From the NCBI GenBank assembly GCA_020853095.1, contig JADYZN010000061.1, forward strand, positions 62,001 through 126,000: 64,000 nucleotides of DNA, written 5' to 3'. Below, one piece after another: positions 1 to 64,000 of this stretch. The position numbers and the translations under genes were made by a program. This stretch comes from Phycisphaerales bacterium (GTDB lineage Bacteria > Planctomycetota > Phycisphaerae > Tepidisphaerales > Tepidisphaeraceae). Below the pieces are notes generated by a model. That model saw nothing but the letters and a program-made list of their open reading frames with translations, did not search any database and had not been told where the DNA came from. Position 1 is the stretch's first letter; each line of letters begins with the position of its first letter.

Positions 1-992
1 CCGGGGGTATAGTTTGTGATGCCCTGTGTCTGGGCGATGACCCAGGATTGGGAGATCGTGTTGTCAAAACCCACCAGGGCGGCCGGCTGGTTGGAGCCGT
101 CGATCGACAGCAAATCGACGCTGAAACCTGCGGCCGAGGCCAGATTCAGCGTGCCGTTGATTGCCAGCAAATCCCAGTTGGTTCCCGGCGTGCCGGCGGG
201 GGCGTTGATTTCAAATTGATAGTTGCCGCCGGCAAACCAGTTCTGGTCGCCGGTGTGCAACGTGCCGATGCTGGAGCCGGGGGCGAGGGTTCCATGAAGG
301 TCGATCGCGCCGGTGAGATGGCCGTTGCCGCCGAGGGTTCCCAGTGGATCGACCAGAACCGCCCCGCTGCCGGTGGCCGATGTGTTGACGGGGTTGTTGA
401 TCCGCAGCACGCCGGCGCTGAGGGTGGTTCCGCCGGAATAGTCATTCAGACCGCCGGTCAGTTCCAGCGTGCCGCCGCCGGTCTTGGTCAATTTTCGGCC
501 CGATCCGCTGATCTTGCCGGAGATGAGCAGCGTGTTGGACTCAGGTGTGCCCGGGGTTTGAATTTCAAACACCTGATCGGCGGCAAGGGTCAGGTTGACG
601 CTGATGGTGTGTTGGCCGCTTGCCGATTCAACGGTCAACCCCGTTCCGCCGGCCGCGTTGAGGGTGATTGTTCTGGCGCTGGTGCTTCCTTTGATTGTGT
701 AGGAATTGGCGGCATTGCCATTGAAGGCGAGACTGTCGATGGTGGTGCTGCTGCTGATGGTCACAGTCGGGTGTGTTGCGCCGACGGTACTGAAGGTCAC
801 CAAATCATCGTCATCCGGCAGGTTGCTGGTGTTCTGATTGGCGTCCGGACGCAAAGACCAGTTGGTATTGCCGTTGTTTGATGAGTTCCAGGTCCCACTG
901 ACGTCGCCATACCAATGAAATGGTTGGGAAGCAGCCATTGCCGACAAAGGACAACAAACCAACACCGCCCCAAAAAAAACGTGCCGAACCAT
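1..992 (-). CDS. Autotransporter-type beta-strand repeat surface protein, 3' end outside window
   Basis: Reading the minus strand from an ATG at 992 gives an open frame of about 330 codons that leaves the window without a stop. A GGAGGA ribosome-binding site lies just upstream. Residues 1-20 form a signal peptide (MVRHVFFGAVLVCCPLSAMA) ending in an AxA-like site. The mature part is rich in Thr, Ser, Gly and Asn, and around residues 165-200 carries the pattern LTKTGGGTLELTG followed by SGGTTLSAGVLRI, which is the hallmark of the autotransporter-associated beta-strand repeat (PATR). Such proteins are exported and form beta-helical stalks on the cell surface. In planctomycetes they often end in a PEP-CTERM sorting signal; whether this one does cannot be seen. 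The substrate or partner is unknown. Confidence 0.85.
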   Translation of the reverse strand, partial: MVRHVFFGAVLVCCPLSAMAASQPFHWYGDVSGTWNSSNNGNTNWSLRPDANQNTSNLPDDDDLVTFSTVGATHPTVTISSSTTIDSLAFNGNAANSYTIKGSTSARTITLNAAGGTGLTVESASGQHTISVNLTLAADQVFEIQTPGTPESNTLLISGKISGSGRKLTKTGGGTLELTGGLNDYSGGTTLSAGVLRINNPVNTSATGSGAVLVDPLGTLGGNGHLTGAIDLHGTLAPGSSIGTLHTGDQNWFAGGNYQFEINAPAGTPGTNWDLLAINGTLNLASAAGFSVDLLSIDGSNQPAALVGFDNTISQSWVIAQTQGITNYTP

Positions 993-1271
993 GATATTCC
1001 TCCAACCTGATGTGCCGCCGATTTGCCAAAACATCCCCGGCGGGTGGGAGCCATTTTATTTGTCGAGGAAGAAAAGGAAAGAAAAATCTGCCACGGTTAG
1101 AAAATTATCCGCATAAAGCCCGGCTGGGCTGATTTTCAAAATCTTGCTTATTGTGGCTTGATTGTCGATGCCGTGATGGCCGCCAGAATAGTTCGATCCA
1201 GCTTAAATTCTTGAAATGGTGATCCAGATTTATTATGCATTCCATCAGATTTCACATGGTATAATGTGGAC

Positions 1272-1481
1272 ATGGCGGTTTCGATCCGCAAACATCTACG
1301 CTCAGATACGATCCATCTGCCCGAAGCGGCGGCGTTGGTGGGCAAGCATGTCCGAATCATTGTGATTGAAGAACCCACTCCCCTCCCGCGGCGGGACCTT
1401 TCCGCATTGGACCGGTTGGCCGGCAAGATCGACCTGGATTACGAAGCGATAGAGGATTTGCGTCGGCGGAGCGTTGCATGA
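1272..1481 (+). CDS. VapB-like antitoxin
   Basis: A 69-residue acidic/basic small protein beginning MAVSIRKHLRSDTIHLPEA, resembling the short beta-strand DNA-binding antitoxins of VapBC pairs, with a toxin-wrapping C-terminal tail (DLDYEAIEDLRRRSVA). An in-frame GTG lies two codons upstream at 1266, so the start is not fully certain. Its stop overlaps the start of the next gene (ATGA), the usual translational coupling of antitoxin and toxin. It would neutralise the downstream PIN toxin and probably repress its own promoter. Identification rests mainly on size, position and the partner. Confidence 0.7.
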   Translation: MAVSIRKHLRSDTIHLPEAAALVGKHVRIIVIEEPTPLPRRDLSALDRLAGKIDLDYEAIEDLRRRSVA

Positions 1482-1867
1482 TCCTGGTCGATACCTCGGT
1501 CCTGGTCAGCTATCTCCGGTCGGCATCCCCCGCGATTCGGGAAGTGTTCGCCTCAACGGATTGCGGTATTTGTGGAGTGACCCGCGCGGAAATTCTGCAT
1601 GGTGCGCGGACTCCGGAGGATGCCAAAAGCCTCTGCGATGCGATGGATGTGTTTAATCAGGTTCCATTGCTACAGTCCACTTGGGATCACTTGGGGAATC
1701 ATCTGGCCGCTTTGCGGATAAAAGGTCTGCCCATGCCTTTTCAGGATGTGTTGTTGGCGACAATCGCCATCGACAATGACTTCATGCTGTGGTCGTATGA
1801 TGCTCACTTCCGGACAATTCAAGATGTCTTGAGCAATCTGAAGCTTTTCGACGGGCCTGTTGGATGA
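1478..1867 (+). CDS. vapC: VapC-family PIN-domain toxin (ribonuclease)
   Basis: A 129-residue PIN domain covering the whole protein. The expected acidic metal-binding residues are visible: D5 in ILVDTSVLVSYL, E38 in RAEILHG, D90 in FQDVLLATIA and D108 in YDAHF. VapC toxins cleave tRNA or rRNA when released from VapB and so arrest growth. It overlaps the antitoxin gene by four bases, and is convergent with mraY. The catalytic set is intact, so the toxin is probably functional. The RNA target cannot be read from sequence. Confidence 0.85.
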   Translation: MILVDTSVLVSYLRSASPAIREVFASTDCGICGVTRAEILHGARTPEDAKSLCDAMDVFNQVPLLQSTWDHLGNHLAALRIKGLPMPFQDVLLATIAIDNDFMLWSYDAHFRTIQDVLSNLKLFDGPVG

Positions 1868-1970
1868 GATCGCAATGTGATGTCGTGCGATAACTGTACG
1901 GATCGATTCGTTTCCGGTTGTCGTTCCCGACATCGTTGCAAAGACGAGATACCCAGCAAACGTTTGTTGA

Positions 1971-3113
1971 TTATCTCAATTTCACCGTCGCCAGCGCCAT
2001 GGCCGCCAGCATGGCGGTGAGGAGCCAGAATCGCACGACGACTTGGTTTTCGGTCCATCCCTTGCGCTGGAAATGGTGGTGCAGGGGGGACATCAGGAAG
2101 ATTCGTCGTCCTTCGCCATATCGGCGGCGGGTGTATTTGAAATAGCCCACCTGCAGGATGACCGACAGGGCTTCGATGACGAAGATGCCGCCGACCATGA
2201 AGAGCATCAATTCCTGGCGGGTGACGATGGCGATGTATCCCAGCAGGCCGCCCAGTGCCAGCGAACCGGTGTCCCCCATGAAGACTTTGGCCGGGTTGCA
2301 GTTGTACCAGAGAAACCCCAACGAGGCGCCGGTCATCGCCCCGGCCAGAACCGCCATCTGGTCGGAAGCCTGGATGTAGGTCAGCAGCAAGGTTCCGGCC
2401 AGATCGTCCGTGCCGACGATCAGGGCCAGGACCAGAAACGCAAAGGAGACGATGGCCGTGCAACCGGAGGCCAGTCCGTCCAGGCCATCGGTCAAATTGA
2501 CGGCGTTGGATGAACCGGTCATCACCAGCGTGCCGAGGATGACAAATCCGGTCAGTCCCAGCGGGATGAAAACGTTCTTGAAAAACGGGAAATAAAAGCG
2601 GTTGGCGGCCGGGATGTTCTGGTGATATTGAAACGTGAAATAACAAAGCACCACCCCCAGGCCGACTTGAAACAGGAGTTTTTCAAGCGTGGTCAGCCCC
2701 TGCCGCGAACCCTGGCGGCGGCCGGCGGTCAGTTTCAACCAGTCGTCGGTGGCTCCGACCGCCCCCAGCCACAATAGGCACAAGAGGGCCATCTGCACGT
2801 AAAAGTTGCGCAGGTCGGCCATCAGTAGCGTGGTGATGGCGATGGAGGCGATGATGAGGATGCCCCCCATGGTGGGGGTTCCTTTTTTCCCCTCCATCAA
2901 CTTGTTGATCTCGGCCTGGTCGAATTCCGGCAGATCGCCGATCTTTTGTTGCCGCAGCCAGCCGATGATGCGCGGGCCGAACAGGATGCACAGAAAAAAA
3001 CTCAGCAGCACCGAGATGGTGGCCTGGAAGGAGGGAAACATAAACACGCGCAAAAACCGCAGGTTGTGGACCTGTATCCACTCCCAGTAGTGGTTGACGA
3101 GCATGTAAATCAT
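1971..3113 (-). CDS. mraY: Phospho-N-acetylmuramoyl-pentapeptide-transferase
   Basis: 380 residues with about ten hydrophobic segments. Family motifs are all present: KKGTPTMGG near residue 75, GATDDW, NAVNLTDGLDGLASG with the catalytic Asp pair, GDTGSLALGG and SPLHHHFQRKGW near the C-terminus. The enzyme sits in the inner membrane and transfers phospho-MurNAc-pentapeptide from UDP to undecaprenyl phosphate, giving lipid I. The start overlaps the stop of murF by four bases (ATGA), so it is translated as part of a murE-murF-mraY unit. The usual next genes (murD, ftsW, murG) do not follow; instead a convergent toxin gene lies downstream. Confidence 0.97.
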   Translation of the reverse strand: MIYMLVNHYWEWIQVHNLRFLRVFMFPSFQATISVLLSFFLCILFGPRIIGWLRQQKIGDLPEFDQAEINKLMEGKKGTPTMGGILIIASIAITTLLMADLRNFYVQMALLCLLWLGAVGATDDWLKLTAGRRQGSRQGLTTLEKLLFQVGLGVVLCYFTFQYHQNIPAANRFYFPFFKNVFIPLGLTGFVILGTLVMTGSSNAVNLTDGLDGLASGCTAIVSFAFLVLALIVGTDDLAGTLLLTYIQASDQMAVLAGAMTGASLGFLWYNCNPAKVFMGDTGSLALGGLLGYIAIVTRQELMLFMVGGIFVIEALSVILQVGYFKYTRRRYGEGRRIFLMSPLHHHFQRKGWTENQVVVRFWLLTAMLAAMALATVKLR

Positions 3114-4528
3114 GATGCGGTTCGACGGCGGGTTGGCCGCGCGGTCTGCGAAGCGGATTCCAGGACCGGCGCGATCTCTTCCAGATGGATCGCACGCGAG
3201 CCTTTGAGCAGGATCGTGTCATTGGGCTGGATGATGGCCGACAATGCCTTGGCGGCGGCCGTCGAGTCGGCGTGGTGGGAGATCGCCTCCGCGTTCATCC
3301 CCGATTCCCGCGCCACCTTCGCGATCAAGGCCGACAGCGGCCCCACGCACAGCAGCCGATCCAGCGGACAGGTCGCGACAAATTCCCCCATCTCGCGGTG
3401 AAACCGTTCGGAAGACTGGCCCAGCTCCCGCATGTCCCCCAGCACGGCGATTCGGCGGGATGCGGCCGGCAACGAACAGAGCGTCTCCAGCGCCGCCCGC
3501 ATCGACGCGGGGTTGGCGTTGTACGCATCGTTCAACAGCGTCAACTGGCCGAGGTGCTGAAGTTGCAGCCTCATCTCCGGGCCGTTCGCCTGCGCCAGGC
3601 TCTCGATGATCGAATCTTCGTTCAACCCCATTCGCCGGGCGACGGCAATGGCGGCCAGGGCGTTGGCGGCGGTGTGTTTGCCCAGGATCGGGATGAAGAT
3701 CCGCCGGCGGGGGTTGTTGTTCAGCAGAAAACTCACCCCTTTTTCATCGCATTGAATTTCGGTGGCGAACAGGTCGTTGGTCTGTCTGAATCCGAAGGTG
3801 ATCCGTTTGCCCGAATAAGGCTGAACCAGCGTCAACAATTCATCATCGTCCCCGTTGACGACCAGCAACCCCTTCCTGTTCAGGCCGCTGATGATGCTGG
3901 ATTCCTCCCGACGCACGCCGGCCAGATCGTCCAATCCTTCCAGGTGCTCTGCCGTGCAGTTGGTGATCACCGCGATGTCCGGCAACGCCATGTCGCTGAG
4001 AACCTTGATCTCGCCATGGTGATTGGTCCCCATCTCCAGCACCAGATAATCCTGCGAAGGATCGGCCGGAAAAATGGTCAACGGCACGCCGATGTCATTG
4101 TTAAAGCTCTTGGGAGAGATCGACCCGCGCAGTTTTCCACGCAACGCCGCGTCGATCAGATTCTTGGTGCTCGTCTTGCCGTTGGACCCGCCGACCGCGA
4201 TGACCTTGCTGATCATCTGCTGGCGGACGTACCGGGCGAGTTTCCCCAGGGCAACCCGCGTGTCGGGAACGTGAATCAGGTGGACGTTGGGCAACGTCTC
4301 GGCCGGCTGGTGATCCACCAGCGCCGCGATCGCCCCGGCGCCCGCGGCATCTCGCAAAAAACGATGGGCGTCGAACTTGTCCCCCTTCAACGCGACAAAC
4401 AAACACCCTTTTTCCAGCCGCCGCGTGTCGGTGCAAATCGCCGCGATCGGCGGAACCGTCGCCGGGATCGGCGTTAAGGCCTTGCCACCAATGGCTTTGC
4501 GAATTTGGTGTAATGACAGCGGCTTCAT
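3110..4528 (-). CDS. murF: UDP-N-acetylmuramoyl-tripeptide--D-alanyl-D-alanine ligase
   Basis: 472 residues, the usual length. An ATP-binding P-loop GGSNGKTSTKN sits near residue 113; the N-terminal substrate domain has CTDTRRLEKGCLFVAL and the middle has LEMGTNHHGEI and NCTAEHLEGL, all typical of MurF. It adds D-Ala-D-Ala to the UDP-MurNAc-tripeptide in the cytoplasm, the last soluble step before MraY. It lies 36 bases after murE and overlaps mraY by four bases. Confidence 0.96.
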   Translation of the reverse strand: MKPLSLHQIRKAIGGKALTPIPATVPPIAAICTDTRRLEKGCLFVALKGDKFDAHRFLRDAAGAGAIAALVDHQPAETLPNVHLIHVPDTRVALGKLARYVRQQMISKVIAVGGSNGKTSTKNLIDAALRGKLRGSISPKSFNNDIGVPLTIFPADPSQDYLVLEMGTNHHGEIKVLSDMALPDIAVITNCTAEHLEGLDDLAGVRREESSIISGLNRKGLLVVNGDDDELLTLVQPYSGKRITFGFRQTNDLFATEIQCDEKGVSFLLNNNPRRRIFIPILGKHTAANALAAIAVARRMGLNEDSIIESLAQANGPEMRLQLQHLGQLTLLNDAYNANPASMRAALETLCSLPAASRRIAVLGDMRELGQSSERFHREMGEFVATCPLDRLLCVGPLSALIAKVARESGMNAEAISHHADSTAAAKALSAIIQPNDTILLKGSRAIHLEEIAPVLESASQTARPTRRRTAS

Positions 4529-4564
4529 AATCCAGCGGCGGCTCCCCGTGGGATGATCCGCACT

Positions 4565-6040
4565 TTACCTTTGCACCGTCAATCGGTCGTTCAAAACGCG
4601 GTTCGCTTCCTCGACATCATCAAAATGGCGCTTTTCAGTTCCGATAATCTGGTAATTTTCGTGACCTTTTCCCGCCAGCAGGATGATGTCGCCGGCCTGG
4701 GCGTCCATCAATGCCAATTCGATGGCGCGCCGGCGATCCGGCTCAACCACCACCGACGTTGATTTATCGGCAGGGATGCCCGCAAGAATTTCATCAATGA
4801 TCCCCTGCGGATTCTCGGTCCTTGGATTGTCGCTGGTGATGATGACCAGGTCAGCGAATTTGACCGCGGTGCGAGCCATTCGCGGACGTTTGGTCCGGTC
4901 CCGGTCGCCGCCGCATCCGAACAGAACGCGGAGCTTGCCGTGTGCCAGCGACCGTAATGCCGACAGGACGTTTTTCAACGCATCGTCCGTATGGGCGTAG
5001 TCCACCAGCACGGCGAACGGCTGCCCGGAACGCACCGCCTGCAACCGCCCGGGCGCTCCCTGCGCATCTTTCAAACCCGCGGCGATCTGATGTACCGATA
5101 ACCCGAACGTCTCGCCGACCAATGCGGCCGCCGTCAGGGCGTTTTCGATGTTGTGCCGGCCGATCAGTTGCATTTGCACGTTGGCCTGGCCATCGGGCGT
5201 CACCAGCACAAAATGGCTTCCCTGCGCGGTCACGGCGATGTCGCGGGCCTGGTAATCGGCCTTCTGGTTCAATCCGAAGCGAATGATCCGCCCCGACGTG
5301 TCGCGGACCATGCGGGAGGCGTGTGGGTCCTCCGCATTGACCACCGCGATCGCCTGATCGTTCAACCCCTCGAACAGCATCGCCTTGGCGTCCGCGTAGG
5401 CGTCCATGGTCTTGTGATAATCCAGGTGGTCGCCCGTCAGGTTGGTGAAGGCGGCCGCCGCGAATTCAATGCCGGCGGTGCGATGCTGGTGCAGCGCGTG
5501 GCTGGAAACCTCCATGGCACAGCTCTGGCAGCCGTTGTCGCGCATGGTGGCCAATAATCCGGCCAGCTCGATCGCGCCGGGCGTGGTCATGGCCGCCTCG
5601 GCGGTCGTCTTCCCATCGTCGATCTCAACCGTCCCGATCAGGCCACAGCGCCGGCCGATTTTGGACAGCAGGTGACGGACCAGATAGGTCGTGGTGGTTT
5701 TGCCGTTGGTGCCGGTGACGCCAAGGATCCTGACCTTTTGGGTGGGTTGGCCAAAAAACGCATGGGCGAGCAATGGCGTGGCCGATGCGGCGTCCTGAAT
5801 CAAAATCTGCGGCAGATCACAACCGTCGATCCGGTTTTGTGTCAGGATCGCCGCCGCGCCGCGGGTGGCGGCATCGGCGACAAACCGCGCCCCATCGGTC
5901 TTCGTGCCGGGGCGGGCGATAAACAACGATCCGGGGATCACCCGCCGGGAATCATCAACAATCGCGGTGATGGGGATGTTGGGAATCGAATCGAAGGAAA
6001 GTCTGGAATCGAGTTGCCGCAGTAGCTCGTGCAGAAGCAT
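4565..6040 (-). CDS. murE: UDP-N-acetylmuramoyl-tripeptide synthetase, meso-diaminopimelate type
   Basis: 491 residues with P-loop GVTGTNGKTTTT near residue 108 and the Mur-ligase core (TNLTGDHLDYHKTM, YAHTDDALKN). The motif DNPR within ITSDNPRTENPQ near residue 405 is the signature of MurE enzymes that add meso-diaminopimelate rather than lysine. This indicates a Gram-negative type peptidoglycan. It is the first gene of the murE-murF-mraY operon and follows the RNase D gene by 112 bases on the same strand, so it may have its own promoter. Confidence 0.96.
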   Translation of the reverse strand: MLLHELLRQLDSRLSFDSIPNIPITAIVDDSRRVIPGSLFIARPGTKTDGARFVADAATRGAAAILTQNRIDGCDLPQILIQDAASATPLLAHAFFGQPTQKVRILGVTGTNGKTTTTYLVRHLLSKIGRRCGLIGTVEIDDGKTTAEAAMTTPGAIELAGLLATMRDNGCQSCAMEVSSHALHQHRTAGIEFAAAAFTNLTGDHLDYHKTMDAYADAKAMLFEGLNDQAIAVVNAEDPHASRMVRDTSGRIIRFGLNQKADYQARDIAVTAQGSHFVLVTPDGQANVQMQLIGRHNIENALTAAALVGETFGLSVHQIAAGLKDAQGAPGRLQAVRSGQPFAVLVDYAHTDDALKNVLSALRSLAHGKLRVLFGCGGDRDRTKRPRMARTAVKFADLVIITSDNPRTENPQGIIDEILAGIPADKSTSVVVEPDRRRAIELALMDAQAGDIILLAGKGHENYQIIGTEKRHFDDVEEANRVLNDRLTVQR

Positions 6041-6152
6041 TGGGAATCCTTTCCCGATGAGGCGATTGAGGCATGGCCCTCCCGGCCAAGCACCGGCTTT
6101 AAGATATCACGCTCAGGAAGGCGATTCAATCCGACAGGCCGGTTTTACCCCT

Positions 6153-7484
6153 TTATTCAGGCGGGGTGGAGCGGGGGTTTTTGGATGGGGAATGGGTCTG
6201 CAAACCCCGTTCATCGAAATAAAATTCCGCCCGCATCTCCTGTTGGACCATGTTCAGAACGGTCTGGCCGACGGCCGACCGCCGCCAGCTTCGCAGCAAC
6301 CGCAGATCCAGGTTGTCAGCGCCTCCGTTGGCCAATGCACGGTACAATTCGCCCGTCTCCTGGCGGCTGCTGACCAGCGCCGGGTCGATCCCCAACCCCG
6401 CCGACAGACATTGCACCAGTGCCCAAAGCCCATCGGCCCGGAATTTCTCCACCGGGCGTTCCTCATGCTGTTTCACGGTCGGCAACTGGTCGGGTGGCAA
6501 CGCGCAGGCGCGGTTGATCGCCTCGACGATCGCTCCCCCATGGGCCTCCTCCACCGGCCGGGGCAACCCGCGCACGCGATTGAGCTTTTCGACCGTTTTG
6601 ATCGGGGTTTTGGCCAGGTCCACCAGCACCTCATCCCGCACCAGCGATCGCGGCGGCACATCCTGGTTTCTGGCCACCGCATCCCGCCAGATGAGCAGTT
6701 CCCGCGCGATTGCCAGCCCCTGTGCCGACAGGGATGTTGACCCGCGCAATCGGCCCACCTGCGTTTCCGGGTCAAACTGGTAGAGCCGAACCTGCGTCAT
6801 GGCCTGACATTCCTGCCTGGCCCATTCGGCCCGCTCGCCAACCTGCAACTTTTGACCCAATTCCCGCCGCATCGCCGGCAGATACCGAACATCCTCCGCC
6901 GCGTAATGCAGTTGCATCGTCGACAAGGGCCGCTGGTCCCAATGGCTGAAGGTCAGCCCTTTGCCCAGTTTGACCCCCGACAGTTCCTTGACCAGTTTGG
7001 ACAAGGCCACCGGATATCCGATCCCCACAAAACCGGCCGCGATCTGCGTGTCGAACACGTTGGCCGGCTGACCATGATGAAGACGGACCACCGGTTCCAG
7101 GTCCTGCTGGCCGGCGTGGACGATTTTTTCGATCTTTTCATCGCACAACAATTGCCAGAAGGGCGTCAAATCCAATCCGGCCAACGGATCGATCAACGCC
7201 ACGCGCTGAGCCGATGCCACCTGGATCAGGCACAATTTTGGAATGTAGGTCAATTCGCCGATGAATTCGCTGTCGTAACCAAAACAATCCACCCCGGAAA
7301 GATGGTCGATCAACCCGGCCAGCGCTGTGGGCGTGTCGATGAGCTGTGGCGGCCCGGCCGGCACCAGCGGATCATCGGCCACCACCGCCGGCAGGTCAGC
7401 CGGCAAGGCATGGGCCTGTTGATGCGCAGCCGATCGATGTCGCGAACGCCACGACATGCCGGATGACTTTTTCGATTGAGACAT
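6153..7484 (-). CDS. RNase D-like 3'-5' exonuclease with HRDC domain
   Basis: 443 residues. The exonuclease part shows the DEDDy set: D71 and E73 in FGYDSEF, D in HAGQQDLEPV, and Y/D in YAAEDVRYLP. A following helical region (SARELLIWRD-like, then KTPIKTVEKLNRVRGLP) fits the HRDC nucleic-acid binding domain of RNase D. RNase D trims 3' ends of tRNA precursors and other small RNAs. An N-terminal stretch of about 40 polar residues is extra. It is transcribed towards murE and divergent from the response-regulator gene. Confidence 0.9.
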   Translation of the reverse strand: MSQSKKSSGMSWRSRHRSAAHQQAHALPADLPAVVADDPLVPAGPPQLIDTPTALAGLIDHLSGVDCFGYDSEFIGELTYIPKLCLIQVASAQRVALIDPLAGLDLTPFWQLLCDEKIEKIVHAGQQDLEPVVRLHHGQPANVFDTQIAAGFVGIGYPVALSKLVKELSGVKLGKGLTFSHWDQRPLSTMQLHYAAEDVRYLPAMRRELGQKLQVGERAEWARQECQAMTQVRLYQFDPETQVGRLRGSTSLSAQGLAIARELLIWRDAVARNQDVPPRSLVRDEVLVDLAKTPIKTVEKLNRVRGLPRPVEEAHGGAIVEAINRACALPPDQLPTVKQHEERPVEKFRADGLWALVQCLSAGLGIDPALVSSRQETGELYRALANGGADNLDLRLLRSWRRSAVGQTVLNMVQQEMRAEFYFDERGLQTHSPSKNPRSTPPE

Positions 7485-7693
7485 AATGAATCAGCCTGTG
7501 GTTTTGACTACGAAAATTCATGGCTGTGACGTGCGACAAATTTGACGCCCGGCCGGTACAACCTGTCCTGGTGATCATCAGATTGCCGGTGGCCCATCGT
7601 ACCGTATTTCACGATGAGACTCATCATGGGCATGGGATGCCGCTTTTGGCGATTGATGGAAAAATTGGCATCGAATTTGCGACCTCTTGTACG

Positions 7694-8116
7694 ATGCAGT
7701 TGGTCTCCACGTCAACCATCTTCGATCCTCCCCAGCCGCAACCGGCGAAAATTCCGGTCCTTGTGGTCGAAGATGAACCGATCTCCCGCAGGGCGCTGGT
7801 GGCGCTGCTGGATGACAGCGGCTATCGTCCGATGCCCGCCGCATCCGCCGAGGAGGCGCTTGATCTTCTGGCCCAAGGCCAATACCCGGGCCTGGCTTTG
7901 ATCGACCTGGATCTTCCCGGCATGAACGGCCTGGAATTCATTCAATGGCTTCGACGGTTCGTTCCCCAGATCACGCCGGTCCTGGTGACCGCCACCAGCC
8001 GCGAACGGATCGATCTTTTGCGACAAGAACATCAGGACATCCTGTACGTTCGCAAACCGATCGATTATACCCGCCTTCTGAAACTGATCGAGGAACACAT
8101 CAGGAAATTCCATTAA
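7694..8116 (+). CDS. Stand-alone response-regulator receiver protein
   Basis: 140 residues that are almost entirely a receiver domain. Visible landmarks are the acidic pocket VVEDEP, the phospho-acceptor Asp in LIDLDLPGMNGLEF, the conserved Thr in LVTATS and Lys in YVRKPID. There is no output domain, so it acts by protein contact (CheY-like) or as a phosphate relay. An in-frame ATG exists at 7520, but the extra 58 residues look unlike a protein domain, so the internal ATG just before the family core was chosen. No histidine kinase is adjacent. Confidence 0.85.
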   Translation: MQLVSTSTIFDPPQPQPAKIPVLVVEDEPISRRALVALLDDSGYRPMPAASAEEALDLLAQGQYPGLALIDLDLPGMNGLEFIQWLRRFVPQITPVLVTATSRERIDLLRQEHQDILYVRKPIDYTRLLKLIEEHIRKFH

Positions 8117-8242
8117 ATTCAACGGCCCGCTCGGCCTTCATGTCGCCGGACGGGTTGCCATCCGCGAATTGCACATGGTTCAGCTTTCTCTAAGATGCCC
8201 GCGGCCATCCATGACCTATGAGATCAGGTGGCCCGGGGCATC

Positions 8243-9754
8243 ATGCTCTTTAACTCGCGCGAATTCATCTTCATCTTTCTGCCGCTGACCGTGGTGGGAT
8301 ATTTGCTCATGGGCCGGTTGAACTGGCGGCGGGGGCAGATCGCGTGGCTGGTTTTCTGTTCGTTCTTTTATTACGGCTGGCGCGAGCTGCGGTTTGTGCC
8401 GCTGTTGTCCGGGGCGATTCTGGTGAATTTCGCGGCCGGTTGGCTGCTGGTGACGCGGAGCAATCCGTTGCTTCGCCGCACGGTCCTGGTGGGGGGGCTG
8501 TGTTTCAATCTGGCGCTGCTGGCTTATTTCAAATACACCAATTTTTTTCTGCAAAGCGTCAACGCGCTGGCCGGTTCGCACTGGCCGATGTTCGACATCG
8601 TGCTGCCGCTGGGGATTTCGTTTTTCACGTTTCAGAAAATCGCCTACCTCGTTGACTGTTACCGCGGCAGGGCCGAGGCGTACAACCTGCTGGATTTCGG
8701 CCTGTTCGTGATGTTTTTCCCCCAACTGATCGCCGGGCCGATCGTTCACCACGCCGAGCTGGTTCCGCAGTTCGCCACCCGCCGCTGGCATCGCGTCCAT
8801 TGGCGCGACATCACGGTGGGGGGGACGATTTTTCTGATCGGCCTGTTTAAGAAAGTGGCCCTGGCGGATGCGATCGCCCCGCACGCCTCGACGGTCTTCG
8901 GGGCGGCCGCCGCCGGTCAGTCCATCGGGTTCGGCGATGCGTGGCTGGGGGCGCTGGCCTATACCCTGCAAATCTATTTTGATTTTTCGGCCTACTCGGA
9001 CATGGCCATCGGCATCGCCCGGCTCTTTGGCATCTGGCTGCCGTTGAATTTCGACTCACCCTACAAATCACTCAACATCATCGAATTCTGGCGCCGCTGG
9101 CACATCACCCTCTCCCGCTTTTTGCGCGACTACCTCTACATCCCGCTGGGGGGCAACCGCAAGGGCAAACTTCGCCGCTACGTCAATCTCATGGTGACGA
9201 TGCTCCTGGGTGGCCTGTGGCACGGCGCGGCATGGACTTTCATGGTCTGGGGCGCATTGCACGGGCTGTACCTGATCGTCAACCACGCCTGGCGACATCT
9301 GCGCGGGGCCGGTTCGGACCGATCCATCGGGGTCGCCACCGGATTTTCACCGGCCCGGCTGGCTTCGGGCGCGCTGACGTTTGTGGCCGTGGTCGTGGCG
9401 TGGGTCTTTTTCCGGGCCGACACGTTTCACGCCGCCAAAACCCTGTTGTTGGGCATGGCCGATGTCGCCTCGCTGGCCCGTCCGATGGTGTTTGAAGACG
9501 ACAATCGCCTGCTTTGGGTGGGGGGGCTGCTGGCGGGGGTTTTTTTACTGCCCAATACCCAGGAACTGATGTCCCGATACAAGCCGGCATTGGAATATCT
9601 TCGCCGATTCAAGTCTCCTTTTGCTCAGGTTCGACGGCACGCCGCCTTGGTCTGGCGGCCGACGCCCATCTGGGCCGCGGTGATCGCCGCAATGTCGCTG
9701 GCCGCCTTCACCCAACTGTCGCGGGTGAGCGAGTTCATCTATTACCGGTTCTGA
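8243..9754 (+). CDS. MBOAT-family O-acyltransferase (AlgI/DltB-like)
   Basis: 503 residues with about ten to twelve membrane segments. The family core is clear: QLIAGPIVHH, NFDSPYKSLNIIEFWRRWH, RDYLYIPLGGNRKG and GGLWHGAAWTF with the invariant active-site His. MBOAT proteins of the AlgI type move acetyl groups across the inner membrane for O-acetylation of an exported polysaccharide. An upstream in-frame GTG at 8228 is possible; ATG at 8243 starts directly at MLFNSREFIF, the usual family N-terminus. The next gene starts three bases later and is the likely acetyl-transfer partner. The sugar polymer is unknown. Confidence 0.93.
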   Translation: MLFNSREFIFIFLPLTVVGYLLMGRLNWRRGQIAWLVFCSFFYYGWRELRFVPLLSGAILVNFAAGWLLVTRSNPLLRRTVLVGGLCFNLALLAYFKYTNFFLQSVNALAGSHWPMFDIVLPLGISFFTFQKIAYLVDCYRGRAEAYNLLDFGLFVMFFPQLIAGPIVHHAELVPQFATRRWHRVHWRDITVGGTIFLIGLFKKVALADAIAPHASTVFGAAAAGQSIGFGDAWLGALAYTLQIYFDFSAYSDMAIGIARLFGIWLPLNFDSPYKSLNIIEFWRRWHITLSRFLRDYLYIPLGGNRKGKLRRYVNLMVTMLLGGLWHGAAWTFMVWGALHGLYLIVNHAWRHLRGAGSDRSIGVATGFSPARLASGALTFVAVVVAWVFFRADTFHAAKTLLLGMADVASLARPMVFEDDNRLLWVGGLLAGVFLLPNTQELMSRYKPALEYLRRFKSPFAQVRRHAALVWRPTPIWAAVIAAMSLAAFTQLSRVSEFIYYRF

Positions 9755-9757
9755 CCT

Positions 9758-10951
9758 ATGTCCTGTTTTCCACGATACTTACGAATCTGGCTGTTGATCG
9801 TGGCGGCCGCGCTGCTGGGGATGGGATTGTTCAATCTGCTGATCGATCCGTATCGCGCCTATCGGCTGGTTTCCCTGCCGAGGATTGATGCCCACAAGGA
9901 TTACGGCTCCAGCCGGATCATCAAGGCCGAGATGATTCACCATGGCCCGTGGGATGTCATCCTGATCGGCAGTTCGCGGGTCGAGATCGGCATGGACCCC
10001 GAATCGCCCGCGTGGGATGGTAGGCGGGTCTACAACAGCGGCCTGCCGGGGGCGTTTTTTGGCGAACTGGCCGACGCCGCCGAATTTGCCGCCCGCGATG
10101 CCCACCCGCGCACGCTGGTGCTGATGCTCGACTTTTTCGGGTTCAGCCAATTCCCTTCCCCCCGCCACGAGGAATTCGCCAAGTCCCGGTTCAATCCCGA
10201 ATTGAATCTTTTGTCCTATCATCAGGACAACTGGCTGACATTATTTTCCACCGATCGTTCGTTTTCCGCGCTGGACAACGCCTTTCGTCGCAAACCTTCA
10301 AAATTCACCGATCACGGGTTGAAGCTGGACATGAGCATCCCGGCCGGCCTGACGCACCGGCAATTTCTCTTGCAAACGCTCCAGCGCATGAGCCGTGGCG
10401 GGCCGTTTCGGCATTATGTGTACGACCGCCGGCTTGCGGCCCGATTTGGCCAAGTCGCCCGTTTGTGCCAGCGACAGAACATCCAGCTACACGCCATCAT
10501 CGCCCCGGCCCATGCGATCATCACGGAACATTTACGGACGATCGGCCTGTGGGATCAATGGGAACAATGGAAGAGCGATCTGGCCGCCGAGCTGCCCACC
10601 GATGAATCGGCCGGCCCGCTTCCCATTCTGTGGGATTGTTTCACCTACAACCCTTACACCACCGAGCCGATCCCCCCGGCCGACCGGCCCGACCAGCCGA
10701 TGCGCTGGTACTGGGAACCCAGCCACTTCCGCACGACCCTTGGCGAAGTCCTCATCCGCCGGATCAACCACCTGCCCGGCCTGCCCGATGCCCCGGATGT
10801 GCAATCCATCGGCCAACCACTGACGATCCACAACCTCCAATCCCTCCTGTCCTCCAACCGCCAAGCCGCCGAACAATACCGCCGATTGCACCCGCAAGGC
10901 ATCAATTGGGACAATCCACAACAAAGCAATGCGGTGATGTCGGGAGAATAA
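9758..10951 (+). CDS. SGNH-like membrane-anchored partner of the MBOAT transferase
   Basis: 397 residues with one N-terminal membrane anchor (residues 10-28) followed by an extracytoplasmic domain. The block VILIGSSRVEIGMD resembles the GDS-like nucleophile region of SGNH hydrolases, followed by YNSGLPGAFFGE and LVLMLDFFGF, as seen in periplasmic proteins encoded next to AlgI-type MBOAT genes (AlgJ/AlgX or DltD roles). Only three bases separate it from the MBOAT gene, so the two are co-translated. I infer that it accepts or transfers the acyl group in the periplasm. Function within the family is not certain. Confidence 0.7.
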   Translation: MSCFPRYLRIWLLIVAAALLGMGLFNLLIDPYRAYRLVSLPRIDAHKDYGSSRIIKAEMIHHGPWDVILIGSSRVEIGMDPESPAWDGRRVYNSGLPGAFFGELADAAEFAARDAHPRTLVLMLDFFGFSQFPSPRHEEFAKSRFNPELNLLSYHQDNWLTLFSTDRSFSALDNAFRRKPSKFTDHGLKLDMSIPAGLTHRQFLLQTLQRMSRGGPFRHYVYDRRLAARFGQVARLCQRQNIQLHAIIAPAHAIITEHLRTIGLWDQWEQWKSDLAAELPTDESAGPLPILWDCFTYNPYTTEPIPPADRPDQPMRWYWEPSHFRTTLGEVLIRRINHLPGLPDAPDVQSIGQPLTIHNLQSLLSSNRQAAEQYRRLHPQGINWDNPQQSNAVMSGE

Positions 10952-11028
10952 GCCGGTTCGCCTCTCAACTCCGGCCGATTCCCGATAACTTTTCGATGAT
11001 TTGCCGGCGGGTGGGATTGATACGCACA

Positions 11029-11215
11029 TTATCGATTCCCCATCGCCCTGTTATGGGTTGCGCAGAGCATCCGGCAGTATTTCGCCGAAGAATCCCCGTG
11101 TCTTTCATCCACGCCGAAACGTGGTAGGCGTCCATTTCGTCCAGATCGAAACTTCTGCCCTTGATGGCATCGTGCCCGACGGCGCACAGGGGGCATATGG
11201 ATTTGAGCTTATGCG
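11029..11215 (-). pseudogene. Remnant of an HNH endonuclease C-terminus, frameshifted
   Basis: On the minus strand, the frame from 11215 reads KSICPLCAVGH and FDLDEMDAYHVSAW, a close match to the zinc knuckle and first His of HNH nucleases that end GmrSD/DUF262-type proteins (normally CPxC and EMxADH). The match then continues in a different frame with CRMLCATHNRAMGNR followed by TAA, which is the expected N-containing second half and stop. The two halves are 1 base out of frame and the Asp before the His is Tyr. The 5' part of the gene is missing, replaced by the plus-strand gene starting at 11246. A dead leftover of a nuclease or restriction gene is the simplest reading. A TATAAT-like box at 11218-11223 could serve the plus-strand gene. 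Confidence 0.55.
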
Positions 11216-11245
11216 GCTATAATTGAACGACCGATAACGAACCTT

Positions 11246-12007
11246 ATGCGCACTGTCCGATTCAAGCTCGATCCTGGACCCAAGAGCGTCACTGCGGATG
11301 ATGTCCTTCGCGCAATGCGCACACTTCTTGGCGCGGCAGGTGATCTGAAAGATTGGATGATTCAGAAGTTGTCTCTCGCAAGCCCCCTAGTGATCGAGGC
11401 TTCTTGCGGTCCCGAGATTGAAAAGCCCTATGTCGCGTTCGTGAAAAAGATGGCTGCAATTGAGCAGGGCAAGTCACCCCGCAGCGGGTTTCTCGGCGTG
11501 CAAGCGAGGTTGCTTGACTCGATTGACTTTGTGACTGCCAATGCCTTCTTGAGCGTTGAAATTTCGCCCGGCAGCGCGAAGCCAATTACTTTGAATCAAA
11601 GTGCTGTCAAGATGGCGCGTCAAAGGACTGGACAGTTGTCTCCATCGTTGATGATACATGCTCGGCAGCAGATGGGGCAACTGCGTGGATACTTGGAGCA
11701 GATTACCGCGCGGCGCGGGCAGAATCCTCGATTTCTCATTCGTGACCGCATCACCGGTGACTCGATTGATTGCCGTATACCTGACGATGCCCCGCATCTG
11801 TTCGATGCTGCAATGCGCTCCATCCGCAAGCGTGTGACCGTCACAGGCTTAATCGCATATGGAGAGCGTTCTCGACCGACATCGATCAAGGCATCTTTGA
11901 TTGAACCGATTGAAGAATTCGTTATTCCGTTCGATCAACTTCCAAAGGTTGCACTGACCGACGATGGGAAGCCCGTCGAGTACGTCAGGAGATTGCGCGA
12001 TGGCTGA
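11246..12007 (+). CDS. Unrecognised protein paired with a PIN-domain gene
   Basis: 253 residues, soluble, no membrane segment or signal peptide. I do not recognise a family. Visible: an N-terminal KLDPGPKSVTADDVLRAM stretch, a middle part with GYLEQITARRG, and a C-terminal half with RDRITGDSIDCRIPDD and RVTVTGLIAYGERSRPTSIKA that looks beta-rich. The gene overlaps the following PIN gene by 8 bases, as antitoxin-toxin partners do, though it is far larger than usual VapB antitoxins. Codon use and base composition look less G+C-rich than the neighbours, suggesting recent transfer. It could be a large antitoxin, a regulator or the partner that directs the nuclease. Confidence 0.75.
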   Translation: MRTVRFKLDPGPKSVTADDVLRAMRTLLGAAGDLKDWMIQKLSLASPLVIEASCGPEIEKPYVAFVKKMAAIEQGKSPRSGFLGVQARLLDSIDFVTANAFLSVEISPGSAKPITLNQSAVKMARQRTGQLSPSLMIHARQQMGQLRGYLEQITARRGQNPRFLIRDRITGDSIDCRIPDDAPHLFDAAMRSIRKRVTVTGLIAYGERSRPTSIKASLIEPIEEFVIPFDQLPKVALTDDGKPVEYVRRLRDG

Positions 12008-12494
12008 TGAGAAACCTTCCGCTGTCGGTATCGATTCGTGCGTCTTGATCGAATTGTTCGACGTGAAATCGCCGAAGCGCACGGCCATCCGCGACATCTT
12101 CACCGATGCGGAAAACCACAAACTCACTTTTCTAGTCTCAACGATGGTGCATGCGGAGGTGGCGGCATCGTCGAAGAAACTGAAGCCGTGGGACATCGCG
12201 GAAGTCCGTCGGGCGCTTTCGCAGAGTTATTTTGAGCCAGTGGAGTTATCCATTCCAATTGCCTTGCTGGCCTCTGATATTGCCAGAGAAACAGGGATCA
12301 AACCGCCTGATGCCGTTCATGCGGCAACTTGCGTGGCGAAGCGAGTCCGCCATTTGCTGACAATCGATGACAAGCTGTTAAAAGTCAATGAAAAGATCAT
12401 CTTCGATGCGACGGATCGCTCCAAGACGCTTCAGATCATCACGCCAGGAGATTTCTGCGATCAGTTCTACCACCCTTTGTTCAAGCACCGTTGA
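12000..12494 (+). CDS. PIN-domain ribonuclease, toxin-like
   Basis: 164 residues forming a PIN domain: D12 in VGIDSCVLIELF, E53 in VHAEVAAS, D104 in PPDAVHAAT and D123 in LLTIDDKLL are the expected acidic residues. The start chosen is the ATG at 12000, which begins immediately before the PIN fold and overlaps the preceding gene by 8 bases; an upstream in-frame start at 11964 would extend further into that gene. All four acids are present, so it is likely active. It is probably the toxin or effector nuclease of an atypical two-gene unit. Confidence 0.8.
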   Translation: MADEKPSAVGIDSCVLIELFDVKSPKRTAIRDIFTDAENHKLTFLVSTMVHAEVAASSKKLKPWDIAEVRRALSQSYFEPVELSIPIALLASDIARETGIKPPDAVHAATCVAKRVRHLLTIDDKLLKVNEKIIFDATDRSKTLQIITPGDFCDQFYHPLFKHR

Positions 12495-12875
12495 ATTAGG
12501 GGATGAAGCTCTCGCTCACCGCACCAACACCGCGCCGAATCGATTTACGTCAATTTGGTCGCACCGTCGTGGTCCTCGTCTTTCACATGGTCGAGGATGA
12601 ACGCGAGCGACTTGGGCCTTTGTCCGTTGCCCTCGTTAATTCCCGGAAGAGAGTCGTCTGTCCTGCGACGGGCGAGCGGTTGAGGGGTTGGGTTAACCTT
12701 ACGGAGCGGTGTTGTCATGGCGCACGTTGTATTTGTCGTCAGGTTAATTGTTTGCAACTTCGGGCCGTGTCCGATCCCGGAGATGGGAACTGTTATTTCC
12801 CAACTCCCGGCCACAATGAAAAAAGGGATGAACCTTGGTGGGTTCATCCCTTTGCGAACAATTGTTCAGCGCAAA
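12495..12875. other. Intergenic stretch without a convincing gene
   Basis: No reading frame here has a recognisable family match or good start signal. Short frames on both strands (for example minus 12719 down to 12545 region ending ILDHVKDEDHDGATKLT) are possible decayed pieces of the mobile-looking patch to the left, but I cannot name them. The right end holds the terminator of the minus-strand membrane-protein gene. Confidence 0.5.
12822..12853 (-). terminator. Intrinsic terminator of the membrane-protein gene
   Basis: A perfect 13-bp inverted repeat (12822-12834 with 12841-12853, arm AAAGGGATGAACC) with a 6-base loop. Read on the minus strand, the second arm runs into TTTTTT, a normal Rho-independent signal 23 bases after the stop codon at 12876. 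Confidence 0.88.
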
Positions 12876-14558
12876 TCAAGCCGGATTGGAAGGTTCATCC
12901 GGTCGGGTTTGCTCGTCGGGAACAGGGGATGGCTGGGCCGGCGGCGGGGTGGGGTCGGCGGCGGCCGGGGTCGCGGCCGGGGCGGCCGTCACCGGAGCGG
13001 CTTCGCTGAAGTCATCCTCCAACTGTTCCACGTACACATCGTCCAATTCGGTGGCATCCACCTCCCGGCGCATCAGGTAGTAGATGATCGTGTTGGCCGA
13101 GAAGTAAAAGCTGATGGCGAACGCCCCGATCAGGGCGATCGTCAGATAGACCCACAATGCCACGAACCATGAGCCGATGCTCTCGCCGAGATTCATCGAC
13201 AACATGGTCGGATCATACGGGAGCTTCCAGAGATTGGATGGGGCGGGCCACATGGTCGTCCACAGCTCGCGCGTGCTGGCCGCCTGCGCGAACATGCCCA
13301 GGTCCACGAAACTGTGCGTCATCCCCAGGACCATGTAGATGAACAACCGCACAAACAGGTAGGTCAAGGCCCCGTACACGATCGCCACGGCCGTATAAAA
13401 TACCAGCCGCCACGGCCGGGCGTAGATGTAGCTGAACGACCGGCTGATCGCGTCAAACGCATCCGAACCTTCGACCGCGATGGTGGGGTACATCAGATCA
13501 AACCCCGCCACCGTGCCGATCAGCACCAACGTCATGACAAACCCCGCCGCCAACGCCAGCGCGAAGGGCACGCCGACCAGAATCGGCCCGATCCACGGGA
13601 TGTTGCCCAGCAGCGCCACCACCGTCACCAGCAGGCCGACAATGACAATGATCACCAGCGGGATGATCGGCGCGAAGATAAAGCTCAGCACCTTGCTTGC
13701 GGAGAATTTGAGGGCCTGGCGAACCGAGATTTTCTCATCCCGCGCCACGTGGACCGCCGCGATCCGTGCGACCGCCCCGCCAAAAATCGACCAGACGATC
13801 AGGAACCAGATCGTGAACAGGACAAAGTAAAGCAGGTGCTGCGACAACAGCCAGCAGGGTCCGACCGTGAAGAAGTTGATCACCGAAGTGACCACGCCGC
13901 CGCTCACCAGCCAGTTGCCGCTGTAAACCCCCTGCATCACGTTGTTCACCTGCGACACTTCGTAGTCAAAGAGGGTGATGAACAGCCCCCGCCCGTGAAT
14001 CGAGTCGATCATGCGGTATTGGTCGGCCGCCTCATCGTAGATTTCGCGGATGGACTGGTCGTGTTTCTTTTTGGCCAGTTCCCGTTCCTCATCGTTTTTG
14101 GGCTTGGCGTTGGCGAACGCCTTGTTGGCCGCCTCGATGGCCCGCTTACGCTCGTCAAGAAGGTATTTCTTCAATTCGCCGAAATATTCCCCCTCACGAG
14201 CCGCCTTTACGCGATCGGTGTGGGTTTTGAGTTCGGATTTTTCCAACGCTGACAGGGCGCCGGCGTAGGTTTCGACGGTTCTCTGTCGGGCCGCCTTGCG
14301 GGCCTCTTCAAACGCCTTGCCGGGATTGTCCTTATCCAGGCTCTGTTGATAGATCGCGATTTCGCCATCCACCGCCAGATGTCGATCCAGCCACAACCCA
14401 TCCAGCACCCGGCCGCCGATGTAAATCAGCAGCAATCCCACCAGCGCCAGCAGGATTTTGGATGGATGGATCGCGACGCGGAAGCTTCTGAAGATGTTGG
14501 TGAAGGGGAACGTTTCCCGCCAATCAATACCCCGGATCACATGCGGTTCATCCGCCAT
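12876..14558 (-). CDS. Multi-pass membrane protein with extracytoplasmic coiled-coil
   Basis: 560 residues from the ATG at 14558, which has AAAGGAG upstream; earlier in-frame starts to 14645 add a basic stretch unlike the rest. After an N-terminal membrane segment (residues 27-43) comes a charged, helix-rich region of roughly 120 residues (Lys/Glu/Ala pattern, likely coiled coil), then about six membrane segments between residues 220 and 500, and a Pro-rich acidic tail. Proteins of this build occur widely in planctomycetes as uncharacterised. It follows yacG by 137 bases on the same strand and could be the last gene of the chaperone block. Role unknown; an envelope function is inferred from topology only. 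Confidence 0.8.
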   Translation of the reverse strand: MADEPHVIRGIDWRETFPFTNIFRSFRVAIHPSKILLALVGLLLIYIGGRVLDGLWLDRHLAVDGEIAIYQQSLDKDNPGKAFEEARKAARQRTVETYAGALSALEKSELKTHTDRVKAAREGEYFGELKKYLLDERKRAIEAANKAFANAKPKNDEERELAKKKHDQSIREIYDEAADQYRMIDSIHGRGLFITLFDYEVSQVNNVMQGVYSGNWLVSGGVVTSVINFFTVGPCWLLSQHLLYFVLFTIWFLIVWSIFGGAVARIAAVHVARDEKISVRQALKFSASKVLSFIFAPIIPLVIIVIVGLLVTVVALLGNIPWIGPILVGVPFALALAAGFVMTLVLIGTVAGFDLMYPTIAVEGSDAFDAISRSFSYIYARPWRLVFYTAVAIVYGALTYLFVRLFIYMVLGMTHSFVDLGMFAQAASTRELWTTMWPAPSNLWKLPYDPTMLSMNLGESIGSWFVALWVYLTIALIGAFAISFYFSANTIIYYLMRREVDATELDDVYVEQLEDDFSEAAPVTAAPAATPAAADPTPPPAQPSPVPDEQTRPDEPSNPA

Positions 14559-14695
14559 GGCCCTGATGCTCCTTTCCCTGGACATGCGACGCCCCGGCCA
14601 AACCCGCCCGAATGGCACAATCCGGCCCAGAACGCGCTTGCACAAATTATAGTGCCAACCCTAAATGGTTCAAACAAAAACAGTTGGAAGAAATT

Positions 14696-14908
14696 TTATT
14701 CACTCGCTTCGCCGGATGTCCGGTTCCGAGTGGTGCCGGACCACGGCTTTTCATCCGGCGAAATTTCGACAGGAATCTGATATTTTTCGCCCAGCCACCG
14801 TCCCAGATCAATCATTTTGCAGCGTTCGCCGCAGAATGGGAACCAGTTTCTTTTACCCTCGACGGCCGAGGGTGTCTGCACCGGAGTTTTACAGATCGGG
14901 CAGTGCAT
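14696..14908 (-). CDS. yacG: DNA gyrase inhibitor YacG-like zinc-finger protein
   Basis: 70 residues starting at the ATG at 14908. Two Cys pairs, MHCPICKTPV and FPFCGERCKMIDLGRWL, match the YacG zinc finger (CxxC and CxxxC with the DLG..W signature). YacG binds one zinc ion and is reported to inhibit DNA gyrase in Escherichia coli. A longer in-frame start at 15022 would run into the fmdB-like gene and is rejected. It sits five bases after that gene. Confidence 0.88.
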   Translation of the reverse strand: MHCPICKTPVQTPSAVEGKRNWFPFCGERCKMIDLGRWLGEKYQIPVEISPDEKPWSGTTRNRTSGEASE

Positions 14909-14912
14909 GGGT

Positions 14913-15278
14913 CTATTTTGAGGAATCGGCCTTGCTTTTGGGTGACGAGGCCGGCTTGGATTCGGTTTTGGTGCTTGGGGTGGATTTGCCGGCCGTGGCA
15001 CTTTCACCTGATTTGGATGCACTCGAACCGGCGTCGGTCGTGCTTGTGGATTTATCGCCGCCGCCGTCGGCCTTGGCGCTTTTGTTATAGCTGTCGGAGC
15101 GATAGTCGGTGATGTAAAAACCGCTGCCTTTGAAGATCAACCCCGCGCCGGTCCCCAGCAGCCGTTTAACCTTTCGTTTGCCGCATTTGGGGCATTTTTT
15201 GATCGGTTCGGCCGTGATCGACTGAAACCGCTCAAATTGCTCCCCGCAGGCATCGCACTTGTATTCGTAGGTCGGCAT
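14913..15278 (-). CDS. FmdB-family zinc-ribbon protein
   Basis: 121 residues. The N-terminus MPTYEYKCDACGEQFERFQ followed by KKCPKCGKRKVKRLL is the FmdB zinc ribbon with two CxxC knuckles. The second half is a low-complexity Ser/Lys/Ala tail, likely disordered. FmdB was named as a regulator of amidase/formamidase genes; the general function of the family is poorly known. It is placed between grpE and yacG in the chaperone block. Start at 15278 is set by the conserved MPTYEY. Confidence 0.88.
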   Translation of the reverse strand: MPTYEYKCDACGEQFERFQSITAEPIKKCPKCGKRKVKRLLGTGAGLIFKGSGFYITDYRSDSYNKSAKADGGGDKSTSTTDAGSSASKSGESATAGKSTPSTKTESKPASSPKSKADSSK

Positions 15279-15319
15279 ATGGTTATGTGAATCTCGCGAT
15301 TTACGATTCAAAAAAAAGA

Positions 15320-15871
15320 TCACGTCCCCCGACTGACGGCCACGCCCGCCGGCCGAAGCGTTCGTCCGTGCAGCATGTACCCTTTTTGCAGCAGTTGCAC
15401 CACGGTGGGGTCGGCGTATTTGTCGCTGGGCTGCTGCATCAGCGCCTCGTGACGGGTGGGATCGAACGGCGTTCCCGGTCCGGGCGCGACTTCCTCCACA
15501 TCCTGGGATTTCAGCACGTCCATCCACTGGTCGTGGATGATCTGCATCCCCTTGAGGATGGAGGCCGCATCGGTCTTGGCCGGATCGACCGCCAGCGCCC
15601 GTTCAAAATTGTCGATCACCGGAAGCAGGCTTTTGATCAGCGAGCCGTTGGCGTATTGCACCGCCTGTTCCTTGTCCTGTTCCAGCCGGCGCTGCGAATT
15701 GCGATAATCCGCCGTCGCCCGCGCCAGCCGTTCAAACAGCGAATCCCGTTCTTCGCGAAGTTTTCGCAGCTCGCCCACGCCGCTCATCTCATCCATGGAC
15801 CGCGCATCGGAAGATTCCGCCACGTCCGGGTTTGCCACGTTGTCATCATCGTTGATCGGTATGTTTGCCAT
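15320..15871 (-). CDS. grpE: Nucleotide exchange factor GrpE
   Basis: 183 residues: an acidic N-terminus, a long helical coiled coil (LRKLREERDSLFERLARATADYRN), then the beta domain with FDPTRHEALMQQ and GYMLHGRTLRPAGVAVSRG, the family signature. GrpE drives ADP release from DnaK. It directly follows dnaJ on the same strand (58 bases). No dnaK is in the window, so the DnaK partner must be encoded elsewhere. Confidence 0.95.
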   Translation of the reverse strand: MANIPINDDDNVANPDVAESSDARSMDEMSGVGELRKLREERDSLFERLARATADYRNSQRRLEQDKEQAVQYANGSLIKSLLPVIDNFERALAVDPAKTDAASILKGMQIIHDQWMDVLKSQDVEEVAPGPGTPFDPTRHEALMQQPSDKYADPTVVQLLQKGYMLHGRTLRPAGVAVSRGT

Positions 15872-15929
15872 GTCGTTTACGTCGCTTTCTACACAATCGT
15901 CCGGCCATGCCCCCTTTGATCAAATCCGC

Positions 15930-17066
15930 TCAATCATCGCCTGTAAACATCTGTTTGAGCTTGTCCATGAAACCTTTGCGCTGCGGCATCACGGCCACAT
16001 CCTCCATGTCCGCGAATTCCTTCAGCAGTTGCCGCTGGCGTTCGGTCAATTTTTTGGGCACCTCGATCATCACTTGTACTAGCTCGTCGCCATTGCGGTA
16101 AGAGCGAATATCCGGCAGTCCCTTGCCCTTGAGCTTGAACACCTCGCCATGCTGCGTTCCGGCCGGCACGTCGAGGTCTTCGGAGCCTTTGAGGGTCGGA
16201 ACCTCGATCTTCGCCCCCAGTGCCGCCTGCGTGAAGCTGATGGGGATCTGGCACACCAGGTCGTTGTTGTGCCGGCTGAAAAACGGATGAGGTTGCACGC
16301 GGATGTAACAGTGCAGGTCGCCGCTGGGCGCGCCGTTTTCGCCGGCTTCACCTTCGCCGGCGATCCGCACCGCCTGTCCTTCGTGTACGCCGGCGGGGAT
16401 TTTCACCGTCACCACGCGCTTGCGCAATTGCCGCCCGGTTCCGCCACAGGTGTTGCACAGGTCGCGGATGACCGTGCCGCGGCCGCGGCAGTTGGGGCAG
16501 GGCGTCACCATGCGGAACATCCCGCCAAATCCCTGTTGGGCGACGCGGCCCTGTCCGCCGCATTGCACGCAGACCGTGGGGCTGGTGCCGGGTTTGGCGC
16601 CCGATCCTTTGCACGATTCGCAGGCGTCCTGCCGCTCGAATTCGATCGTTTTTTCAGCGCCGCCGGCCACTTCCGCCAGCGTCAATTCCACCTGCGTCTC
16701 CAGGTCGAACCCGCGCTGCACCGACCGCCCGCCCCGTCCGCCGCGCGCCCCGCCGAACGCGCCGCCGAAGATGTCGTCGAACATCGAAAAGATGTCCCCG
16801 ACGTCCATGTGCGAAAAGTCGTGCTGGCCGGTCACACCCTGGTGGCCGAACTGGTCGTATCGGCGTCGCTTAGGCTCATCCGACAGCACCTCGTAGGCTT
16901 CGGCGCATTCCTTGAAGCGGATCTCGGCCTCCCCCTTGCCGTCGCCGTTGTTGCGGTCGGGATGATATTTCATCGCCAGCCGCCGATAGGCGCGCTTGAT
17001 CTCCTCCGAACCGGCCGTCTTCGTCACGCCAAGGATTTCGTAATAATCTCGCTTCGTCGCCGCCAT
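15930..17066 (-). CDS. dnaJ: Chaperone protein DnaJ
   Basis: 378 residues. J domain with [10 protein letters not shown] and the HPD motif (MKYHPDRNN) near residue 35; a Gly/Phe region; a zinc centre with four repeats [24 protein letters not shown] and CNTCGGTG; then the substrate-binding C-terminal domains. It stimulates DnaK ATPase and delivers unfolded clients. A GTG three codons upstream (17075) is possible; the ATG has a GGAG at proper distance. It lies downstream of groEL, in the same direction. Confidence 0.96.
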
Positions 17067-17137
17067 GCGCTCCACGCTCTCAGGTTCCGCATCTGGAAGT
17101 TCAAATGATAACCGCGGCCATCAGACCACCAAAGACG

Positions 17138-17170
17138 CGAAGACACAAGGGTTTTCCCTCTGTGTCTTCG
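17138..17170. repeat. Long palindrome between groEL and dnaJ
   Basis: A 10-bp arm CGAAGACACA (17138-17147) pairs with TGTGTCTTCG (17161-17170), and an inner AGGG/CCCT extends the stem around TTTT. There is no U-run on the minus strand, so it is more likely an RNA-processing/stability hairpin or a dispersed palindromic unit than a terminator. Similar GAAGACAC-type palindromes are common as dispersed intergenic repeats in many bacteria. Confidence 0.7.
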
Positions 17171-17201
17171 TGTCATTTGGCGAATATGATGCGAAGTTGC
17201 T

Positions 17202-18830
17202 TTAGCTCACGGCCCCGGCAACCGCGGTGGCTTCTTCGCCTTTCTTTTCCTTCAACTCGGTGAAGACCACCTCGGTCGTCAACGCCAGGCCGCTGACGCT
17301 GGCGGCGTTCAGCAGCGCGGTGCGGGCGACTTTGGTCGGGTCGATGATGCCCGCCTTGAACATATCGACGTATTCATCGGTGGCGGCGTTGTAGCCGTAG
17401 CTGGCGTTCTTGTTTTCCAGGATCGTGGCCACGACGACTTCGCCATCCTCGCCGGCGTTTTCGGCGATCTGGCGGGTTGGGGCGCGAAGCGCTCCGGCGA
17501 CGATGTCAAAGCCGATCTTCTCATCGCCTTTGGCCTGACGCTTGGCATTCTGCACGGCTTCAATCGCCCGCAAAAACGCCACGCCGCCGCCGGGGACGAT
17601 TCCCTCGGCCGCCGCCGCCTTGGTGGCGTGCAGGGCGTCGTCGATCAGGTCCTTGCGTTCCTTCATCTCGGTCTCGGTGATCGCGCCAGCCTTGATGACG
17701 GCCACGCCGCTGGTCAGCTTGGCCAGGCGTTCCTGGAGCTTCTCGCGGTCGTAATCGCTGGTGGTCGACTCGATCTGCCGGCGAATCTGGTCGGAGCGGC
17801 CTTCGATGTCCTTCTTCTTGCCGGCCCCTTCCACGATCAGGGTGTTGTCCTTGTCCACCACGACCCGCTTGGCCGAACCCAGGTCTTCCAGCTCGACGTT
17901 TTCGAGCTTCAAGCCGAGGTCTTCGCTGATGAACTTTCCGCCGGTCACGGTGGCCAGATCGCCCATCATCGCCTTGCGGCGGTCGCCAAAGCCGGGGGCC
18001 TTGACGGCGCAGATGTTCAGCACGCCGCGGAGCTTGTTGACCACCAAGGCCGCCAGGGCCTCGGCATCAACGTCCTCGGCGATGATCAGCAGCGGACGAC
18101 CGCCGGTCACCACCTTGTTCAGAAGCGGCAGCAGTTCGGCCAGGTTGCTGATTTTCTTTTCGTGCAGCAGGATCAGGCAGTTTTCAAGGATCGCTTCCAA
18201 CGTGGTGGGGTTGGTCATGAAATAAGGGGACAGGTATCCCTTGTCGAACTGCATTCCTTCGGTGTATTCCAGCACCGACTCGGTGCTCTTGCCCTCGTCC
18301 ACCGTGATGACGCCTTCCTTGCCGACTTTTTCCATCGCGTCGGCCATCAGGTCGCCGATGTGTTCGTCGCCGTTGGCGCTGACGGTGGCGATGCGCTTGT
18401 AATCTTCGCGTCCCTTGACCTTTTTGGACAAGGCCGTGATCGCGTCGGCCGCCACGTCCGCCGCCTTGAGCACGCCGCGCTGCACCATTACCGGGTTGAC
18501 GCCGGAGGTGATGTATTTCAAGCCTTCGCTCATGATCGCCTCGGCGAGCACGGTGGCCGTGGTGGTGCCGTCGCCGGCCACGTCGCCGGTCTTGCTCGCC
18601 ACCGCGCTGACCAGCTTGGCGCCCATGTTTTCAAACGGCTGCGGCAGCTCGATCTCCTTGGCCACCGTCACGCCATCCTTGGTGATCCGCGGGCTGCCGA
18701 ACGACTTTTGCAGCACGACGTTGCGGCCGCGCGGCCCCAGCGTCGCCTTGACCGCCCGCGACAATTTCGACATGCCGGCGAATAATTCCGCGCGGGCGTC
18801 GGTATCAAATTTCATCTGCTTGGTTGCCAT
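17202..18830 (-). CDS. groEL: Chaperonin GroEL, second paralog without Gly-Met tail
   Basis: 542 residues, full-length chaperonin: [26 protein letters not shown] (nucleotide pocket), [14 protein letters not shown], and [20 protein letters not shown]. The C-terminus ends [14 protein letters not shown], lacking the repeated Gly-Gly-Met tail that normally hangs into the folding chamber. It follows groES by 57 bases, giving the classical groES-groEL pair, with another, more tail-typical groEL upstream. Paralogs of this kind often serve special clients or stress states. Which one is essential cannot be told here. Confidence 0.96.
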
Positions 18831-18887
18831 TGATTGCTCCGATTCTTAGTTGATTTCATGCATCGAACGTGATGCGTGAGGATTGGA

Positions 18888-19175
18888 TTATTCCAGCACG
18901 CCCAGGATGTCGCTCTCGCGCAGGATGACGAACTTTTCGCCGTCCACTTCCACGTCCGTTCCGCTGTACTTGCCGTAATACACCGTATCGCCGGCCCGCA
19001 CGCCCAGCTCCATGCGCTTGCCCTTGTCGTCCAGCTTGCCCGGCCCGACGGAGATCACCTTGCCCTTGGTGGGCTTCTCCTTGGCCGAATCCGGCAGCAC
19101 AATTCCGCTGGCCGTCTTCTGCTCGGCTTCCGACTGCTTGACAATCACACGATCCGCTAAAGGTTTGAGTTTCAT
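18888..19175 (-). CDS. groES: Co-chaperonin GroES
   Basis: 95 residues: MKLKPLADRVIVKQSEAEQK, the mobile loop with TASGIVLPDSAKEKP, and the dome motif near YGKYSGTDVEVDGEKFVIL. It caps GroEL rings. It sits between two groEL genes (70 bases after one, 57 before the other) on the same strand and could serve both. GAGGA precedes the ATG. Confidence 0.97.
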   Translation of the reverse strand: MKLKPLADRVIVKQSEAEQKTASGIVLPDSAKEKPTKGKVISVGPGKLDDKGKRMELGVRAGDTVYYGKYSGTDVEVDGEKFVILRESDILGVLE

Positions 19176-19245
19176 AATTTGTTGTTCCTCAATCTAAAAT
19201 AAATCGAATCTCCTAAATCACATCGAGTCTTGATGACTTAACTCA

Positions 19246-20946
<1,701 letters not shown>

Positions 20947-21302
20947 CTAAGAAGCTCCTTTCAAATCCAATTTCAATCGCAAAAATCCAATAAAAACCCC
21001 GGCAGGCATTGTGCCGGCACATGACAATAACAAATCCAGTGCCAGAATCGAATCGGATTCAAATTGCGTAAGTATTGTGTTGATATATGGTTATGCTGCG
21101 TATCAAAAGATAAAGATTTTGCTCAAACTGTCATGCTGGCAGATCGCCCCATCATCGACACCAGTCGGTTGCCATTGTGGCAGGTGGCCGAAAAATCACT
21201 CCGGTCGCATTTGAAACAACCTTCCAGGAGAGTATTTTTTCGCAAATTGTTCGTTTGGTAAGAATTGCATTACATTGGTGCGATTGAAGCCCGAATGGAG
21301 CC
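20947..21302. other. Divergent promoter region of the chaperone block
   Basis: 356 bases with no supportable gene between the divergent groEL and lipoprotein genes. The region near 21040-21130 is A+T-rich. A perfect 10-bp palindrome GTGCCGGCAC lies at about 21011-21020, and a TGGCAC-N5-TTGTT box on the minus strand at 21046-21031 loosely resembles a sigma-54 site with a wrong -12 base. The inverted repeat of HrcA/CIRCE (TTAGCACTC and its partner) is absent. How the block is heat-regulated is therefore not visible. Confidence 0.5.
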
Positions 21303-21974
21303 GTGCGAGTGGGTGTATTGACGACCGCCAACGACAATTTGACAGGCTCAAATCATAAGCGAAGGCGTGGCTGGTGGTTGGCGTTATTGATGCTGATGAG
21401 CGGCGGATGCGCCACCATTCGCGTCACCGACCCATATCGCACGGCCACCGAGCAGTTTTTGATGTCCGAGGCGGTCGCCCGTTCCATCGACCACTTGAAC
21501 GCGGCGGCGCTTCGTGATCGCAAGGTGTATCTCGATACCACGTTTCTGTTTACAACCAACACGCAGGCGACACCCGAACAGACGTTTCTGCTGGGTGAAT
21601 TGCGTGCCAAGCTGCTGGCGACCGGCGTTCGACTGGTGAACAAACGCGAAGAATCGCAGATCATCGTCGAAGTCCGCAGCGGCGGCGTGGGGGTGGATCG
21701 ACAGGAATATCTGTTGGGCATACCGGGCATTTTGATCCCGAGCGGAGTGAGCGGCGGGCCGGTCCCAATGGCCACGCCTGAACTGGCGATCATCAAAAGC
21801 ACCAAACAATATGGGTATGCCAACGTGGCGATTGTTGCCTATTGGGCCGACACCGGCGAATGGATTGTCAGTTCCGGACCATACATCGGCCGCACCGCGC
21901 GGGAGGATTTCTGGTTCTTCGGGCTGGGACCGCGAACCAACGGAAACATCGCGACGACCGAGAAGCCTCGTTAA
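21303..21974 (+). CDS. Lipoprotein resembling the DUF6655 planctomycete family
   Basis: 223 residues. A basic N-terminus (HKRRRGWW) leads to a hydrophobic stretch ending in the lipobox MSGGC, so it should be lipid-anchored. The remainder has YLDTTFLFTTN, RLVNKREESQIIVEVRSGGVGVDRQEYLLGIPG and a stretch around AIVAYWADTGEWIVSSGPYIGRTAREDFWFFG, which I associate with an uncharacterised planctomycete lipoprotein family (DUF6655). The start is GTG at 21303; a later start is possible. It lies 21 bases before the AsmA-like gene and is likely co-transcribed. Confidence 0.75.
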   Translation: MRVGVLTTANDNLTGSNHKRRRGWWLALLMLMSGGCATIRVTDPYRTATEQFLMSEAVARSIDHLNAAALRDRKVYLDTTFLFTTNTQATPEQTFLLGELRAKLLATGVRLVNKREESQIIVEVRSGGVGVDRQEYLLGIPGILIPSGVSGGPVPMATPELAIIKSTKQYGYANVAIVAYWADTGEWIVSSGPYIGRTAREDFWFFGLGPRTNGNIATTEKPR

Positions 21975-21995
21975 CGTCAATATATAGCGTGAGTT

Positions 21996-24900
21996 ATGCG
22001 CCGCTGGCTGTATCGCATCTTGATTGGACTTGGGGTGTTGGTCGTCCTGGTCGTTGTGGGGGTGCAGATTGTTTTCTGGTCGAATCTGCCGCGAAACCTG
22101 GCGATTCCCATCGCCGAACGACAATTGGGTTTGCGCATTCAGGTTGACGGCCTATCCACGGGTTGGTTCGGACATACAACCCTGAACGATGTCAAACTGG
22201 CAATGCCATTGGCGGATCAATCTTTTCTGGAAATCAAACAGATCAAAGTTTCGCACACCTCGGTGTTCGGGATCATTTTCGGGCGGGACATTGAGGTGGG
22301 GTCCATTGAATTGGATCAACCAAAACTTTGGGTGCGACAAAACGACGCAGGGCGATGGAATTTGCAGGAAGTTGCCGAGCTTGTCGGCCGGCCCGCCAAT
22401 GGCACATCGGATCAGAAAACCAGTCATGCCACGCCAAAACTGCCCGAGATGATGATTCACCAGGCACAAGTGGTTGTCATTCCGCAATCGGGCGAACAGG
22501 CGACCATCAATGATGTCGAGGTGCATGGTTGGATGCAGGGGCCGTTGCTCTATTCATTTGAGGCCGGGGCACCGGGACATCTGCAATCACACGGCCGAAT
22601 TGCGATGGGCGGGGATTGGTCGCATGAGATTTCGTTGGATGTGCAACGGCTCGATGATTGGGTGCGCCCATGGATCAAACAATGGCCCGAACCGGCCAAG
22701 GCAAAGCTGAGTTGGCGGGGTCGGATGGCCGATGGAGGGGTGCAAGGGCGGTTGACGGTTGAAGAATCCCATGTGCGGCAGGTTTCGGCCAATGGGGTGG
22801 TGGCCGTGGTTGTTGCGGATGGAGGGGTGATGGTTCGGCCGGATGGATTGATCGTCGATGGCGCGATGTCGTCCGACATCAAACTCATTGGCGGATCGGC
22901 CGGTTTCAAGGCGGGCGTCGTGAACCTCGATGGATTGCAACTGTCCATGTCGGGTGGAACGGCCCGGCTGGATGGCCAATATCGGCTGGAAAATCAATCC
23001 GCCAACCTGAAAGCCATCTGGCAACAGATCAATTTCCCTTCGTCGATGTCGCAGAGCGGATCGTTGGAGGCCATCTTGACGACGCCCTGGCCTGGCCAGC
23101 CGAAACTGGAAATCGCACTGAACAGCGGCGGGAAGATTTCATCCGGTCAATGGGATGCGCTGATGAAATTGTCCGCCCATGGGCAGGGGTGGACGCGGAT
23201 GAAAGCCCACGTCGAATTTCCCCGGCTGGCATATCAGGGCGCCAAGTCGATCGATCTGCATGATTTGACGGCCGACCTGCACATGGATGAGCAGTCGGTT
23301 CGACTGGATGCGTTGGAACTGCCCAGCCCCGGACGGATATCAGGTCGGGGCGCGATGGATTTACAGAATCAATCCTGGTGGTTGTGGGCGGATGGGAGCA
23401 ACTGGACGTTGCCACAGGCGAACGATGCCCATGTGCGGTTTACGATCAACGCATGGGGTAATTTGGCGCAGACCACCCTTCAGCAGGCGTATCTGGAGGT
23501 GGGGCGGTTGCAGGTGACCGCGCAGGGGAATTACGACACGAATTTGCCCAGGCCGTTGAACGTGGACCTGCATGTTGAACATTTTCCGCGGCTCGATGAG
23601 GCCCGGCAAATTCAATCGCTGCGGGGGCGATTGTGGAGCCAGGTTCATTTGAATGGAATGATTTCGCCTTTGCGGATTGATTTAACGGGGAAATTGTATG
23701 GCGACGATCTGGAGGTGTATCAACGTCCGGTCGGCGATGTGGCGGTGGAATTGACCGGAGGGATCAATGCCGAGGTCGCGGAAGTGCATTCCACCGAGTT
23801 GAAATTGCTGGATGGCCGGTGGCGGTTCGATGCAACATACCGGGAGGATCAACAAACGCTGCGGGTGGGGGTGTCGGTGAATGATCTGCCGTTGAAACAG
23901 GCGGCGGCGTTGGCGATTGACCGGCCGGCGGAGGGAAATTTGAATGGTTCATGGACCATCGACCTGCCGCAGTTGAAGCCGGATCGCATGACCATGAAAG
24001 GGGAATTTGAGGCCGATCAGGTCAACGCGATGGGAATTGCCTCGCAATCGGTGCGGGGGAAGATGCAAATTGACGATGGAAAATTGACCGTTGGGCCTGT
24101 GGTGTTGCGGGAAAAAGAAGGTCAGATCATCGCCAGCGCGAATCTTCGGCTCGATGAGATCGACAACATCCATGCGGATGTGTCAGCGTCGGCCTGGCCG
24201 GTGAAAACGCAAAAGGGTCTGTTGGAGGTCTGGTCGGACACGAAACTGGATTTGAATTTGAAGGATCAGACCGCCACCGGGCCATTGAGCCTGACGGCGG
24301 TGGCGAAACTGGATGACAAGCCGCTGGGCAAACTGTCCCTTGATGCGGACCTGCGGGGCAGGGTGGTGAATTTGAAGACGATCGGGGGGGACATTTTCGG
24401 AGGGTCGATCCAGGGTCAGGCGACGGTGGACCTCGACAGGCCGATGCTTTCGCGGGGGCAGGTGGGATGGAGCGCGATCGACAACGACCAGGTGGCGGAC
24501 GTGTTTCCGGCGCTGGATCCGCTGGATGGGCGGTTTTCGGGGACGATCCAGTTCGCGCCATCGGAGGATTCGCGCGCGTTGGAACCGCTGCGGGTGACGG
24601 GGGTGGTTCAGGCCGACGAAGGGCATTTTCGCGACCTGCGGATCGGCGACACCAATTTCATGGCGTTTGTGGGGATCGACAACCCATCTGGCGCCTGGCG
24701 GGTGGTGCTGGAACATTTTGACATGTCGGTGGGGGGCGGGACCGTCAATCTGTGGGCGCGGGCAAGCCGTCACAAGGAAGGGAATGTGTGGGCACAGGCC
24801 AACTTGTCCTTCTCGGATCTGGATTTGAATCAACTGGTGCATGCCGCCCGATCATCCGCCAAGCCGATGCCGGGCAAATTGAGCGGCAGGATGACGGCGG

Positions 24901-25403
24901 TGGGCGATCCGATGGAGCTTCGGCAGATTTACGCCCAGGGGGATGCGAAGCTGACGGATTCGGATCTGGCGAACGTGCCGGGGTTTGCGGATTTGTACAA
25001 TGCGTTGCATCTGGCATTGCGGCCGCAGCCCCCCAGCGGCGAGGGTCGGGTGTCGTTTCGGATTGATGGGCAGACCTTGTCGCTGTTGAACGCGCGCTAT
25101 TTTAATCGCGGCGTCGAGGCCTTCGCCAGCGGCAGCTCATCGCACATCTGGTCTGGAAAACAGGCCGGGCTGGATTACGTGATCGTGGGAACGACCCGGC
25201 TGCTGAAAAACATCGACCTGCCTTTCATGGCGGACATGGATGCGATGCTGGGCGCGTTGCAGGGGGCGCTGACGACCATGCGGGTGACGGGGACGATCGA
25301 GCAGCCCAACGTCGCGCCGATGGCGTTCAGTGAATTGGGCGGAGACATCCTGGGCATGATCCTGGGCGAGACCAAATCACCGCGAACGACCGCGGGGAGA
25401 TGA
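21996..25403 (+). CDS. Large AsmA/TamB-like envelope protein
   Basis: 1135 residues with one N-terminal membrane segment (residues 5-28) and a very long extracytoplasmic part. Repeats of short beta-strand patterns such as VEVGSIELDQPKLWVRQNDAGRWNL-like blocks, LDGQYRLENQSANLKAIW and a C-terminal region with KLSGRMTAVGD and VTGTIEQPNVAPMAF are typical of AsmA-domain/TamB-like bridge proteins. Such proteins span the periplasm and move lipids or assist outer-membrane assembly. Its size matches. Placed behind a lipoprotein gene. Exact substrate is not readable. Confidence 0.8.
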   Translation: MRRWLYRILIGLGVLVVLVVVGVQIVFWSNLPRNLAIPIAERQLGLRIQVDGLSTGWFGHTTLNDVKLAMPLADQSFLEIKQIKVSHTSVFGIIFGRDIEVGSIELDQPKLWVRQNDAGRWNLQEVAELVGRPANGTSDQKTSHATPKLPEMMIHQAQVVVIPQSGEQATINDVEVHGWMQGPLLYSFEAGAPGHLQSHGRIAMGGDWSHEISLDVQRLDDWVRPWIKQWPEPAKAKLSWRGRMADGGVQGRLTVEESHVRQVSANGVVAVVVADGGVMVRPDGLIVDGAMSSDIKLIGGSAGFKAGVVNLDGLQLSMSGGTARLDGQYRLENQSANLKAIWQQINFPSSMSQSGSLEAILTTPWPGQPKLEIALNSGGKISSGQWDALMKLSAHGQGWTRMKAHVEFPRLAYQGAKSIDLHDLTADLHMDEQSVRLDALELPSPGRISGRGAMDLQNQSWWLWADGSNWTLPQANDAHVRFTINAWGNLAQTTLQQAYLEVGRLQVTAQGNYDTNLPRPLNVDLHVEHFPRLDEARQIQSLRGRLWSQVHLNGMISPLRIDLTGKLYGDDLEVYQRPVGDVAVELTGGINAEVAEVHSTELKLLDGRWRFDATYREDQQTLRVGVSVNDLPLKQAAALAIDRPAEGNLNGSWTIDLPQLKPDRMTMKGEFEADQVNAMGIASQSVRGKMQIDDGKLTVGPVVLREKEGQIIASANLRLDEIDNIHADVSASAWPVKTQKGLLEVWSDTKLDLNLKDQTATGPLSLTAVAKLDDKPLGKLSLDADLRGRVVNLKTIGGDIFGGSIQGQATVDLDRPMLSRGQVGWSAIDNDQVADVFPALDPLDGRFSGTIQFAPSEDSRALEPLRVTGVVQADEGHFRDLRIGDTNFMAFVGIDNPSGAWRVVLEHFDMSVGGGTVNLWARASRHKEGNVWAQANLSFSDLDLNQLVHAARSSAKPMPGKLSGRMTAVGDPMELRQIYAQGDAKLTDSDLANVPGFADLYNALHLALRPQPPSGEGRVSFRIDGQTLSLLNARYFNRGVEAFASGSSSHIWSGKQAGLDYVIVGTTRLLKNIDLPFMADMDAMLGALQGALTTMRVTGTIEQPNVAPMAFSELGGDILGMILGETKSPRTTAGR

Positions 25404-25430
25404 CATTCCAGGATCGCCGACACGGGATCA

Positions 25431-26675
25431 TCACGCCAGTTTGACGCCGGCGGATTGGCCATAGGAGATCAATACGCGGCGGCCCTGGTTGAGAATGGAG
25501 AGCCGGCCGGCTTCCATGACCAGCTCGTTGATGGAGCTGTTGGAAGGGGTGGCGATGATGCCGTTGGCGTCGATCTCTTTCAGGATCGCCTGTCGGCGCT
25601 GCAAGGCCGAGGCGCCGGCGGAGGCGGATTCTTCGTTGATTCGCACGGCCGCGCGGACGCTGGCTTCAACCGAATCGTAGCCATAGCCGACGGGTTTAAG
25701 ACCTTCGCCTTCCCAGGGGACCAGCCGCATGTAATCGGGGTTGACGTAATTGAAACTTTTGCCGCCGGTTTCGGCGATGTAGCCGTGCTGGACGCCGCGG
25801 AACTGATCGTTGTGGGAGATCAGGCCGCCGGAGTCTTTGCCTTCGCAATAGAGCGTCATGCCCTGGTCGTTGCCGCCGCCGCCAAGATCGGGATAACCCA
25901 GGCCGTTGATGACCGAGAGGATGCCGCCGTTTTCAAAGGTGACCCGGCCGGCGGACCACATGAAGCCGGTTTTGCCGTTGGGGAAGTTGCCTTCGACGCC
26001 TTGAATGGATGCTTCGATGGGCTTGAGGCCGGTGATGAAATAGACCAGATCGACGTAATGGCAGCCGATGTAGGTGAAGGGGTCGGTGTTTTCCTTGGTG
26101 AACCAGTTCTGGAAATTGGAGTGGCGATAGTACCACGGCTCGATGAGTTTGGCTTCGCCGCACCGGAAATCGCCGAATTTTCCCTGGCGATATCGGCCGC
26201 GCGTTTCGAGGGATCGACGGTCGAATCGCTTGTGGTATTCAACTCCGACGAACAACCCTCGCTCGTGGGCGAGATGTTCGATCTCCGTCGCCTGAGGATA
26301 GGTCAGCACCAGCGGCTTGACGGTTAAAACGTGCTGGTCATGTTCCAGCGCGAATTTGATGACCGGGTAATGAAAATGATCCGGAACCGCCACCACGACC
26401 ATCTGATGCTTGGGCATCTTTTCGATGATGGATTTGAACAGGTCCGGATACATTTTGGACGGCTGGTCATCCAGCGATGGAGAGGCGATGAAGCTCTGGC
26501 TGGGGAAGGCGGTTTTGATCGGTTCGGATGAGGCCAGTTGTTGCAGCGGGGCGGCGTTGAGGGCGCAGATTTGCAATTTGCCGACGACGCCGAGGCGTTG
26601 CAGGTGATAGATGGAGGGAAGCAGTTGATCGTGGGTGATCATGCCGCCGCCGACGATGGTGATGTCGATTGCCAT
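25431..26675 (-). CDS. Gfo/Idh/MocA-family oxidoreductase
   Basis: 414 residues from the ATG at 26675 (MAIDITIVGGGMITHD), which begins right at the Rossmann strand; earlier starts extend into the palindromic repeat region. The fold is supported by VVVAVPDHFHYPVIKFAL and TVKPLVLTYPQATEIEHL (the family KP motif) and by VGVEYHKRFDRRSLE. Family members use NAD(P) to oxidise or reduce sugars and inositols. It lies downstream of a class III aminotransferase, separated by inverted repeats. The substrate is unknown. Confidence 0.9.
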   Translation of the reverse strand: MAIDITIVGGGMITHDQLLPSIYHLQRLGVVGKLQICALNAAPLQQLASSEPIKTAFPSQSFIASPSLDDQPSKMYPDLFKSIIEKMPKHQMVVVAVPDHFHYPVIKFALEHDQHVLTVKPLVLTYPQATEIEHLAHERGLFVGVEYHKRFDRRSLETRGRYRQGKFGDFRCGEAKLIEPWYYRHSNFQNWFTKENTDPFTYIGCHYVDLVYFITGLKPIEASIQGVEGNFPNGKTGFMWSAGRVTFENGGILSVINGLGYPDLGGGGNDQGMTLYCEGKDSGGLISHNDQFRGVQHGYIAETGGKSFNYVNPDYMRLVPWEGEGLKPVGYGYDSVEASVRAAVRINEESASAGASALQRRQAILKEIDANGIIATPSNSSINELVMEAGRLSILNQGRRVLISYGQSAGVKLA

Positions 26676-26697
26676 GGGTCCTCTTGTTTTGTTTATC

Positions 26698-26815
26698 CCC
26701 TCTCCCTCCGGGAGAGTGAATTGTAGGGTGGGCATCGCCCACCAATGTCGCGGAGGTGGGCGATGCCCACCCTACAGCCCTCACCCCAACCCTCTCCCGG
26801 AGTACCGGGAGAGGG
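26698..26815. repeat. Composite palindromic dispersed repeat
   Basis: Three nested palindromes: CTCTCCC/GGGAGAG at 26700-26716; a perfect 21-bp inverted repeat starting GTAGGGTGGGCATCGCCCAC (26723-26743 with 26755-26775, 11-base loop); and CCCTCTCCCGG/CCGGGAGAGGG at 26790-26815. The two sequence types (TAGGGTGGGC and CCCTCTCCC) are known to recur between genes in many unrelated bacteria. A related copy of the first type is at 39551-39600. The transcript of the aminotransferase gene would fold strongly here before the oxidoreductase gene. Confidence 0.88.
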
Positions 26816-26834
26816 AGAGGAGAGGGAAGAAGCA

Positions 26835-28202
26835 TTATCCGCCGAGAATTTCCGCGAAGGCTTCTTCCAGCACTTTGATTCCTTCGCGAAGGGGTTCTTC
26901 CTGAATGATCAGCGGCGGCGAGAGTTTCACCGAAGCGCCGCCGAATCCGACCGGCGAAAAGAGCATCAATCCCTTTTCCACGCAGCGGCGAACGATGTTG
27001 AATGCCGTGTCCGCATCCGCATCGGTTCCGCCGGGTTTGACCATGTGCATGGAGGCGACCAGCCCCCTGCCGTGAACGGTTCCGACGTTTTTGGGATATT
27101 TTTCGCCGATCCGGCGGGCCTCGGCCTGCATGATCTGGCCCATCTTGGCGGCGTTGGCCACCAGTTTTTCATCCTTGATCACGTGCAGGTTCGCGATGGC
27201 GCTGGCCGCGACGACCGGGTTGCCGGTGTGGGTGCTGGTCATCGAGCCGGGCGGGTACAGGTCCATGATGTCGTTGCGACCGATGACGGCCGACAGCGGC
27301 AGGCCGCTGGTGATCCCCTTGCCGCAGCAGATCAGATCGGGCGAAACGCCGTAATGTTCAAAACCGAACATCGTCCCGCAACGTCCGAAGCCGGCCTGCA
27401 CCTCGTCGAAGATCAGCACGATCTTGTGTTCATCGCACCAGCGCCGGAGCTTTTGCGCGTATTCCACCGGCATGAAGCTGGAATTGCCGCCTTGATAGGT
27501 TTCGCTCATGACGCCGGCGATCTGGTCGGGGGCGACCTCCTGCTTTTTGAGGGCGTTAAGGAACCCTTCAAAGCTGGTGTCGGGATTGCGGAAACCATCG
27601 GGGAACGGCACGTTGACGATGGCGGGGTCGAGGTTGACGATCCATTCCTTCAACGAAGGGATGCCGCCGGCCATTTGCGCGCCCAGCGTGCGTCCATGGA
27701 ATGCGTTGAGGAAGGTGACAATGTGAATCTTCTTTTTGCCGCCGATCTTCTGTCCCTGCGTGCGGGCCAGCTTGATGGCGCATTCGGTGGTCTCGGCGCC
27801 GGTGGTCAGCAGAAAGACTTTTTTCAATCCGGCCGGCGCGATGTCGGCCAGTTCCTTCACCAGGTTGGCGCGCACCTCGGAGGGAAAACAGTAATTGTGC
27901 AACAGGCCGTGATTGGTCTGATCGAGGATGGCTTTTTGGACGCGCGGGTGGCAATGGCCGACGTTGGTGACCAGCACGCCCGAACTCCAGTCGAGCCATT
28001 GGTTGCCGAACTTGTCGAAAACCGCGATCCCCTTGGCGTGGTCCCAGACGATGGGGGGCTGGCCGCCCATGGATCGGGGTTCGTATTGACGGAGTGTTTC
28101 CAGGATCGGGATCGTGCCGGGGGCGGGAATGGAGGTGACGATTTTGCGGTACTTGGTCGAAACCTTCGGCACATCACGCGGGACCAGTTCCCAGGTAGCC
28201 AT
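26835..28202 (-). CDS. Class III PLP-dependent aminotransferase
   Basis: 455 residues. Landmarks: GNQWLDWSSGVLVTNVGHCHP, TTGAETTECAIKLAR (phosphate-binding), FHGRTLGAQ, IFDEVQAGFGRCGTMFGFEHYGV with the PLP-binding Asp, and GKGITSGLPLSAVIGR with the Schiff-base Lys. This is the fold of 4-aminobutyrate and ornithine aminotransferases; an unusual start MATWELVPRDVPKVSTKYR precedes it. Which amine donor it uses is unclear; GABA-type or diamine/omega-amino acid are possible. It is read towards the Gfo/Idh gene and follows an EamA transporter gene by 26 bases. Confidence 0.9.
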   Translation of the reverse strand: MATWELVPRDVPKVSTKYRKIVTSIPAPGTIPILETLRQYEPRSMGGQPPIVWDHAKGIAVFDKFGNQWLDWSSGVLVTNVGHCHPRVQKAILDQTNHGLLHNYCFPSEVRANLVKELADIAPAGLKKVFLLTTGAETTECAIKLARTQGQKIGGKKKIHIVTFLNAFHGRTLGAQMAGGIPSLKEWIVNLDPAIVNVPFPDGFRNPDTSFEGFLNALKKQEVAPDQIAGVMSETYQGGNSSFMPVEYAQKLRRWCDEHKIVLIFDEVQAGFGRCGTMFGFEHYGVSPDLICCGKGITSGLPLSAVIGRNDIMDLYPPGSMTSTHTGNPVVAASAIANLHVIKDEKLVANAAKMGQIMQAEARRIGEKYPKNVGTVHGRGLVASMHMVKPGGTDADADTAFNIVRRCVEKGLMLFSPVGFGGASVKLSPPLIIQEEPLREGIKVLEEAFAEILGG

Positions 28203-28228
28203 CGCAAATTTCCTGAATAGCAAGAGTG

Positions 28229-29245
28229 TTAAAAACCCGGGGCCAACGTGGCGCTCGGGGAACGGATAAGAGTAACCGTTTTGGCGGGTGATTCATAGCC
28301 AACGGACGCCTGATTGTTTGTGGATGGGTTCCGGGGTTGATCAAGCTGTTGTTTTTCCCAGCCATACAGCACCACGGCCCCCAGCATGAAAATGGCGGCG
28401 ATCATCCGGCGGGCAAAGACGCCGTTGCCGTGTGCCTTTTCAAGATGCAACAAGCCGGTCGCGGCCAGAATCGCCCCTAAAAGCACGGAAATGATGCCGC
28501 GCGTCGATTGCAGAATATTGCCATAAACAACCCCTTCGAGGCCAATACAGGCGAATAACAGGAGCATTGCCGCCAGCCACATGCCGGCGAAGGGGCCTGC
28601 GTCGATCCAGTCTTTGGGTTTTCGCGACCCATACCATGGTAAAAACATGGCCGCGATCAGGCCGCACAGGACGTAGCAGCTCAGCGTCGCCCAGGTAAAG
28701 GTCTTCCAGTCGGGATGGGGCGATGCGACATGCACCAGTCGGGCGATGTTCCAGTCTGAAAAGGAATACAACAGGCACGCCAGCACGATGGCAACGACGG
28801 CGCGGGGATGGCTGGCGCCGCCGGCGTAATTGAGCATCACAACGCCCACCAGGCACAATGCGATCGCCCCCCATTGCAACAGGGAGATCACCGTCCCGTG
28901 CAGAAGGATGGCCATGCCGGCCAGGATGACGATCTTGAACGCCAGCATTGGCGAGATGCGGGATGGATCGGCATATCGCAAGGCCACCAGCAGCGCCAAC
29001 TGTCCCAACAGGTAAAACACCGACACCGAGAAAAGCGGCTCGGCATACACACGCCACGAAGGCAGGTCGGCCGGCCAGATCCACGGCAGCACCGCCAGCG
29101 ACGCCACGCCCATAATGATGTGCGACAGGACCAACAGCAGCCGGCTGCCCCCATCCCGTACCGCGACAAAATACCGAGTCGCCAGATAAGCCAATGACTG
29201 GAAAAACGCGGCCAGAAGGCCAAACAACACGCCAAATGAAATCAT
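28229..29245 (-). CDS. EamA/DMT-type membrane transporter
   Basis: 338 residues with about ten predicted membrane helices arranged as two similar halves (start MISFGVLFGLLAAFFQSLAY; second half from AVVAIVLACLLYSFSD), which fits the drug/metabolite transporter superfamily. The last ~45 residues are soluble and polar. It is 26 bases upstream of the aminotransferase gene, so it may carry the substrate or product of that enzyme. Specificity cannot be inferred. Confidence 0.8.
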   Translation of the reverse strand: MISFGVLFGLLAAFFQSLAYLATRYFVAVRDGGSRLLLVLSHIIMGVASLAVLPWIWPADLPSWRVYAEPLFSVSVFYLLGQLALLVALRYADPSRISPMLAFKIVILAGMAILLHGTVISLLQWGAIALCLVGVVMLNYAGGASHPRAVVAIVLACLLYSFSDWNIARLVHVASPHPDWKTFTWATLSCYVLCGLIAAMFLPWYGSRKPKDWIDAGPFAGMWLAAMLLLFACIGLEGVVYGNILQSTRGIISVLLGAILAATGLLHLEKAHGNGVFARRMIAAIFMLGAVVLYGWEKQQLDQPRNPSTNNQASVGYESPAKTVTLIRSPSATLAPGF

Positions 29246-29312
29246 GGGGGGGAGATTATGGACCCAAAGGCCTAAGATGAACAGAGGATCGCAAATGGGA
29301 TAGGAGTGTCAT

Positions 29313-31538
29313 GTGAGTGAAACAGCGGATCGTCCTACCAATCGTCTGGCGAAGGAATCTTCGCCTTATCTTTTGCAACATCAGCACAATCCGGTGGATT
29401 GGTATCCGTGGGGGGAGGAAGCATTTGAAGCGGCCCGCGCGCAGGACAAGCCGATTTTTTTATCCGTGGGATACAGCACCTGTTACTGGTGTCACGTCAT
29501 GGAACGGCAGAGTTTTGAGAACCAGGCCGTCGCCGATGAAATGAACCGGCGGTTTATCAACATCAAGGTGGATCGCGAAGAGCGCCCGGATGTGGATCAG
29601 CTTTACATGATGGCCGTGCAGTTGCTGACCCGGCATGGCGGTTGGCCGATGAGCGTCTTTCTGATGCCTGATTTGCGGCCGTTTTATGGAGGGACGTACT
29701 TCCCGCCTTCGGACATGCACGGCCGGCCGGGGTTTGTCACGATCTTGCGGGGAATTGACGGCGCATGGAAACAACGGCGGGGGGATGTGGTTCGGACGGC
29801 CGACCAACTGAAGGGAATGTTGCATCAACTGGCCGAACCGGCCCGGCCTCGGCGGGCGATTCAAATCGATGCGAAATTGATCAACGATTGGATCGACCGA
29901 TCAACCGGGGATTTTGATTCAACGCATGGTGGATTTGGCGGCGCACCCAAATTTCCTCGTCAGACGCTGCTGGAATTGTTGCTGGTGCAACGTGGTCCAG
30001 GCGTGAATTTGGCGTTGCGGACGTTGGATGCGATGGCGGCGGGGGGGATTCGCGATCATCTGGGTGGCGGGTTTCATCGGTATTCCACCGATGCTCACTG
30101 GCTGGTGCCTCATTTTGAGATCATGCTGTACGACAACGCGATGCTGGCGTGGTGTTATGTCGAGGCGCACCGGCAGACCGGCGAAGCACGCCATGCACAG
30201 GTAGCGCGGGGGATTTTTGATTTTGTCCTGCGTGAAATGACCGACCCGGCCGGCGGGTTTTATACCGCGTTCGATGCGGAAGTCGATGCGATGGAAGGAC
30301 AGTCGTATCTGTGGACGGCCCGGCAGATCGAGCAGGTGTTGGGCCAGGACGATGCGAAGCTGTTCAATCACGTCTACGGCGTGGATCGCGGGGCGAATTT
30401 CGCCGATCCGCATCATGGCGATGGCGTGCCGGACCAGAACATTTTGTATCTGCCCAATCCGGCGGAACTGACGGCCGAACTGGAACAGCGTCTTTCATCC
30501 ATGCGACACCGGCTGTATCTCGCCCGCCAGAAGCGCAAACAACCGCTGCTGGACACCAAAATCCTGACCAGTTGGAACGCCTTGATGATCAGGGCGCTGG
30601 CCCGCGGCGGGCAGGTGTTCAATGAGCCGCGATATCTCCAGGCCGCCTGCCGGGCGGCGGAATTTTTGCTTGACCATCATCGCGACCCGCTAGGTGAACT
30701 GTATCGCACCAGCCGCGATGGACGCCCAAAACATCATGGTTTTCTGGATGATTACGCCTTTTTCGCACAGGCCCTGCTGGCTTTGCATCAGGCCACCGGA
30801 CAAGCCCGCTGGAAACATCACGCGATGGACATCGCCAACCGGATGCTGGATCAGTTTCAGGCGGACAACGCCACAGATGGCGGGTTGTATTTCACGCGCG
30901 CCTCATCGACCGACCTGATCGTCCGCCAGAAAGTCGGCGCGGACAGTCCGTTGCCCAGCGGCAATGCCGTCGCGGCGATGGTGTTGCTGCAACTGGGCCG
31001 GGTGCGAGAATCGGCGATGATCCTTGAGGCGTTTGCCGCCCAATTGGATGAACAGGCCGAGGCGATGAGCGCGATGGCGCAGGCGGCGTTTCAATATGTC
31101 AGTCATACCGGGCCGCTGATGGTTTCGGCCGGTGAATCTTCAACGGACCGCCCGCCGTCGCCCCGTCAACTGGCCGAAACAATCGTCAACCTTTCGGCCG
31201 ATTGGGCCGATCCCACCCGTCTGCTGGTGCGGATGGAGATCGCCAGCGGTTATCACGTCAATGCCCACGAGCCTTCGGCCGGCCTGCTGGCCACTGAACT
31301 GACCGTGATGGAGGAGGCAAGCCATCAAGTCCGACAAATCGAATATCCTCCGGGCGTTCGGCGGACGTTTGAATTTACCTCCGATCCCATCGACGTTTAT
31401 GAAAATTCGATCACCATCGCGGTTGATTTCAATCAGCCACAAACCGGCCGTCCCGTTTCCCTGTCGTTGCGATATCAGGCCTGTGATGAGCGTGCCTGTC
31501 TGCCGCCGGTGAGCAGGCAATGGACCACGGGAGCCTGA
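29313..31538 (+). CDS. Thioredoxin-domain protein (YyaL/SSP411 type) with DsbD-alpha-like C-terminus
   Basis: 741 residues. The N-terminal thioredoxin-like (DUF255) domain has [13 protein letters not shown] and [15 protein letters not shown] with Cys57 and Cys60; most relatives have CHWC. A long alpha/alpha barrel-like part follows ([33 protein letters not shown]). The last ~110 residues add a beta domain ending in [17 protein letters not shown], which resembles the N-terminal domain of DsbD with its redox Cys pair. No signal peptide is visible, which is odd for a DsbD-like domain. Start is GTG 29313. Confidence 0.88.
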
Positions 31539-31541
31539 ATC

Positions 31542-32852
31542 TCAGCTTGCCGGTTCGATCAGGCTGGTGAGCCGGTCCAGGAACGTTTTGGCCACGGCGG
31601 CCGCGCGGTCAGCGGAGATCACGGCGCTGCGATAGCTCAGCCCCAGGTGAAAGCGGTCGCCCAGTGTCGTGGGCGTAAAGGCCAGCGGGATCATCGGGCC
31701 GGTGGGGGAGATGCGAATGTAATCCAGCAAAGGCGATGGGTGATACCGGCCGGTCCAGGTCTGATTCAAATTGACGTTGGAGATTCCGGCCGCCAATGGC
31801 ATGTGCTTGCGATAAAAAGAGAAGGTTTTTTCGCGATGCAGAAATCGCCCCGCAACCTGTGCCGCAAAAAGCCACACGATCCCCGCCGACGCGGCGTGGC
31901 GGCGTTTGAGCAGCCGGGTCTGTCCGGCGACGGTGCGCACCAGCCGTGGAAAATGGGCCAGGTCGGCCGGTCGGCACACGATGGTCGTGAACCCCAGGAA
32001 CAGACCGAACGTGCGCGATAAATCCTCGCGGCTTTCCGGACGCAGGTCCACGATCGTTCCCACCGCCAGATCCTGACGCCGGCGGTTGTCCTGCATCGGG
32101 ACGTGCCGATGACACGCCTCGGCGATGGCGGCCAGAAACAGATCGTTGACGGTGATGCCGTGATCGCGGGCGAATTGCCGCAATCGGCCAATCCACCCCG
32201 GCGGCGCATCAAACCGCGCAAACCGCATGTCATAATCGGTCGATCCGGACGTGCGGATCTTCCGGCATCGACGCAGCCGCCCAAACCATCGCGGCACCGC
32301 CAGCAATCCATCGAGCAATCGCCAGTTGACCTTGTGCGGCCCGAAATAATGCCAATATCCACCCTTCGGATCGCACACCGGCGCATCGGGCGCCGTCGCC
32401 GGGTCGTGCAGCCGCATGAACCATTGTTCCAGCAGCATCCGAATCGAAACACTGTCCGCGACCCAATGCTGATAAATTACGCCCAGAAAATGATGCCCCG
32501 CCTGCTGAAGCAAGAACGGATGAAACGCGGTTTGTGCTTCCGACGGTGATGATGAAACAGTTCCACAAGAACCGGAACCGCATTCAAAATGTCGATTGAT
32601 CTGGTCGGACAAATAATCCTCCAGCGACACATCCCGCGAAACCCGATGCACGCTGGTTGGATGCGCCACGTCGCACAACCCCAGCGTCAACAGCGATTGT
32701 CGCCATGCGTTTTGCACCGATTCCAGGTCGGCCGTTCCGGCGATTTGAAGAACCTGCGCGGCGTTGTAGGGATGCACCTGGTCCCATCGACGGACCACGC
32801 GCTGGAAGATGTTGAGCCGTGTGGTTTGCATGTCCGGCGGAAGATGGATCAC
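31542..32852 (-). CDS. HxxxD acyltransferase / condensation-domain-like protein
   Basis: 436 residues. HWVADS around residue 130 fits the catalytic HxxxD of condensation and wax-ester/DGAT-type acyltransferases, with the later DFGWG-like region not clear. VNDLFLAAIAEACHRH and VGTIVDLRPESREDLSRTFGLFLGF match the second lobe of that fold. Likely a CoA- or carrier-dependent acyltransferase. It lies 2 bases after the methyltransferase gene, last in a five-gene unit. The substrate is unknown; the assignment is by fold features only. Confidence 0.65.
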   Translation of the reverse strand: MIHLPPDMQTTRLNIFQRVVRRWDQVHPYNAAQVLQIAGTADLESVQNAWRQSLLTLGLCDVAHPTSVHRVSRDVSLEDYLSDQINRHFECGSGSCGTVSSSPSEAQTAFHPFLLQQAGHHFLGVIYQHWVADSVSIRMLLEQWFMRLHDPATAPDAPVCDPKGGYWHYFGPHKVNWRLLDGLLAVPRWFGRLRRCRKIRTSGSTDYDMRFARFDAPPGWIGRLRQFARDHGITVNDLFLAAIAEACHRHVPMQDNRRRQDLAVGTIVDLRPESREDLSRTFGLFLGFTTIVCRPADLAHFPRLVRTVAGQTRLLKRRHAASAGIVWLFAAQVAGRFLHREKTFSFYRKHMPLAAGISNVNLNQTWTGRYHPSPLLDYIRISPTGPMIPLAFTPTTLGDRFHLGLSYRSAVISADRAAAVAKTFLDRLTSLIEPAS

Positions 32853-32854
32853 TT

Positions 32855-33484
32855 TTACGACGCGCTCCGCCGCCGCCGGCGGATCGGAATAAATCGCCCC
32901 GTGCGGTCAGCATAATCGCGGTACGCCTGCCCGTGAAGTCGCGACAGATGATTCTCCTCGCGCCGGGCCTCCCATTGCAACAGCGACAGGTGAGCGAGGG
33001 CCACCAGGATCATCATCGGCGACAACACCGCCGCCAGCGTCGCCAGCATCAACGCCGAAGACAGGCCATAAATGGGATGGCGCACGTACGAATAAGGACC
33101 GCTGACGATGAGTTGGGTTTTTTCGGCCGGGTTGATCCCCATCCGCCATGATTTTCCCATGCGTTTCCAGCACACCCAGGTCGCCGCGAACGCCGCCGCC
33201 GCGATGACAACCGCGATCCACGACATGACCGGCCATTGAATCATCGGATTCAGCAACCATGGCAACCGTTCCCGCATCGCCTCCAGCAACGGGAAAACGA
33301 TCCACAGAACCACCAGCGGAATCCACATCAGCCGAAGCAGACGGCCGACCGGTTCGGGGGGGATGAAATTGGCGCCCAATTCGATCTTGTCGCGACGGCG
33401 AAATTTGTATGCCATGCGCACCACCCTCGCCCAGTAGGCGAGCAGCAGGCATCCGATGATGAGCGCGGGCCAGGAATGGATCAT
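32855..33484 (-). CDS. Isoprenylcysteine methyltransferase-like membrane protein
   Basis: 209 residues with about four to five membrane helices and the C-terminal signature SGPYSYVRHPIYGLSSALM and EARREENHLSRLHGQAYRDYADRTGRF, which is the conserved SAM/lipid-methylation block of ICMT/PEMT-type methyltransferases. It starts with ATGA overlap at the end of the lipoprotein gene (33481-33484), so it is translationally coupled; an earlier in-frame start at 33496 is less likely. Probable function: SAM-dependent methylation of a lipophilic substrate in the membrane. Confidence 0.85.
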   Translation of the reverse strand: MIHSWPALIIGCLLLAYWARVVRMAYKFRRRDKIELGANFIPPEPVGRLLRLMWIPLVVLWIVFPLLEAMRERLPWLLNPMIQWPVMSWIAVVIAAAAFAATWVCWKRMGKSWRMGINPAEKTQLIVSGPYSYVRHPIYGLSSALMLATLAAVLSPMMILVALAHLSLLQWEARREENHLSRLHGQAYRDYADRTGRFIPIRRRRRSAS

Positions 33485-34224
33485 GGATTTGCCCACGGGT
33501 GAATCGAGGAGACGGCCGTGGGATTCGTCGCGGGATGAGAGGGCATCAACAGCCAGTCGGCCTTGGGCGGACAGACATCCAGCACCAGTTTGAGAACTTC
33601 GGACCGCATTTGCTGGTTTTCTCCGATGGTAAAATGATTGATCTGTTCGGCCAGCGCCGGGTCATCGCGATTGAGATCGACGTTGGTCAGCGCAACCGAT
33701 GGATCGGCGGCTTTCAAGTCAACGCCGCGAAAGACCGGCAGAAAATCGGTGACGCCGTTGGGACAGTAAAAATTGATCGTCCGGCGAACGTTGACGGGAA
33801 CCGCTTCGGGCAGAACCGGATCGAGCGTGATCAGCAGATCGACCTCGACGCTGGCCTCGGCCAATCGGCGGGAGATCAGGATGGCATCATCCGCGCCGAA
33901 GGAATGACCGATCAGGATCAGCGGTTCGGGGCGCGGGTCGGGCCGGTATCGAGCGATCAGGCGATCGGCGATCTCCCGCCATTGATCGTTTTCATAAACC
34001 TGGGCGCGCACGCCATCCGATTCGCATTGTTGCCGCAGATCGTCCAATCCGGGCGATAAAACGCCCATGAACCCGCGCAGAATGTATACGTTCCCCGCCC
34101 TCGGCAGGTTGGAAACCGGCTGCACCGCGTCCACATCGCCGCCGGAATTGAACATGCACCCGCACGCCAGCAATGGCGTCAATGTCAGGCACAAGCCCAG
34201 GGTTTTTGCGACGACTTTCTTCAC
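33481..34224 (-). CDS. Lipoprotein with alpha/beta-hydrolase-like core
   Basis: About 247 residues from the GTG at 34224, chosen because VKKVVAKTLGLCLTLTPLLACGC is then a compact lipoprotein signal with the lipobox LACGC. ATG 34266 and 34299 are alternatives with a long N-terminal tail. The mature part shows YILRGFMGVLSPGLDDL and LILIGHSFGADDAILI, the nucleophile-elbow pattern GHSFG of alpha/beta hydrolases, and LITLDPVLPE. The catalytic Ser is plausible; the acid and His are not assigned. Likely outer- or inner-membrane anchored. Confidence 0.7.
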   Translation of the reverse strand: MKKVVAKTLGLCLTLTPLLACGCMFNSGGDVDAVQPVSNLPRAGNVYILRGFMGVLSPGLDDLRQQCESDGVRAQVYENDQWREIADRLIARYRPDPRPEPLILIGHSFGADDAILISRRLAEASVEVDLLITLDPVLPEAVPVNVRRTINFYCPNGVTDFLPVFRGVDLKAADPSVALTNVDLNRDDPALAEQINHFTIGENQQMRSEVLKLVLDVCPPKADWLLMPSHPATNPTAVSSIHPWANP

Positions 34225-34345
34225 GGCTTCACGATAAATCAGCCGGTGGGGATTGGCAACTTGCATCCCGGCGGACGCCGTGTGTTGGATACGATCCAAT
34301 TTGCGATCCCGAACGCAGACGGCAGAGGTGGCACGGGAATCATCA

Positions 34346-36034
34346 TTATGGTTGGGTGGCCGGCGCGGTGGATGCGGGGCGCGTGGCGGACGATTCGGCC
34401 AGTTTTCGCCGCGCGATTTCCAATTCCGCCGCCGCCGTCGGATGATCGGGCTTTAGCCGCAGCGTTGCCTCAAAATGGGGAATCGCCTCGGCGTACCGAT
34501 GCAAATTCATCAGCGCCATCGCCAGAAAATAATGCTCATCCACCATGTTGGTCCGCAACGGCGGCGGCAGCGTGGGATTGATCCGGATGATCTCCTCGAT
34601 CTGAGCGATTGCCTCGTCAATTCGATTCAACCGGGCCAAAACCCAGACGTAATTCTGCCGGCTCAGGTTGGATTGCGGCCGCAGATCGATGGACATTTTC
34701 AGGTGCTTGGCGGCTTCCAGCAGATTGCCGCGCCGATCCATCAACACGCCCAGATTGTTGTGCGAGGCGGCGCTTCGGGGGCTGATGTCGATCGTATGAT
34801 TGCACAGGGCCACGTCATCGTACCAATATCCCGCCTGCGCGATGGAACGCACCGACAACACCCCCAGCACCACAGCGCATACACCCACCAATGCCGGTGA
34901 AGAAACCCGTGAAACCAGCCACGCGGCCGACATCGCCACGCCCACCATCGGCAGATACAGGTAATGATCCGCGACGGTTGAATAAAACTGAAACAAAAAC
35001 GGCACAAACCCCGCCACCGGCAGCATCCCGATCACAAACAAGGCAAATCCCACCCACAAATAAGGCATCCGCCATCGCAAGACCCACAAGGTCACACCCA
35101 GCAACCCCGGAATCGCGCTGATCACCCAAATCCAGCGCAATTCCAGCACACGTTGCGGCAGCCACCCATAATCAAACCCCAGGTGCGTCGGCCAGATCAG
35201 TTTGTACAGATAAAACGCCACCGAAAACCCCGCCACCAGCGGCCGTTCGTGCCATGGGATGCCCAGCACCTGTGCCTGTTGAACGATCCGCGTCAGCACC
35301 ATGCACCCGATGGACAACACAAACCATGGCCACAACGTCAACGCCGTTTTTTTCACCGGCGTTCGCAACAACCACAGGTCGATCACCCCCGCCAGCGCCG
35401 GCGTCACCATGGCCGTGGGCTTGGAGAGCATTCCCAGCACAAATGCCGCGATCGCCCCGACCAGCAACCATCCGGCTTTGCTCCGCTCGCCTGTTTCCCG
35501 ATAGCGCACGAACAGCAGCAACGACAAAACAGAGAAAAATCCGCACAGCAGGTCTTTCAATCCCGCCGCCCAGGCGACCGTCTCCACCTGCACCGGATGA
35601 ACCGCGAACAACACCGCCCCCAGCATCGCCGCGGTGCGCTTGATTCGCAGCCTGCACAACAACGCGAACACCAACCCCGCCGTGGCGGCATGAACCAGCG
35701 CGCTGGCGGCATGAAACACCATGGGATTGAGCTGAATCCCCATGTCATCCGCCACGCGAAGCCTCGCCATCCACGCCAACACGCCCCAAATGCTGTACGT
35801 GATGGGGATATAAAGCGCCTGCGACGGCGTCCACCAGTATTTGATCACGCTCTGAAACGTCGGCGGATTCATGTCCGGGTTGTGATGAATGTTGACGTTG
35901 TCATCCCACCACAGAAAATCGTTGTTCACCACCCGGCCCATGGTGAAAACCGCCGCCAGCAGCACGACAAGCAGCGGCCACGCCGAAGGCGTCGCGTTTG
36001 GCGCACCCAGTTTTTGAGTTGAGGTTTTAGCCAT
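34346..36034 (-). CDS. Multi-pass glycosyltransferase-like protein with C-terminal TPR repeats
   Basis: 562 residues: about ten to eleven membrane helices, then roughly 150 soluble residues with TPR-type repeats (AASHNNLGVLMDRRGNLLEA, RLNRIDEAIAQIEEII, YAEAIPHFEATLRLKPDHP). The loop after the first helix has WWDDNVNIHHNP, the Asp pair typical of O-mannosyl/TMTC-type GT-C transferases. Such proteins use polyprenyl sugar donors on the outer face of the inner membrane. It lies five bases after pgeF and precedes the lipoprotein gene in the same direction. The acceptor is unknown. Confidence 0.8.
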   Translation of the reverse strand: MAKTSTQKLGAPNATPSAWPLLVVLLAAVFTMGRVVNNDFLWWDDNVNIHHNPDMNPPTFQSVIKYWWTPSQALYIPITYSIWGVLAWMARLRVADDMGIQLNPMVFHAASALVHAATAGLVFALLCRLRIKRTAAMLGAVLFAVHPVQVETVAWAAGLKDLLCGFFSVLSLLLFVRYRETGERSKAGWLLVGAIAAFVLGMLSKPTAMVTPALAGVIDLWLLRTPVKKTALTLWPWFVLSIGCMVLTRIVQQAQVLGIPWHERPLVAGFSVAFYLYKLIWPTHLGFDYGWLPQRVLELRWIWVISAIPGLLGVTLWVLRWRMPYLWVGFALFVIGMLPVAGFVPFLFQFYSTVADHYLYLPMVGVAMSAAWLVSRVSSPALVGVCAVVLGVLSVRSIAQAGYWYDDVALCNHTIDISPRSAASHNNLGVLMDRRGNLLEAAKHLKMSIDLRPQSNLSRQNYVWVLARLNRIDEAIAQIEEIIRINPTLPPPLRTNMVDEHYFLAMALMNLHRYAEAIPHFEATLRLKPDHPTAAAELEIARRKLAESSATRPASTAPATQP

Positions 36035-36039
36035 TCATT

Positions 36040-36846
36040 TCAACCCGGATTGGGCGAAATGATCGCCGCCATTCTTCCGGTGATGCCTTTGTCCCGCCGA
36101 TGGGAGAAAAATTCCACCTCATCACGATAGGTGCATCGGTCGGTGGTGTCGATCCGGCCGGCCGGCACGCCCGCACGATGCAATTGCATTTCGATGCCCG
36201 CCCGCAAATCAACGTGGGCCTTGTGACCTTCCCGACGCAACACCGGAGCCTCTTCGCCAAACGCATCGACAAACGCCTGCGCCACCTCATCCCCCACCTC
36301 AAATGCCGACACGCTGATCGACGGGCCGATCGCGACAAGAACCGTACTCGAAGATACACCGCCCGCTTTGGCCAGTTGTTCCAACGCGGCCGGCACAACG
36401 CCCATCACCACGCCCCGCCATCCGGCATGAACCGCCGCCACCCATCGACCCTCCTCACTGGCCAACAACACCGGAACGCAATCCGCCACCCGCACCGACA
36501 AACACGCCATCGGGTCATGGGTCAACAGCCCATCGGCCTGGGAATCGAATGAAAACTCTTGTGCCCGCTGCACTTGCGCGACACAACAACCATGCACCTG
36601 ATGAACTCGCACCAAATGCTGTTTGTCGCAACCAGCGGCCTGTTGCAACAGACGATAATTGGCGACGATGTTTTCCCACGGGTCCTGCTGATCATAACCA
36701 TTGGGATTGCCAAGATTTAGCGAATTAAACGGCGACTTGCTGACGCCCCCTTGCCTTGTGCTGAATGCGTGCGGCACGCGCGCCAAACGCAGCAATGGCG
36801 AATAATAATAAACAACGCCCTGTTCGCTTGTCTCCCGTCGTATCAT
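36040..36846 (-). CDS. pgeF: Peptidoglycan editing factor / YfiH (DUF152) family
   Basis: 268 residues from the ATG at 36846 (MIRRETSEQGVVYYYSPLL); an upstream start at 36891 adds an unrelated tail. The family core is visible: AFSTRQGGVS, RVHQVHG, VADCVPVLLA with the catalytic Cys and AVHAGWRGVVMG with the His. PgeF (YfiH) removes mis-incorporated L-Ser from peptidoglycan precursors in Escherichia coli; it also has purine nucleoside phosphorylase-like activity in relatives. First gene of a five-gene minus-strand unit, divergent from coaD. Confidence 0.92.
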   Translation of the reverse strand: MIRRETSEQGVVYYYSPLLRLARVPHAFSTRQGGVSKSPFNSLNLGNPNGYDQQDPWENIVANYRLLQQAAGCDKQHLVRVHQVHGCCVAQVQRAQEFSFDSQADGLLTHDPMACLSVRVADCVPVLLASEEGRWVAAVHAGWRGVVMGVVPAALEQLAKAGGVSSSTVLVAIGPSISVSAFEVGDEVAQAFVDAFGEEAPVLRREGHKAHVDLRAGIEMQLHRAGVPAGRIDTTDRCTYRDEVEFFSHRRDKGITGRMAAIISPNPG

Positions 36847-36944
36847 GTTTGATCGTGGATGGTAATCATTGACGGCAACTTGACCAGCCATGGATACGCC
36901 TCCGTCCGGCCGATATGATCTGAAACTTCCACCGGAGCCTTGCC

Positions 36945-37487
36945 ATGCGAAAGCCCGTTTGTCGAACCGCCGTCTTCCCAGGCCAGTTTGATCCCATCAC
37001 CAATGGCCATCTCGATGTCATCCACCGCGGGATCGAGCTGTTCGACCGCCTGATCGTGGCGGTGGGGAACAACCCGGAAAAAAAAGAGCTTTTTTCACAG
37101 GAAGAACGGGTGAACGTCATCCGCGATCTGGTCAGGGAATGGGAAGGAGTCAGCGTCGAAAGCTATTCGGGCCTGACGGTCGATTTTGTCCGCCAGGTCA
37201 ATGCCAACGCCATCCTGCGCGGCATTCGGGATGCTTCGGATTTACGCTATGAATTTCATCTGGCCATGGCCAACCGCGCGGTGGGGGGGGTTGAAACCGT
37301 CTTTATCATGACCAGCGACCATCATGCGCTGACCAGCAGCAGCCTGATCCGTCAAATCGTCGCACTGGGGGGGGATGTTCGCAAACTGACGGGGCTTTTA
37401 CCCAAAATTGTTATTAAACGGCTGCTGGAAAAACAAAAATCCTCCCCCGGACTGGCCACCGCCATTTCGGATGTGCCCATAACTTGA
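36945..37487 (+). CDS. coaD: Pantetheine-phosphate adenylyltransferase
   Basis: 180 residues. Nucleotidyltransferase HIGH-like motif FPGQFDPITNGHLDVIHRG (T19-H22), then GLTVDFVRQ, RGIRDASDLRYEF and the ISSS-type TSSSLIRQIVALGGDV. CoaD adenylates 4'-phosphopantetheine, the next-to-last step of coenzyme A synthesis, in the cytoplasm. It is about 20 residues longer at the C-terminus than usual. Divergent from pgeF. Confidence 0.96.
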   Translation: MRKPVCRTAVFPGQFDPITNGHLDVIHRGIELFDRLIVAVGNNPEKKELFSQEERVNVIRDLVREWEGVSVESYSGLTVDFVRQVNANAILRGIRDASDLRYEFHLAMANRAVGGVETVFIMTSDHHALTSSSLIRQIVALGGDVRKLTGLLPKIVIKRLLEKQKSSPGLATAISDVPIT

Positions 37488-37815
37488 GTCATCAGCGTGT
37501 GTTGCGTACCGTCAGGAAAATTTGTCGAGAGCGCAAATTTTTCTTGATTTATTCGATTCACTTCAGCTAAACTAACAATCGACATGGTCCGGTGTCTTTT
37601 TATGAGACTCGGATAGAGAGTCATCAACATGGAACCAATCGTCGGCGGTGTTCGCCGGCGAAACAACTTGTCAGGCGAGAGCATTGCGAAGCGATCGACG
37701 ACACAGCCCCACAGTATTTCCCCTGGAGCTGAAAACGGCAATCATTTCTATATTCCGATTCCCGTCGATCCGACCGGCAAGGCTCGAGCGTGACGCATCT
37801 GAAAGGAGCTTCTTT
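37488..37815 (+). other. Long untranslated leader before the pseudopilin gene
   Basis: 328 bases without a supportable gene. A promoter-like pair is at 37544-37573, which would leave an untranslated leader of roughly 235 bases ending in GAAAGGAG just before the ATG at 37816. A GC-rich inverted segment occurs near 37640-37665 (CGTCGGCGG.../CGCCGGCG). I recognise no known riboswitch class in it. Confidence 0.5.
37544..37573 (+). promoter_or_regulatory. Sigma-70-like promoter for the pseudopilin gene
   Basis: TTGATT (37544-37549) and TAAACT (37568-37573) with an 18-base spacer in an A+T-rich stretch. Only one candidate of this quality was seen between coaD and the pseudopilin gene. Confidence 0.5.
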
Positions 37816-38706
37816 ATGAAGCGTCAGAACGGGACCAAGGGCTTTACCTTGGTCGAATTGCTGGTCGTCATCGGCATTATCGCGCTGCTGATCTCGATCC
37901 TGCTTCCTTCGTTGAATCGTGCCCGCGAAACCGCCAACCGCGTGAAGTGCGCCAGCAACCTGCGCCAGATCGGCCAGGCCCTTTTGCTGTACGCCAACGA
38001 AAATCGCGGCGCGTATCCGCGGACGTACTATGCGGCCGGCAGTGCTCTTGATCTGAGCAACACCGGTTACAACATCTCCAACCCCTTTAACACGACCAGT
38101 GGCAACGTCGGCACCAACAACGTGCCGGCCGCCATGTTCCTGTTGCTGCGGACCCAGGACATCACCTCCGAGGTGTTCACCTGCCCCAGCAGCACCGGTG
38201 AGAAGGACGACTTCGGTGGCGGCAGCAACTCCGCCCAGAATCGCTCCAACTTCTCCAATGGTTCGGCCACCACAACGTCGATTGCCAAGAACCTGAGCTT
38301 CAGCTTGGCCGCCCCCTATCCGGATTCGACCGGCATCGGTGGTGGTTATCGCTGGTCCAACAGCCTGACGGCGGACTTTGCCGTGGCCGCGGACATCAAC
38401 CCGGGGACCACCCCCACTGCGGATAACGTCGTCTCGGCCGCCTTGGCCACGACCGCATCCAGCAGCGACCTGAAGCTGGGCAACAGCAACAACCACAACA
38501 AGGACGGCCAGAACGTCCTGTTTGGTGACGGCCATGCCGAGTTCGTGTCCACCTGCCGGGTGGGCGCCAACAAGGACAACATCTACACCGGCGGTTCGAG
38601 CGGCTATTCCGCGACGACCGGTACGGGTGGTTTGGCCACCGGAGCCACTGGCGGTCTTCCGCGAGATGGCAACGACAGCGTCCTGCTGCCGACGGACGAC
38701 AACTAG
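37816..38706 (+). CDS. Pseudopilin-like protein with N-terminal prepilin cleavage motif
   Basis: 296 residues from the ATG at 37816, with AAAGGAG upstream. The N-terminus [19 protein letters not shown] is the prepilin-peptidase cleavage/methylation motif followed by the alpha-1 hydrophobic helix. Next comes [31 protein letters not shown], typical of planctomycete DUF1559-like pseudopilins, and near the C-terminus [12 protein letters not shown], the H-x-G-DG-H motif. These assemble in type II secretion-like pseudopili. Stand-alone gene with its own terminator. Many paralogs are expected in such genomes. Confidence 0.93.
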
Positions 38707-38760
38707 TCCGATCAGTATTTTCATCTGATGAAAGTCGGATGAAATGCTGAAGCAAAAACA

Positions 38761-38796
38761 AGGACCCGCCTGTCGCGATCAGGCGGGTTCTTTTTT
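38761..38796 (+). terminator. Intrinsic terminator of the pseudopilin gene
   Basis: Stem GGACCCGCCTG (38762-38772) pairs with CAGGCGGGTTC (38780-38790, one G-T pair), 7-base loop, followed by TTTTTT. Confidence 0.92.
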
Positions 38797-38886
38797 GCGC
38801 CCCAGTTGAGCTTGAGACCTCGTGCCGGCGGGTCTGAATGGCGTTTTTTCTTGCTAAAAATCCTCGATCATGGATAAGCTGTGGCC

Positions 38887-39366
38887 ATGCAAGACGTATT
38901 GCCGCCGCTGACGGAAGATGGGGCGGGCTTTGAGCCGGTGCGCATCCGTCAGTTCACGGTATTCCTGGAAAACAAAGTGGGTCGGCTTCAGACGCTGGTG
39001 CGGACGTTGGAGGAGATGGAGGTCCGCATTGTCGCCTTGTCGATCGAGCAATCGGCCGACTCGGCACTGGCCAGGCTCATCTGTACCAATCCGGACCTCA
39101 GCCGGCGTGTATTGATGGAGGCGGAATTCGCCTTTTCCGAAGTCGATCTGCTGGCGTTGGAACTGCCCAAACGAACCCGCCAACCCCTGATCGCCATCTG
39201 TTCGGCGTTGCTGGCGGCCGAGATCAATATCCATTACGTCTACCCACTGCTCTCCTATCCGCGCGGGCCGGCGCTGGCGTTGTATGTCGATGATCCAACC
39301 CTGGCGGCACAACTGTTGATGCGCAAGGGGTTTACGTTGATTGGCGAAAGCGACTTGCGGGATTAA
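38887..39366 (+). CDS. Tandem ACT-domain protein
   Basis: 159 residues from ATG 38887 (GTG 38881 is an alternative). Two ACT folds can be traced: RQFTVFLENKVGRLQTLVRTLEE with a small-ligand site, and LIAICSALLAAEINIHYVYPLLS with ALALYVDD. Such double-ACT proteins bind amino acids and regulate partners; family context suggests acetolactate-type or amino-acid control, but no enzyme is next to it. Not linked to other genes here. Confidence 0.8.
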   Translation: MQDVLPPLTEDGAGFEPVRIRQFTVFLENKVGRLQTLVRTLEEMEVRIVALSIEQSADSALARLICTNPDLSRRVLMEAEFAFSEVDLLALELPKRTRQPLIAICSALLAAEINIHYVYPLLSYPRGPALALYVDDPTLAAQLLMRKGFTLIGESDLRD

Positions 39367-39550
39367 ATCAACCTGCGGGCCGGCAAGGGCCGATAATCAT
39401 CACTACGATGGCGTTGATTGGATCTCTATTTCTACGATTGTTTCGCAGGCCACAAAAATCACACCGGCCGATTCCACAGGCCAGTTCCATCCGGCCACCC
39501 GACCAAGCCGAGCGATTGCGTCTGTTGGTGGCGGCCCAGCGGGCGATATC

Positions 39551-39600
39551 GTAGGGTGGGCACTGCCCACCGTTGGGACGATGGGCACTGCCCACCCTAC
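39551..39600. repeat. Dispersed inverted repeat, TAGGGTGGGC type
   Basis: A 19-bp inverted repeat (39551-39569 with 39582-39600; arm GTAGGGTGGGCACTGCCCA, one mismatch) around a 12-base loop. It shares GTAGGGTGGGCA and GCCCACC with the repeat at 26723-26775, in an intergenic region between a plus- and a minus-strand gene. Confidence 0.88.
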
Positions 39601-39604
39601 AATG

Positions 39605-40078
39605 CTATCCCTTCATCTGTAATCGCAAAAAGGGTTTGGACAGGCCATTTCCCAAAATTTCGCGAAAGATTTCCTCCAGTGCCTGGCGTTCACCCGGCCA
39701 CATCACGGCGTCCATGATTTTGTCCCTTGAAACCCATCGAAACGCATCATGCTCGCCATTGAGCACCACCTCCTGATCGCGTCCAACCAGCACGCAGAAG
39801 CAGGGAACGTGCCAGATGGCTTCTTCGTGAGCCAGATAAAAACTTTCGAGGGTGCTGAGCTTGTACAATTCGGCCGGGATCAGAGCGCTTTCCTCTCGCA
39901 GTTCGCGCAAGGCGGCCTGCCAGGCGGTTTCAGTCCCTTCGATCCGGCCGCGCACGGTTTGCCAGGTTCCACCCAGGTAATCATCCGCGGATCGACGTAA
40001 CTGGAGAAATTCGTGCCCAGCCGGATTGGGTGCGGGACGAACGACGTGGCAGACGATCATGTCGGTGCGAACTTGCAA
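39605..40078 (-). CDS. NUDIX hydrolase
   Basis: 157 residues with the Nudix box at residues 44-66 (GRIEGTETAWQAALRELREE, from G44 to E63), where a Gly near the end is Ala. It hydrolyses a nucleoside diphosphate linked to another moiety; dATP or dihydroneopterin triphosphate pyrophosphatase-like members share this length. The start is a TTG at 40078, backed by AAGGAG; ATG 40060 has no such site. It lies 8 bases after dprA, so likely co-transcribed. Confidence 0.88.
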   Translation of the reverse strand: MQVRTDMIVCHVVRPAPNPAGHEFLQLRRSADDYLGGTWQTVRGRIEGTETAWQAALRELREESALIPAELYKLSTLESFYLAHEEAIWHVPCFCVLVGRDQEVVLNGEHDAFRWVSRDKIMDAVMWPGERQALEEIFREILGNGLSKPFLRLQMKG

Positions 40079-40086
40079 GCGACTCC

Positions 40087-41229
40087 TTAATGTCTGGTGC
40101 GGGCGTAGGATTGACCATCCACCCGACGGACCAGCCCTTTGAGGGTCAAGTAGGTTAATTCCTGAAGAATCTGCTGGGCGGACAGGCCGGTTTGTTCGAT
40201 GAGCTGATCGACCGATGTGGTCTGGCCATCCAGTTGAGACAGGATTTGCCTGCCGGCGGGGCTGACCGAGACGGCGGGAGGTGGGTTGGCCGGCGGCTCG
40301 GTGGGTTCAGCCGCTTCCAATGGAGGGAGTACGGCCTCCAATTCCGCGGGCAACGGGCCAAGCTCGCCAAGAATGTCCTCCAATCCGCGTGTCAGGACTG
40401 CCCCCTGGCGGATCAGCTCGTGCGGGCCGGCCGACAGGGCGTTGTCCACCCGGCCGGGCAGGGCGAAGACCGGGCGGTTGTGATCGTCGATGCACTGGCG
40501 CGCGGTGATCAGCGCGCCCGATCGTTCATCGGCTTCGACCACCAGCACGCCGCGCGACATGCCGGAGACGATGCGGTTTCGGCGGGGAAAATTTTCCTGC
40601 AAGGGTGGCGTGCCCAGCGGATATTCGCTGAGGACCGCGCCGCGGGAGGCGATGAGCTTGAACAGGGCCGTATTTTCCGGCGGATAGACCACATCCACGC
40701 CGCATCCCAGCACCGCGATGGTTCGCCCCTGGGGGTGAGACAGGGCGCCGCGATGGGCCGAGGAGTCGATGCCCCTGGCGCCGCCCGAAACCACCGTCAA
40801 CCCCGCCCCGGCCAGCAATGCCGCGAATCGTTCGGCCTGTTCGCGGCCGTAGTATGAGCATCGCCGCGAACCGACGATCGCCAGGGCATGCAGGTCGCGC
40901 GGCTCGATGTTCCCCAGCAGGTACAACACCAGCGGCGGATCGGGAATGGTCCGCAGCAAAGGAGGGTATCGGTCGTCGTCGAGGGTGATGATTTCGATGC
41001 CGGCCTGTTGCGCGCGTTCCAATTCACGGGGGGCCGCTTCGGCGGCTTCCTTCAGGGATTGCGAAATCGCCCGGGCGCGGGTGGAACCGATTCCTTCGGC
41101 GATTTGCAATTCGTGGATGGATGCCGAGCAGACACGCTCGGCCGACCCCAATGCCGTGATCAACCGACGGGCGAGGATCGGCCCGATGCCACTGGTCAGC
41201 GCCAATTGCAGGTCGTGCATCCTTCCCAC
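40087..41229 (-). CDS. dprA: DNA-processing protein DprA
   Basis: 380 residues. An N-terminal helix-hairpin-helix region (LALTSGIGPILARRLITAL; GIGSTRARAIS) precedes the DprA/Smf Rossmann domain with AIVGSRRCSYYGREQAERFA, SGGARGIDSSAHRGAL, AVLGCGVDVVYPPEN and FPRRNRIVSGMSRGVLVVEA. A C-terminal winged-helix part follows a Pro-rich linker. DprA loads RecA on incoming single-stranded DNA during natural transformation. GTG 41229 has GAGGA upstream. It suggests at least relict competence; no other com genes are here. Confidence 0.96.
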   Translation of the reverse strand: MGRMHDLQLALTSGIGPILARRLITALGSAERVCSASIHELQIAEGIGSTRARAISQSLKEAAEAAPRELERAQQAGIEIITLDDDRYPPLLRTIPDPPLVLYLLGNIEPRDLHALAIVGSRRCSYYGREQAERFAALLAGAGLTVVSGGARGIDSSAHRGALSHPQGRTIAVLGCGVDVVYPPENTALFKLIASRGAVLSEYPLGTPPLQENFPRRNRIVSGMSRGVLVVEADERSGALITARQCIDDHNRPVFALPGRVDNALSAGPHELIRQGAVLTRGLEDILGELGPLPAELEAVLPPLEAAEPTEPPANPPPAVSVSPAGRQILSQLDGQTTSVDQLIEQTGLSAQQILQELTYLTLKGLVRRVDGQSYARTRH

Positions 41230-41257
41230 GCGCCCAATCCTCGAAAAAAACTCAAAA

Positions 41258-41331
41258 CGCAGCCGGCAGGATTCGAACCTGCGACCGGCGGATTAGAAAT
41301 CCGCTGCTCTGTCCAACTGAGCTACGGCTGC
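41258..41331 (-). tRNA. trnR-TCT: tRNA-Arg (anticodon TCT)
   Basis: 74 nt on the minus strand folding into a full cloverleaf: acceptor GCAGCCG/CGGCTGC, D arm with TAGCTCAGTTGGACAGAGC, anticodon stem GCGGA/TCCGC with loop TTTCTAA, and T arm with GGTTCGAATCC. The anticodon is TCT (plus-strand bases 41295-41297). The CCA end is not encoded. Confidence 0.97.
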
Positions 41332-41427
41332 GACCGATGGCTATTGAGACTCAAGAGGGGACGGACGTCAAGTGCAAAGGGAGATTTATGTCGCCAAAAC
41401 CGTGACGATTCCGCGAGGCGGCGCGGG

Positions 41428-41712
41428 TTATTTGGCTCCGGTCGGCGGTTTTTTCCCCAGGTATTTGTCGCAGACCGCGCCGGCGAGGTCGATGTCGTTG
41501 ATGTTCGCCAGCGTGCAGAGCCATGCCAGGCAGTCGGCGAATTCTTCGGCCAGATTTGCCCGGTCATCGCGCGCCAGGGCGCGGGCGAGTTCTCCGATTT
41601 CCTCGCTGAAATGTAGCCACGTTCCGGGCGTGCCGCGGGCGCGGTCGGCCTGTTCGTAGCGTTCGGAGATGTGTCGTTGGAATTGATCGACGGTCAGGGT
41701 GCGTGGGTCCAT
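41428..41712 (-). CDS. MazG-like nucleotide pyrophosphohydrolase
   Basis: 94 residues with the all-alpha NTP-PPase pattern: LHFSEEIGELARAL and ANLAEEFADCLAWLCTLANINDIDL, carrying the EExxE...ExxD metal-binding pattern. It resembles MazG-like house-cleaning enzymes that hydrolyse non-canonical NTPs. Small single-domain version. It follows the RNA-binding protein gene with a terminator between them. Confidence 0.85.
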   Translation of the reverse strand: MDPRTLTVDQFQRHISERYEQADRARGTPGTWLHFSEEIGELARALARDDRANLAEEFADCLAWLCTLANINDIDLAGAVCDKYLGKKPPTGAK

Positions 41713-41736
41713 GTGGATGGCTCAAAACAAGACAAA

Positions 41737-41758
41737 CCCCCGCCGGGTGGGGCGGGGG
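41737..41758 (-). terminator. Intrinsic terminator of the RNA-binding protein gene
   Basis: CCCCCGCC (41737-41744) pairs with GGCGGGGG (41751-41758), 6-base loop. Read on the minus strand it is followed by TTTGTCTTGTTTT, about 30 bases after the stop codon. Confidence 0.85.
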
Positions 41759-41787
41759 CTTGAGAAAACCTGGTCTGGCAGGATCGA

Positions 41788-42183
41788 TTAGTACCGATCC
41801 CGTCCACCGCGGTCGCCACGGTCGCGGCCACCGCCGCCACCGCCGAAGCCGCCTCGGCCGCCACGGCCACCGCCGCCGCCACCGAAGCCGCCACGGCCAC
41901 CGCCGCCGCCGCCACCAAAGCCGCCGCCACGCTCTTCGCGGGGACGGGCTTCGTTGACAGTCAGCGCTCGACCGCCATGTTGCTGGCCATTGAGGGCAGC
42001 GATGGCGGCTTGCGCCTCGTTGTCATTGGCCATCTCGACAAATCCGAACCCTTTGCTGCGGCCGGTCTCGCGATCGTTGATGATCTGCGCCGACTGCACC
42101 GACCCATGCTGCGTGAACAATTGTTCCAGATCGGAACTGGTCACGTCATAGCTCAGGTTCCCGACATACAACTTCTTACCCAT
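41788..42183 (-). CDS. RRM-type RNA-binding protein with Gly-rich tail
   Basis: 131 residues from ATG 42183, which has AGGAG eight bases upstream. One RRM domain with RNP2 ([10 protein letters not shown]) and RNP1 (KGFGFVEM), then a Gly/Arg tail made of [11 protein letters not shown]-type units and ending GDRGGRDRY. Such glycine-rich RRM proteins in bacteria are RNA chaperones, often cold- or stress-induced. It has its own terminator. Confidence 0.95.
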
Positions 42184-42381
42184 TAGAAATCTCCTATAAT
42201 GAATGGGTAGACTCAGGCCCAATTGCTTGAGGTGGTTCTTTCAGGGCCGATACGAAAGAGGTTGACATACCAACCAACACGGGAGGGATGCGGACGCAAA
42301 CGAATGGAGAAGGGCACAAACACTGAACACTTTCCCAAGCCGATCTACTAACCCGCCACCTTACTGAGATTCTGGTATAAC

Positions 42382-43221
42382 ATGCCGACGATGCAAAAGA
42401 AAGCAAAATATTTTTATAAGAGGCATTGGCCTTTCGGGCCTGTGTCCGCCATCGGGGTCGTTTTGGCCATTTTTATTGGAACCGGCACGGTTGCCCAAGC
42501 GGCCGAACCGCCGGTGCGGGTGTTTGCGGCCATCAGTCTCAGCGAGTCATTAACCGAGGCTGCCAAAGGGTTTGAGGCGAAAACCCACATTCCCGTGGTG
42601 CTGAATCTGGGCGCCAGCGGACAGTTGGCCGCCCAGATCGAGCAGGGCGCGCCGGCAGATGTTTTCATTCCCGCGGCCGCCAAACAGATGGAACCCCTGG
42701 TCAAAATCGGCCTGATTCAGCCCGCGGATATTTCCATCATCGCTCATAATCGCATGGTATTGGTCTGTCCAAAAGACGCGGATTTCTCGCCGGATGGATT
42801 CCAAGCCTTGTCAGATTCAAGAGTTACGAGAATCGCCATCGGCGAGCCGCGTACCGTTCCGGCGGGGCAGTATGCGATGGAAATACTGAAAAGCCTGGGC
42901 TTGATGGATTTGGTCAAAGGGAAACTGGTCTATGCCGCCAATGTCCGTCAGGTGCTGGATTATGTCGAACGTGGCGAGGTGGATGCCGGCCTGGTTTATC
43001 AAAGCGATGCGATGACATCGGATCAGGTGCGGGTGGTCGCCGTGGCTTTGTCAACGTGGCATACGCCGATCGAATATCCCGCCGGAGCATTGAAAAACAG
43101 CGATCGCAAGGGGCAGGCCGAGACATTTATTCAATGGCTGGCGGGTCCGGATGGACAGAAAATCCTGCAAAAACATGGATTTGGCGATGCCGGGCCAACC
43201 AGCCGACCGGCGGATCAATGA
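42382..43221 (+). CDS. modA: Molybdate ABC transporter substrate-binding protein
   Basis: 279 residues. Signal-anchor/signal peptide to about residue 41 ending VAQAA. The mature protein has FAAISLSESLTEAAKGFEA, LNLGASGQLAAQIEQGAPADVF and GAGQ-type IAIGEPRTVPAGQYAMEIL, the ModA pattern of tetrahedral oxyanion binding. It captures molybdate or tungstate in the periplasm. It precedes modB by 24 bases. No ModE-like gene or Moco riboswitch was recognised upstream. Confidence 0.92.
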   Translation: MPTMQKKAKYFYKRHWPFGPVSAIGVVLAIFIGTGTVAQAAEPPVRVFAAISLSESLTEAAKGFEAKTHIPVVLNLGASGQLAAQIEQGAPADVFIPAAAKQMEPLVKIGLIQPADISIIAHNRMVLVCPKDADFSPDGFQALSDSRVTRIAIGEPRTVPAGQYAMEILKSLGLMDLVKGKLVYAANVRQVLDYVERGEVDAGLVYQSDAMTSDQVRVVAVALSTWHTPIEYPAGALKNSDRKGQAETFIQWLAGPDGQKILQKHGFGDAGPTSRPADQ

Positions 43222-43245
43222 CATGGGCAACCATCGGAACTGTGT

Positions 43246-43908
43246 ATGGATGATTTAGTATCGGCCCTGTGGTTGTCGGCACGGGTGGCGACGGCGGCGA
43301 CGGCGCTGGGGGCGCTGGTGGCGGTTCCGCTGGCGTTCTGGCTGGCCCATCGGCGGTTCTGGGGAAAAAGTCTTCTTGAGGCGGTGTTGACGGTTCCATT
43401 GGTGTTGCCGCCGACGGTGGTGGGTTATTTGTTGATTTTGCTCATGGGGACGCGCGGATGGGTGGGACAATGGCTGCATCAGGCGTTCGGGTATCGGTTT
43501 TTATTCAGCATGGAAGCGGCGGTGGTGGCGGCGGCGGTGGTGGGGTTTCCGCTGCTTTTGCTGCCGGCCAAGGCCGCGTTTGAATCCATCGAGCCGGAGA
43601 TGCAGGACCTGGCCCGGTTGTTTGGTGTCGGTCCGATCTCCACCTTCTGGCACATCAGCCTGCCGTTGGCCCGGCGCGGCATTGTCAGCGGGGTGTTGCT
43701 GGCGTTTGCCCGGTCGCTGGGTGAATTCGGCGCAACGGTGATGGTGTTGGGGACGACGCCCGGCCGGCGCACCTTGCCGGTCATGATTTACGTGGAATAC
43801 ATCGACCGCCACGCCGATCGCGCCTGGCCGGCGGTGGTGCTGTTGTCGGCCATCTCATTTGTTGTGATCGCCATGCGAAACCGATGGCTGGGTGGACGAC
43901 AGGTCTGA
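43246..43908 (+). CDS. modB: Molybdate ABC transporter permease
   Basis: 220 residues, about five to six membrane helices, with the permease coupling loop DLARLFGVGPISTFWHISLPLARRGIVSG (EAA-like; shown here as separate pieces: LARLFGVGPIS and HISLPLARRG) and RSLGEFGATVMVLG, typical of ModB. It forms the channel with the ModC ATPase. No modC follows: the next genes are a TPR protein and a phosphoesterase. Confidence 0.93.
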   Translation: MDDLVSALWLSARVATAATALGALVAVPLAFWLAHRRFWGKSLLEAVLTVPLVLPPTVVGYLLILLMGTRGWVGQWLHQAFGYRFLFSMEAAVVAAAVVGFPLLLLPAKAAFESIEPEMQDLARLFGVGPISTFWHISLPLARRGIVSGVLLAFARSLGEFGATVMVLGTTPGRRTLPVMIYVEYIDRHADRAWPAVVLLSAISFVVIAMRNRWLGGRQV

Positions 43909-43928
43909 AGCGCCTAAAATTCGTCACC

Positions 43929-44243
43929 ATGGGTGAAGATCGACTGCATCAGTTACAGGCCATGCTCCAGAAATCGCCCAACGACACGTTTTTGTTGTAT
44001 GGATTGGCGATGGAATACAAGAAAAAAGAACAACCGAAAACCGCCTTGGAATACCTGCAACGGGTGATCGAGGTGGACCCGTTGTATTGTTACGCCTATT
44101 ACCAGCAGGGGCAGATTTTGGAAAATCAAGGCGAACAAGAACCTGCCCGGCAGGCGTATCAACAGGGCATCGAAGCCGCCGGCCGCAAGGGCGATGCCCA
44201 TGCGCAACAGGAGATGCGAAGTGCATTGTCGATGCTGGAATGA
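43929..44243 (+). CDS. Small tetratricopeptide-repeat protein
   Basis: 104 residues starting at ATG 43929, with two or three TPR helices (FLLYGLAMEYKKKEQ, ALEYLQRVIEVDP, YAYYQQGQILENQGEQEPA). No catalytic motif; a protein-binding scaffold. It is 20 bases after modB and 39 before the phosphoesterase, possibly in one transcript, but no functional link is apparent. Confidence 0.8.
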   Translation: MGEDRLHQLQAMLQKSPNDTFLLYGLAMEYKKKEQPKTALEYLQRVIEVDPLYCYAYYQQGQILENQGEQEPARQAYQQGIEAAGRKGDAHAQQEMRSALSMLE

Positions 44244-44282
44244 TCCGGCCGGCCAGGGTGTCGCATCGGGCATTGATTGAAT

Positions 44283-45191
44283 ATGGTGGAAGGAATCGTC
44301 AATTATCTCACCGAGCCGGAATGGCGCCGGCAACATCGCTGGCGCAAGGCGATCTGGACCACCATGTCGCGCGTCGGGTTGACGGGGGTGCATGCGTTGC
44401 CGATGAATCGGCGGTGGGTGGATATTCATCGCCGGCCGATGCCGTTGCAGAATCTCGATCCCGCGTTTGAAGGGATGAAAATCGTCCAGATTTCGGACCT
44501 GCATTACAGTCCGATGGTCTGGCAGCGATATCTGATGCAGTACGTTCACTGGGTGAACGACCTGTCGCCCGATTTGATCGTCGTGACCGGCGATTTGATC
44601 ACCGGCGGATATCGTTATGCGCATCGGATCGCCTCGATCCTGGCTCATCTGAAAGCTGCGCGCGGGGTGGTCTGCACCCTGGGCAACCACGATTACAGCA
44701 TTTATGGACGCAACGGCTCGCTGGAAGGGCAACGGCGGGGGGATTATCTGGAAAAATGTCTGAGGAACCGGGGGTTGATCGTCTTGCGCAATGAGTCGCA
44801 GATGATCTGGGTCGAGGGGGCCAGCCGCCCGTTGGCGCTGGTGGGGTTGGACGATGAATGGTCGGGCCATATCAACCCCGATGAGGCGTTCGCCGAGGTG
44901 GATCCGAATTTGCCGATCATCTGTTTGAACCACAATCCGGTGAACGTGAGGGAATTGCTGGGGTATCCGTGGCAATGGATGCTCAGCGGCCACACCCACG
45001 GCCGTCAGGTGGCGACCAGCCGGTTCGGGCAGCGTTTTTATCCGCACCGGTATCGGCATTACACCCACGGGCATTACCGGGTTGAAGGACGGGATTTGTA
45101 CGTCAATCGGGGGTTGTCGTATGGCCAGCGGGTGCTGGATTGGTGCCGGCCGGAGATTACGGTTTTCAAAATCGCCCGGCGGGCGGGATAA
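44283..45191 (+). CDS. Metallophosphoesterase
   Basis: 302 residues from ATG 44283 (an in-frame TTG lies six bases earlier). Calcineurin-like metal motifs in order: QISDLHYS, VVTGDLITGG, TLGNHDYSIYG, LNHNPVN, SGHTHGRQV. Members include UDP-2,3-diacylglucosamine hydrolase-like and cAMP phosphodiesterase-like enzymes; this one has no visible signal. A second, similar but shorter gene lies at 57544-58464. Confidence 0.9.
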   Translation: MVEGIVNYLTEPEWRRQHRWRKAIWTTMSRVGLTGVHALPMNRRWVDIHRRPMPLQNLDPAFEGMKIVQISDLHYSPMVWQRYLMQYVHWVNDLSPDLIVVTGDLITGGYRYAHRIASILAHLKAARGVVCTLGNHDYSIYGRNGSLEGQRRGDYLEKCLRNRGLIVLRNESQMIWVEGASRPLALVGLDDEWSGHINPDEAFAEVDPNLPIICLNHNPVNVRELLGYPWQWMLSGHTHGRQVATSRFGQRFYPHRYRHYTHGHYRVEGRDLYVNRGLSYGQRVLDWCRPEITVFKIARRAG

Positions 45192-45271
45192 AAATTTCCT
45201 GATCGTCGTAAGCCTTTGTCGATGAATGATTAACGTCAAGCCAACTGATCCGTGAATCGGCCGGTTTTCAG

Positions 45272-45301
45272 TTGACACAAGCGGTCAAACGTGGGGATAA
45301 T
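45272..45301 (+). promoter_or_regulatory. Strong sigma-70-like promoter abutting the start codon
   Basis: Consensus -35 TTGACA (45272-45277) and -10 GATAAT (45296-45301) with an 18-base spacer. The ATG of the sigma-factor gene is at 45309, only 7 bases after the -10 box, where transcription should begin, so the mRNA would be leaderless. TTGAC and GTCAA (45272-45276 and 45284-45288) form an operator-like inverted repeat. Confidence 0.78.
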
Positions 45302-45308
45302 AGATGGT

Positions 45309-46964
45309 ATGTCGAAGTATCGCCTCGACAGCTTGGCGGAACTGGCCCGGCAACTGGAGTATGCTCCGGCGGCCCGGCGGATTTCGCAGGTGTCGGCGGC
45401 GGAAGAGCTTCTGCACGACCTCGATCCGGCCAAGGCGTATCCTTACAGTTTTGTCGTCTATCGCATCACCGGCTATCACCCCAAGGACGAGGTGACGGCG
45501 GACCTGTTGACTGGGCTGGCGTTGCAGCACGACCTGGGGGTTTTGATTGAACAGTTGAGCGACTCGCTGAATTTGCCGGCGGACTCGGCCGCCGAGCCGG
45601 TGTTGACCATCGAGCAGGTCGGCGAGCGGTTCAACGTCACCAGCAAGACCATTCAACGGTGGCGTCGAAGGGGATTGCCGGGCAGGCGGTTTGTTTTTGC
45701 CGATGGCAAGCGTCGGGTGGGGTTTCTGGTCAGCAGCGTCGAGCGGTTTTTCGCGACGCACCAGGACCAGGTGACGCGCGGCATGAATTTTTCGCAGGTG
45801 GATGCGGAAGAAAACGAGTTGATTTTGCGGCAGGCCCGGCGGCTGGCGACGCAATGCCGTTGCTGCGTGAATGAAATTGCACGCCGGATCGGTCGAAAGC
45901 TCAACCGTTCGCCGATCACCATCCTGCATACGATCCGCAGGCACGATCAGGCGAACCCGCAGCGGGCGGTTTTCCCTTCCGCGCCGGAGGTCTTGAGCGT
46001 TGAGAACAAGCAGTCGATCGCCCGGACGTATCGGCGTGGGGCGACGTTGGCGCAACTGGCCTGCCGGTATGGCCGGACCAAGGCGGCGATCTATCGCATC
46101 GTGGTCGAGCAGCGCCTGGAGAGGCTGAATCGACGCAAGGTGAAATTCATCGACGACCCGCTGTATCACCAGGCGGATGCGGCCGACGCGGTTGAGGCCA
46201 TCGTTCGACAGGAGAGCCTGGCCGACCCGCAAAAGGGCGAAACCCTGCGCGTGCCGAAGGATTTGCCGGCCTATTTGCAGGAGCTGTACCGCGTGCCGTT
46301 GCTGACGGCGACGCGGGAACGCGGGCTTTTCCTGAAATTCAATTACCACAAGTTCCAGTTCGTGCAAGTACGGCGACGGACCGATCCGCAGCTTGTTCGC
46401 GGGCGGGATTTGCAGCGGATGGAACGACAATGGAAGCTGGCCAGCGAAACCCGCAATGCCATCGTGCGGGCGAATCTGCGGCTGGTGGTCAGCGTGGCTC
46501 GCAAACATCTGCGGCCGGGTTTGGATTTGATGGAGCTGGTCAGCGACGGCAACCTGACGTTGATGCGGGCGGTCGAATCGTTTGACGTTCATCGTGGATA
46601 TCGCTTCAGCACCTACGCGACGTTGGTGCTGATGAAGGGATTTGCGCGCAGCGTGCCCTTGATGCGGGCCGGCCGGTTGGGTGGCCAGGTGGACGTGTCG
46701 GCCATGGCGAACGTGGCCGACCAGGGCGAGCGGGGCGTGGGGCATCGAATGCAGATGCGCGACCAGTTGCATCAGCTTATGAAAGTGCTCAACGAGCGCG
46801 AGCGGAACATTTTATTGAGCCATTTCGGCGTGGGGGATCGTCAAAAGCCGGTCACGTTTGAGCAGATGAGCCGGCGGATGGGCCTGACCAGCCAGCGCGT
46901 TCGGCAGATCGAACAATCCGCGCTGGCCAAACTGCGCGAGATCGCGGTTCATTCTGAAAATTGA
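45309..46964 (+). CDS. Sigma-70 family factor with an N-terminal helix-turn-helix domain
   Basis: 551 residues. Around residues 98-150 is a separate helix-turn-helix of the MerR/excisionase type (LTIEQVGERFNVTSKTIQRW, then RRRGLPGRRFVFADGKRRVG). Sigma region 2 lies near residue 380-440 (IVRANLRLVVSVARKHL, SDGNLTLMRAVESFD, HRGYRFSTYATLVL) and region 4 near 492-545 (LNERERNILLSHFGVGD, LTSQRVRQIEQSALAKLRE). An intervening region 150-370 with a second weak HTH-like segment (GATLAQLACRYGRTKAAIYR) is unlike standard sigma factors. No recognisable ribosome-binding site; promoter abuts the ATG. Confidence 0.9.
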   Translation: MSKYRLDSLAELARQLEYAPAARRISQVSAAEELLHDLDPAKAYPYSFVVYRITGYHPKDEVTADLLTGLALQHDLGVLIEQLSDSLNLPADSAAEPVLTIEQVGERFNVTSKTIQRWRRRGLPGRRFVFADGKRRVGFLVSSVERFFATHQDQVTRGMNFSQVDAEENELILRQARRLATQCRCCVNEIARRIGRKLNRSPITILHTIRRHDQANPQRAVFPSAPEVLSVENKQSIARTYRRGATLAQLACRYGRTKAAIYRIVVEQRLERLNRRKVKFIDDPLYHQADAADAVEAIVRQESLADPQKGETLRVPKDLPAYLQELYRVPLLTATRERGLFLKFNYHKFQFVQVRRRTDPQLVRGRDLQRMERQWKLASETRNAIVRANLRLVVSVARKHLRPGLDLMELVSDGNLTLMRAVESFDVHRGYRFSTYATLVLMKGFARSVPLMRAGRLGGQVDVSAMANVADQGERGVGHRMQMRDQLHQLMKVLNERERNILLSHFGVGDRQKPVTFEQMSRRMGLTSQRVRQIEQSALAKLREIAVHSEN

Positions 46965-46965
46965 A

Positions 46966-47742
46966 TCAGGGCATCGCGCCATACAGGCGGTTGTCCTGTG
47001 ACAGAAAGCCGGTTCCCGGTGCGATGCGGGATGCGCCATCCTGGTTGTTGGTGAATCGCTCCCTGAGTGATTCGGCGTGCCCATCGCAAAAGGCGACGTT
47101 GGTCATGTTCAGATGGCGAAAACCCTGTGTCCCGCCCCATCGGCCGTAATAGGAGGCATCGCCGGGATTGGGCCAGGGGGCGCGCATGAATTTGTTGGCG
47201 CCGCCGGAATACTGGCCATCGCCGAACAGGGCGGTTTGCGCGGGGTTTTTAATTTGCACGGCCTTGGCGGGGGAGACGATGGATTCCCACTGGCCGTGGC
47301 CGATGAAGCTGGTGTTGTAGTTGTAACCGGTGTACGGATCGCTCAGCCAGTTGGCCTTGCCTTCGTAGGAGGGGCATTGCTGAATCTGCGTCGTTCCGCC
47401 GCGGCCCCACAACAAGCCGGGAATCACCTCCGGGAGTTGGGCCGGCCGGTAAATGGTGGTCAGATCCCAGGCAAAGTTGTAGGTGACTCCACCCGCGTTT
47501 GAGCTGTAATACGCGATGGGGTAGGAACCCTTGTTCTCGTTGACATACGCCTGCGCGGCAATGGCCATTTGGCGCAGGTTGCTCAGGCACGCCACCCGCT
47601 GGGCGGCCTGCCGTGAACGGCTCAGCGATGGAAGCAGCAGGGCGATCAACAGCGCGATCACGCTGATGATGACCAGCAGCTCGACCAGGCTGAAGCCCCG
47701 GTTGTCGAAATCGTGCGGTTTTTCATGTGATGGTCGGCACAT
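46966..47742 (-). CDS. Pseudopilin-like protein in the B12-controlled operon
   Basis: 258 residues. N-terminal prepilin motif RGFSLVELLVIISVIALLI followed by RSRQAAQRVACLSNLRQMAIAAQAYVNENKGSYPI and C-terminal NVAFCDGHAESLRE, as in planctomycete DUF1559-like pseudopilins. The N-terminal tail before the cleavage Gly is longer than usual (about 15 residues). It lies 63 bases downstream of the PEP-CTERM gene on the same strand, so the upstream cobalamin riboswitch should control both. It ends one base from the stop of the sigma-factor gene. Confidence 0.9.
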   Translation of the reverse strand: MCRPSHEKPHDFDNRGFSLVELLVIISVIALLIALLLPSLSRSRQAAQRVACLSNLRQMAIAAQAYVNENKGSYPIAYYSSNAGGVTYNFAWDLTTIYRPAQLPEVIPGLLWGRGGTTQIQQCPSYEGKANWLSDPYTGYNYNTSFIGHGQWESIVSPAKAVQIKNPAQTALFGDGQYSGGANKFMRAPWPNPGDASYYGRWGGTQGFRHLNMTNVAFCDGHAESLRERFTNNQDGASRIAPGTGFLSQDNRLYGAMP

Positions 47743-47805
47743 GGCACAGCTTTCGTTTAACGCCCGGCGCGAGGTTTCCCCCGTGCCGAACGGGATGGTG
47801 GTCGA

Positions 47806-48624
47806 TCACACACGGTTTCGACGCAGCAACAGCGGCAGGCCCAAAACGCCCAGCACCAGCGAGGTGGCCGGTTCGGGGACGGCCGCGCCGATGGCGGCGT
47901 TGTTCAGGTACACCGCATCCAGGGCGAGATACGCGGGTGCGTTGGCATCCACGTCGAACCGGATGAAGCCGACTTGGGACAGGCCGGTGGACGAGATGTC
48001 CAGCCAGTTGCCGCCGCCGGAATTGCCGTAGACTTCGGCCAGCGTGCCGGAGCCGAGCGTGCCTGGCATCGGAAGGCCGTAATCGGAGGGGGTGTAGTCG
48101 CCCAGGTCGGCGGTGAGGATGTCGCCGTAGGACATATATTGCGGGTCATATGGGATGCCGTTATCGAAGACATACCCGGTGGCGGGGACGTCGAAGCTGA
48201 TGATGTTGTTGTTATTGAGCGAAACCCAATCCGTGCCGTTTTCGCTGACCGAAACACGAGCCTCTCGATCATAAAATGGAGAGTTGTCGCCGGTGTTGAG
48301 TTGCTGGAAGACCAGTACGTTCAACTCGGGCGCTGCGGCTTGAGGAAGGGCGTAATTTTGCAGTTGCAGCGTGATGTGGCCCCCTTTGCCGATGGACACC
48401 CAGTCGGCGCTGCTCCAGGGGTTGCCGTAGGGATTGGACAGACTTGTTGTGTCTCCCCAAGAGCCGGTGATCCGGCTGGTTTCGCCCGTGGCGGTGGAGA
48501 CATCGTGATAGCCGGCATTGGAATCGGCGCCGAAATCATAATTGACGACCGATTGCGCGGTGGCGGCCCAAAGTGGGGCGGCCGACATGGCCGTTGCCCA
48601 GACAAGAACAGATCGACCCAACAT
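47806..48624 (-). CDS. PEP-CTERM surface protein under a cobalamin riboswitch
   Basis: 272 residues from ATG 48624, which follows GGGAG by 7 bases. Signal peptide to about residue 20 (MLGRSVLVWATAMSAAPLWA). The mature protein is Asn/Gly/Ser-rich and probably beta-sandwich (VNYDFGADSNAG, GGHITLQLQNYALP). The C-terminus VPEPATSLVLGVLGLPLLL followed by RRNRV is a complete PEP-CTERM sorting signal (VPEPA, hydrophobic span, basic tail). The protein should be cut by an exosortase/archaeosortase-like enzyme, none of which is in the window. The gene has a cobalamin riboswitch in its leader. I infer surface capture of B12 or a related role; not shown by sequence. Confidence 0.9.
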   Translation of the reverse strand: MLGRSVLVWATAMSAAPLWAATAQSVVNYDFGADSNAGYHDVSTATGETSRITGSWGDTTSLSNPYGNPWSSADWVSIGKGGHITLQLQNYALPQAAAPELNVLVFQQLNTGDNSPFYDREARVSVSENGTDWVSLNNNNIISFDVPATGYVFDNGIPYDPQYMSYGDILTADLGDYTPSDYGLPMPGTLGSGTLAEVYGNSGGGNWLDISSTGLSQVGFIRFDVDANAPAYLALDAVYLNNAAIGAAVPEPATSLVLGVLGLPLLLRRNRV

Positions 48625-48625
48625 G

Positions 48626-48656
48626 AAAAAACTCCCTGCTCCGATTCGCGCGGAGC
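48626..48656 (-). promoter_or_regulatory. Hairpin plus U-run at the ribosome-binding site
   Basis: On the minus strand GCTCCG (48656-48651) pairs with CGGAGC (48643-48638), 7-base loop, followed by AGGGAG and six T just before the ATG. It may be the expression platform by which the riboswitch alters transcription or translation. The stem is short, so the mechanism is uncertain. Confidence 0.5.
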
Positions 48657-48782
48657 GATCCTCCTGAACCTTAAAAAACAAAATCAGTCTTCGCGTTGGG
48701 TCGATGATCCGGGGCGGAAGCTGTCCAGGAGGGAAACAAGCCAAGCCCACGGCGTCCCGTTTCGCGAGGACACACATGAAAC

Positions 48783-48960
48783 TCGACAGGCAGGTCTTCC
48801 GGCTTGGGATTGCCTCCCGTTCGCCTTCCCATCGGCCCCGTTGCGAGGCTGACAGTGGCATGTTGAACGGGACGCTGGCAGCTTTGGCTGGCCATCCTTT
48901 ACGGCGGCGCGTCCGCGGTGGAATTCCCGGAAATCAATCCGGGTCACCACACTTCCCTAT
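48783..48960 (-). promoter_or_regulatory. Cobalamin (vitamin B12) riboswitch
   Basis: Minus strand, read from 48960 to 48783. The order of conserved elements fits the AdoCbl/B12 riboswitch: GGGAAGTGTGGTGAC, TTCCACCGCGGACGCGCC, GCCGTAAAGGATGG, then GCCACTGTCAGCC, GATGGGAAGGCG and the B12 box AAGCCGGAAGACCTGCCTG (48805-48787). It starts about 150-330 bases upstream of the PEP-CTERM gene ATG, in its leader. It should bind cobalamin and repress the two downstream genes when B12 is plentiful. No other gene lies between. Confidence 0.93.
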
Positions 48961-49012
48961 TCACCCCGCCGGCCGAAACATATGGCCGACGGGAAACCTA
49001 TCGAACGGAGGT

Positions 49013-49041
49013 ATTGGATCAAATTGTCCGATTGGTGTCAA
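49013..49041 (-). promoter_or_regulatory. Promoter candidate for the B12-riboswitch operon
   Basis: TTGACA (49041-49036) and TCCAAT (49018-49013) with a 17-base spacer on the minus strand. It would start transcription shortly upstream of the riboswitch. The -10 match is moderate. Confidence 0.5.
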
Positions 49042-49108
49042 TGCGGAGCGAATATTTTTTGTGATCGCCAACCGATGCGAGAACAAATGGTTGTTCGACC
49101 CGGAAATT

Positions 49109-49135
49109 GGAGGGCGTCGTGGAGCGACGCCCTCC
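49109..49135 (-). terminator. Putative terminator hairpin after gnd
   Basis: A perfect 11-bp stem GGAGGGCGTCG (49109-49119) with its complement 49125-49135 and a 5-base loop lies 22 bases past the gnd stop. Read on the minus strand, only AATTTCC follows, so the U-run is weak. It separates gnd from the riboswitch promoter. Confidence 0.6.
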
Positions 49136-49156
49136 AGTTGGTGGGGCGCGGGGTGG

Positions 49157-50668
49157 TTAGCCGATGGTCAGTTGGGGGCGCGTCGGTTCGGGCCAATCCA
49201 GGTGGAAAAATTTGCCGCGCGGCGTATCGGTGCGCTCGTAGGTGTGGGCGCCGAAATAGTCGCGCTGGGCCTGCAAGAGATTGGCCGGCAGACGAGCGGC
49301 GCGATAACCATCGTAATAAGCCAGGGCGGACATGAAGGCCGGTGCGGCGAGGCCATTCTCGGCCGCAAGGCAGACGACCTTCCGCCAGTTGGACTGTCCC
49401 TTTTGAATCTGCTCGTTGAAATAGGGATCCAGCAGCAGGTTGACCAGGTTGGGATTGCGGGAGTAGGCGTCGGTGATTTTTTGCAGGAAGCGGGCGCGAA
49501 TGATGCAGCCGCCGCGCCAGATGCTGGCGATTTCAGCGAAGTTCAGCGTCCATTTATATTCCTTTTGCGCCTCGCGCATCAGTTGAAATCCCTGTGCGTA
49601 GGCGCAGATTTTGGAGCCATACAGGGCGTCGCGCACGGCGGAAATCAGTTCCTGCCGGTTGCCGGAAAAGTTCGTTTTGGGGCCGGCCAGGTGCTTGGAG
49701 GCCTCGACGCGCTCATCCTTCAGGGCGCTCAGGCAGCGGGCAAAGACCGCTTCGGCGATGGAATTGGCGGGGATGCCCATGTCCAGCGCGTTGACGGAGG
49801 TCCATTTGCCGGTGCCTTTCTGGCCGGCGGTGTCCAGGACGTAATCCACCAGGAATTCGCCTTTGTGCAGCGGGTCGGGCTGTTTGAGGATGTCGGCGGT
49901 GATCTGGATCAGATACGAATCCAAATCGCCGTCGTTCCACTGGTGAAAGACCTCGCCCAGCTCGTTGGCTTTCATGCCCAGCAGGTTTTTCATGAGGAAA
50001 TAGGCTTCGCAGATGAGCTGCATGTCGATGTATTCGATGCCGTTGTGGATCATCTTGACGTAGTGGCCGGCGCCGTTGGGGCCGAGATAGGCGGTGCAGG
50101 GGACGCCGCCGACGACCGGCTTGCCGGGCTGGGCGGTTTCGATGGGGCGGCCGGTTTTGGCATCCACCTTGGCGGCGACGGCTTCCCAGATGGGCTTGAG
50201 ATGTTTCCACGAATCGGGATCGCCGCCGGGCATCATGGAGGGGCCGAACCGCGCCCCCACTTCGCCGCCGGAGACGCCCGAACCGAAGAATTTGCACTTG
50301 GCGGCATATTCCTTTTCGCGGCGGATGGTGTCGGTCCAGAGGCTGTTGCCGCAATCGACGACGATGTCATCGGTGGCGATGCCGGCGTCGATGAGTTGTT
50401 TGACCACCGCGTCGACGGCCGGACCGGCCTTGACGAGAATGATGAATTTGCGGGGGCGTTTGATGGACCCGACGAGCTGCTCGATGGTTTCGCAGGGGAC
50501 CAGGCCGCCGGGGGTGTTGGGGTTTTTCCCGATAAAATTCCGCATCGTTTCGGTGGTGCGGTTGTAGACGGCGACTTTGAAGCCGTGGTCGGCGATGTTG
50601 AGGGCCAGGTTTTCGCCCATGACGGCCAGCCCGATCAGTCCGATGTCGGCGGTGGGTTGTTGTGGCAT
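49157..50668 (-). CDS. gnd: 6-phosphogluconate dehydrogenase, decarboxylating
   Basis: 503 residues: [21 protein letters not shown] (NADP site), [38 protein letters not shown] with the catalytic Lys, [16 protein letters not shown] and the C-terminal [14 protein letters not shown]-like [18 protein letters not shown]. It oxidises 6-phosphogluconate to ribulose-5-phosphate with CO2 and NADPH in the pentose phosphate pathway. Full length, classical long form. Single gene with a hairpin after it. Confidence 0.97.
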
Positions 50669-50874
50669 GTTTTCTTGCTCCGGTTGAAAATAAAAGTTGT
50701 TACTCGCAAACCGCGAAGTGGAAAGTATAGGAAGCGGTGGCCTGGAGTAAATGGTGATAATTACGATCGCGGGGCATGGAAATTTTTCTGATAGTGGCTA
50801 TTTTCATGCCGTCGGCCAAAATGGTCGGAATTTGTGCTTGAATTCACTGTTTAATCAGAGATTGGTTCGTCATC

Positions 50875-52188
50875 ATGTCAAATCATTCCCGCCGTCGATA
50901 TGCGGTTGTCGGGTTAAGCAACCGTGCGATCGGTCAATACGTCCTGCCCATGATCGGCCACCCCAAGTTGCCCGAGTATGGCAATTATTCGCAACACGCC
51001 GAGGTGGTCGCGGTCAGCGACATCGACCCCGCGCGCGTTGAGGCGTTCAACAATGCCATGGGGGTTCGGCTTCCCTATTACGCCGTGGAGGATGTCGGCC
51101 GGATGATCGACCAGACCAGGCCCGATGCGCTGATCGTCGCCGGTCCGGATGGCACGCACGTTGAAGGCATCGTCACCGGCCTTGGCCGCGACATCGACGT
51201 GATCTCCGAAAAGCCGATGGTCATCGACGCCGCCCAGGCCCGGCGCGTGCTGGAGGCCGAGGCCAAAAGCAAGGGCCGGGTGTTCGTCACGTTTAATTAT
51301 CGCTACACGCAGACCCACATGATGATCAAACGCATGATCATGGAGGGAAAGATCGGTCGCGTGACCAACGTCGAAATGACGTGGAACATCGACACCTATC
51401 ACGGGTCGAGCTATTTCAACCGGTGGAACCGGGACCGCGCCAAGTCGGGCGGGTTGTCGATCACCAAAAGCTGCCATCATTTCGATCTGGTCAACTGGTG
51501 GGTGAATGATCGCCCGAAGCAGGTCTTCGCCTACGGCGCGCTGAACTATTACGGCGCCAACAGCCCGCACAAACCCAAGGGCAAACTGAGCGCCGCCGAG
51601 CTGCGCGCGCGGTCTCCGTATCGGTTGCGCTGGTCGGCCCCCTGGCAGAACCAGCCCAAGGATGATCACCTGATCGCCCACGAAAAAGTGTTCAACCTGC
51701 CTTATAAAGTTCAATATCCGCAGGATCCTCCCTTTGACATGTTTGATGAGGCGATCGACATCGAGGACACCTATTCAGTGGTCGTGTGTTATCTGGGCGG
51801 CGCATCGCTGAGTTACTCGGCCAATTTTTCGGCGCCATGGGAAGGGTATACGCTGGGGATCAACGGCACGCACGGACGGATCGAGGCGCGGCATTACACC
51901 GAGCCGAGCCGAAATCCCTTCCCATCCGACAGCCATGAGACCCTCGTCTACTATCCGATCTTCGGCCATCGCCAGGTGCTCGAAGTGCCCCAGGTGGGAG
52001 GTGGGCACGGCGGCGCGGACCCGATGCTGAAATACGATCTGTTTGTGGAACGCCTGCCCCAGTCAAAGGAACTGGGCCTGCTTGCCGATGCCCGACAGGG
52101 GGCCGATGCGGTGATGGTCGGCGAGGCGGTCTGGCGGTCGATCAAGGAAAACCGGCCGATGGAGATCGAACAACTAGGCTCAGTCTAA
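50875..52188 (+). CDS. Gfo/Idh/MocA-family oxidoreductase
   Basis: 437 residues. N-terminal Rossmann pattern YAVVGLSNRAIGQY; VAVSDIDPARVEAFN; DALIVAGPDGTHVEGI; ISEKPMVIDAAQARRVL (the family E-K-P); VTFNYRYTQTHMMIKRMI. The C-terminal half has SGGLSITKSCHHFDLVNWW, with a conserved HxxD. A sugar or polyol dehydrogenase is expected. Divergent from gnd across a 206-base gap. Substrate not assignable. Confidence 0.92.
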   Translation: MSNHSRRRYAVVGLSNRAIGQYVLPMIGHPKLPEYGNYSQHAEVVAVSDIDPARVEAFNNAMGVRLPYYAVEDVGRMIDQTRPDALIVAGPDGTHVEGIVTGLGRDIDVISEKPMVIDAAQARRVLEAEAKSKGRVFVTFNYRYTQTHMMIKRMIMEGKIGRVTNVEMTWNIDTYHGSSYFNRWNRDRAKSGGLSITKSCHHFDLVNWWVNDRPKQVFAYGALNYYGANSPHKPKGKLSAAELRARSPYRLRWSAPWQNQPKDDHLIAHEKVFNLPYKVQYPQDPPFDMFDEAIDIEDTYSVVVCYLGGASLSYSANFSAPWEGYTLGINGTHGRIEARHYTEPSRNPFPSDSHETLVYYPIFGHRQVLEVPQVGGGHGGADPMLKYDLFVERLPQSKELGLLADARQGADAVMVGEAVWRSIKENRPMEIEQLGSV

Positions 52189-52201
52189 AATCCCCGCTGT
52201 T

Positions 52202-53434
52202 TTATGGCGTGCGCTGCAATTCTTCCCACAGGTCGCGCAGGTCCATCGACATGCGGACGGTCACCGAGCCATCGGCGAAGTAGTCGGATTTGTAGATTCT
52301 GGCCCGACGCAACGCCCGCACCACCGCATCGCGGATCAGGGGGTTTTGCTTGGCGGCCTGTTCGAGGGTCTGCTGGTCGGTCAGCTTGAGATTTTCGATC
52401 TGCGCTTCGAGTTTGGCGCGGGCGTCGATTTCGGCGTTGCGGGCGGCACGGAGCTTGGACCCGGCCGGCTGGGCGTTGCCTTCGGCGTCGAGTTGGCGGT
52501 CCACCCAGTCCGGCGGGGTGGACAGCACCATCGTGGCCGGATGGGAGGAGATGCCCTTTTCATCGGGCAACCGGCCGACACCCTCGGCCGGCGCGAGCTG
52601 TTGCAACATCCGATCCCGCAACCGGCCCCAGGTTTCTTCATCGGCCGGCAGCGGAAGATTTTTCTGTGCGGAAGCGGCGTCGCGGAAGGCATCAAAAAAT
52701 TCCGGTCCCGGATTGGCCATCGTCAATTTCACGGTCATGTCATCCTGAAAAACCACGGCAGTCACCGGCCGGGCGGTCAGATAGTCAACCATCGCCCGTT
52801 CCAAGGCTCCATCGTTGGCCGACAGCAGCTCGCCGACGGTTTTCCCGGTTGACCATTCGATGGGGCGAATGCTTTCAATCACGCGACCGATGGCGTTTTC
52901 ACGGGCTTGGATCACCGTTTGCCGGCGGGCGGATTCATCGACCGACGCCCAGGGGTCGATGGCGGCCATCGGCGCGGCATCCTCAACCGCCGCCGAACCG
53001 GTGCTTGAACCCGTTGCGGCGAAGGTGCGGTTGTTCCAATCCCGCAGGATGAATTGCAATTGATCCGACGAAACCGGCGATTTTTTGGCTTTAATCGTGG
53101 CGATTCGACTCAGGGTGTTGGCGACGTGCGTGCCGGAGATTTCCAGCCTCACCTGGCAGGTCTGTTCATCGAGCCAGCGCGGGCCGCCGACCAGTTGGGC
53201 GCGGTGCAGGGTTTTGTCCAGTTCATCGCTTGAGCAGGTTTGATCCAGAAAATCCTGAACCGTCAGACCCTGTGCCAGCGGCATCCGGCCGATCTCCTCG
53301 TGGAGGGCCTGCACCGCATTGGCCTGCGCGGCGTCCACCTGGTCGCGTCGGGCGACATCGGAGGCCGGCCCGGCCGCCAGGCAAAACATGGCCATCAGGC
53401 CCGCCAACAGCAACTGCAACCCGCGACATGTCAT
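52202..53434 (-). CDS. Secreted protein of unknown function (LPP20-like C-terminus)
   Basis: 410 residues from the ATG at 53434, which begins MTCRGLQLLLAGLMAMFCLA, a signal peptide; in-frame starts up to 53581 precede it without a good site. No lipobox was recognised. The long middle has Ala/Gln-rich helical parts and a KSPVSSDQLQFILRDW segment. The C-terminal part VRALRRARIYKSDYFADGSVTVRMSMDLRDLWEEL (given here as RALRRARIYKSDYFADGS and VTVRMSMDLRDLW) resembles LPP20-type repeats found in lipoproteins. Function unknown. Convergent with the oxidoreductase and divergent from the amidohydrolase gene. Confidence 0.7.
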   Translation of the reverse strand: MTCRGLQLLLAGLMAMFCLAAGPASDVARRDQVDAAQANAVQALHEEIGRMPLAQGLTVQDFLDQTCSSDELDKTLHRAQLVGGPRWLDEQTCQVRLEISGTHVANTLSRIATIKAKKSPVSSDQLQFILRDWNNRTFAATGSSTGSAAVEDAAPMAAIDPWASVDESARRQTVIQARENAIGRVIESIRPIEWSTGKTVGELLSANDGALERAMVDYLTARPVTAVVFQDDMTVKLTMANPGPEFFDAFRDAASAQKNLPLPADEETWGRLRDRMLQQLAPAEGVGRLPDEKGISSHPATMVLSTPPDWVDRQLDAEGNAQPAGSKLRAARNAEIDARAKLEAQIENLKLTDQQTLEQAAKQNPLIRDAVVRALRRARIYKSDYFADGSVTVRMSMDLRDLWEELQRTP

Positions 53435-53598
53435 CGTAAGTCCAGTCAGGGGCGAAACTTTTACGAAAATGGGCATTTCTGATACTATTAGACAATTCCG
53501 GCCGACACTGGTTAGCACGCACAGTAGTGGTCGTATTATAACGTATCGGATAACATCCCTTGGGAAAAGGAATTGCGCCAATCGGCCAATTTTCGCAT

Positions 53599-54567
53599 AT
53601 GAGCCAACTGGATCGTGAATTTTATGATCGGGAACTGCGGAATTTTCTTCCCGACCGGATATTCGATGCCCATGCTCATTTGTGGCATGAAGATCATGTC
53701 AGGCCCTTCGACGGTTGGCCGAAGGTGGGGGGCTTGGCCGAATATAGCCACGACATCCATGACCTGCATGGTGATCGGGAGATCGCGGGATTGTTTATAC
53801 CCCTTCCCGAAGTCAACAGTGCCGACCCCGTCAAGGCAGGGGAATTTGTCGCCGAACAGATCAAGGGCCGGCCGCTGTGTCGGGGTGAATATCTGATTCG
53901 TCCGGAGGATGACCCTGAACAGGTTCGCCGGCAGGTTCGACGGTTGGGATTGCACGGGTTGAAATGTTATCACGTTTATTCCAGCCATAAACCGACCTGG
54001 GAGGCGGACATCCCTTCGTATCTCCCCGAACCGATCGTCAGGATGGCGCATGAGGAGGGGTTGGTTATCACGCTGCACATGGTCAAACGGCGGGCGGTGG
54101 CGGATGAGTCGAACATTCACTGGATTGGCCACTATTGCCGGACGTATCCGAACATGAAGCTGATCCTGGCGCATTCAGCGCGCGGGTTTCAGCCGGCCCA
54201 CAACTGGGAGGGACTGCATCGGCTTAAAGGGTTGGACAACCTCTATTTCGACACCAGCGCCAACTGCGAGGCGGCAGCGCACGTGGCGATCATGAAGATC
54301 ATCGGCCACGACAAACTGATGTACGGAGCGGACTGGTTTGTCAGTCACTTTCGCGGCCGGTCGCTGGCGGCGGCGGATTCGTTCATCTGGCTGTACGAAC
54401 AAACCCCCGTCTGGGGCGAACGACACGCCCGCGTCGACCCCGCGCTGGTGGGGCTGGAACATCTCCGCAGCCTCAAATGGGCCTGCTGGTCGGCCGGGCT
54501 GAGCGATTCGCAGGTGGAAGACATCTTCTGGAACAACGCCGCGAAATTGCTGGGGATCAAAGGGTGA
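53599..54567 (+). CDS. Amidohydrolase-2 family metal-dependent hydrolase
   Basis: 322 residues from ATG 53599. HxH metal motif in IFDAHAHLWHED, then KCYHVYSSHKP, EGLVITLHMVKRR, KLILAHSARGF and the catalytic Asp in LMYGADWFVSHF. Members include decarboxylases and lactonases acting on aromatic or sugar acids. An ATG 13 codons upstream (53560) has no better support. It overlaps upstream signals of the divergent secreted-protein gene. Confidence 0.9.
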   Translation: MSQLDREFYDRELRNFLPDRIFDAHAHLWHEDHVRPFDGWPKVGGLAEYSHDIHDLHGDREIAGLFIPLPEVNSADPVKAGEFVAEQIKGRPLCRGEYLIRPEDDPEQVRRQVRRLGLHGLKCYHVYSSHKPTWEADIPSYLPEPIVRMAHEEGLVITLHMVKRRAVADESNIHWIGHYCRTYPNMKLILAHSARGFQPAHNWEGLHRLKGLDNLYFDTSANCEAAAHVAIMKIIGHDKLMYGADWFVSHFRGRSLAAADSFIWLYEQTPVWGERHARVDPALVGLEHLRSLKWACWSAGLSDSQVEDIFWNNAAKLLGIKG

Positions 54568-54580
54568 TCCGCCGGTAAAT

Positions 54581-55369
54581 TCATTTAACTAGCTGCGTCT
54601 CCATATTCCTTGCCGTCGCTATATTCCTCGCGCGCCGCCGAAAAGACAGTTTGGGAAACAACGCGCCGACGCGGTTCCGATATGCCGCGTATGGCTCACC
54701 GAAGTGCTCGATGAGGTTTCGTTCCTCCAGCGGGATCGCCACAAGGATGTACACCGTCATCAGCCCCGCGAAGAGCAGGTGCGTAAGCGTCATCGTCGGC
54801 GTCGCCCAGAACGCGGTCATCCATCCCACATAAAGCGGGTGGCGGATGTAGCGATACGCGAGCGGCGCGCGCAGCGGGAGGTGCGTGTACGACCTCCCGC
54901 GCAGGTACAGCCAGACCTGCCGGGTGCCAAAGAGATCAAAATGGTTGATCAGCAGGGACACCGCGGGCACGCCCACCCACCCGATGGCAAAAAGCAAATA
55001 CAGCGACGCTCGTGCTGAGGGATGCGTTACATCCCACACCACCCCGCCGATCGGACGCCACTGCCACATCAGCAGCATCATGAGTAGGCAGGACAGCAGG
55101 ACGTAGGTGGCTCGCTCGATCGGCGCGGGCACAAAACGCGTCCACCATCGCTTAAACGTCGGGCGGGCCATCACGGAGTGCTGCACCGCGAAGATTGCGA
55201 TCAGCATCGCGTCGATCGCCACCGCCCACGTGAGCGAACCCGTCCGCGAGCCGTCGATCGTCGGGATCAGCCCGAAACCGAAGTTCCCGACGAACGCCGC
55301 CATCCATGCATAGACGGCCAGAAACAAAGCGTGACATCCAACGCCATACAGGAAGAAGAGTCGTTTCAT
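54581..55369 (-). CDS. mddA: Methanethiol S-methyltransferase-like membrane protein
   Basis: 262 residues with about six membrane helices. Strong agreement with MddA: VQHSVMARPTFKRWWTRFVP, IERATYVLLS, MWQWRPIGGVVWDV, LINHFDLFGTRQVWLYLRG and YRYIRHPLYVGWMTAFWATP. MddA methylates methanethiol with SAM to dimethyl sulfide and acts on hydrogen-sulfide methylated products. It is divergent from a TetR regulator, with tandem repeats between them. Substrate is inferred by similarity only. Confidence 0.88.
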   Translation of the reverse strand: MKRLFFLYGVGCHALFLAVYAWMAAFVGNFGFGLIPTIDGSRTGSLTWAVAIDAMLIAIFAVQHSVMARPTFKRWWTRFVPAPIERATYVLLSCLLMMLLMWQWRPIGGVVWDVTHPSARASLYLLFAIGWVGVPAVSLLINHFDLFGTRQVWLYLRGRSYTHLPLRAPLAYRYIRHPLYVGWMTAFWATPTMTLTHLLFAGLMTVYILVAIPLEERNLIEHFGEPYAAYRNRVGALFPKLSFRRRARNIATARNMETQLVK

Positions 55370-55425
55370 GCAATAGCTCCTTGTTTGGGTGCAGTAACTA
55401 TTGGCCGCGTCGTCCCATCGGACAA

Positions 55426-55464
55426 GTTGACTTGATGTACACCGCCGGTTGACTTCTGGTACAC
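55426..55464. promoter_or_regulatory. Tandem operator-like repeats between mddA and tetR
   Basis: GTTGACTTGATGTACAC (55426-55442) and GTTGACTTCTGGTACAC (55448-55464) match at 14 of 17 positions, with 22 bases centre to centre, i.e. on the same helix face. They fall just upstream of the tetR ATG (55491) and within the region that must hold the mddA promoter. Likely binding sites for the adjacent TetR protein. Confidence 0.68.
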
Positions 55465-55490
55465 TGCCAAGTCAGCAACGGACCATTGCG

Positions 55491-56099
55491 ATGCCCACTC
55501 AGACGCGACAGCAACTCGTCTACGCCGCCAGGCAGCGGTTCTACCGCGACGGCTTCCGTAACGTCGGCATCGATGCCATCCTCGACGATGTCGGCATCAG
55601 CAAGACCGCGTTTTACAAGCATTTCGCCTGCAAGGACGACCTCATGGTCGCGGTGCTCGACGATGTGGATCAATTTCTCAAGACAAGCTTTCGTCAGATG
55701 ATCAAGGACCGGGGCGGGCGCACCGCCGACGGACAGATTCGCGCGATGCTCGATGTCGTCCAGCAGGTCATCGCTCAGGATGGATTCCACGGCTGCATCT
55801 TCGTCAACGCCGCCATGGAGTTCCCTCTGGCCCACGACCCCGCTCACCAGGCGGCGGCGCGGCACAAACGCGCGATCGAAGAGCTTGTCTTTGAACTCGC
55901 CGAACGCGCCGGCGTCGCCGATCCCGACTCGATGGCACAGGAACTCTGCCTCATCCTCGAAGGCGCCTACGTCACGTGCAGCGTCACCGGCGACCCGATG
56001 AGCTTCGCCATCGCCCGGCGCCTGGCCGACCAGCTCATCGCCCGTCATCTTCCGCAACCATCGGGTCAGAAAAATGGGCAGAAAAATAGGTCACGTTGA
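55491..56099 (+). CDS. TetR/AcrR-family regulator
   Basis: 202 residues from ATG 55491. N-terminal HTH: RQQLVYAARQRFYRDGFRNVG, IDAILDDVGISKTAFYKHFACKDDLM, the TetR helix-turn-helix. The ligand-binding core shows FHGCIFVNAAMEFPLAHDP. It should repress the divergent mddA-like gene and itself. In this setting the inducer may be methanethiol or a related sulfur compound; that is inference. An ATG at 55449 (14 codons upstream) lacks a site and overlaps the repeats. Confidence 0.92.
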   Translation: MPTQTRQQLVYAARQRFYRDGFRNVGIDAILDDVGISKTAFYKHFACKDDLMVAVLDDVDQFLKTSFRQMIKDRGGRTADGQIRAMLDVVQQVIAQDGFHGCIFVNAAMEFPLAHDPAHQAAARHKRAIEELVFELAERAGVADPDSMAQELCLILEGAYVTCSVTGDPMSFAIARRLADQLIARHLPQPSGQKNGQKNRSR

Positions 56100-56433
56100 T
56101 TTTTCTGTCGATGACGGATGTCATTCCGCTCATGCCTCGCGCCGCTGACGCAGCGCCCTGCGAGATGAAAATTCATCGTTTGAGTCCCAATACGGGAACG
56201 GGGATAGTTTGCTGGTTTTGCGCGTACGGATGGCCTTGGAAGACATCCCTCCAGCGGTGACGTGATTGCTGGGGAAATTGGCGACGGAGGCCCGCCACCC
56301 TTCATTGGCGGAGCGAGATCGGCTGGTGTCGAGTTTGGCCATCTATCTGATGGGGCCTGTTACTCAAGTCGATCACCAACGGCCTGACATCTTTGATGCT
56401 GCGAGTTGGGACGCCAATGGGGTTGGGACAGAG
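56100..56433. other. Intergenic stretch, no supportable gene
   Basis: 334 bases between the TetR gene and the glycosylase gene. A 70-residue minus-strand frame (56130-56342) and an overlapping plus-strand frame exist, but neither has a ribosome-binding site, a known family match or codon use like the neighbours. The texture suggests a decayed element or a short repeat family; I cannot name it. Confidence 0.4.
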
Positions 56434-57033
56434 CTACAAATGTTGTTTCCTGCGTGGGCGTGGAGTTCCTTTTCGTCCCGATACGGCGGGGTGGTCGGTG
56501 GCGAAGAATCGCAGGGGGGCGTCTTTCCAGTGTTTGGCATAGTCGATGCCGATGCGCGGGGTGATCGACAGCGGCGGCGGGGGGGTGTGGTCGTCGATCA
56601 GGAAGATCGTCCGGCCGGTCAGGTCCAGGCCGTTGTGTTGTCGGGTGATGTGCATGGCGCGGGTCAGTTTGCCGGGGCCGCGCAGGTCGGCCTGCCAGTC
56701 ATCCATCGGTTCGGCGGCACGGATCAGCACGGCCTGGCCGCTGCCCGGTTGGCCGGCCACGATGTTGAACAGGTCATACATTCCATAAATCAGGTAGACG
56801 TAGGCGAATCCGGGTGTACCAAAGAGGATTTTGGTCCGGCCGGTCAACCCTTTGGAGGCGTGCGAGGCCAGGTCGGGGGGGCCAAGATACGCCTCGGTCT
56901 CGACAATGCGGGCGCGGTATTCGCGGTTTGGGGTGCGGTGGATGAGGATTTTGCCGATCAGATCCCGCGACAGCACATCGGCCGGGCGGGCAAAGTCGGA
57001 GCGTTTGAGCCTGCTGCTTCGCATCGGGCGCAT
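56434..57033 (-). CDS. DNA-3-methyladenine glycosylase
   Basis: 199 residues from the ATG at 57033 (57024 and 57081 are alternatives without a good site). Mpg/AAG fold: VETEAYLGPPDLASHASKG with the catalytic Glu and RIGIDYAKHWKDAPLRFF, and AYVYLIYGMYDLFNIV in the middle. It removes 3-methyladenine and other alkylated bases by hydrolysing the N-glycosidic bond. Stand-alone gene divergent from the YbaK-type gene. Confidence 0.92.
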   Translation of the reverse strand: MRPMRSSRLKRSDFARPADVLSRDLIGKILIHRTPNREYRARIVETEAYLGPPDLASHASKGLTGRTKILFGTPGFAYVYLIYGMYDLFNIVAGQPGSGQAVLIRAAEPMDDWQADLRGPGKLTRAMHITRQHNGLDLTGRTIFLIDDHTPPPPLSITPRIGIDYAKHWKDAPLRFFATDHPAVSGRKGTPRPRRKQHL

Positions 57034-57155
57034 TGTGCCGGTTGGACGCCGGACGACAAGCCCAAAACGTCCCTGCGTCAAGCAAAGATTATCATATGGA
57101 AATCACAACGGGCGCGGTACATTACCCGGTGGATTGCAACGACAGGAGGTCCATC

Positions 57156-57614
57156 ATGAACCTGCAATCGTACCTGGACCAGTTGGGGGTGACCTATCGC
57201 ATCTGCCGGCATGGGACCGCGTACACCGCGCAGGATTTGGCGGCGATCGAGCACATGCCGGGGCGAACGGTGATCAAGCCCGTGGTGGTGGAGGCCGACG
57301 GGGAGTTTGTCATGTGCGCGCTGCCGGCTTCTCATCGCATCGACATGGAGGAACTTCGCGGCCAGCTTCAGGCGGGACAGGTGCGGTTGGCCGATGAGGT
57401 GAAATTGCGCGAGCTGTTCGGCGATTGTGAGCTGGGCGCCGAGCCGCCGGTGGGGCGGATGTATGGTTTGACAACGCTGATGGATGAGTCGTTGATGGCC
57501 GATGATCGGGTGATGTTTCAGGCCGGCACGCACGATTGCGCGGTCACGATGACGCTGGCGGATTACCGCCGGGCGGCCCAGCCGGAAGTGGCGCATTTCG
57601 CCCGTCATCTGTAG
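57156..57614 (+). CDS. YbaK/EbsC-family aminoacyl-tRNA deacylase-like protein
   Basis: 152 residues. The start at 57156 has GACAGGAGG 8 bases upstream. Family motifs: GVTYRICRHGTAYTAQDLAA, TVIKPVVVEADGEFVMCALPA and the C-terminal AGTHDCAVTMTLADYRR. This group hydrolyses mischarged tRNAs (Cys-tRNA-Pro, Ala-tRNA-Pro or related). The 3' end overlaps the convergent phosphoesterase gene by 71 bases. Confidence 0.85.
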   Translation: MNLQSYLDQLGVTYRICRHGTAYTAQDLAAIEHMPGRTVIKPVVVEADGEFVMCALPASHRIDMEELRGQLQAGQVRLADEVKLRELFGDCELGAEPPVGRMYGLTTLMDESLMADDRVMFQAGTHDCAVTMTLADYRRAAQPEVAHFARHL

Positions 57615-58464
57615 ACGTTGCCGCCGCATCTTCCAGCACGATCTGGATGACCTCCGCCGGACAGAAGAGCCTCACCCGCGGGCCGGAAAACCCGAATCCC
57701 CGGTTGACGACCATCCAGGTGTCGGCAAAACGATGGATGCCGGTACACAGCCGGGCCGGCAATGAATCGTGACGAAGAATCGGCAATCCACCGGGAAGGC
57801 AGATTTGCCCGCCGTGGGTGTGGCCGGTCAGATACAGGTCGGGTTGTAGATTGCGGGTCAAAAGCACCTGGTCGGGGTAATGGGATAGGATCAACCGGGG
57901 GGTGTCGGGTTGGCGTTTGGGCAGGTTGATCAGCGAATGGGGGTCCAGGTCGTGCCGATGAACCCCTGGCAGGCCGATCAATTCAACCCCATCCGAACCG
58001 ACCGGCAGCCGGACATATTTCCCGTCGATATAACAAACTCCCAACGGCGGCAGATGAGCCGACAACAGCGACCCATCGTGGTTGCCCAGGATGATATAAA
58101 CCCCCAGCCTGGCCCGAAATCCGCACAGCAGACGTTGAATGGTCGGCAAAGCCGGCCGGTAGTCGCGCTTGTCATCCACCAGGTCGCCGGTAAACAGGAT
58201 CAGATCGGCCGACTGGTTGACCAGTTCGATCAGCTCATCGTACGCCCGCCACCACCCCCGGCGGGCATGAAAGTCCGATAAATGGACGATCCGAAGCCCC
58301 CGCAACGCGGCCGGCAGGCGGGGATACCGGATGGACAGCCGTTTGAAGGCGAACCCATTGGGGTATCCCAGTTGAATCCAGGGGCCGGGGCGGAGGACCT
58401 GGGTGCGCAATTCGATCGGCGGCTGGGGGGTGGGGATCGAACGTTCGGCGGCCGGTTGGTCCAT
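57544..58464 (-). CDS. Metallophosphoesterase
   Basis: 306 residues. Calcineurin-like motifs: VHLSDFHARRG, LFTGDLVDD, ILGNHDGSLLS, ILSHYPDQVLL and LTGHTHGGQICLPGG; the N-terminus is polar without a clear signal. It resembles YaeI/YkuE-type phosphodiesterases. Its last 71 bases are also coding sequence of the YbaK-like gene on the other strand. Related to the gene at 44283-45191. Confidence 0.9.
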   Translation of the reverse strand: MDQPAAERSIPTPQPPIELRTQVLRPGPWIQLGYPNGFAFKRLSIRYPRLPAALRGLRIVHLSDFHARRGWWRAYDELIELVNQSADLILFTGDLVDDKRDYRPALPTIQRLLCGFRARLGVYIILGNHDGSLLSAHLPPLGVCYIDGKYVRLPVGSDGVELIGLPGVHRHDLDPHSLINLPKRQPDTPRLILSHYPDQVLLTRNLQPDLYLTGHTHGGQICLPGGLPILRHDSLPARLCTGIHRFADTWMVVNRGFGFSGPRVRLFCPAEVIQIVLEDAAATSTDDGRNAPLPAGPPGGNPPASS

Positions 58465-58571
58465 CGAATACTTATTCGGCTAAATGTTGCAGGCCAAACG
58501 GCTTATCCTGTAACATAAGGGTGACGATAAAGTCCACCAACCGCAAGGATTCGCCGAACCCAAAGAGACCC

Positions 58572-58994
58572 ATGAGGCGACCACGCCGAAGTCGATCCAT
58601 CCTCTACGCTTTATACCTCAACGCCGCATTGCTGGCGTTGGTGGCGGTGGTGTTGTTGGCCCGGCGGGGCGATTCATCGCTGTTGCAGGCGGCCTATGGC
58701 CAGAATCAGCCGCCAATCGCCGGCGGAGCGGGTGTCTTTGTGATGCCGGGGCAGCTCTCATCCAATACATGGGGCTGCTTTCTGCTGGATGTTGATGCAC
58801 AGACGCTGTGCGTCTATCAATATTCCGGCGGCGACCGCGAATTGCGACTGGTGGCGGCGCGGGGATTTCGTTACGACCGTCGTCTGATGAACTATAATAC
58901 GGAAAAGCCTTCTCCGCAGGAGGTGAAGGCGTTGCTGGAAAAAGAACAAAATGCACTGCGGGGCGAAAGTACGCCTCCGACCACCAATCCGTGA
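58572..58994 (+). CDS. Small membrane-anchored protein of unknown function
   Basis: 140 residues from ATG 58572, chosen because AGAGA precedes it; a GTG at 58521 is in frame and would add a basic tail. One membrane segment (about residues 10-30) after an Arg-rich start, then a soluble stretch with WGCFLLDVDAQTLCVYQYS and LRLVAARGFRYDRRL. No family recognised. Precedes the helix-turn-helix gene by 60 bases and could be co-transcribed. Confidence 0.65.
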   Translation: MRRPRRSRSILYALYLNAALLALVAVVLLARRGDSSLLQAAYGQNQPPIAGGAGVFVMPGQLSSNTWGCFLLDVDAQTLCVYQYSGGDRELRLVAARGFRYDRRLMNYNTEKPSPQEVKALLEKEQNALRGESTPPTTNP

Positions 58995-59054
58995 ACCAAA
59001 AGACAGGATTTGGAATAATCGGCCTTTGAACCTTCCAACTAAGGAGTCCGCACC

Positions 59055-59987
59055 ATGATGGCCAAAATGTTCTACACGCTGGATGAAACCAAGGCCGCCT
59101 TGGGTAAAAACGAAGAAGAAATCAAACAGTACACCCGCGAAGGCAAGCTGCGTGAATTTCGTGACGGCCCGCGGCTGATGTTCAAGGCCGACCAGGTTGA
59201 CACCTTGCGGAATGAACTGGGCGGCGGCGGTTCGCTGGACCACGTTGATTTAGGCCCATCCGACAGCGGATCGCCGATCGGCCTGGTTGACAGCAAAGGG
59301 GCCAGCGGAACGAGCATCACACTCGGCGACACCGACGCCGGCGGCTCGGTGGGTGGCTTGCAGATGAAGGATGACACCGGCACGCCGGCCGATCTGGGGA
59401 TGACCGGCTCGATGGGGGGAATCCCCTCGCCGGCCCGCACCGGCACGGGCGTGACGGTCTTTCGGCCTGATGAGGTGGAACGGGCCGACCCCATGGCCCA
59501 GACGTCGATCTCCTCGACGATGCAGGATCAGATCAACCTCGAAGGCGTCGGTTCCGGATCGGGCCTTCTGGACCTGACCCGCGAAAGCGACGACACCAGC
59601 CTGGGTGCGGAATTGCTCGATGAGATCACCCCCGGATCGGGTGGCGCCCGGCGTGGCGCGGCCGCCCCGGCCGATGCCGGCCGATCCGGAACCGGCCTCG
59701 GAAGCCTTTCTGCGCCGTCGGGCGGGCGGGTTATTTCGGCTCCGGTTTACGTCGAAGCGGCCGACCCCATGGCTCCGGCATTCGGGGCGGCGGCGCTGGC
59801 CGCGACGATCGTGCTGATTTTCGGCGGGTTTGTCACCACCGCCGCCGTCAGCGGCTATTGGCCCGACGTGGTCCGCAACCTGACCGAAGGGGGCCGTGGA
59901 GTCCTTTTCCTGGGTGGCATCGGGCTGGGTTTGGCGATCGTTTTCTTTATTGTCGGCCTGTTGATCGGTCGATCAGGGCGAAAATAG
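59055..59987 (+). CDS. Membrane protein with N-terminal helix-turn-helix-like domain
   Basis: 310 residues. AAGGAG lies 9 bases before the ATG. The first 50 residues FYTLDETKAALGKNEEEIKQ and YTREGKLREFRDGPRLMFKA look like a MerR/excisionase-type helix-turn-helix. The middle ~150 residues are Gly/Ser/Asp-rich and probably disordered. The C-terminus has two membrane segments (FGAAALAATIVLIFGGFVTT and FLGGIGLGLAIVFFIVGLLI). A DNA-binding-like domain on a membrane tail is unusual; the helix-turn-helix may bind protein or regulate transcription at the membrane. Confidence 0.75.
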   Translation: MMAKMFYTLDETKAALGKNEEEIKQYTREGKLREFRDGPRLMFKADQVDTLRNELGGGGSLDHVDLGPSDSGSPIGLVDSKGASGTSITLGDTDAGGSVGGLQMKDDTGTPADLGMTGSMGGIPSPARTGTGVTVFRPDEVERADPMAQTSISSTMQDQINLEGVGSGSGLLDLTRESDDTSLGAELLDEITPGSGGARRGAAAPADAGRSGTGLGSLSAPSGGRVISAPVYVEAADPMAPAFGAAALAATIVLIFGGFVTTAAVSGYWPDVVRNLTEGGRGVLFLGGIGLGLAIVFFIVGLLIGRSGRK

Positions 59988-60209
59988 ACAAAATTTCTCG
60001 AATTTATCGGACCCGCCCCTTGATTTTTTTGTACGACGGCGCAAACTATGCCGTCTTTAACGCGCGGGCAGTCAAAAACGCATTAAAGGACTCGGGGCAG
60101 GTTCAAGTCAGGTTGTCTGGTTTTAGTCGAACCCCCCCGAAACGTGTACTCGACGTATATGGTGTGTCATCATGCGTCGGTTTTATCCATGAGCATGGAG
60201 GCTTTGGGC

Positions 60210-61097
60210 ATGAGCGGAACGTTGCGAATCATCGGGCTGGCGGCGATTGGATTGCTGCTGAGCGGTTGTGTGACCCAGGAAAAATATAACGCATTGAAGC
60301 TCGACCGGGATCGGTACGCCGAGCAGTTGGCCACCGCGCAGTCGGAAGCCAGCAGCGCCAACGCGCGTGCGGATGCGTTGCAGCGGCAGATCGACGCCAT
60401 CGCCAATTCCGGCAACAGCAAAGATGCCATGATCCTGAACCTCACAAAGGAGAATGGCGATCTTCAGGCCCGTCTGGCCGAACTCAACGCCAAGTATCAG
60501 GAAGCCCTCAACCGGCCGGTCGGCGTGGCGGCGCTGCCCGAGGCGCTGAGCAATGAATTGAGCCAGTTCGCCCGGCAGAACCCGGACTTGGTGGAATTCG
60601 ACGCCTCCCGCGGCATCGTCAAATTCAAGAGCGACGTGACCTTTGCCACCGGCGATGCGGAATTGACCGCCAAGGCGCGGGATGCGATCTCCCGTTTCGC
60701 CACGATCCTCAATTCCTCGGCCGCCGCTCAATATGAGCTGCTGGTCGCCGGACACACCGACAACCAGCCGGTGCGCAACCCGCAGACGCTGGCCAAGGGT
60801 CACAAGGACAACTGGTATCTGTCGGCCCATCGGGCCATCTCTGTGGCGGCGGCACTGGTCAATGATCGTGTGGCTCCCAGCCGGCTGGGCGTGGTGGGTT
60901 ATGCCGACCAGCGTCCGGTGGCGTCCAACGGCAGCGAATCCGGCCGGGCACAGAATCGCCGGGTCGAGGTGCTGATTCTCCCGACCACCGTTCGCGGGCA
61001 GTCGGTGGCCAGTGACTCCTCTCACGCGGCCCCCAAGCCCGCCAACAAGATGAACAAAGACGGCACGGTGGACAGCCGGCCGGCCATGAACAAGTAA
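60210..61097 (+). CDS. OmpA-family lipoprotein
   Basis: 295 residues from ATG 60210, with GGAGG 8 bases upstream. Signal peptide ending in the lipobox LLLSGC. A helical coiled-coil-like region (residues 25-90) follows, then an OmpA/MotB peptidoglycan-binding domain (VKFKSDVTFATGDAELTAKA, LLVAGHTDNQPVRNPQTLA, LSAHRAISVAAALV, GYADQRPVASN, RAQNRRVEVLI). It should anchor the outer membrane to peptidoglycan. Terminator at 61123-61161. Confidence 0.9.
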   Translation: MSGTLRIIGLAAIGLLLSGCVTQEKYNALKLDRDRYAEQLATAQSEASSANARADALQRQIDAIANSGNSKDAMILNLTKENGDLQARLAELNAKYQEALNRPVGVAALPEALSNELSQFARQNPDLVEFDASRGIVKFKSDVTFATGDAELTAKARDAISRFATILNSSAAAQYELLVAGHTDNQPVRNPQTLAKGHKDNWYLSAHRAISVAAALVNDRVAPSRLGVVGYADQRPVASNGSESGRAQNRRVEVLILPTTVRGQSVASDSSHAAPKPANKMNKDGTVDSRPAMNK

Positions 61098-61122
61098 GTG
61101 GTTTCAATTTAATTCCCTCCTG

Positions 61123-61161
61123 TCGCCCCGCTACCTCACCCACGCAGCGGGGCGATTTTTT
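61123..61161 (+). terminator. Intrinsic terminator of the OmpA-like gene
   Basis: TCGCCCCGCT (61123-61132) pairs with AGCGGGGCGA (61146-61155), 13-base loop, followed by TTTTTT (61156-61161). Confidence 0.92.
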
Positions 61162-61185
61162 ATGCGCGATTGGTAAGATATCCTC

Positions 61186-62037
61186 ATGTCCGAGCCACTG
61201 GGGTTGATTGCCGGGGAGGGCGTTTTCCCACTACTGGTGGCGCGCGGCGCCCGGGCGGCCGGAAGACCGGTGATCTGCGCGGCGTTGTCCGGCAGCGCCA
61301 CGCCCATGCTGGAGGCGGAGTGCGACCGCTTCAAATGGGTTGGCGTGTTGAGGCTGGGCCAGTGGATGCGGATGCTGTCGCGTCACGGTTGCCGCGAGGC
61401 GGTGATGGTGGGGCGGGTGCGAAAATCGCAGATGTACCGCCGCTGGCGATATTTGCGTTACGTGCCGGACTGGCGGACGATCAAACTCTATTTTACGGTG
61501 TTGAGGCGTGACAAGCGCGACCACGCGGTGCTGGAAGCGGTCGCCGGCGAACTGGCTCGTGAAGGAATCACCTTGATCGATTCAACGCGATATTGTGCGG
61601 ATCATCTCAGCACGGTGGGCGTCATGACCCGTCGACAGCCCACGCCCGCCCAGTGGGAGGACATCCGTTTTGGCTGGGAACTGTGCCGCACCATCGGCCG
61701 GCTGGACATCGGACAGGCGCTGGCGGTGATCGACAAGGATGTCCTGGCGGTCGAGGCGGTGGAGGGAACCAACGCCATGATCGAACGGGCCGGACTGTAT
61801 TGCCGCAGCGGCAAATGGACGTTGATCAAGGTGGCCAACGCCAAACAGGACATGCGCATGGACGTCCCCACCGTCGGCGACACCACCATTGAAAAACTCG
61901 CCGCCACCGGCGCGGGGTGTCTGGTCCTGGAGGCGGGCAGGACGATCATCCTCGAAAAACCCAGGGTGCTGGAACTGGCCGACCGTCTGGGCATCGCCGT
62001 GGTGGGGCGGCAAAACGAAGAATCGGATCGCATTTAG
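61186..62037 (+). CDS. lpxI: UDP-2,3-diacylglucosamine pyrophosphatase LpxI
   Basis: 283 residues in the usual LpxI length. N-terminus GLIAGEGVFPLLVARGARAAG, then MVGRVRKSQMYRRWRYLRY, ALAVIDKDVLAVEAVEGTNAM and VPTVGDTTIEKLAATGAGCLVLEAGRTI (read here as VPTVGDTTIEKLAATG and LEAGRTIILE). LpxI converts UDP-2,3-diacylglucosamine to lipid X, a step of lipid A synthesis in cells lacking LpxH. It shows that the organism makes lipid A-type outer membrane lipid. It overlaps the convergent gene by 4 bases. Confidence 0.92.
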   Translation: MSEPLGLIAGEGVFPLLVARGARAAGRPVICAALSGSATPMLEAECDRFKWVGVLRLGQWMRMLSRHGCREAVMVGRVRKSQMYRRWRYLRYVPDWRTIKLYFTVLRRDKRDHAVLEAVAGELAREGITLIDSTRYCADHLSTVGVMTRRQPTPAQWEDIRFGWELCRTIGRLDIGQALAVIDKDVLAVEAVEGTNAMIERAGLYCRSGKWTLIKVANAKQDMRMDVPTVGDTTIEKLAATGAGCLVLEAGRTIILEKPRVLELADRLGIAVVGRQNEESDRI

Positions 62038-63581
62038 CGCGACGGTTCCGGTTCCGGCGGCGCGCCATCGGTTGGAATGGACGGCCGCGTCAACGTCGGG
62101 CTGATCCAGATTTTCTTCAGCGTTTCAGCGTCCGACGGCAGGATCAGGATTTTGGAATCCTTGTTTTCCGAACCCAGATATTTTCCATCCGGGCTGACGT
62201 AGTGATACGTGGGCGAACCTTCCAGGCCGATGCGGTCCTTGATCGGAATCGCCCGCACCGTCCTGCCATCCAGCGTCACCGGCTGTTCGCTCTCCACGTC
62301 GACGTAGCGCGCCATCACTTCGTGACGATCGCCGACGTAGGTGTAAAACATGTAGGTGGCCGGCTCGCGCGGCAGCAGTCGCGGCAGAAGCTGCCCCAGC
62401 GCCTGCGGCAGATACGATGGCGGCAATTGCCGGTTGATCGGCTGGCCGGTGCTGGAGCGGGAGATGTACTTGACCGTCAGCGTATAGGTTTCCACCTCGC
62501 GCACCTGCGATTTGCCGTCGGTCTGCCCTTCCAGCGGGCGTTCGACTTCGGGCTTGGTTTGCAGGTCGGAGATGCCGATCTCGGTGGTGTATTTTTTCTT
62601 GGGCTGCGGTTTTTGGGGATTGTCGTAGATGACCGTGTTGGTCCAGTCTCCATGCGCGCGGTCGAACGTGCAGTACATCCACGTCTCGGCGTCCACCTGC
62701 AGATCCGTCTCCGGAACGGTTCGCGACCGGATGCCGATCTTGACTCCATCCCGCTGGCCGCGTTTTTCGGTCTCCTCGACGATGTAGGTGTAACCGATGT
62801 CCTTCCCGTCGCGCATCAGCCTCAGCCATTGTTCGGGGACCAGCGCCTCGCGGATGCGTTTGTCGGTCAGGTTCAGATACAGCGCCCGCGTGCGATAGAG
62901 CCGTTCGTTCTGCTCCAGCCGGATCGACGTGCGATCCAGAAGCTTTACGCTGTCGAGCACCTTGCGAAAGATGGTCACCGCCTCGCGTTCGGCCGGGTCT
63001 TCCACGCCGGCATCCGGGTTTTTCGCCGCCGGCGTGGTGAAACTGAGGGTGTAATAGACGTAATCCGAGGCGTGAATGATCGCCTGCTGGTTGAGCATGC
63101 GCGTCGTCCCCAGCGAATAGCGCAGCACCAGCATTCCCGCATCCCCATCGGTCAGCGGGGTGACATCCTGCCGCAGCACCTCCGCCCCCGGCTGGATGCG
63201 TTTGAACTGTTCCAGCGTCAGGTTCATCATCCCCAACTGGTCGCGGCCGTTCTCATCCTGATAATTTTTCAAGGGCAGCGGCTTGGACAGCGTCGTCAAC
63301 GTCACCTTCAACACCCAGTTCTTTTCGTCGTTGACGTAGCTGACGATGTCATCGTTGGTGGCCCGACGGATCAGCTTTCCTCCGGCCGGCGGCCGAAACG
63401 CGATCCCCGCTGCCGGGCTTTCAAACGGCGCCCCCAATCCATCGGCCGACGCCGCCTCCTGTCGATCCGACAACGCCGGCAACGTCGAGGGCTGCTCCCG
63501 CGCCGCCGGCTGGGCCAATGCCACGCCCGTCCCCATTGCCACGCCCATCGCCATCCAGGTCCATTTCAGCATGGAATCCAT
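62034..63581 (-). CDS. Secreted protein of unknown function
   Basis: 515 residues from the ATG at 63581, which begins MDSMLKWTWMAMGVAMGTGV, a signal peptide; ATGs upstream extend into the leucyl aminopeptidase promoter region. The mature protein has repeating beta-strand/loop stretches (IVSYVNDEKNWVLKVTLTT, DYVYYTLSFTTP, LYLNLTDKRIREALVPEQW, IPIKDRIGLEGSPTYHYVS). I recognise no family. The stop overlaps lpxI by 4 bases. Divergent from the aminopeptidase gene at 63661. Confidence 0.75.
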   Translation of the reverse strand: MDSMLKWTWMAMGVAMGTGVALAQPAAREQPSTLPALSDRQEAASADGLGAPFESPAAGIAFRPPAGGKLIRRATNDDIVSYVNDEKNWVLKVTLTTLSKPLPLKNYQDENGRDQLGMMNLTLEQFKRIQPGAEVLRQDVTPLTDGDAGMLVLRYSLGTTRMLNQQAIIHASDYVYYTLSFTTPAAKNPDAGVEDPAEREAVTIFRKVLDSVKLLDRTSIRLEQNERLYRTRALYLNLTDKRIREALVPEQWLRLMRDGKDIGYTYIVEETEKRGQRDGVKIGIRSRTVPETDLQVDAETWMYCTFDRAHGDWTNTVIYDNPQKPQPKKKYTTEIGISDLQTKPEVERPLEGQTDGKSQVREVETYTLTVKYISRSSTGQPINRQLPPSYLPQALGQLLPRLLPREPATYMFYTYVGDRHEVMARYVDVESEQPVTLDGRTVRAIPIKDRIGLEGSPTYHYVSPDGKYLGSENKDSKILILPSDAETLKKIWISPTLTRPSIPTDGAPPEPEPSR

Positions 63582-63660
63582 TGTCGAAATGAATTGTTTT
63601 CCCGCAAGAACGCATTGGGTCCATTTGTACAACTTCTCATCGTACCTATACTTCAATCCA

Positions 63661-64000
63661 ATGATCCTCAACCCACCCAATTATCGTGTTGACCTCAGCC
63701 CCGCGCCGATTGAAAAGTCCGATGCGGTGGCGGTTCTGATCCACAAACAACAGGGTCTCAAAGACCCTGAAATCGCATCGTTGCCCGCATGGGTCATCCC
63801 CCACGTGATGCGGGCGATCGAGATGGGCATCTTCAAGGGAAAATCCAACGAGCTGTCCGTCCAGTCGCTGGAGATCGACGGCAACTCCCGCCATCCCCGC
63901 CGGCTGATGCTGCTGGGGTTGGGGAACATTAAAAAATTCTCCGCCGAGTGCCTTCGTGAGGCGGGCGTCGCGCTGGCCCGAGCCGCCGGGAAACTGGAAC
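63661..64000 (+). CDS. Leucyl aminopeptidase (M17), 5' part
   Basis: The frame from ATG 63661 runs off the window with no stop. The N-terminal domain shows MILNPPNYRVDLSPAPIEKS, VIPHVMRAIEMGIFKGK and RRLMLLGLGNIKKFSAECLR, as in M17 leucyl aminopeptidases. This enzyme removes N-terminal amino acids with two Mn/Zn ions; the catalytic domain is outside the window. Divergent from the secreted-protein gene. Confidence 0.85.
   Translation, partial: MILNPPNYRVDLSPAPIEKSDAVAVLIHKQQGLKDPEIASLPAWVIPHVMRAIEMGIFKGKSNELSVQSLEIDGNSRHPRRLMLLGLGNIKKFSAECLREAGVALARAAGKLE

Follow-up and report, generated by a model that had tools for sequence, protein, structure and literature searches.

Sigma factors normally depend on separate activator proteins, and leaderless genes have been reported for several bacterial phyla. 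In planctomycetes, N-terminal extensions of ECF sigma factors are known but uncharacterised (PMC8103513). Planctomycetes also tend to initiate translation without a Shine-Dalgarno (SD) sequence, as reported for one genome, and leaderless and/or S1-type initiation is suspected there (PMC5397173). In the open-access literature, to which our search was confined, no description of the sigma architecture presented below was found.

Here we analyse a sigma-70-family gene of a Phycisphaerales bacterium, located in a stretch of 64,000 nucleotides that we call the window. Our main reading, to which we assign a probability of about one half, is that the gene encodes a sigma factor with a built-in activator at its front, and that it is transcribed from a conserved promoter that is leaderless in its own order.

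Domain architecture of the protein

According to sequence and structural model, a helical domain is followed by a winged helix-turn-helix (HTH), two further HTH units and sigma regions 1.2, 2 and 4. The features are as follows.

45309..46964, + strand: sigma-70-family protein with N-terminal HTH array, 551 aa, stop included (ORF 45309-46961); profiles and alignment
45309..45599, + strand: N-terminal helical domain, residues ~1-97; AlphaFold2, pLDDT mostly >90, no Pfam match
45600..45758, + strand: winged HTH, HTH_17/excisionase/MerR-like, residues ~98-150; profiles, AlphaFold2, structural matches
45804..45953, + strand: second predicted HTH, tri-helical, residues 166-215; model and PDB structural matches
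45999..46133, + strand: third predicted HTH, tri-helical, HTH_38/sigma-4-like, residues 231-275; HTH_38 at 229-263, model, structural matches
46248..46328, + strand: sigma region 1.2, residues ~314-340; alignment with SigA, NCBIfam RpoD/SigA profiles
46461..46628, + strand: sigma region 2, Pfam region 2 at residues 385-440; E 6.8e-14
46776..46940, + strand: sigma region 4, residues 490-544; Pfam region 4, E 1.1e-15

The identification as a sigma factor, made in a preliminary description of the locus, was confirmed by orthologue comparison and profile searches. The Pfam profiles for regions 2 and 4 scored above their cut-offs, as did TIGR02937, which is the general sigma70-ECF superfamily model. 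Region 1.2 could be aligned to actinobacterial SigA/HrdB from residue ~315, and its presence sets the protein apart from ECF (group 4) sigmas. Nor is it a group 1 sigma (RpoD): the RpoD/SigA models scored far under their cut-offs, region 3 is missing and an RpoD is encoded elsewhere. We consider region 3 to be missing because in the AlphaFold2 model only a low-confidence linker of ~20 residues connects the region 2 helix, ending at residue 457, to region 4, starting at 477. Among the best Foldseek matches listed for the full model (pLDDT 90) there was nothing but sigma factors. With a pTM of 0.60 and a low-pLDDT linker at 464-474, this model does not fix how the front end sits against the sigma core. 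In the order orthologues L058 and L061, region 4.2 was degenerate or shortened, and given this degeneration these proteins may not be ordinary sigmas.

The model of the N-terminal residues 1-292 was confidently folded (pLDDT 92). A MerR/excisionase-type HTH had been proposed around residue 98, with structure prediction of residues 80-160 as a check. An HTH fold was indeed predicted there with high confidence, a winged HTH at residues 98-150 with the order helix-helix-strand-strand-helix at 101-150, and it turned out to be one of three units. The HTH_17 profile matched 64/68 orthologues at E<=0.01 and HTH_38 matched 50/68; the window protein itself reached 23.8 bits with HTH_17, under the Pfam cut-off of 27 bits, so that its assignment to the HTH_17/excisionase type follows from the profile matches in orthologues together with the winged-HTH fold of the model. 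Structural matches of residues ~97-153 included a phage terminase small subunit, Xis of phage Pukovnik and BldC (Z 6-7.4); the Z values of 6-8 found for the HTH units are modest, and unrelated helical folds also score in this range. The protein is not a member of the MerR family proper, where a coiled coil would be expected after the HTH instead of the short helices and tri-helical HTH found here. The non-standard region of ~220 residues described previously exists, but it is longer, covering residues 1-~313 and holding two more HTH units. It does not continue up to region 2, as had been stated, since residues 314-379 are region 1.2 and a linker.

Over 68 orthologues, R117, G122 and L123 were invariant and K113, T114, W118 and R119 nearly so. 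Mean entropy was 1.37 bits in the core of the winged HTH (residues 96-124), 1.21 in region 2 and 1.92 in region 4. Low entropy combined with the invariant R117/G122/L123 is, at the level of the alignment, what one would expect of a helix kept for reading DNA.

Promoter and start codon

The elements upstream of the gene are the following.

45272..45277, + strand: -35 element TTGACA; sequence, TTGAC in 25/26 order orthologue upstreams
45296..45301, + strand: -10 element GATAAT with G at -12; sequence
45307..45309, + strand: expected transcription start, leader ~0-2 nt; inferred from the -10 distance
45272..45288, + strand: TTGAC-N7-GTCAA inverted repeat, judged to be chance; 1/26 order orthologues, 0 class promoters

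TTGACA and GATAAT are separated by 18 nt, and 7 nt lie between the end of the -10 element and ATG 45309. The promoter as first described, with the expected start at or next to this ATG, was therefore recovered at the same coordinates. This site (45272-45301) was the sole promoter-like one in 44900-47200, with 11/12 matches; shuffled sequences gave 0.6 such sites on average. A search of the 3.6 Mb genome for the strict leaderless pattern TTGACN-N17/18-GATAAT-N4..8-RTG gave a single hit, and the reversed control gave none. As also claimed previously, no SD sequence precedes ATG 45309, although five 16S genes of the order carry a normal anti-SD, GGATCACCTCC. The ORF at 45309 thus has what defines a leaderless gene in sequence, a promoter at the start codon and no SD. 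An upstream GTG at 45291 was rejected as the true start. It sits between the -35 and -10 elements, where the spacer is 18 nt here and 17 among relatives; since spacer length varies between relatives, this stretch is not coding.

The preliminary description further noted a TTGAC/GTCAA inverted repeat overlapping the -35 element and proposed that the sigma binds it through its own HTH and thereby represses or tunes its own gene. The repeat is literally there, at 45272-45288, and at this exact spacing only 0.02 copies would be expected per window. With free spacing, however, the expectation rises to 1.23, about one such repeat per window. The GTCAA arm was found in 1/26 order orthologues, namely the window gene itself, and in 0/32 class promoters; it was missing even in an orthologue of the same genus with 85% identity. 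The left arm is the -35 element itself. As the repeat is conserved in no other orthologue and one of its arms is the -35 element, the argument for autoregulation falls. An inverted-repeat operator was rejected for this lack of conservation, and we regard repression or tuning through the repeat as very improbable.

Conservation of the promoter in the order

TTGAC-N16..18-(G/C)ATAAT, or a form with one mismatch, was present upstream of the sigma gene in 24/26 genomes of the order. The spacer measured 17 nt in 12 of these promoters, 18 in 10 and 16 in 2, and the -12 base was G in 21 and C in three, never T. The end of the -10 element lay 6-10 nt from the start codon in 23/24, the exception being L053 with 21 nt, which corresponds to a predicted leader of ~0-4 nt in these 23. 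Orthologue L063 has lost the promoter and carries GGAGGAA in its place; L043 is the other one of the 26 compared that falls outside the 24 with a clear promoter. Because the distance from promoter to start codon is conserved in the order, it is strongly implied that the mRNA of the sigma gene is leaderless there and translated without an SD. The leaderless promoter proposed at the outset is thus supported, and what the alignment provides is a phylogenetic footprint of it, beyond what the reading of a single sequence could give.

Leaderlessness as a general property of the order was considered and rejected. In ~670 kb of order DNA, a sample partly preselected for GATAAT, NATAAT 6-9 nt before a start was found mostly at just two genes, the sigma gene and a Sua5 gene.

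The promoter in other families

The reach of the promoter is wider than LEADERLESSNESS: it was also found ahead of orthologues in other families of the class, with longer leaders. Exact TTGAC-N16..18-NATAAT occurred in 32/100 orthologue upstreams of these families and in none on the reverse strand. By family, the counts were 7/7 in f103, 4/4 in f110, 12/13 in f111, 7/15 in f113 and one each in f107 and f6; with one mismatch allowed they rose to 14/15 in f113 and 13/13 in f111, for a shuffled expectation of 0.2 each. The -12 base of the 32 exact sites was G28, C2, A2 and T0, and leaders measured 30-252 nt. The strict promoter was absent from orthologue upstreams in families f108, f104 and f114, and relaxing the pattern in f108, f104 and f109 gave matches of which some have T at -12. 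Upstream of Planctomycetia-like orthologues no convincing match was found within 250 nt; several of these orthologues carry an SD.

The leaders of 30-250 nt upstream of f103, f110, f111 and f113 orthologues (for example L078, L151 and L165) might contain regulatory RNA. A search for Rfam elements in 20 upstream regions with such long leaders gave no match.

Distribution and gene context

Each of the 26 genomes of the order contained one orthologue. In the class, 290/298 genomes gave matches at E<=1e-20, some of the weaker of which may be other sigmas. The search across planctomycetes for sigma-70 proteins with N-terminal HTH that had been suggested earlier, run as a front-end profile, matched 91/392 genomes of a phylum sample with one copy per genome, in addition to the HTH_17 matches in orthologues given above. 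These 91 include the listed genomes of the class and many of families f32, f73 and f82. Judging from these searches, the protein belongs to a sigma-70-family lineage that Phycisphaerae share with related planctomycetes, with one copy per genome. No conserved neighbour such as an anti-sigma or partner was detected: apart from the sigma itself, no gene family occurred in more than 3/41 loci. In the window, two adjoining genes at 42382-43908 resemble, from their translations alone, the substrate-binding protein and permease of a molybdate ABC transporter.

The same genome encodes a canonical RpoD (WWIRQAITR) and a group-2-like sigma, L004 (WWIKQAIKR). As a canonical RpoD is also present, the HTH-array sigma is an additional one. 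An HTH-less paralogue, L002 (335 aa, G000:C43:86716-87378), has a similarly altered region 2.4 (RAVLKAFSR; FSTYACRAVLKAFSR).

In Rhodopirellula baltica, RB12251 (567 aa, named 'RNA polymerase specialized sigma factor') was repressed under heat, cold and salt, in a list of repressed genes that also contains ribosomal protein genes (PMC2754498). By its length it may be a member of the HTH-array sigma family.

Recognition of the promoter

The residues of E. coli RpoD that read the -12 base, Q437 and T440, are both replaced in the window protein, which carries Q437->K, T440->A, W433->L and W434->V when E. coli numbering is set by aligning the FSTYAT motif. Family-wide, Q437 is replaced by K or R in 67/68 orthologues and T440 by A in 68/68, and W434 is usually A, while the canonical RpoD of the same genome keeps the -12-reading residues. 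Because these residues are replaced and T is absent at -12, the sequences suggest that this sigma recognizes its own promoter.

More broadly, this sigma or its HTH-less paralogue might read the GATAAT-type -10 element (G-12) of the sigma gene, giving positive autoregulation and a small regulon that would include the sua5-LMWPc fusion. The absence of T at -12 in all 24 order sites and all 32 exact class sites speaks for this, as does the Sua5/LMWPc fusion gene, which has the same near-leaderless promoter with G11, A2 and C1 at -12 in the order. Several candidate rRNA promoters of the order have T at -12, a weak control. On the other hand, TTGAC-GATAAT sites also occur elsewhere, with a modest excess of 89 versus 27 in the control (26 genomes; 18/89 being the sigma gene), and RpoD may accept GATAAT. 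L058 and L061 keep a perfect promoter TTGAC despite their degenerate region 4.2; f108, f104 and f114 mostly have the same K/A residues but lack the strict promoter, and T does appear at -12 among the relaxed matches in f108, f104 and f109. Self-activation is therefore possible in our view, though on the unlikely side. It concerns the reader of the promoter and can hold together with the built-in activator.

The gene could equally be transcribed by RpoD or the group-2-like L004, both of which the genome encodes. Its promoter is near-consensus, and its -35 element is perfect whether the protein's own region 4 is intact or not. There would then be no self-regulation, and leaderlessness would be a translation-efficiency feature at the level of the order. 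What fits less well is that T was never found at -12 in so wide a set of lineages, which is unlike an RpoD promoter. For us, the odds of transcription by RpoD or L004 are evenly balanced.

The Sua5/YrdC-LMWPc fusion gene (374 aa) lies in the same genome at G000:C38:57231-58352 (locus from 57187; L201, L230). It has a near-leaderless TTGAC-N18-GATAAT in many genomes of the order, and variant, CTTATA-like -10 elements in several others. The loci assigned to it are L201, L230, L190-L195, L204, L205 and L219, except L193, which is not that gene. In two genomes, ParD-like antitoxin genes (L210, L216) immediately follow a TTGAC-GATAAT promoter sequence, at a distance of 6-9 nt from the -10 element. 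A further TTGAC-GATAAT, conserved within the genus and with a longer leader (L196, L197; G400, G000:C14), precedes a gene that by translation alone resembles PEP carboxykinase.

Role of the N-terminal half

We infer an activator-like role and DNA binding for the HTH units. Under the main reading of a built-in activator, the predicted HTH units at the front end would make contacts to DNA next to the core promoter or upstream of it. The sigma core appears weakened, being without region 3, with altered -12 readers and a variable -35 helix, and the HTH contacts would place the holoenzyme on promoters that such a core alone binds poorly. The sigma's own gene would be transcribed from the conserved TTGAC-N17-GATAAT promoter. 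In a combined version, a core sigma carrying its own three-HTH activator would have come to read G instead of T at -12 and would activate itself from a GATAAT promoter, which in one order extends up to the start codon; this seems unlikely to us.

The N-terminal half might also serve in autoinhibition or sensing, keeping the sigma core covered until it is freed by DNA, a ligand or a partner. Such a function would suit an orphan sigma that has a long, folded extension and no conserved neighbouring gene, and some ECF sigmas have known regulatory extensions (PMC8103513). However, three predicted HTH units with an invariant recognition helix speak for DNA binding, and neither profiles nor model matched any ligand-binding domain in the N-terminal half. 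We would not expect autoinhibition to be its function.

Comparison with known systems

If the built-in activator is real, this protein would be a natural activator-sigma hybrid, single-copy and found in the majority of genomes of a class that is large but poorly studied. Its conserved promoter offers a handle on the -12 base, on leader length and on the reader. A promoter that is kept while the transcript has a leader in some families and would be leaderless in one order makes a clear natural case.

With RpoD/SigA and group 2 sigmas the protein shares regions 1.2, 2 and 4, its best sequence relatives in the PDB being SigA/HrdB and RpoS. It differs from them by the absence of region 3, the altered readers of region 2.4 and a front of ~280 additional residues that hold the three predicted HTH units. 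ECF87-89 likewise have an extra N-terminal part, a planctomycete distribution, no conserved neighbour and a short linker between sigma2 and sigma4 (PMC8103513). In contrast to these groups, compared here by description, the present sigma includes region 1.2 and is closer in sequence to group 1/2 sigmas than to a minimal ECF made of sigma2 and sigma4. The HTH-less paralogue L002 resembles it in the altered region 2.4 and in the sigma2-sigma4 layout but lacks the three N-terminal HTH units. Residues 98-150 have the fold and recognition-helix motif of HTH_17, excisionase (Xis), BldC and MerR winged HTH domains; here, however, the domain lies inside a sigma factor and is followed by another HTH, not by the dimerisation helix of MerR. 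As in other bacterial leaderless genes, the -10 element directly precedes the start codon and an SD is missing, whereas here the arrangement concerns one orthologous gene, extends over an order and gives way to long leaders in other families.

Follow-up and report, generated by a model that had tools for sequence, protein, structure and literature searches.

We describe a two-gene locus in a 64,000-nucleotide stretch of a Phycisphaerales bacterium contig (hereafter the window), in which a gene matching the methanethiol S-methyltransferase MddA lies divergent to a gene for a TetR-family regulator, with two copies of a 17-bp quasi-palindrome between them. Comparison with related loci across the Planctomycetota supports this TetR as a dedicated regulator of mddA and the repeats as its putative operator, and the twin sites very probably act as the switch for mddA. 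We consider it highly probable that the two genes form a dedicated detoxification module, with a repressor on tandem sites, a sulfur inducer and dimethyl sulfide as its output.

Both gene calls at the locus are correct (Table 1), so that the earlier note, which had placed an MddA-like gene divergent from a TetR gene, holds in its coordinates and gains a match to the MddA equivalog NF045656. The TetR most likely starts at the listed ATG, which separates the start codon from copy 2 by 26 bp; an upstream TTG at 55449 was rejected because it lies inside operator copy 2 and because similarity to the orthologs begins near the ATG. A convergent Amidohydro_2 gene neighbors mddA, and a methylpurine-DNA glycosylase gene lies past tetR.

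Table 1. Features of the mddA-tetR locus (positions in the window)
Feature	Position	Strand	Description
mddA	54581..55369	-	Membrane S-methyltransferase (methanethiol S-methyltransferase, MddA), 262 aa; putative target gene; NF045656
Possible mddA -10, AATAGT	55397..55402	-	At 23 bp from copy 1, where 22 is usual
Putative operator copy 1	55426..55442	+	Quasi-palindrome GTTGAC-N5-GTACAC; GTTGACTT-GAT-GTACAC
Putative operator copy 2	55448..55464	+	GTTGACTT-CTG-GTACAC; 22 bp from copy 1
TetR-family regulator gene	55491..56099	+	202 aa from ATG 55491; PF00440, PF16925, ortholog alignment A1 (n=14), AlphaFold model

The 17-mer GTTGACTTnnnGTACAC occurs twice between mddA and tetR, at exactly the positions and with the 22-bp period (start to start) that had been noted before, and each copy is a quasi-palindrome of the form GTnnAC-N5-GTnnAC. 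Exact matches in the 3.6-Mb genome are confined to these two, and five further places match with two mismatches. The reversed pattern, allowed up to two mismatches in the same genome, gives 24 matches (8 + 16), which marks loose single matches as background but not the exact tandem. A relaxed tandem pattern (GTnnACY-N4-GTnnAC twice, 5-bp gap) fits one place genome-wide, the window site, and none with a 6-bp gap; being strict, this pattern overlooks known sites in genomes G303 and G372. A single-site shuffle test allowing up to three mismatches, which found 2 sites against a mean of 2.13 expected, is superseded by the exact, genome-wide and tandem tests. Elsewhere, a run of GTTGACCTCGG repeats (L085, G337:C1:3077-3115) fits the tandem pattern through simple repetition.

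The arrangement recurs wherever close relatives of the TetR were found, with one exception. TetR peptides, used as queries against species genomes, brought up 16 loci, namely 13 orthologs (59 to 70% identity) and 3 weak matches; mddA is divergent to the TetR in all 13 orthologs, found with TetR peptides only, and none of the 3 weak matches has an mddA match. Together with the window and four further loci (L037, L058, L059 and L096), these orthologs make up 18 loci, with L101 as a nineteenth. Across the 19 loci whose TetR is more than 50% identical, 18 combine a divergent mddA with this tandem pair at a spacing of 22 or 23 bp. The remaining locus, L101, is a partial TetR of a Lacipirellula genome (54.7% identity, 128 residues aligned) with neither mddA nor operator in its flank. 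The operator-like character proposed for the repeats in the earlier note is thereby supported by comparison. Within a set of 15 loci, the copies are 22 bp apart in 7 and 23 bp apart in 8; the inner gap of the 17-mer never varies, whereas 5 or 6 bp separate the copies, which makes the 17-mer the unit. With the window's own pattern as the query, a pair with at most two mismatches per copy appeared in none of 30,000 dinucleotide shuffles of the 15 intergenic regions, and a pair with at most three in 1 of 30,000. The inner half-sites, on the right of copy 1 and on the left of copy 2, are the best kept, and palindromy is perfect in some copies, for example GTTGACTTGAAGTCAAC in L047. In these tallies, L050, whose TetR frame breaks after 161 aa, is left out of A1 and the TetR tree and kept in the operator counts; L096, whose mddA match spans part of the gene, enters the 18 loci and the promoter tally but neither of the two trees nor the shuffle test; and repeat fetches of one place (L001, L002, L034, L054-L057, L086-L089, L091, L093-L095 and L097) are counted once. 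The genome of Lacipirellula limnantheis (G396; L096, L097, L101) holds two tetR-mddA loci with tandem operators and the third, partial TetR without mddA. One ortholog record labeled Vicinamibacteraceae (Acidobacteriota; L040:12-3572) may carry a wrong label, as it shares 84% identity with a planctomycete record (L043) across 3.6 kb.

The mddA genes that lack this TetR serve as a control. MddA scores above the cut-off in 32 of 294 Planctomycetota genomes, and we examined 30 of the 34 matches with flanks of up to 1.5 kb. Among the 26 loci whose flank lacks a family TetR, not one has a pair better than every one of 200 shuffles (the lowest being L014, with 5 of 200 shuffles as good, and L035, with 20 of 200); the palindrome consensus used here, as for the distant TetRs and for loci such as L096 and L101, was drawn by eye from loci of the TetR family, so that this test is not independent. 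The other four are the window, a locus with TetR and operator (L037), one with tetR, osmC and mddA but no shuffle-beating pair directly before mddA (L024), and one with an operator and no adjacent TetR (L019). On the MddA side, TetR-linked or operator-bearing members cluster, with 5 changes compared to a shuffled mean of 15.4 (none of 500 shuffles as low). In genome G198, the tandem operator is kept at an mddA with no adjacent tetR; the neighbor of this mddA is MscL-like, judged by eye from the translation, and the only family TetR found in the genome (E <= 1e-10) is on another contig, beside osmC.

The position of the sites relative to promoter elements suggests how they could work. At 22 nt from copy 1 in the direction of mddA, the hexamer matches TATAAT at a mean of 4.11 of 6 positions across the 18 loci, compared to 1.45 averaged over distances 8 to 39 and 2.22 at the second-best distance. 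Matches of at least 4 occur at 22 nt in 15 of the 18 loci, with GATAAT the commonest hexamer (7 of 18). The exceptions are L042, L047 and the window itself, where the hexamer at this distance, CAATAG, is a poor -10 element and AATAGT lies one base further. No -35 box of mddA is recognizable, but a -10-like hexamer at 22 nt means that the -35 region would abut copy 1. On the other side, TACACT, a possible -10 element of tetR, ends copy 1 in 14 of 18 loci, and in the window it is formed by copy 2 and the next base instead. We regard steric repression of both genes as the likeliest mode of action.

Beyond these close relatives, a profile of the 14 TetR orthologs (E <= 1e-30) finds 52 places, spread over 43 of 392 Planctomycetota genomes; we examined 30 of these places (6 close and 24 distant, L060-L083). 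Among the 24 distant loci, 9 face osmC-like genes, 5 Rv2258c-like methyltransferase genes, and single ones mddA (L063), a homocysteine S-methyltransferase-like gene (L076) and an AhpD-like gene (L078); ten of the facing proteins (4 OsmC, 4 methyltransferases, and those of L076 and L078) were scanned with Pfam and NCBIfam, and the rest were named by tblastn. In the tandem test, run with the by-eye consensus, no shuffle out of 300 was as good as the real sequence at 15 of the 24 distant loci (at L072, just one copy is good at this spacing), and L076 came close (1 of 300 shuffles as good). The test failed at L068 and at L077-L083, which speaks against a universal rule for the family. L082 and L083, among the most distant TetRs, carry by eye another inverted repeat, ACAGACAGGTCTGTA, upstream of tetR and not a tandem pair; upstream of two tetR/osmC pairs (L098:1280-1340 and L099:1368-1428), three 17-mers stand in a row at 22-bp steps.

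The TetR tree, with 40 rows, groups its 16 close orthologs in a single mddA-facing clade (100/98), with L060 near it, and 7 of 8 purely osmC-facing TetRs fall into another clade (100/99) together with L063, L068 and L078. Coupling of mddA with the osmC branch takes four forms, of which the G198 arrangement above is one; the others are these: (i) at L063, a TetR of the osmC branch and its operator face mddA; (ii) at L024 and L068, tetR is followed by osmC and mddA in one direction; and (iii) in Aeoliella straminimaris (L049:135-3585), a tetR-osmC module adjoins an mddA-tetR module, each with a tandem operator-like pair, that of the former having 4 mismatches in each copy and being judged without a shuffle test. 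At the level of sequence, then, these comparisons establish the module, its sites, their geometry and their coupling to the TetR family. At L023, an Rv2258c-like gene follows mddA without TetR or operator. Size and domain content do not support the Rv2258c-like proteins as methyltransferases of the MddM type: the four scanned have 365 to 404 aa and an Rv2258c-like winged helix-turn-helix, whereas MddM1 and MddM2 are smaller (210 and 204 aa) and of UbiG/UbiE type (PMC12904073).

These arrangements of mddA and osmC, together with DsrE-like genes beside some mddA genes, suggest that the signal is a thiol, sulfide or an oxidant, and since the distant TetRs mostly face genes other than mddA, the inducer may be an oxidant or electrophile. 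Features of the regulator bear on this choice. The window TetR combines a TetR_N helix-turn-helix (PF00440, 41.5 bits, cut-off 24; helix GISKTAFYKHF) with a TetR_C_13 domain (PF16925, 40.3 bits, cut-off 27), and its AlphaFold model has a pLDDT of 84. By sequence and by fold, its nearest solved chain is the Streptomyces TetR-family regulator SCO4454 (3g7r), which is nevertheless only 27% identical in the structural alignment. Cys102 and Cys153 are invariant in A1; in the wider alignment, Cys102 is kept in 27 of 27 TetRs, Cys153 in just 6 of 27. Cys102, in a less certain region of the model (pLDDT 72 and 65, residues 91-110), aligns ungapped by BLASTP with Cys106 of Escherichia coli NemR, a TetR-family electrophile/HOCl sensor of similar fold (4yze_A, TM 0.77); Cys106 is a cysteine of the NemR chlorine response, and NemR represses detoxification genes, a role like the one proposed here (PMC7464077). 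NemR differs, however, in its target genes, in its low identity to the window TetR (22% over 106 residues) and in Lys175, where the window has Ser164 and the 26 remaining rows have H, Q, L, M or V; it was for lack of this lysine that we rejected NemR's Cys-Lys switch for the window TetR. Two other TetR regulators were compared: AcuR, which governs acrylate/DMSP genes and shares the link of the TetR family to organosulfur metabolism, has another target enzyme, and the window TetR matches it weakly, at 46.7 bits, far under the AcuR cut-off of 247; and CssR, a stress regulator, was set aside because its motif, of 25 bp, is a different one and faces the operon of an ABC transporter (PMC8176726).

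The strongest alternative, which we hold as a serious though minority possibility, is that the repressor senses oxidants or electrophiles through Cys102 and that mddA, like OsmC, is one of several stress outputs of the family. The conservation of Cys102 and its alignment with NemR Cys106 favor it, as do the 9 of 24 distant members facing osmC-like genes and the induction of mddM1 and mddM2 by H2O2 (PMC12904073). The loss of Lys175 means, however, that NemR's own switch is not conserved, Cys102 may be structural, and Cys153, for all its invariance in A1, is seldom kept in the wider family.

A second alternative concerns the enzyme. The window protein matches the NF045656 MeththiolMtaseMddA equivalog over residues 2-239 at 288.9 bits, compared to a curated cut-off of 270, which is a modest margin, and it shows weak similarity to PEMT and isoprenylcysteine methyltransferases. 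It is probably the enzyme that turns the toxic gas methanethiol into dimethyl sulfide; what sets it apart from MddA as such is its dedicated divergent TetR and conserved tandem operator. The modest margin and the weak likeness to isoprenylcysteine and phospholipid methyltransferases would also suit an MddA relative acting on another thiol, a selenide or a lipid-like molecule, but we find this unlikely given the full-length equivalog match and a DsrE-like gene, of a sulfur-handling type, that follows mddA in the same direction in 4 of the 13 ortholog loci (L038, L039, L040 and L043, about 1617-2111); the two of these four proteins that were run against Pfam score just above the DrsE_2 cut-off.

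TetR genes are commonly autoregulated, and the possible tetR -10 element on copy 1 would fit sites that serve tetR only, with mddA a bystander under its own promoter, yet this is very improbable in view of the tandem site kept at the G198 mddA without an adjacent tetR, the constant distance of the mddA-directed -10-like element in 15 of 18 loci, and the osmC-branch TetR that came to face mddA at L063.

The operator/repressor reading is accordingly the one we find well supported by sequence, and the earlier proposal of a TetR-controlled mddA is borne out in part, the TetR now appearing dedicated by comparison (18 of 19 loci) and the enzyme assigned by its equivalog score. For the steps of the switch, we infer TetR binding, repression, autoregulation, MddA activity and the identity of the inducer. 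Two TetR dimers would sit on the two quasi-palindromes, about two helical turns apart, and block the mddA promoter, whose -35 region the sites would abut, as well as the promoter of the regulator itself. The repressor would be freed by an inducer, for which methanethiol, sulfide or a reactive sulfur species formed from them is the likeliest candidate, and the MddA then expressed would methylate H2S or methanethiol to volatile dimethyl sulfide. In favor of this model, mddA transcription is reported to be enhanced by H2S and/or methanethiol (PMC12904073). Against it count the window's place among the 3 of 18 loci with a poor -10 element at 22 bp and the wider family link to OsmC, with which an oxidant or thiol-reactive inducer would also agree. 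A further point against it is that TetR proteins can also activate.

As far as titles and abstract openings show, this putative local TetR repressor has an operator and regulon not found described: in those of the open-licence literature on mddA, mddA regulation, Planctomycetota and TetR, there is neither a named regulator of mddA nor the TetR family described here, and a search of PMC5607357 for regulation, induction and transcription brought up nothing relevant. The MddA route makes dimethyl sulfide from methanethiol, not from DMSP. For it, the module offers a defined putative repressor and operator in two named species, Lacipirellula limnantheis and Aeoliella straminimaris. More speculatively, a Planctomycetota-wide TetR family with tandem 17-bp operators might sense methanethiol, sulfide or reactive sulfur through its invariant cysteine and control a defense regulon against sulfur gases and peroxide, in which MddA, OsmC-like proteins and Rv2258c-like methyltransferases are combined in ways that differ among genomes. 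It would then be, within the literature covered above, the first regulator named for the MddA route to dimethyl sulfide. Should a sulfur gas prove to be the inducer, the family would link the making of dimethyl sulfide with OsmC-type stress defense in a widespread environmental phylum.
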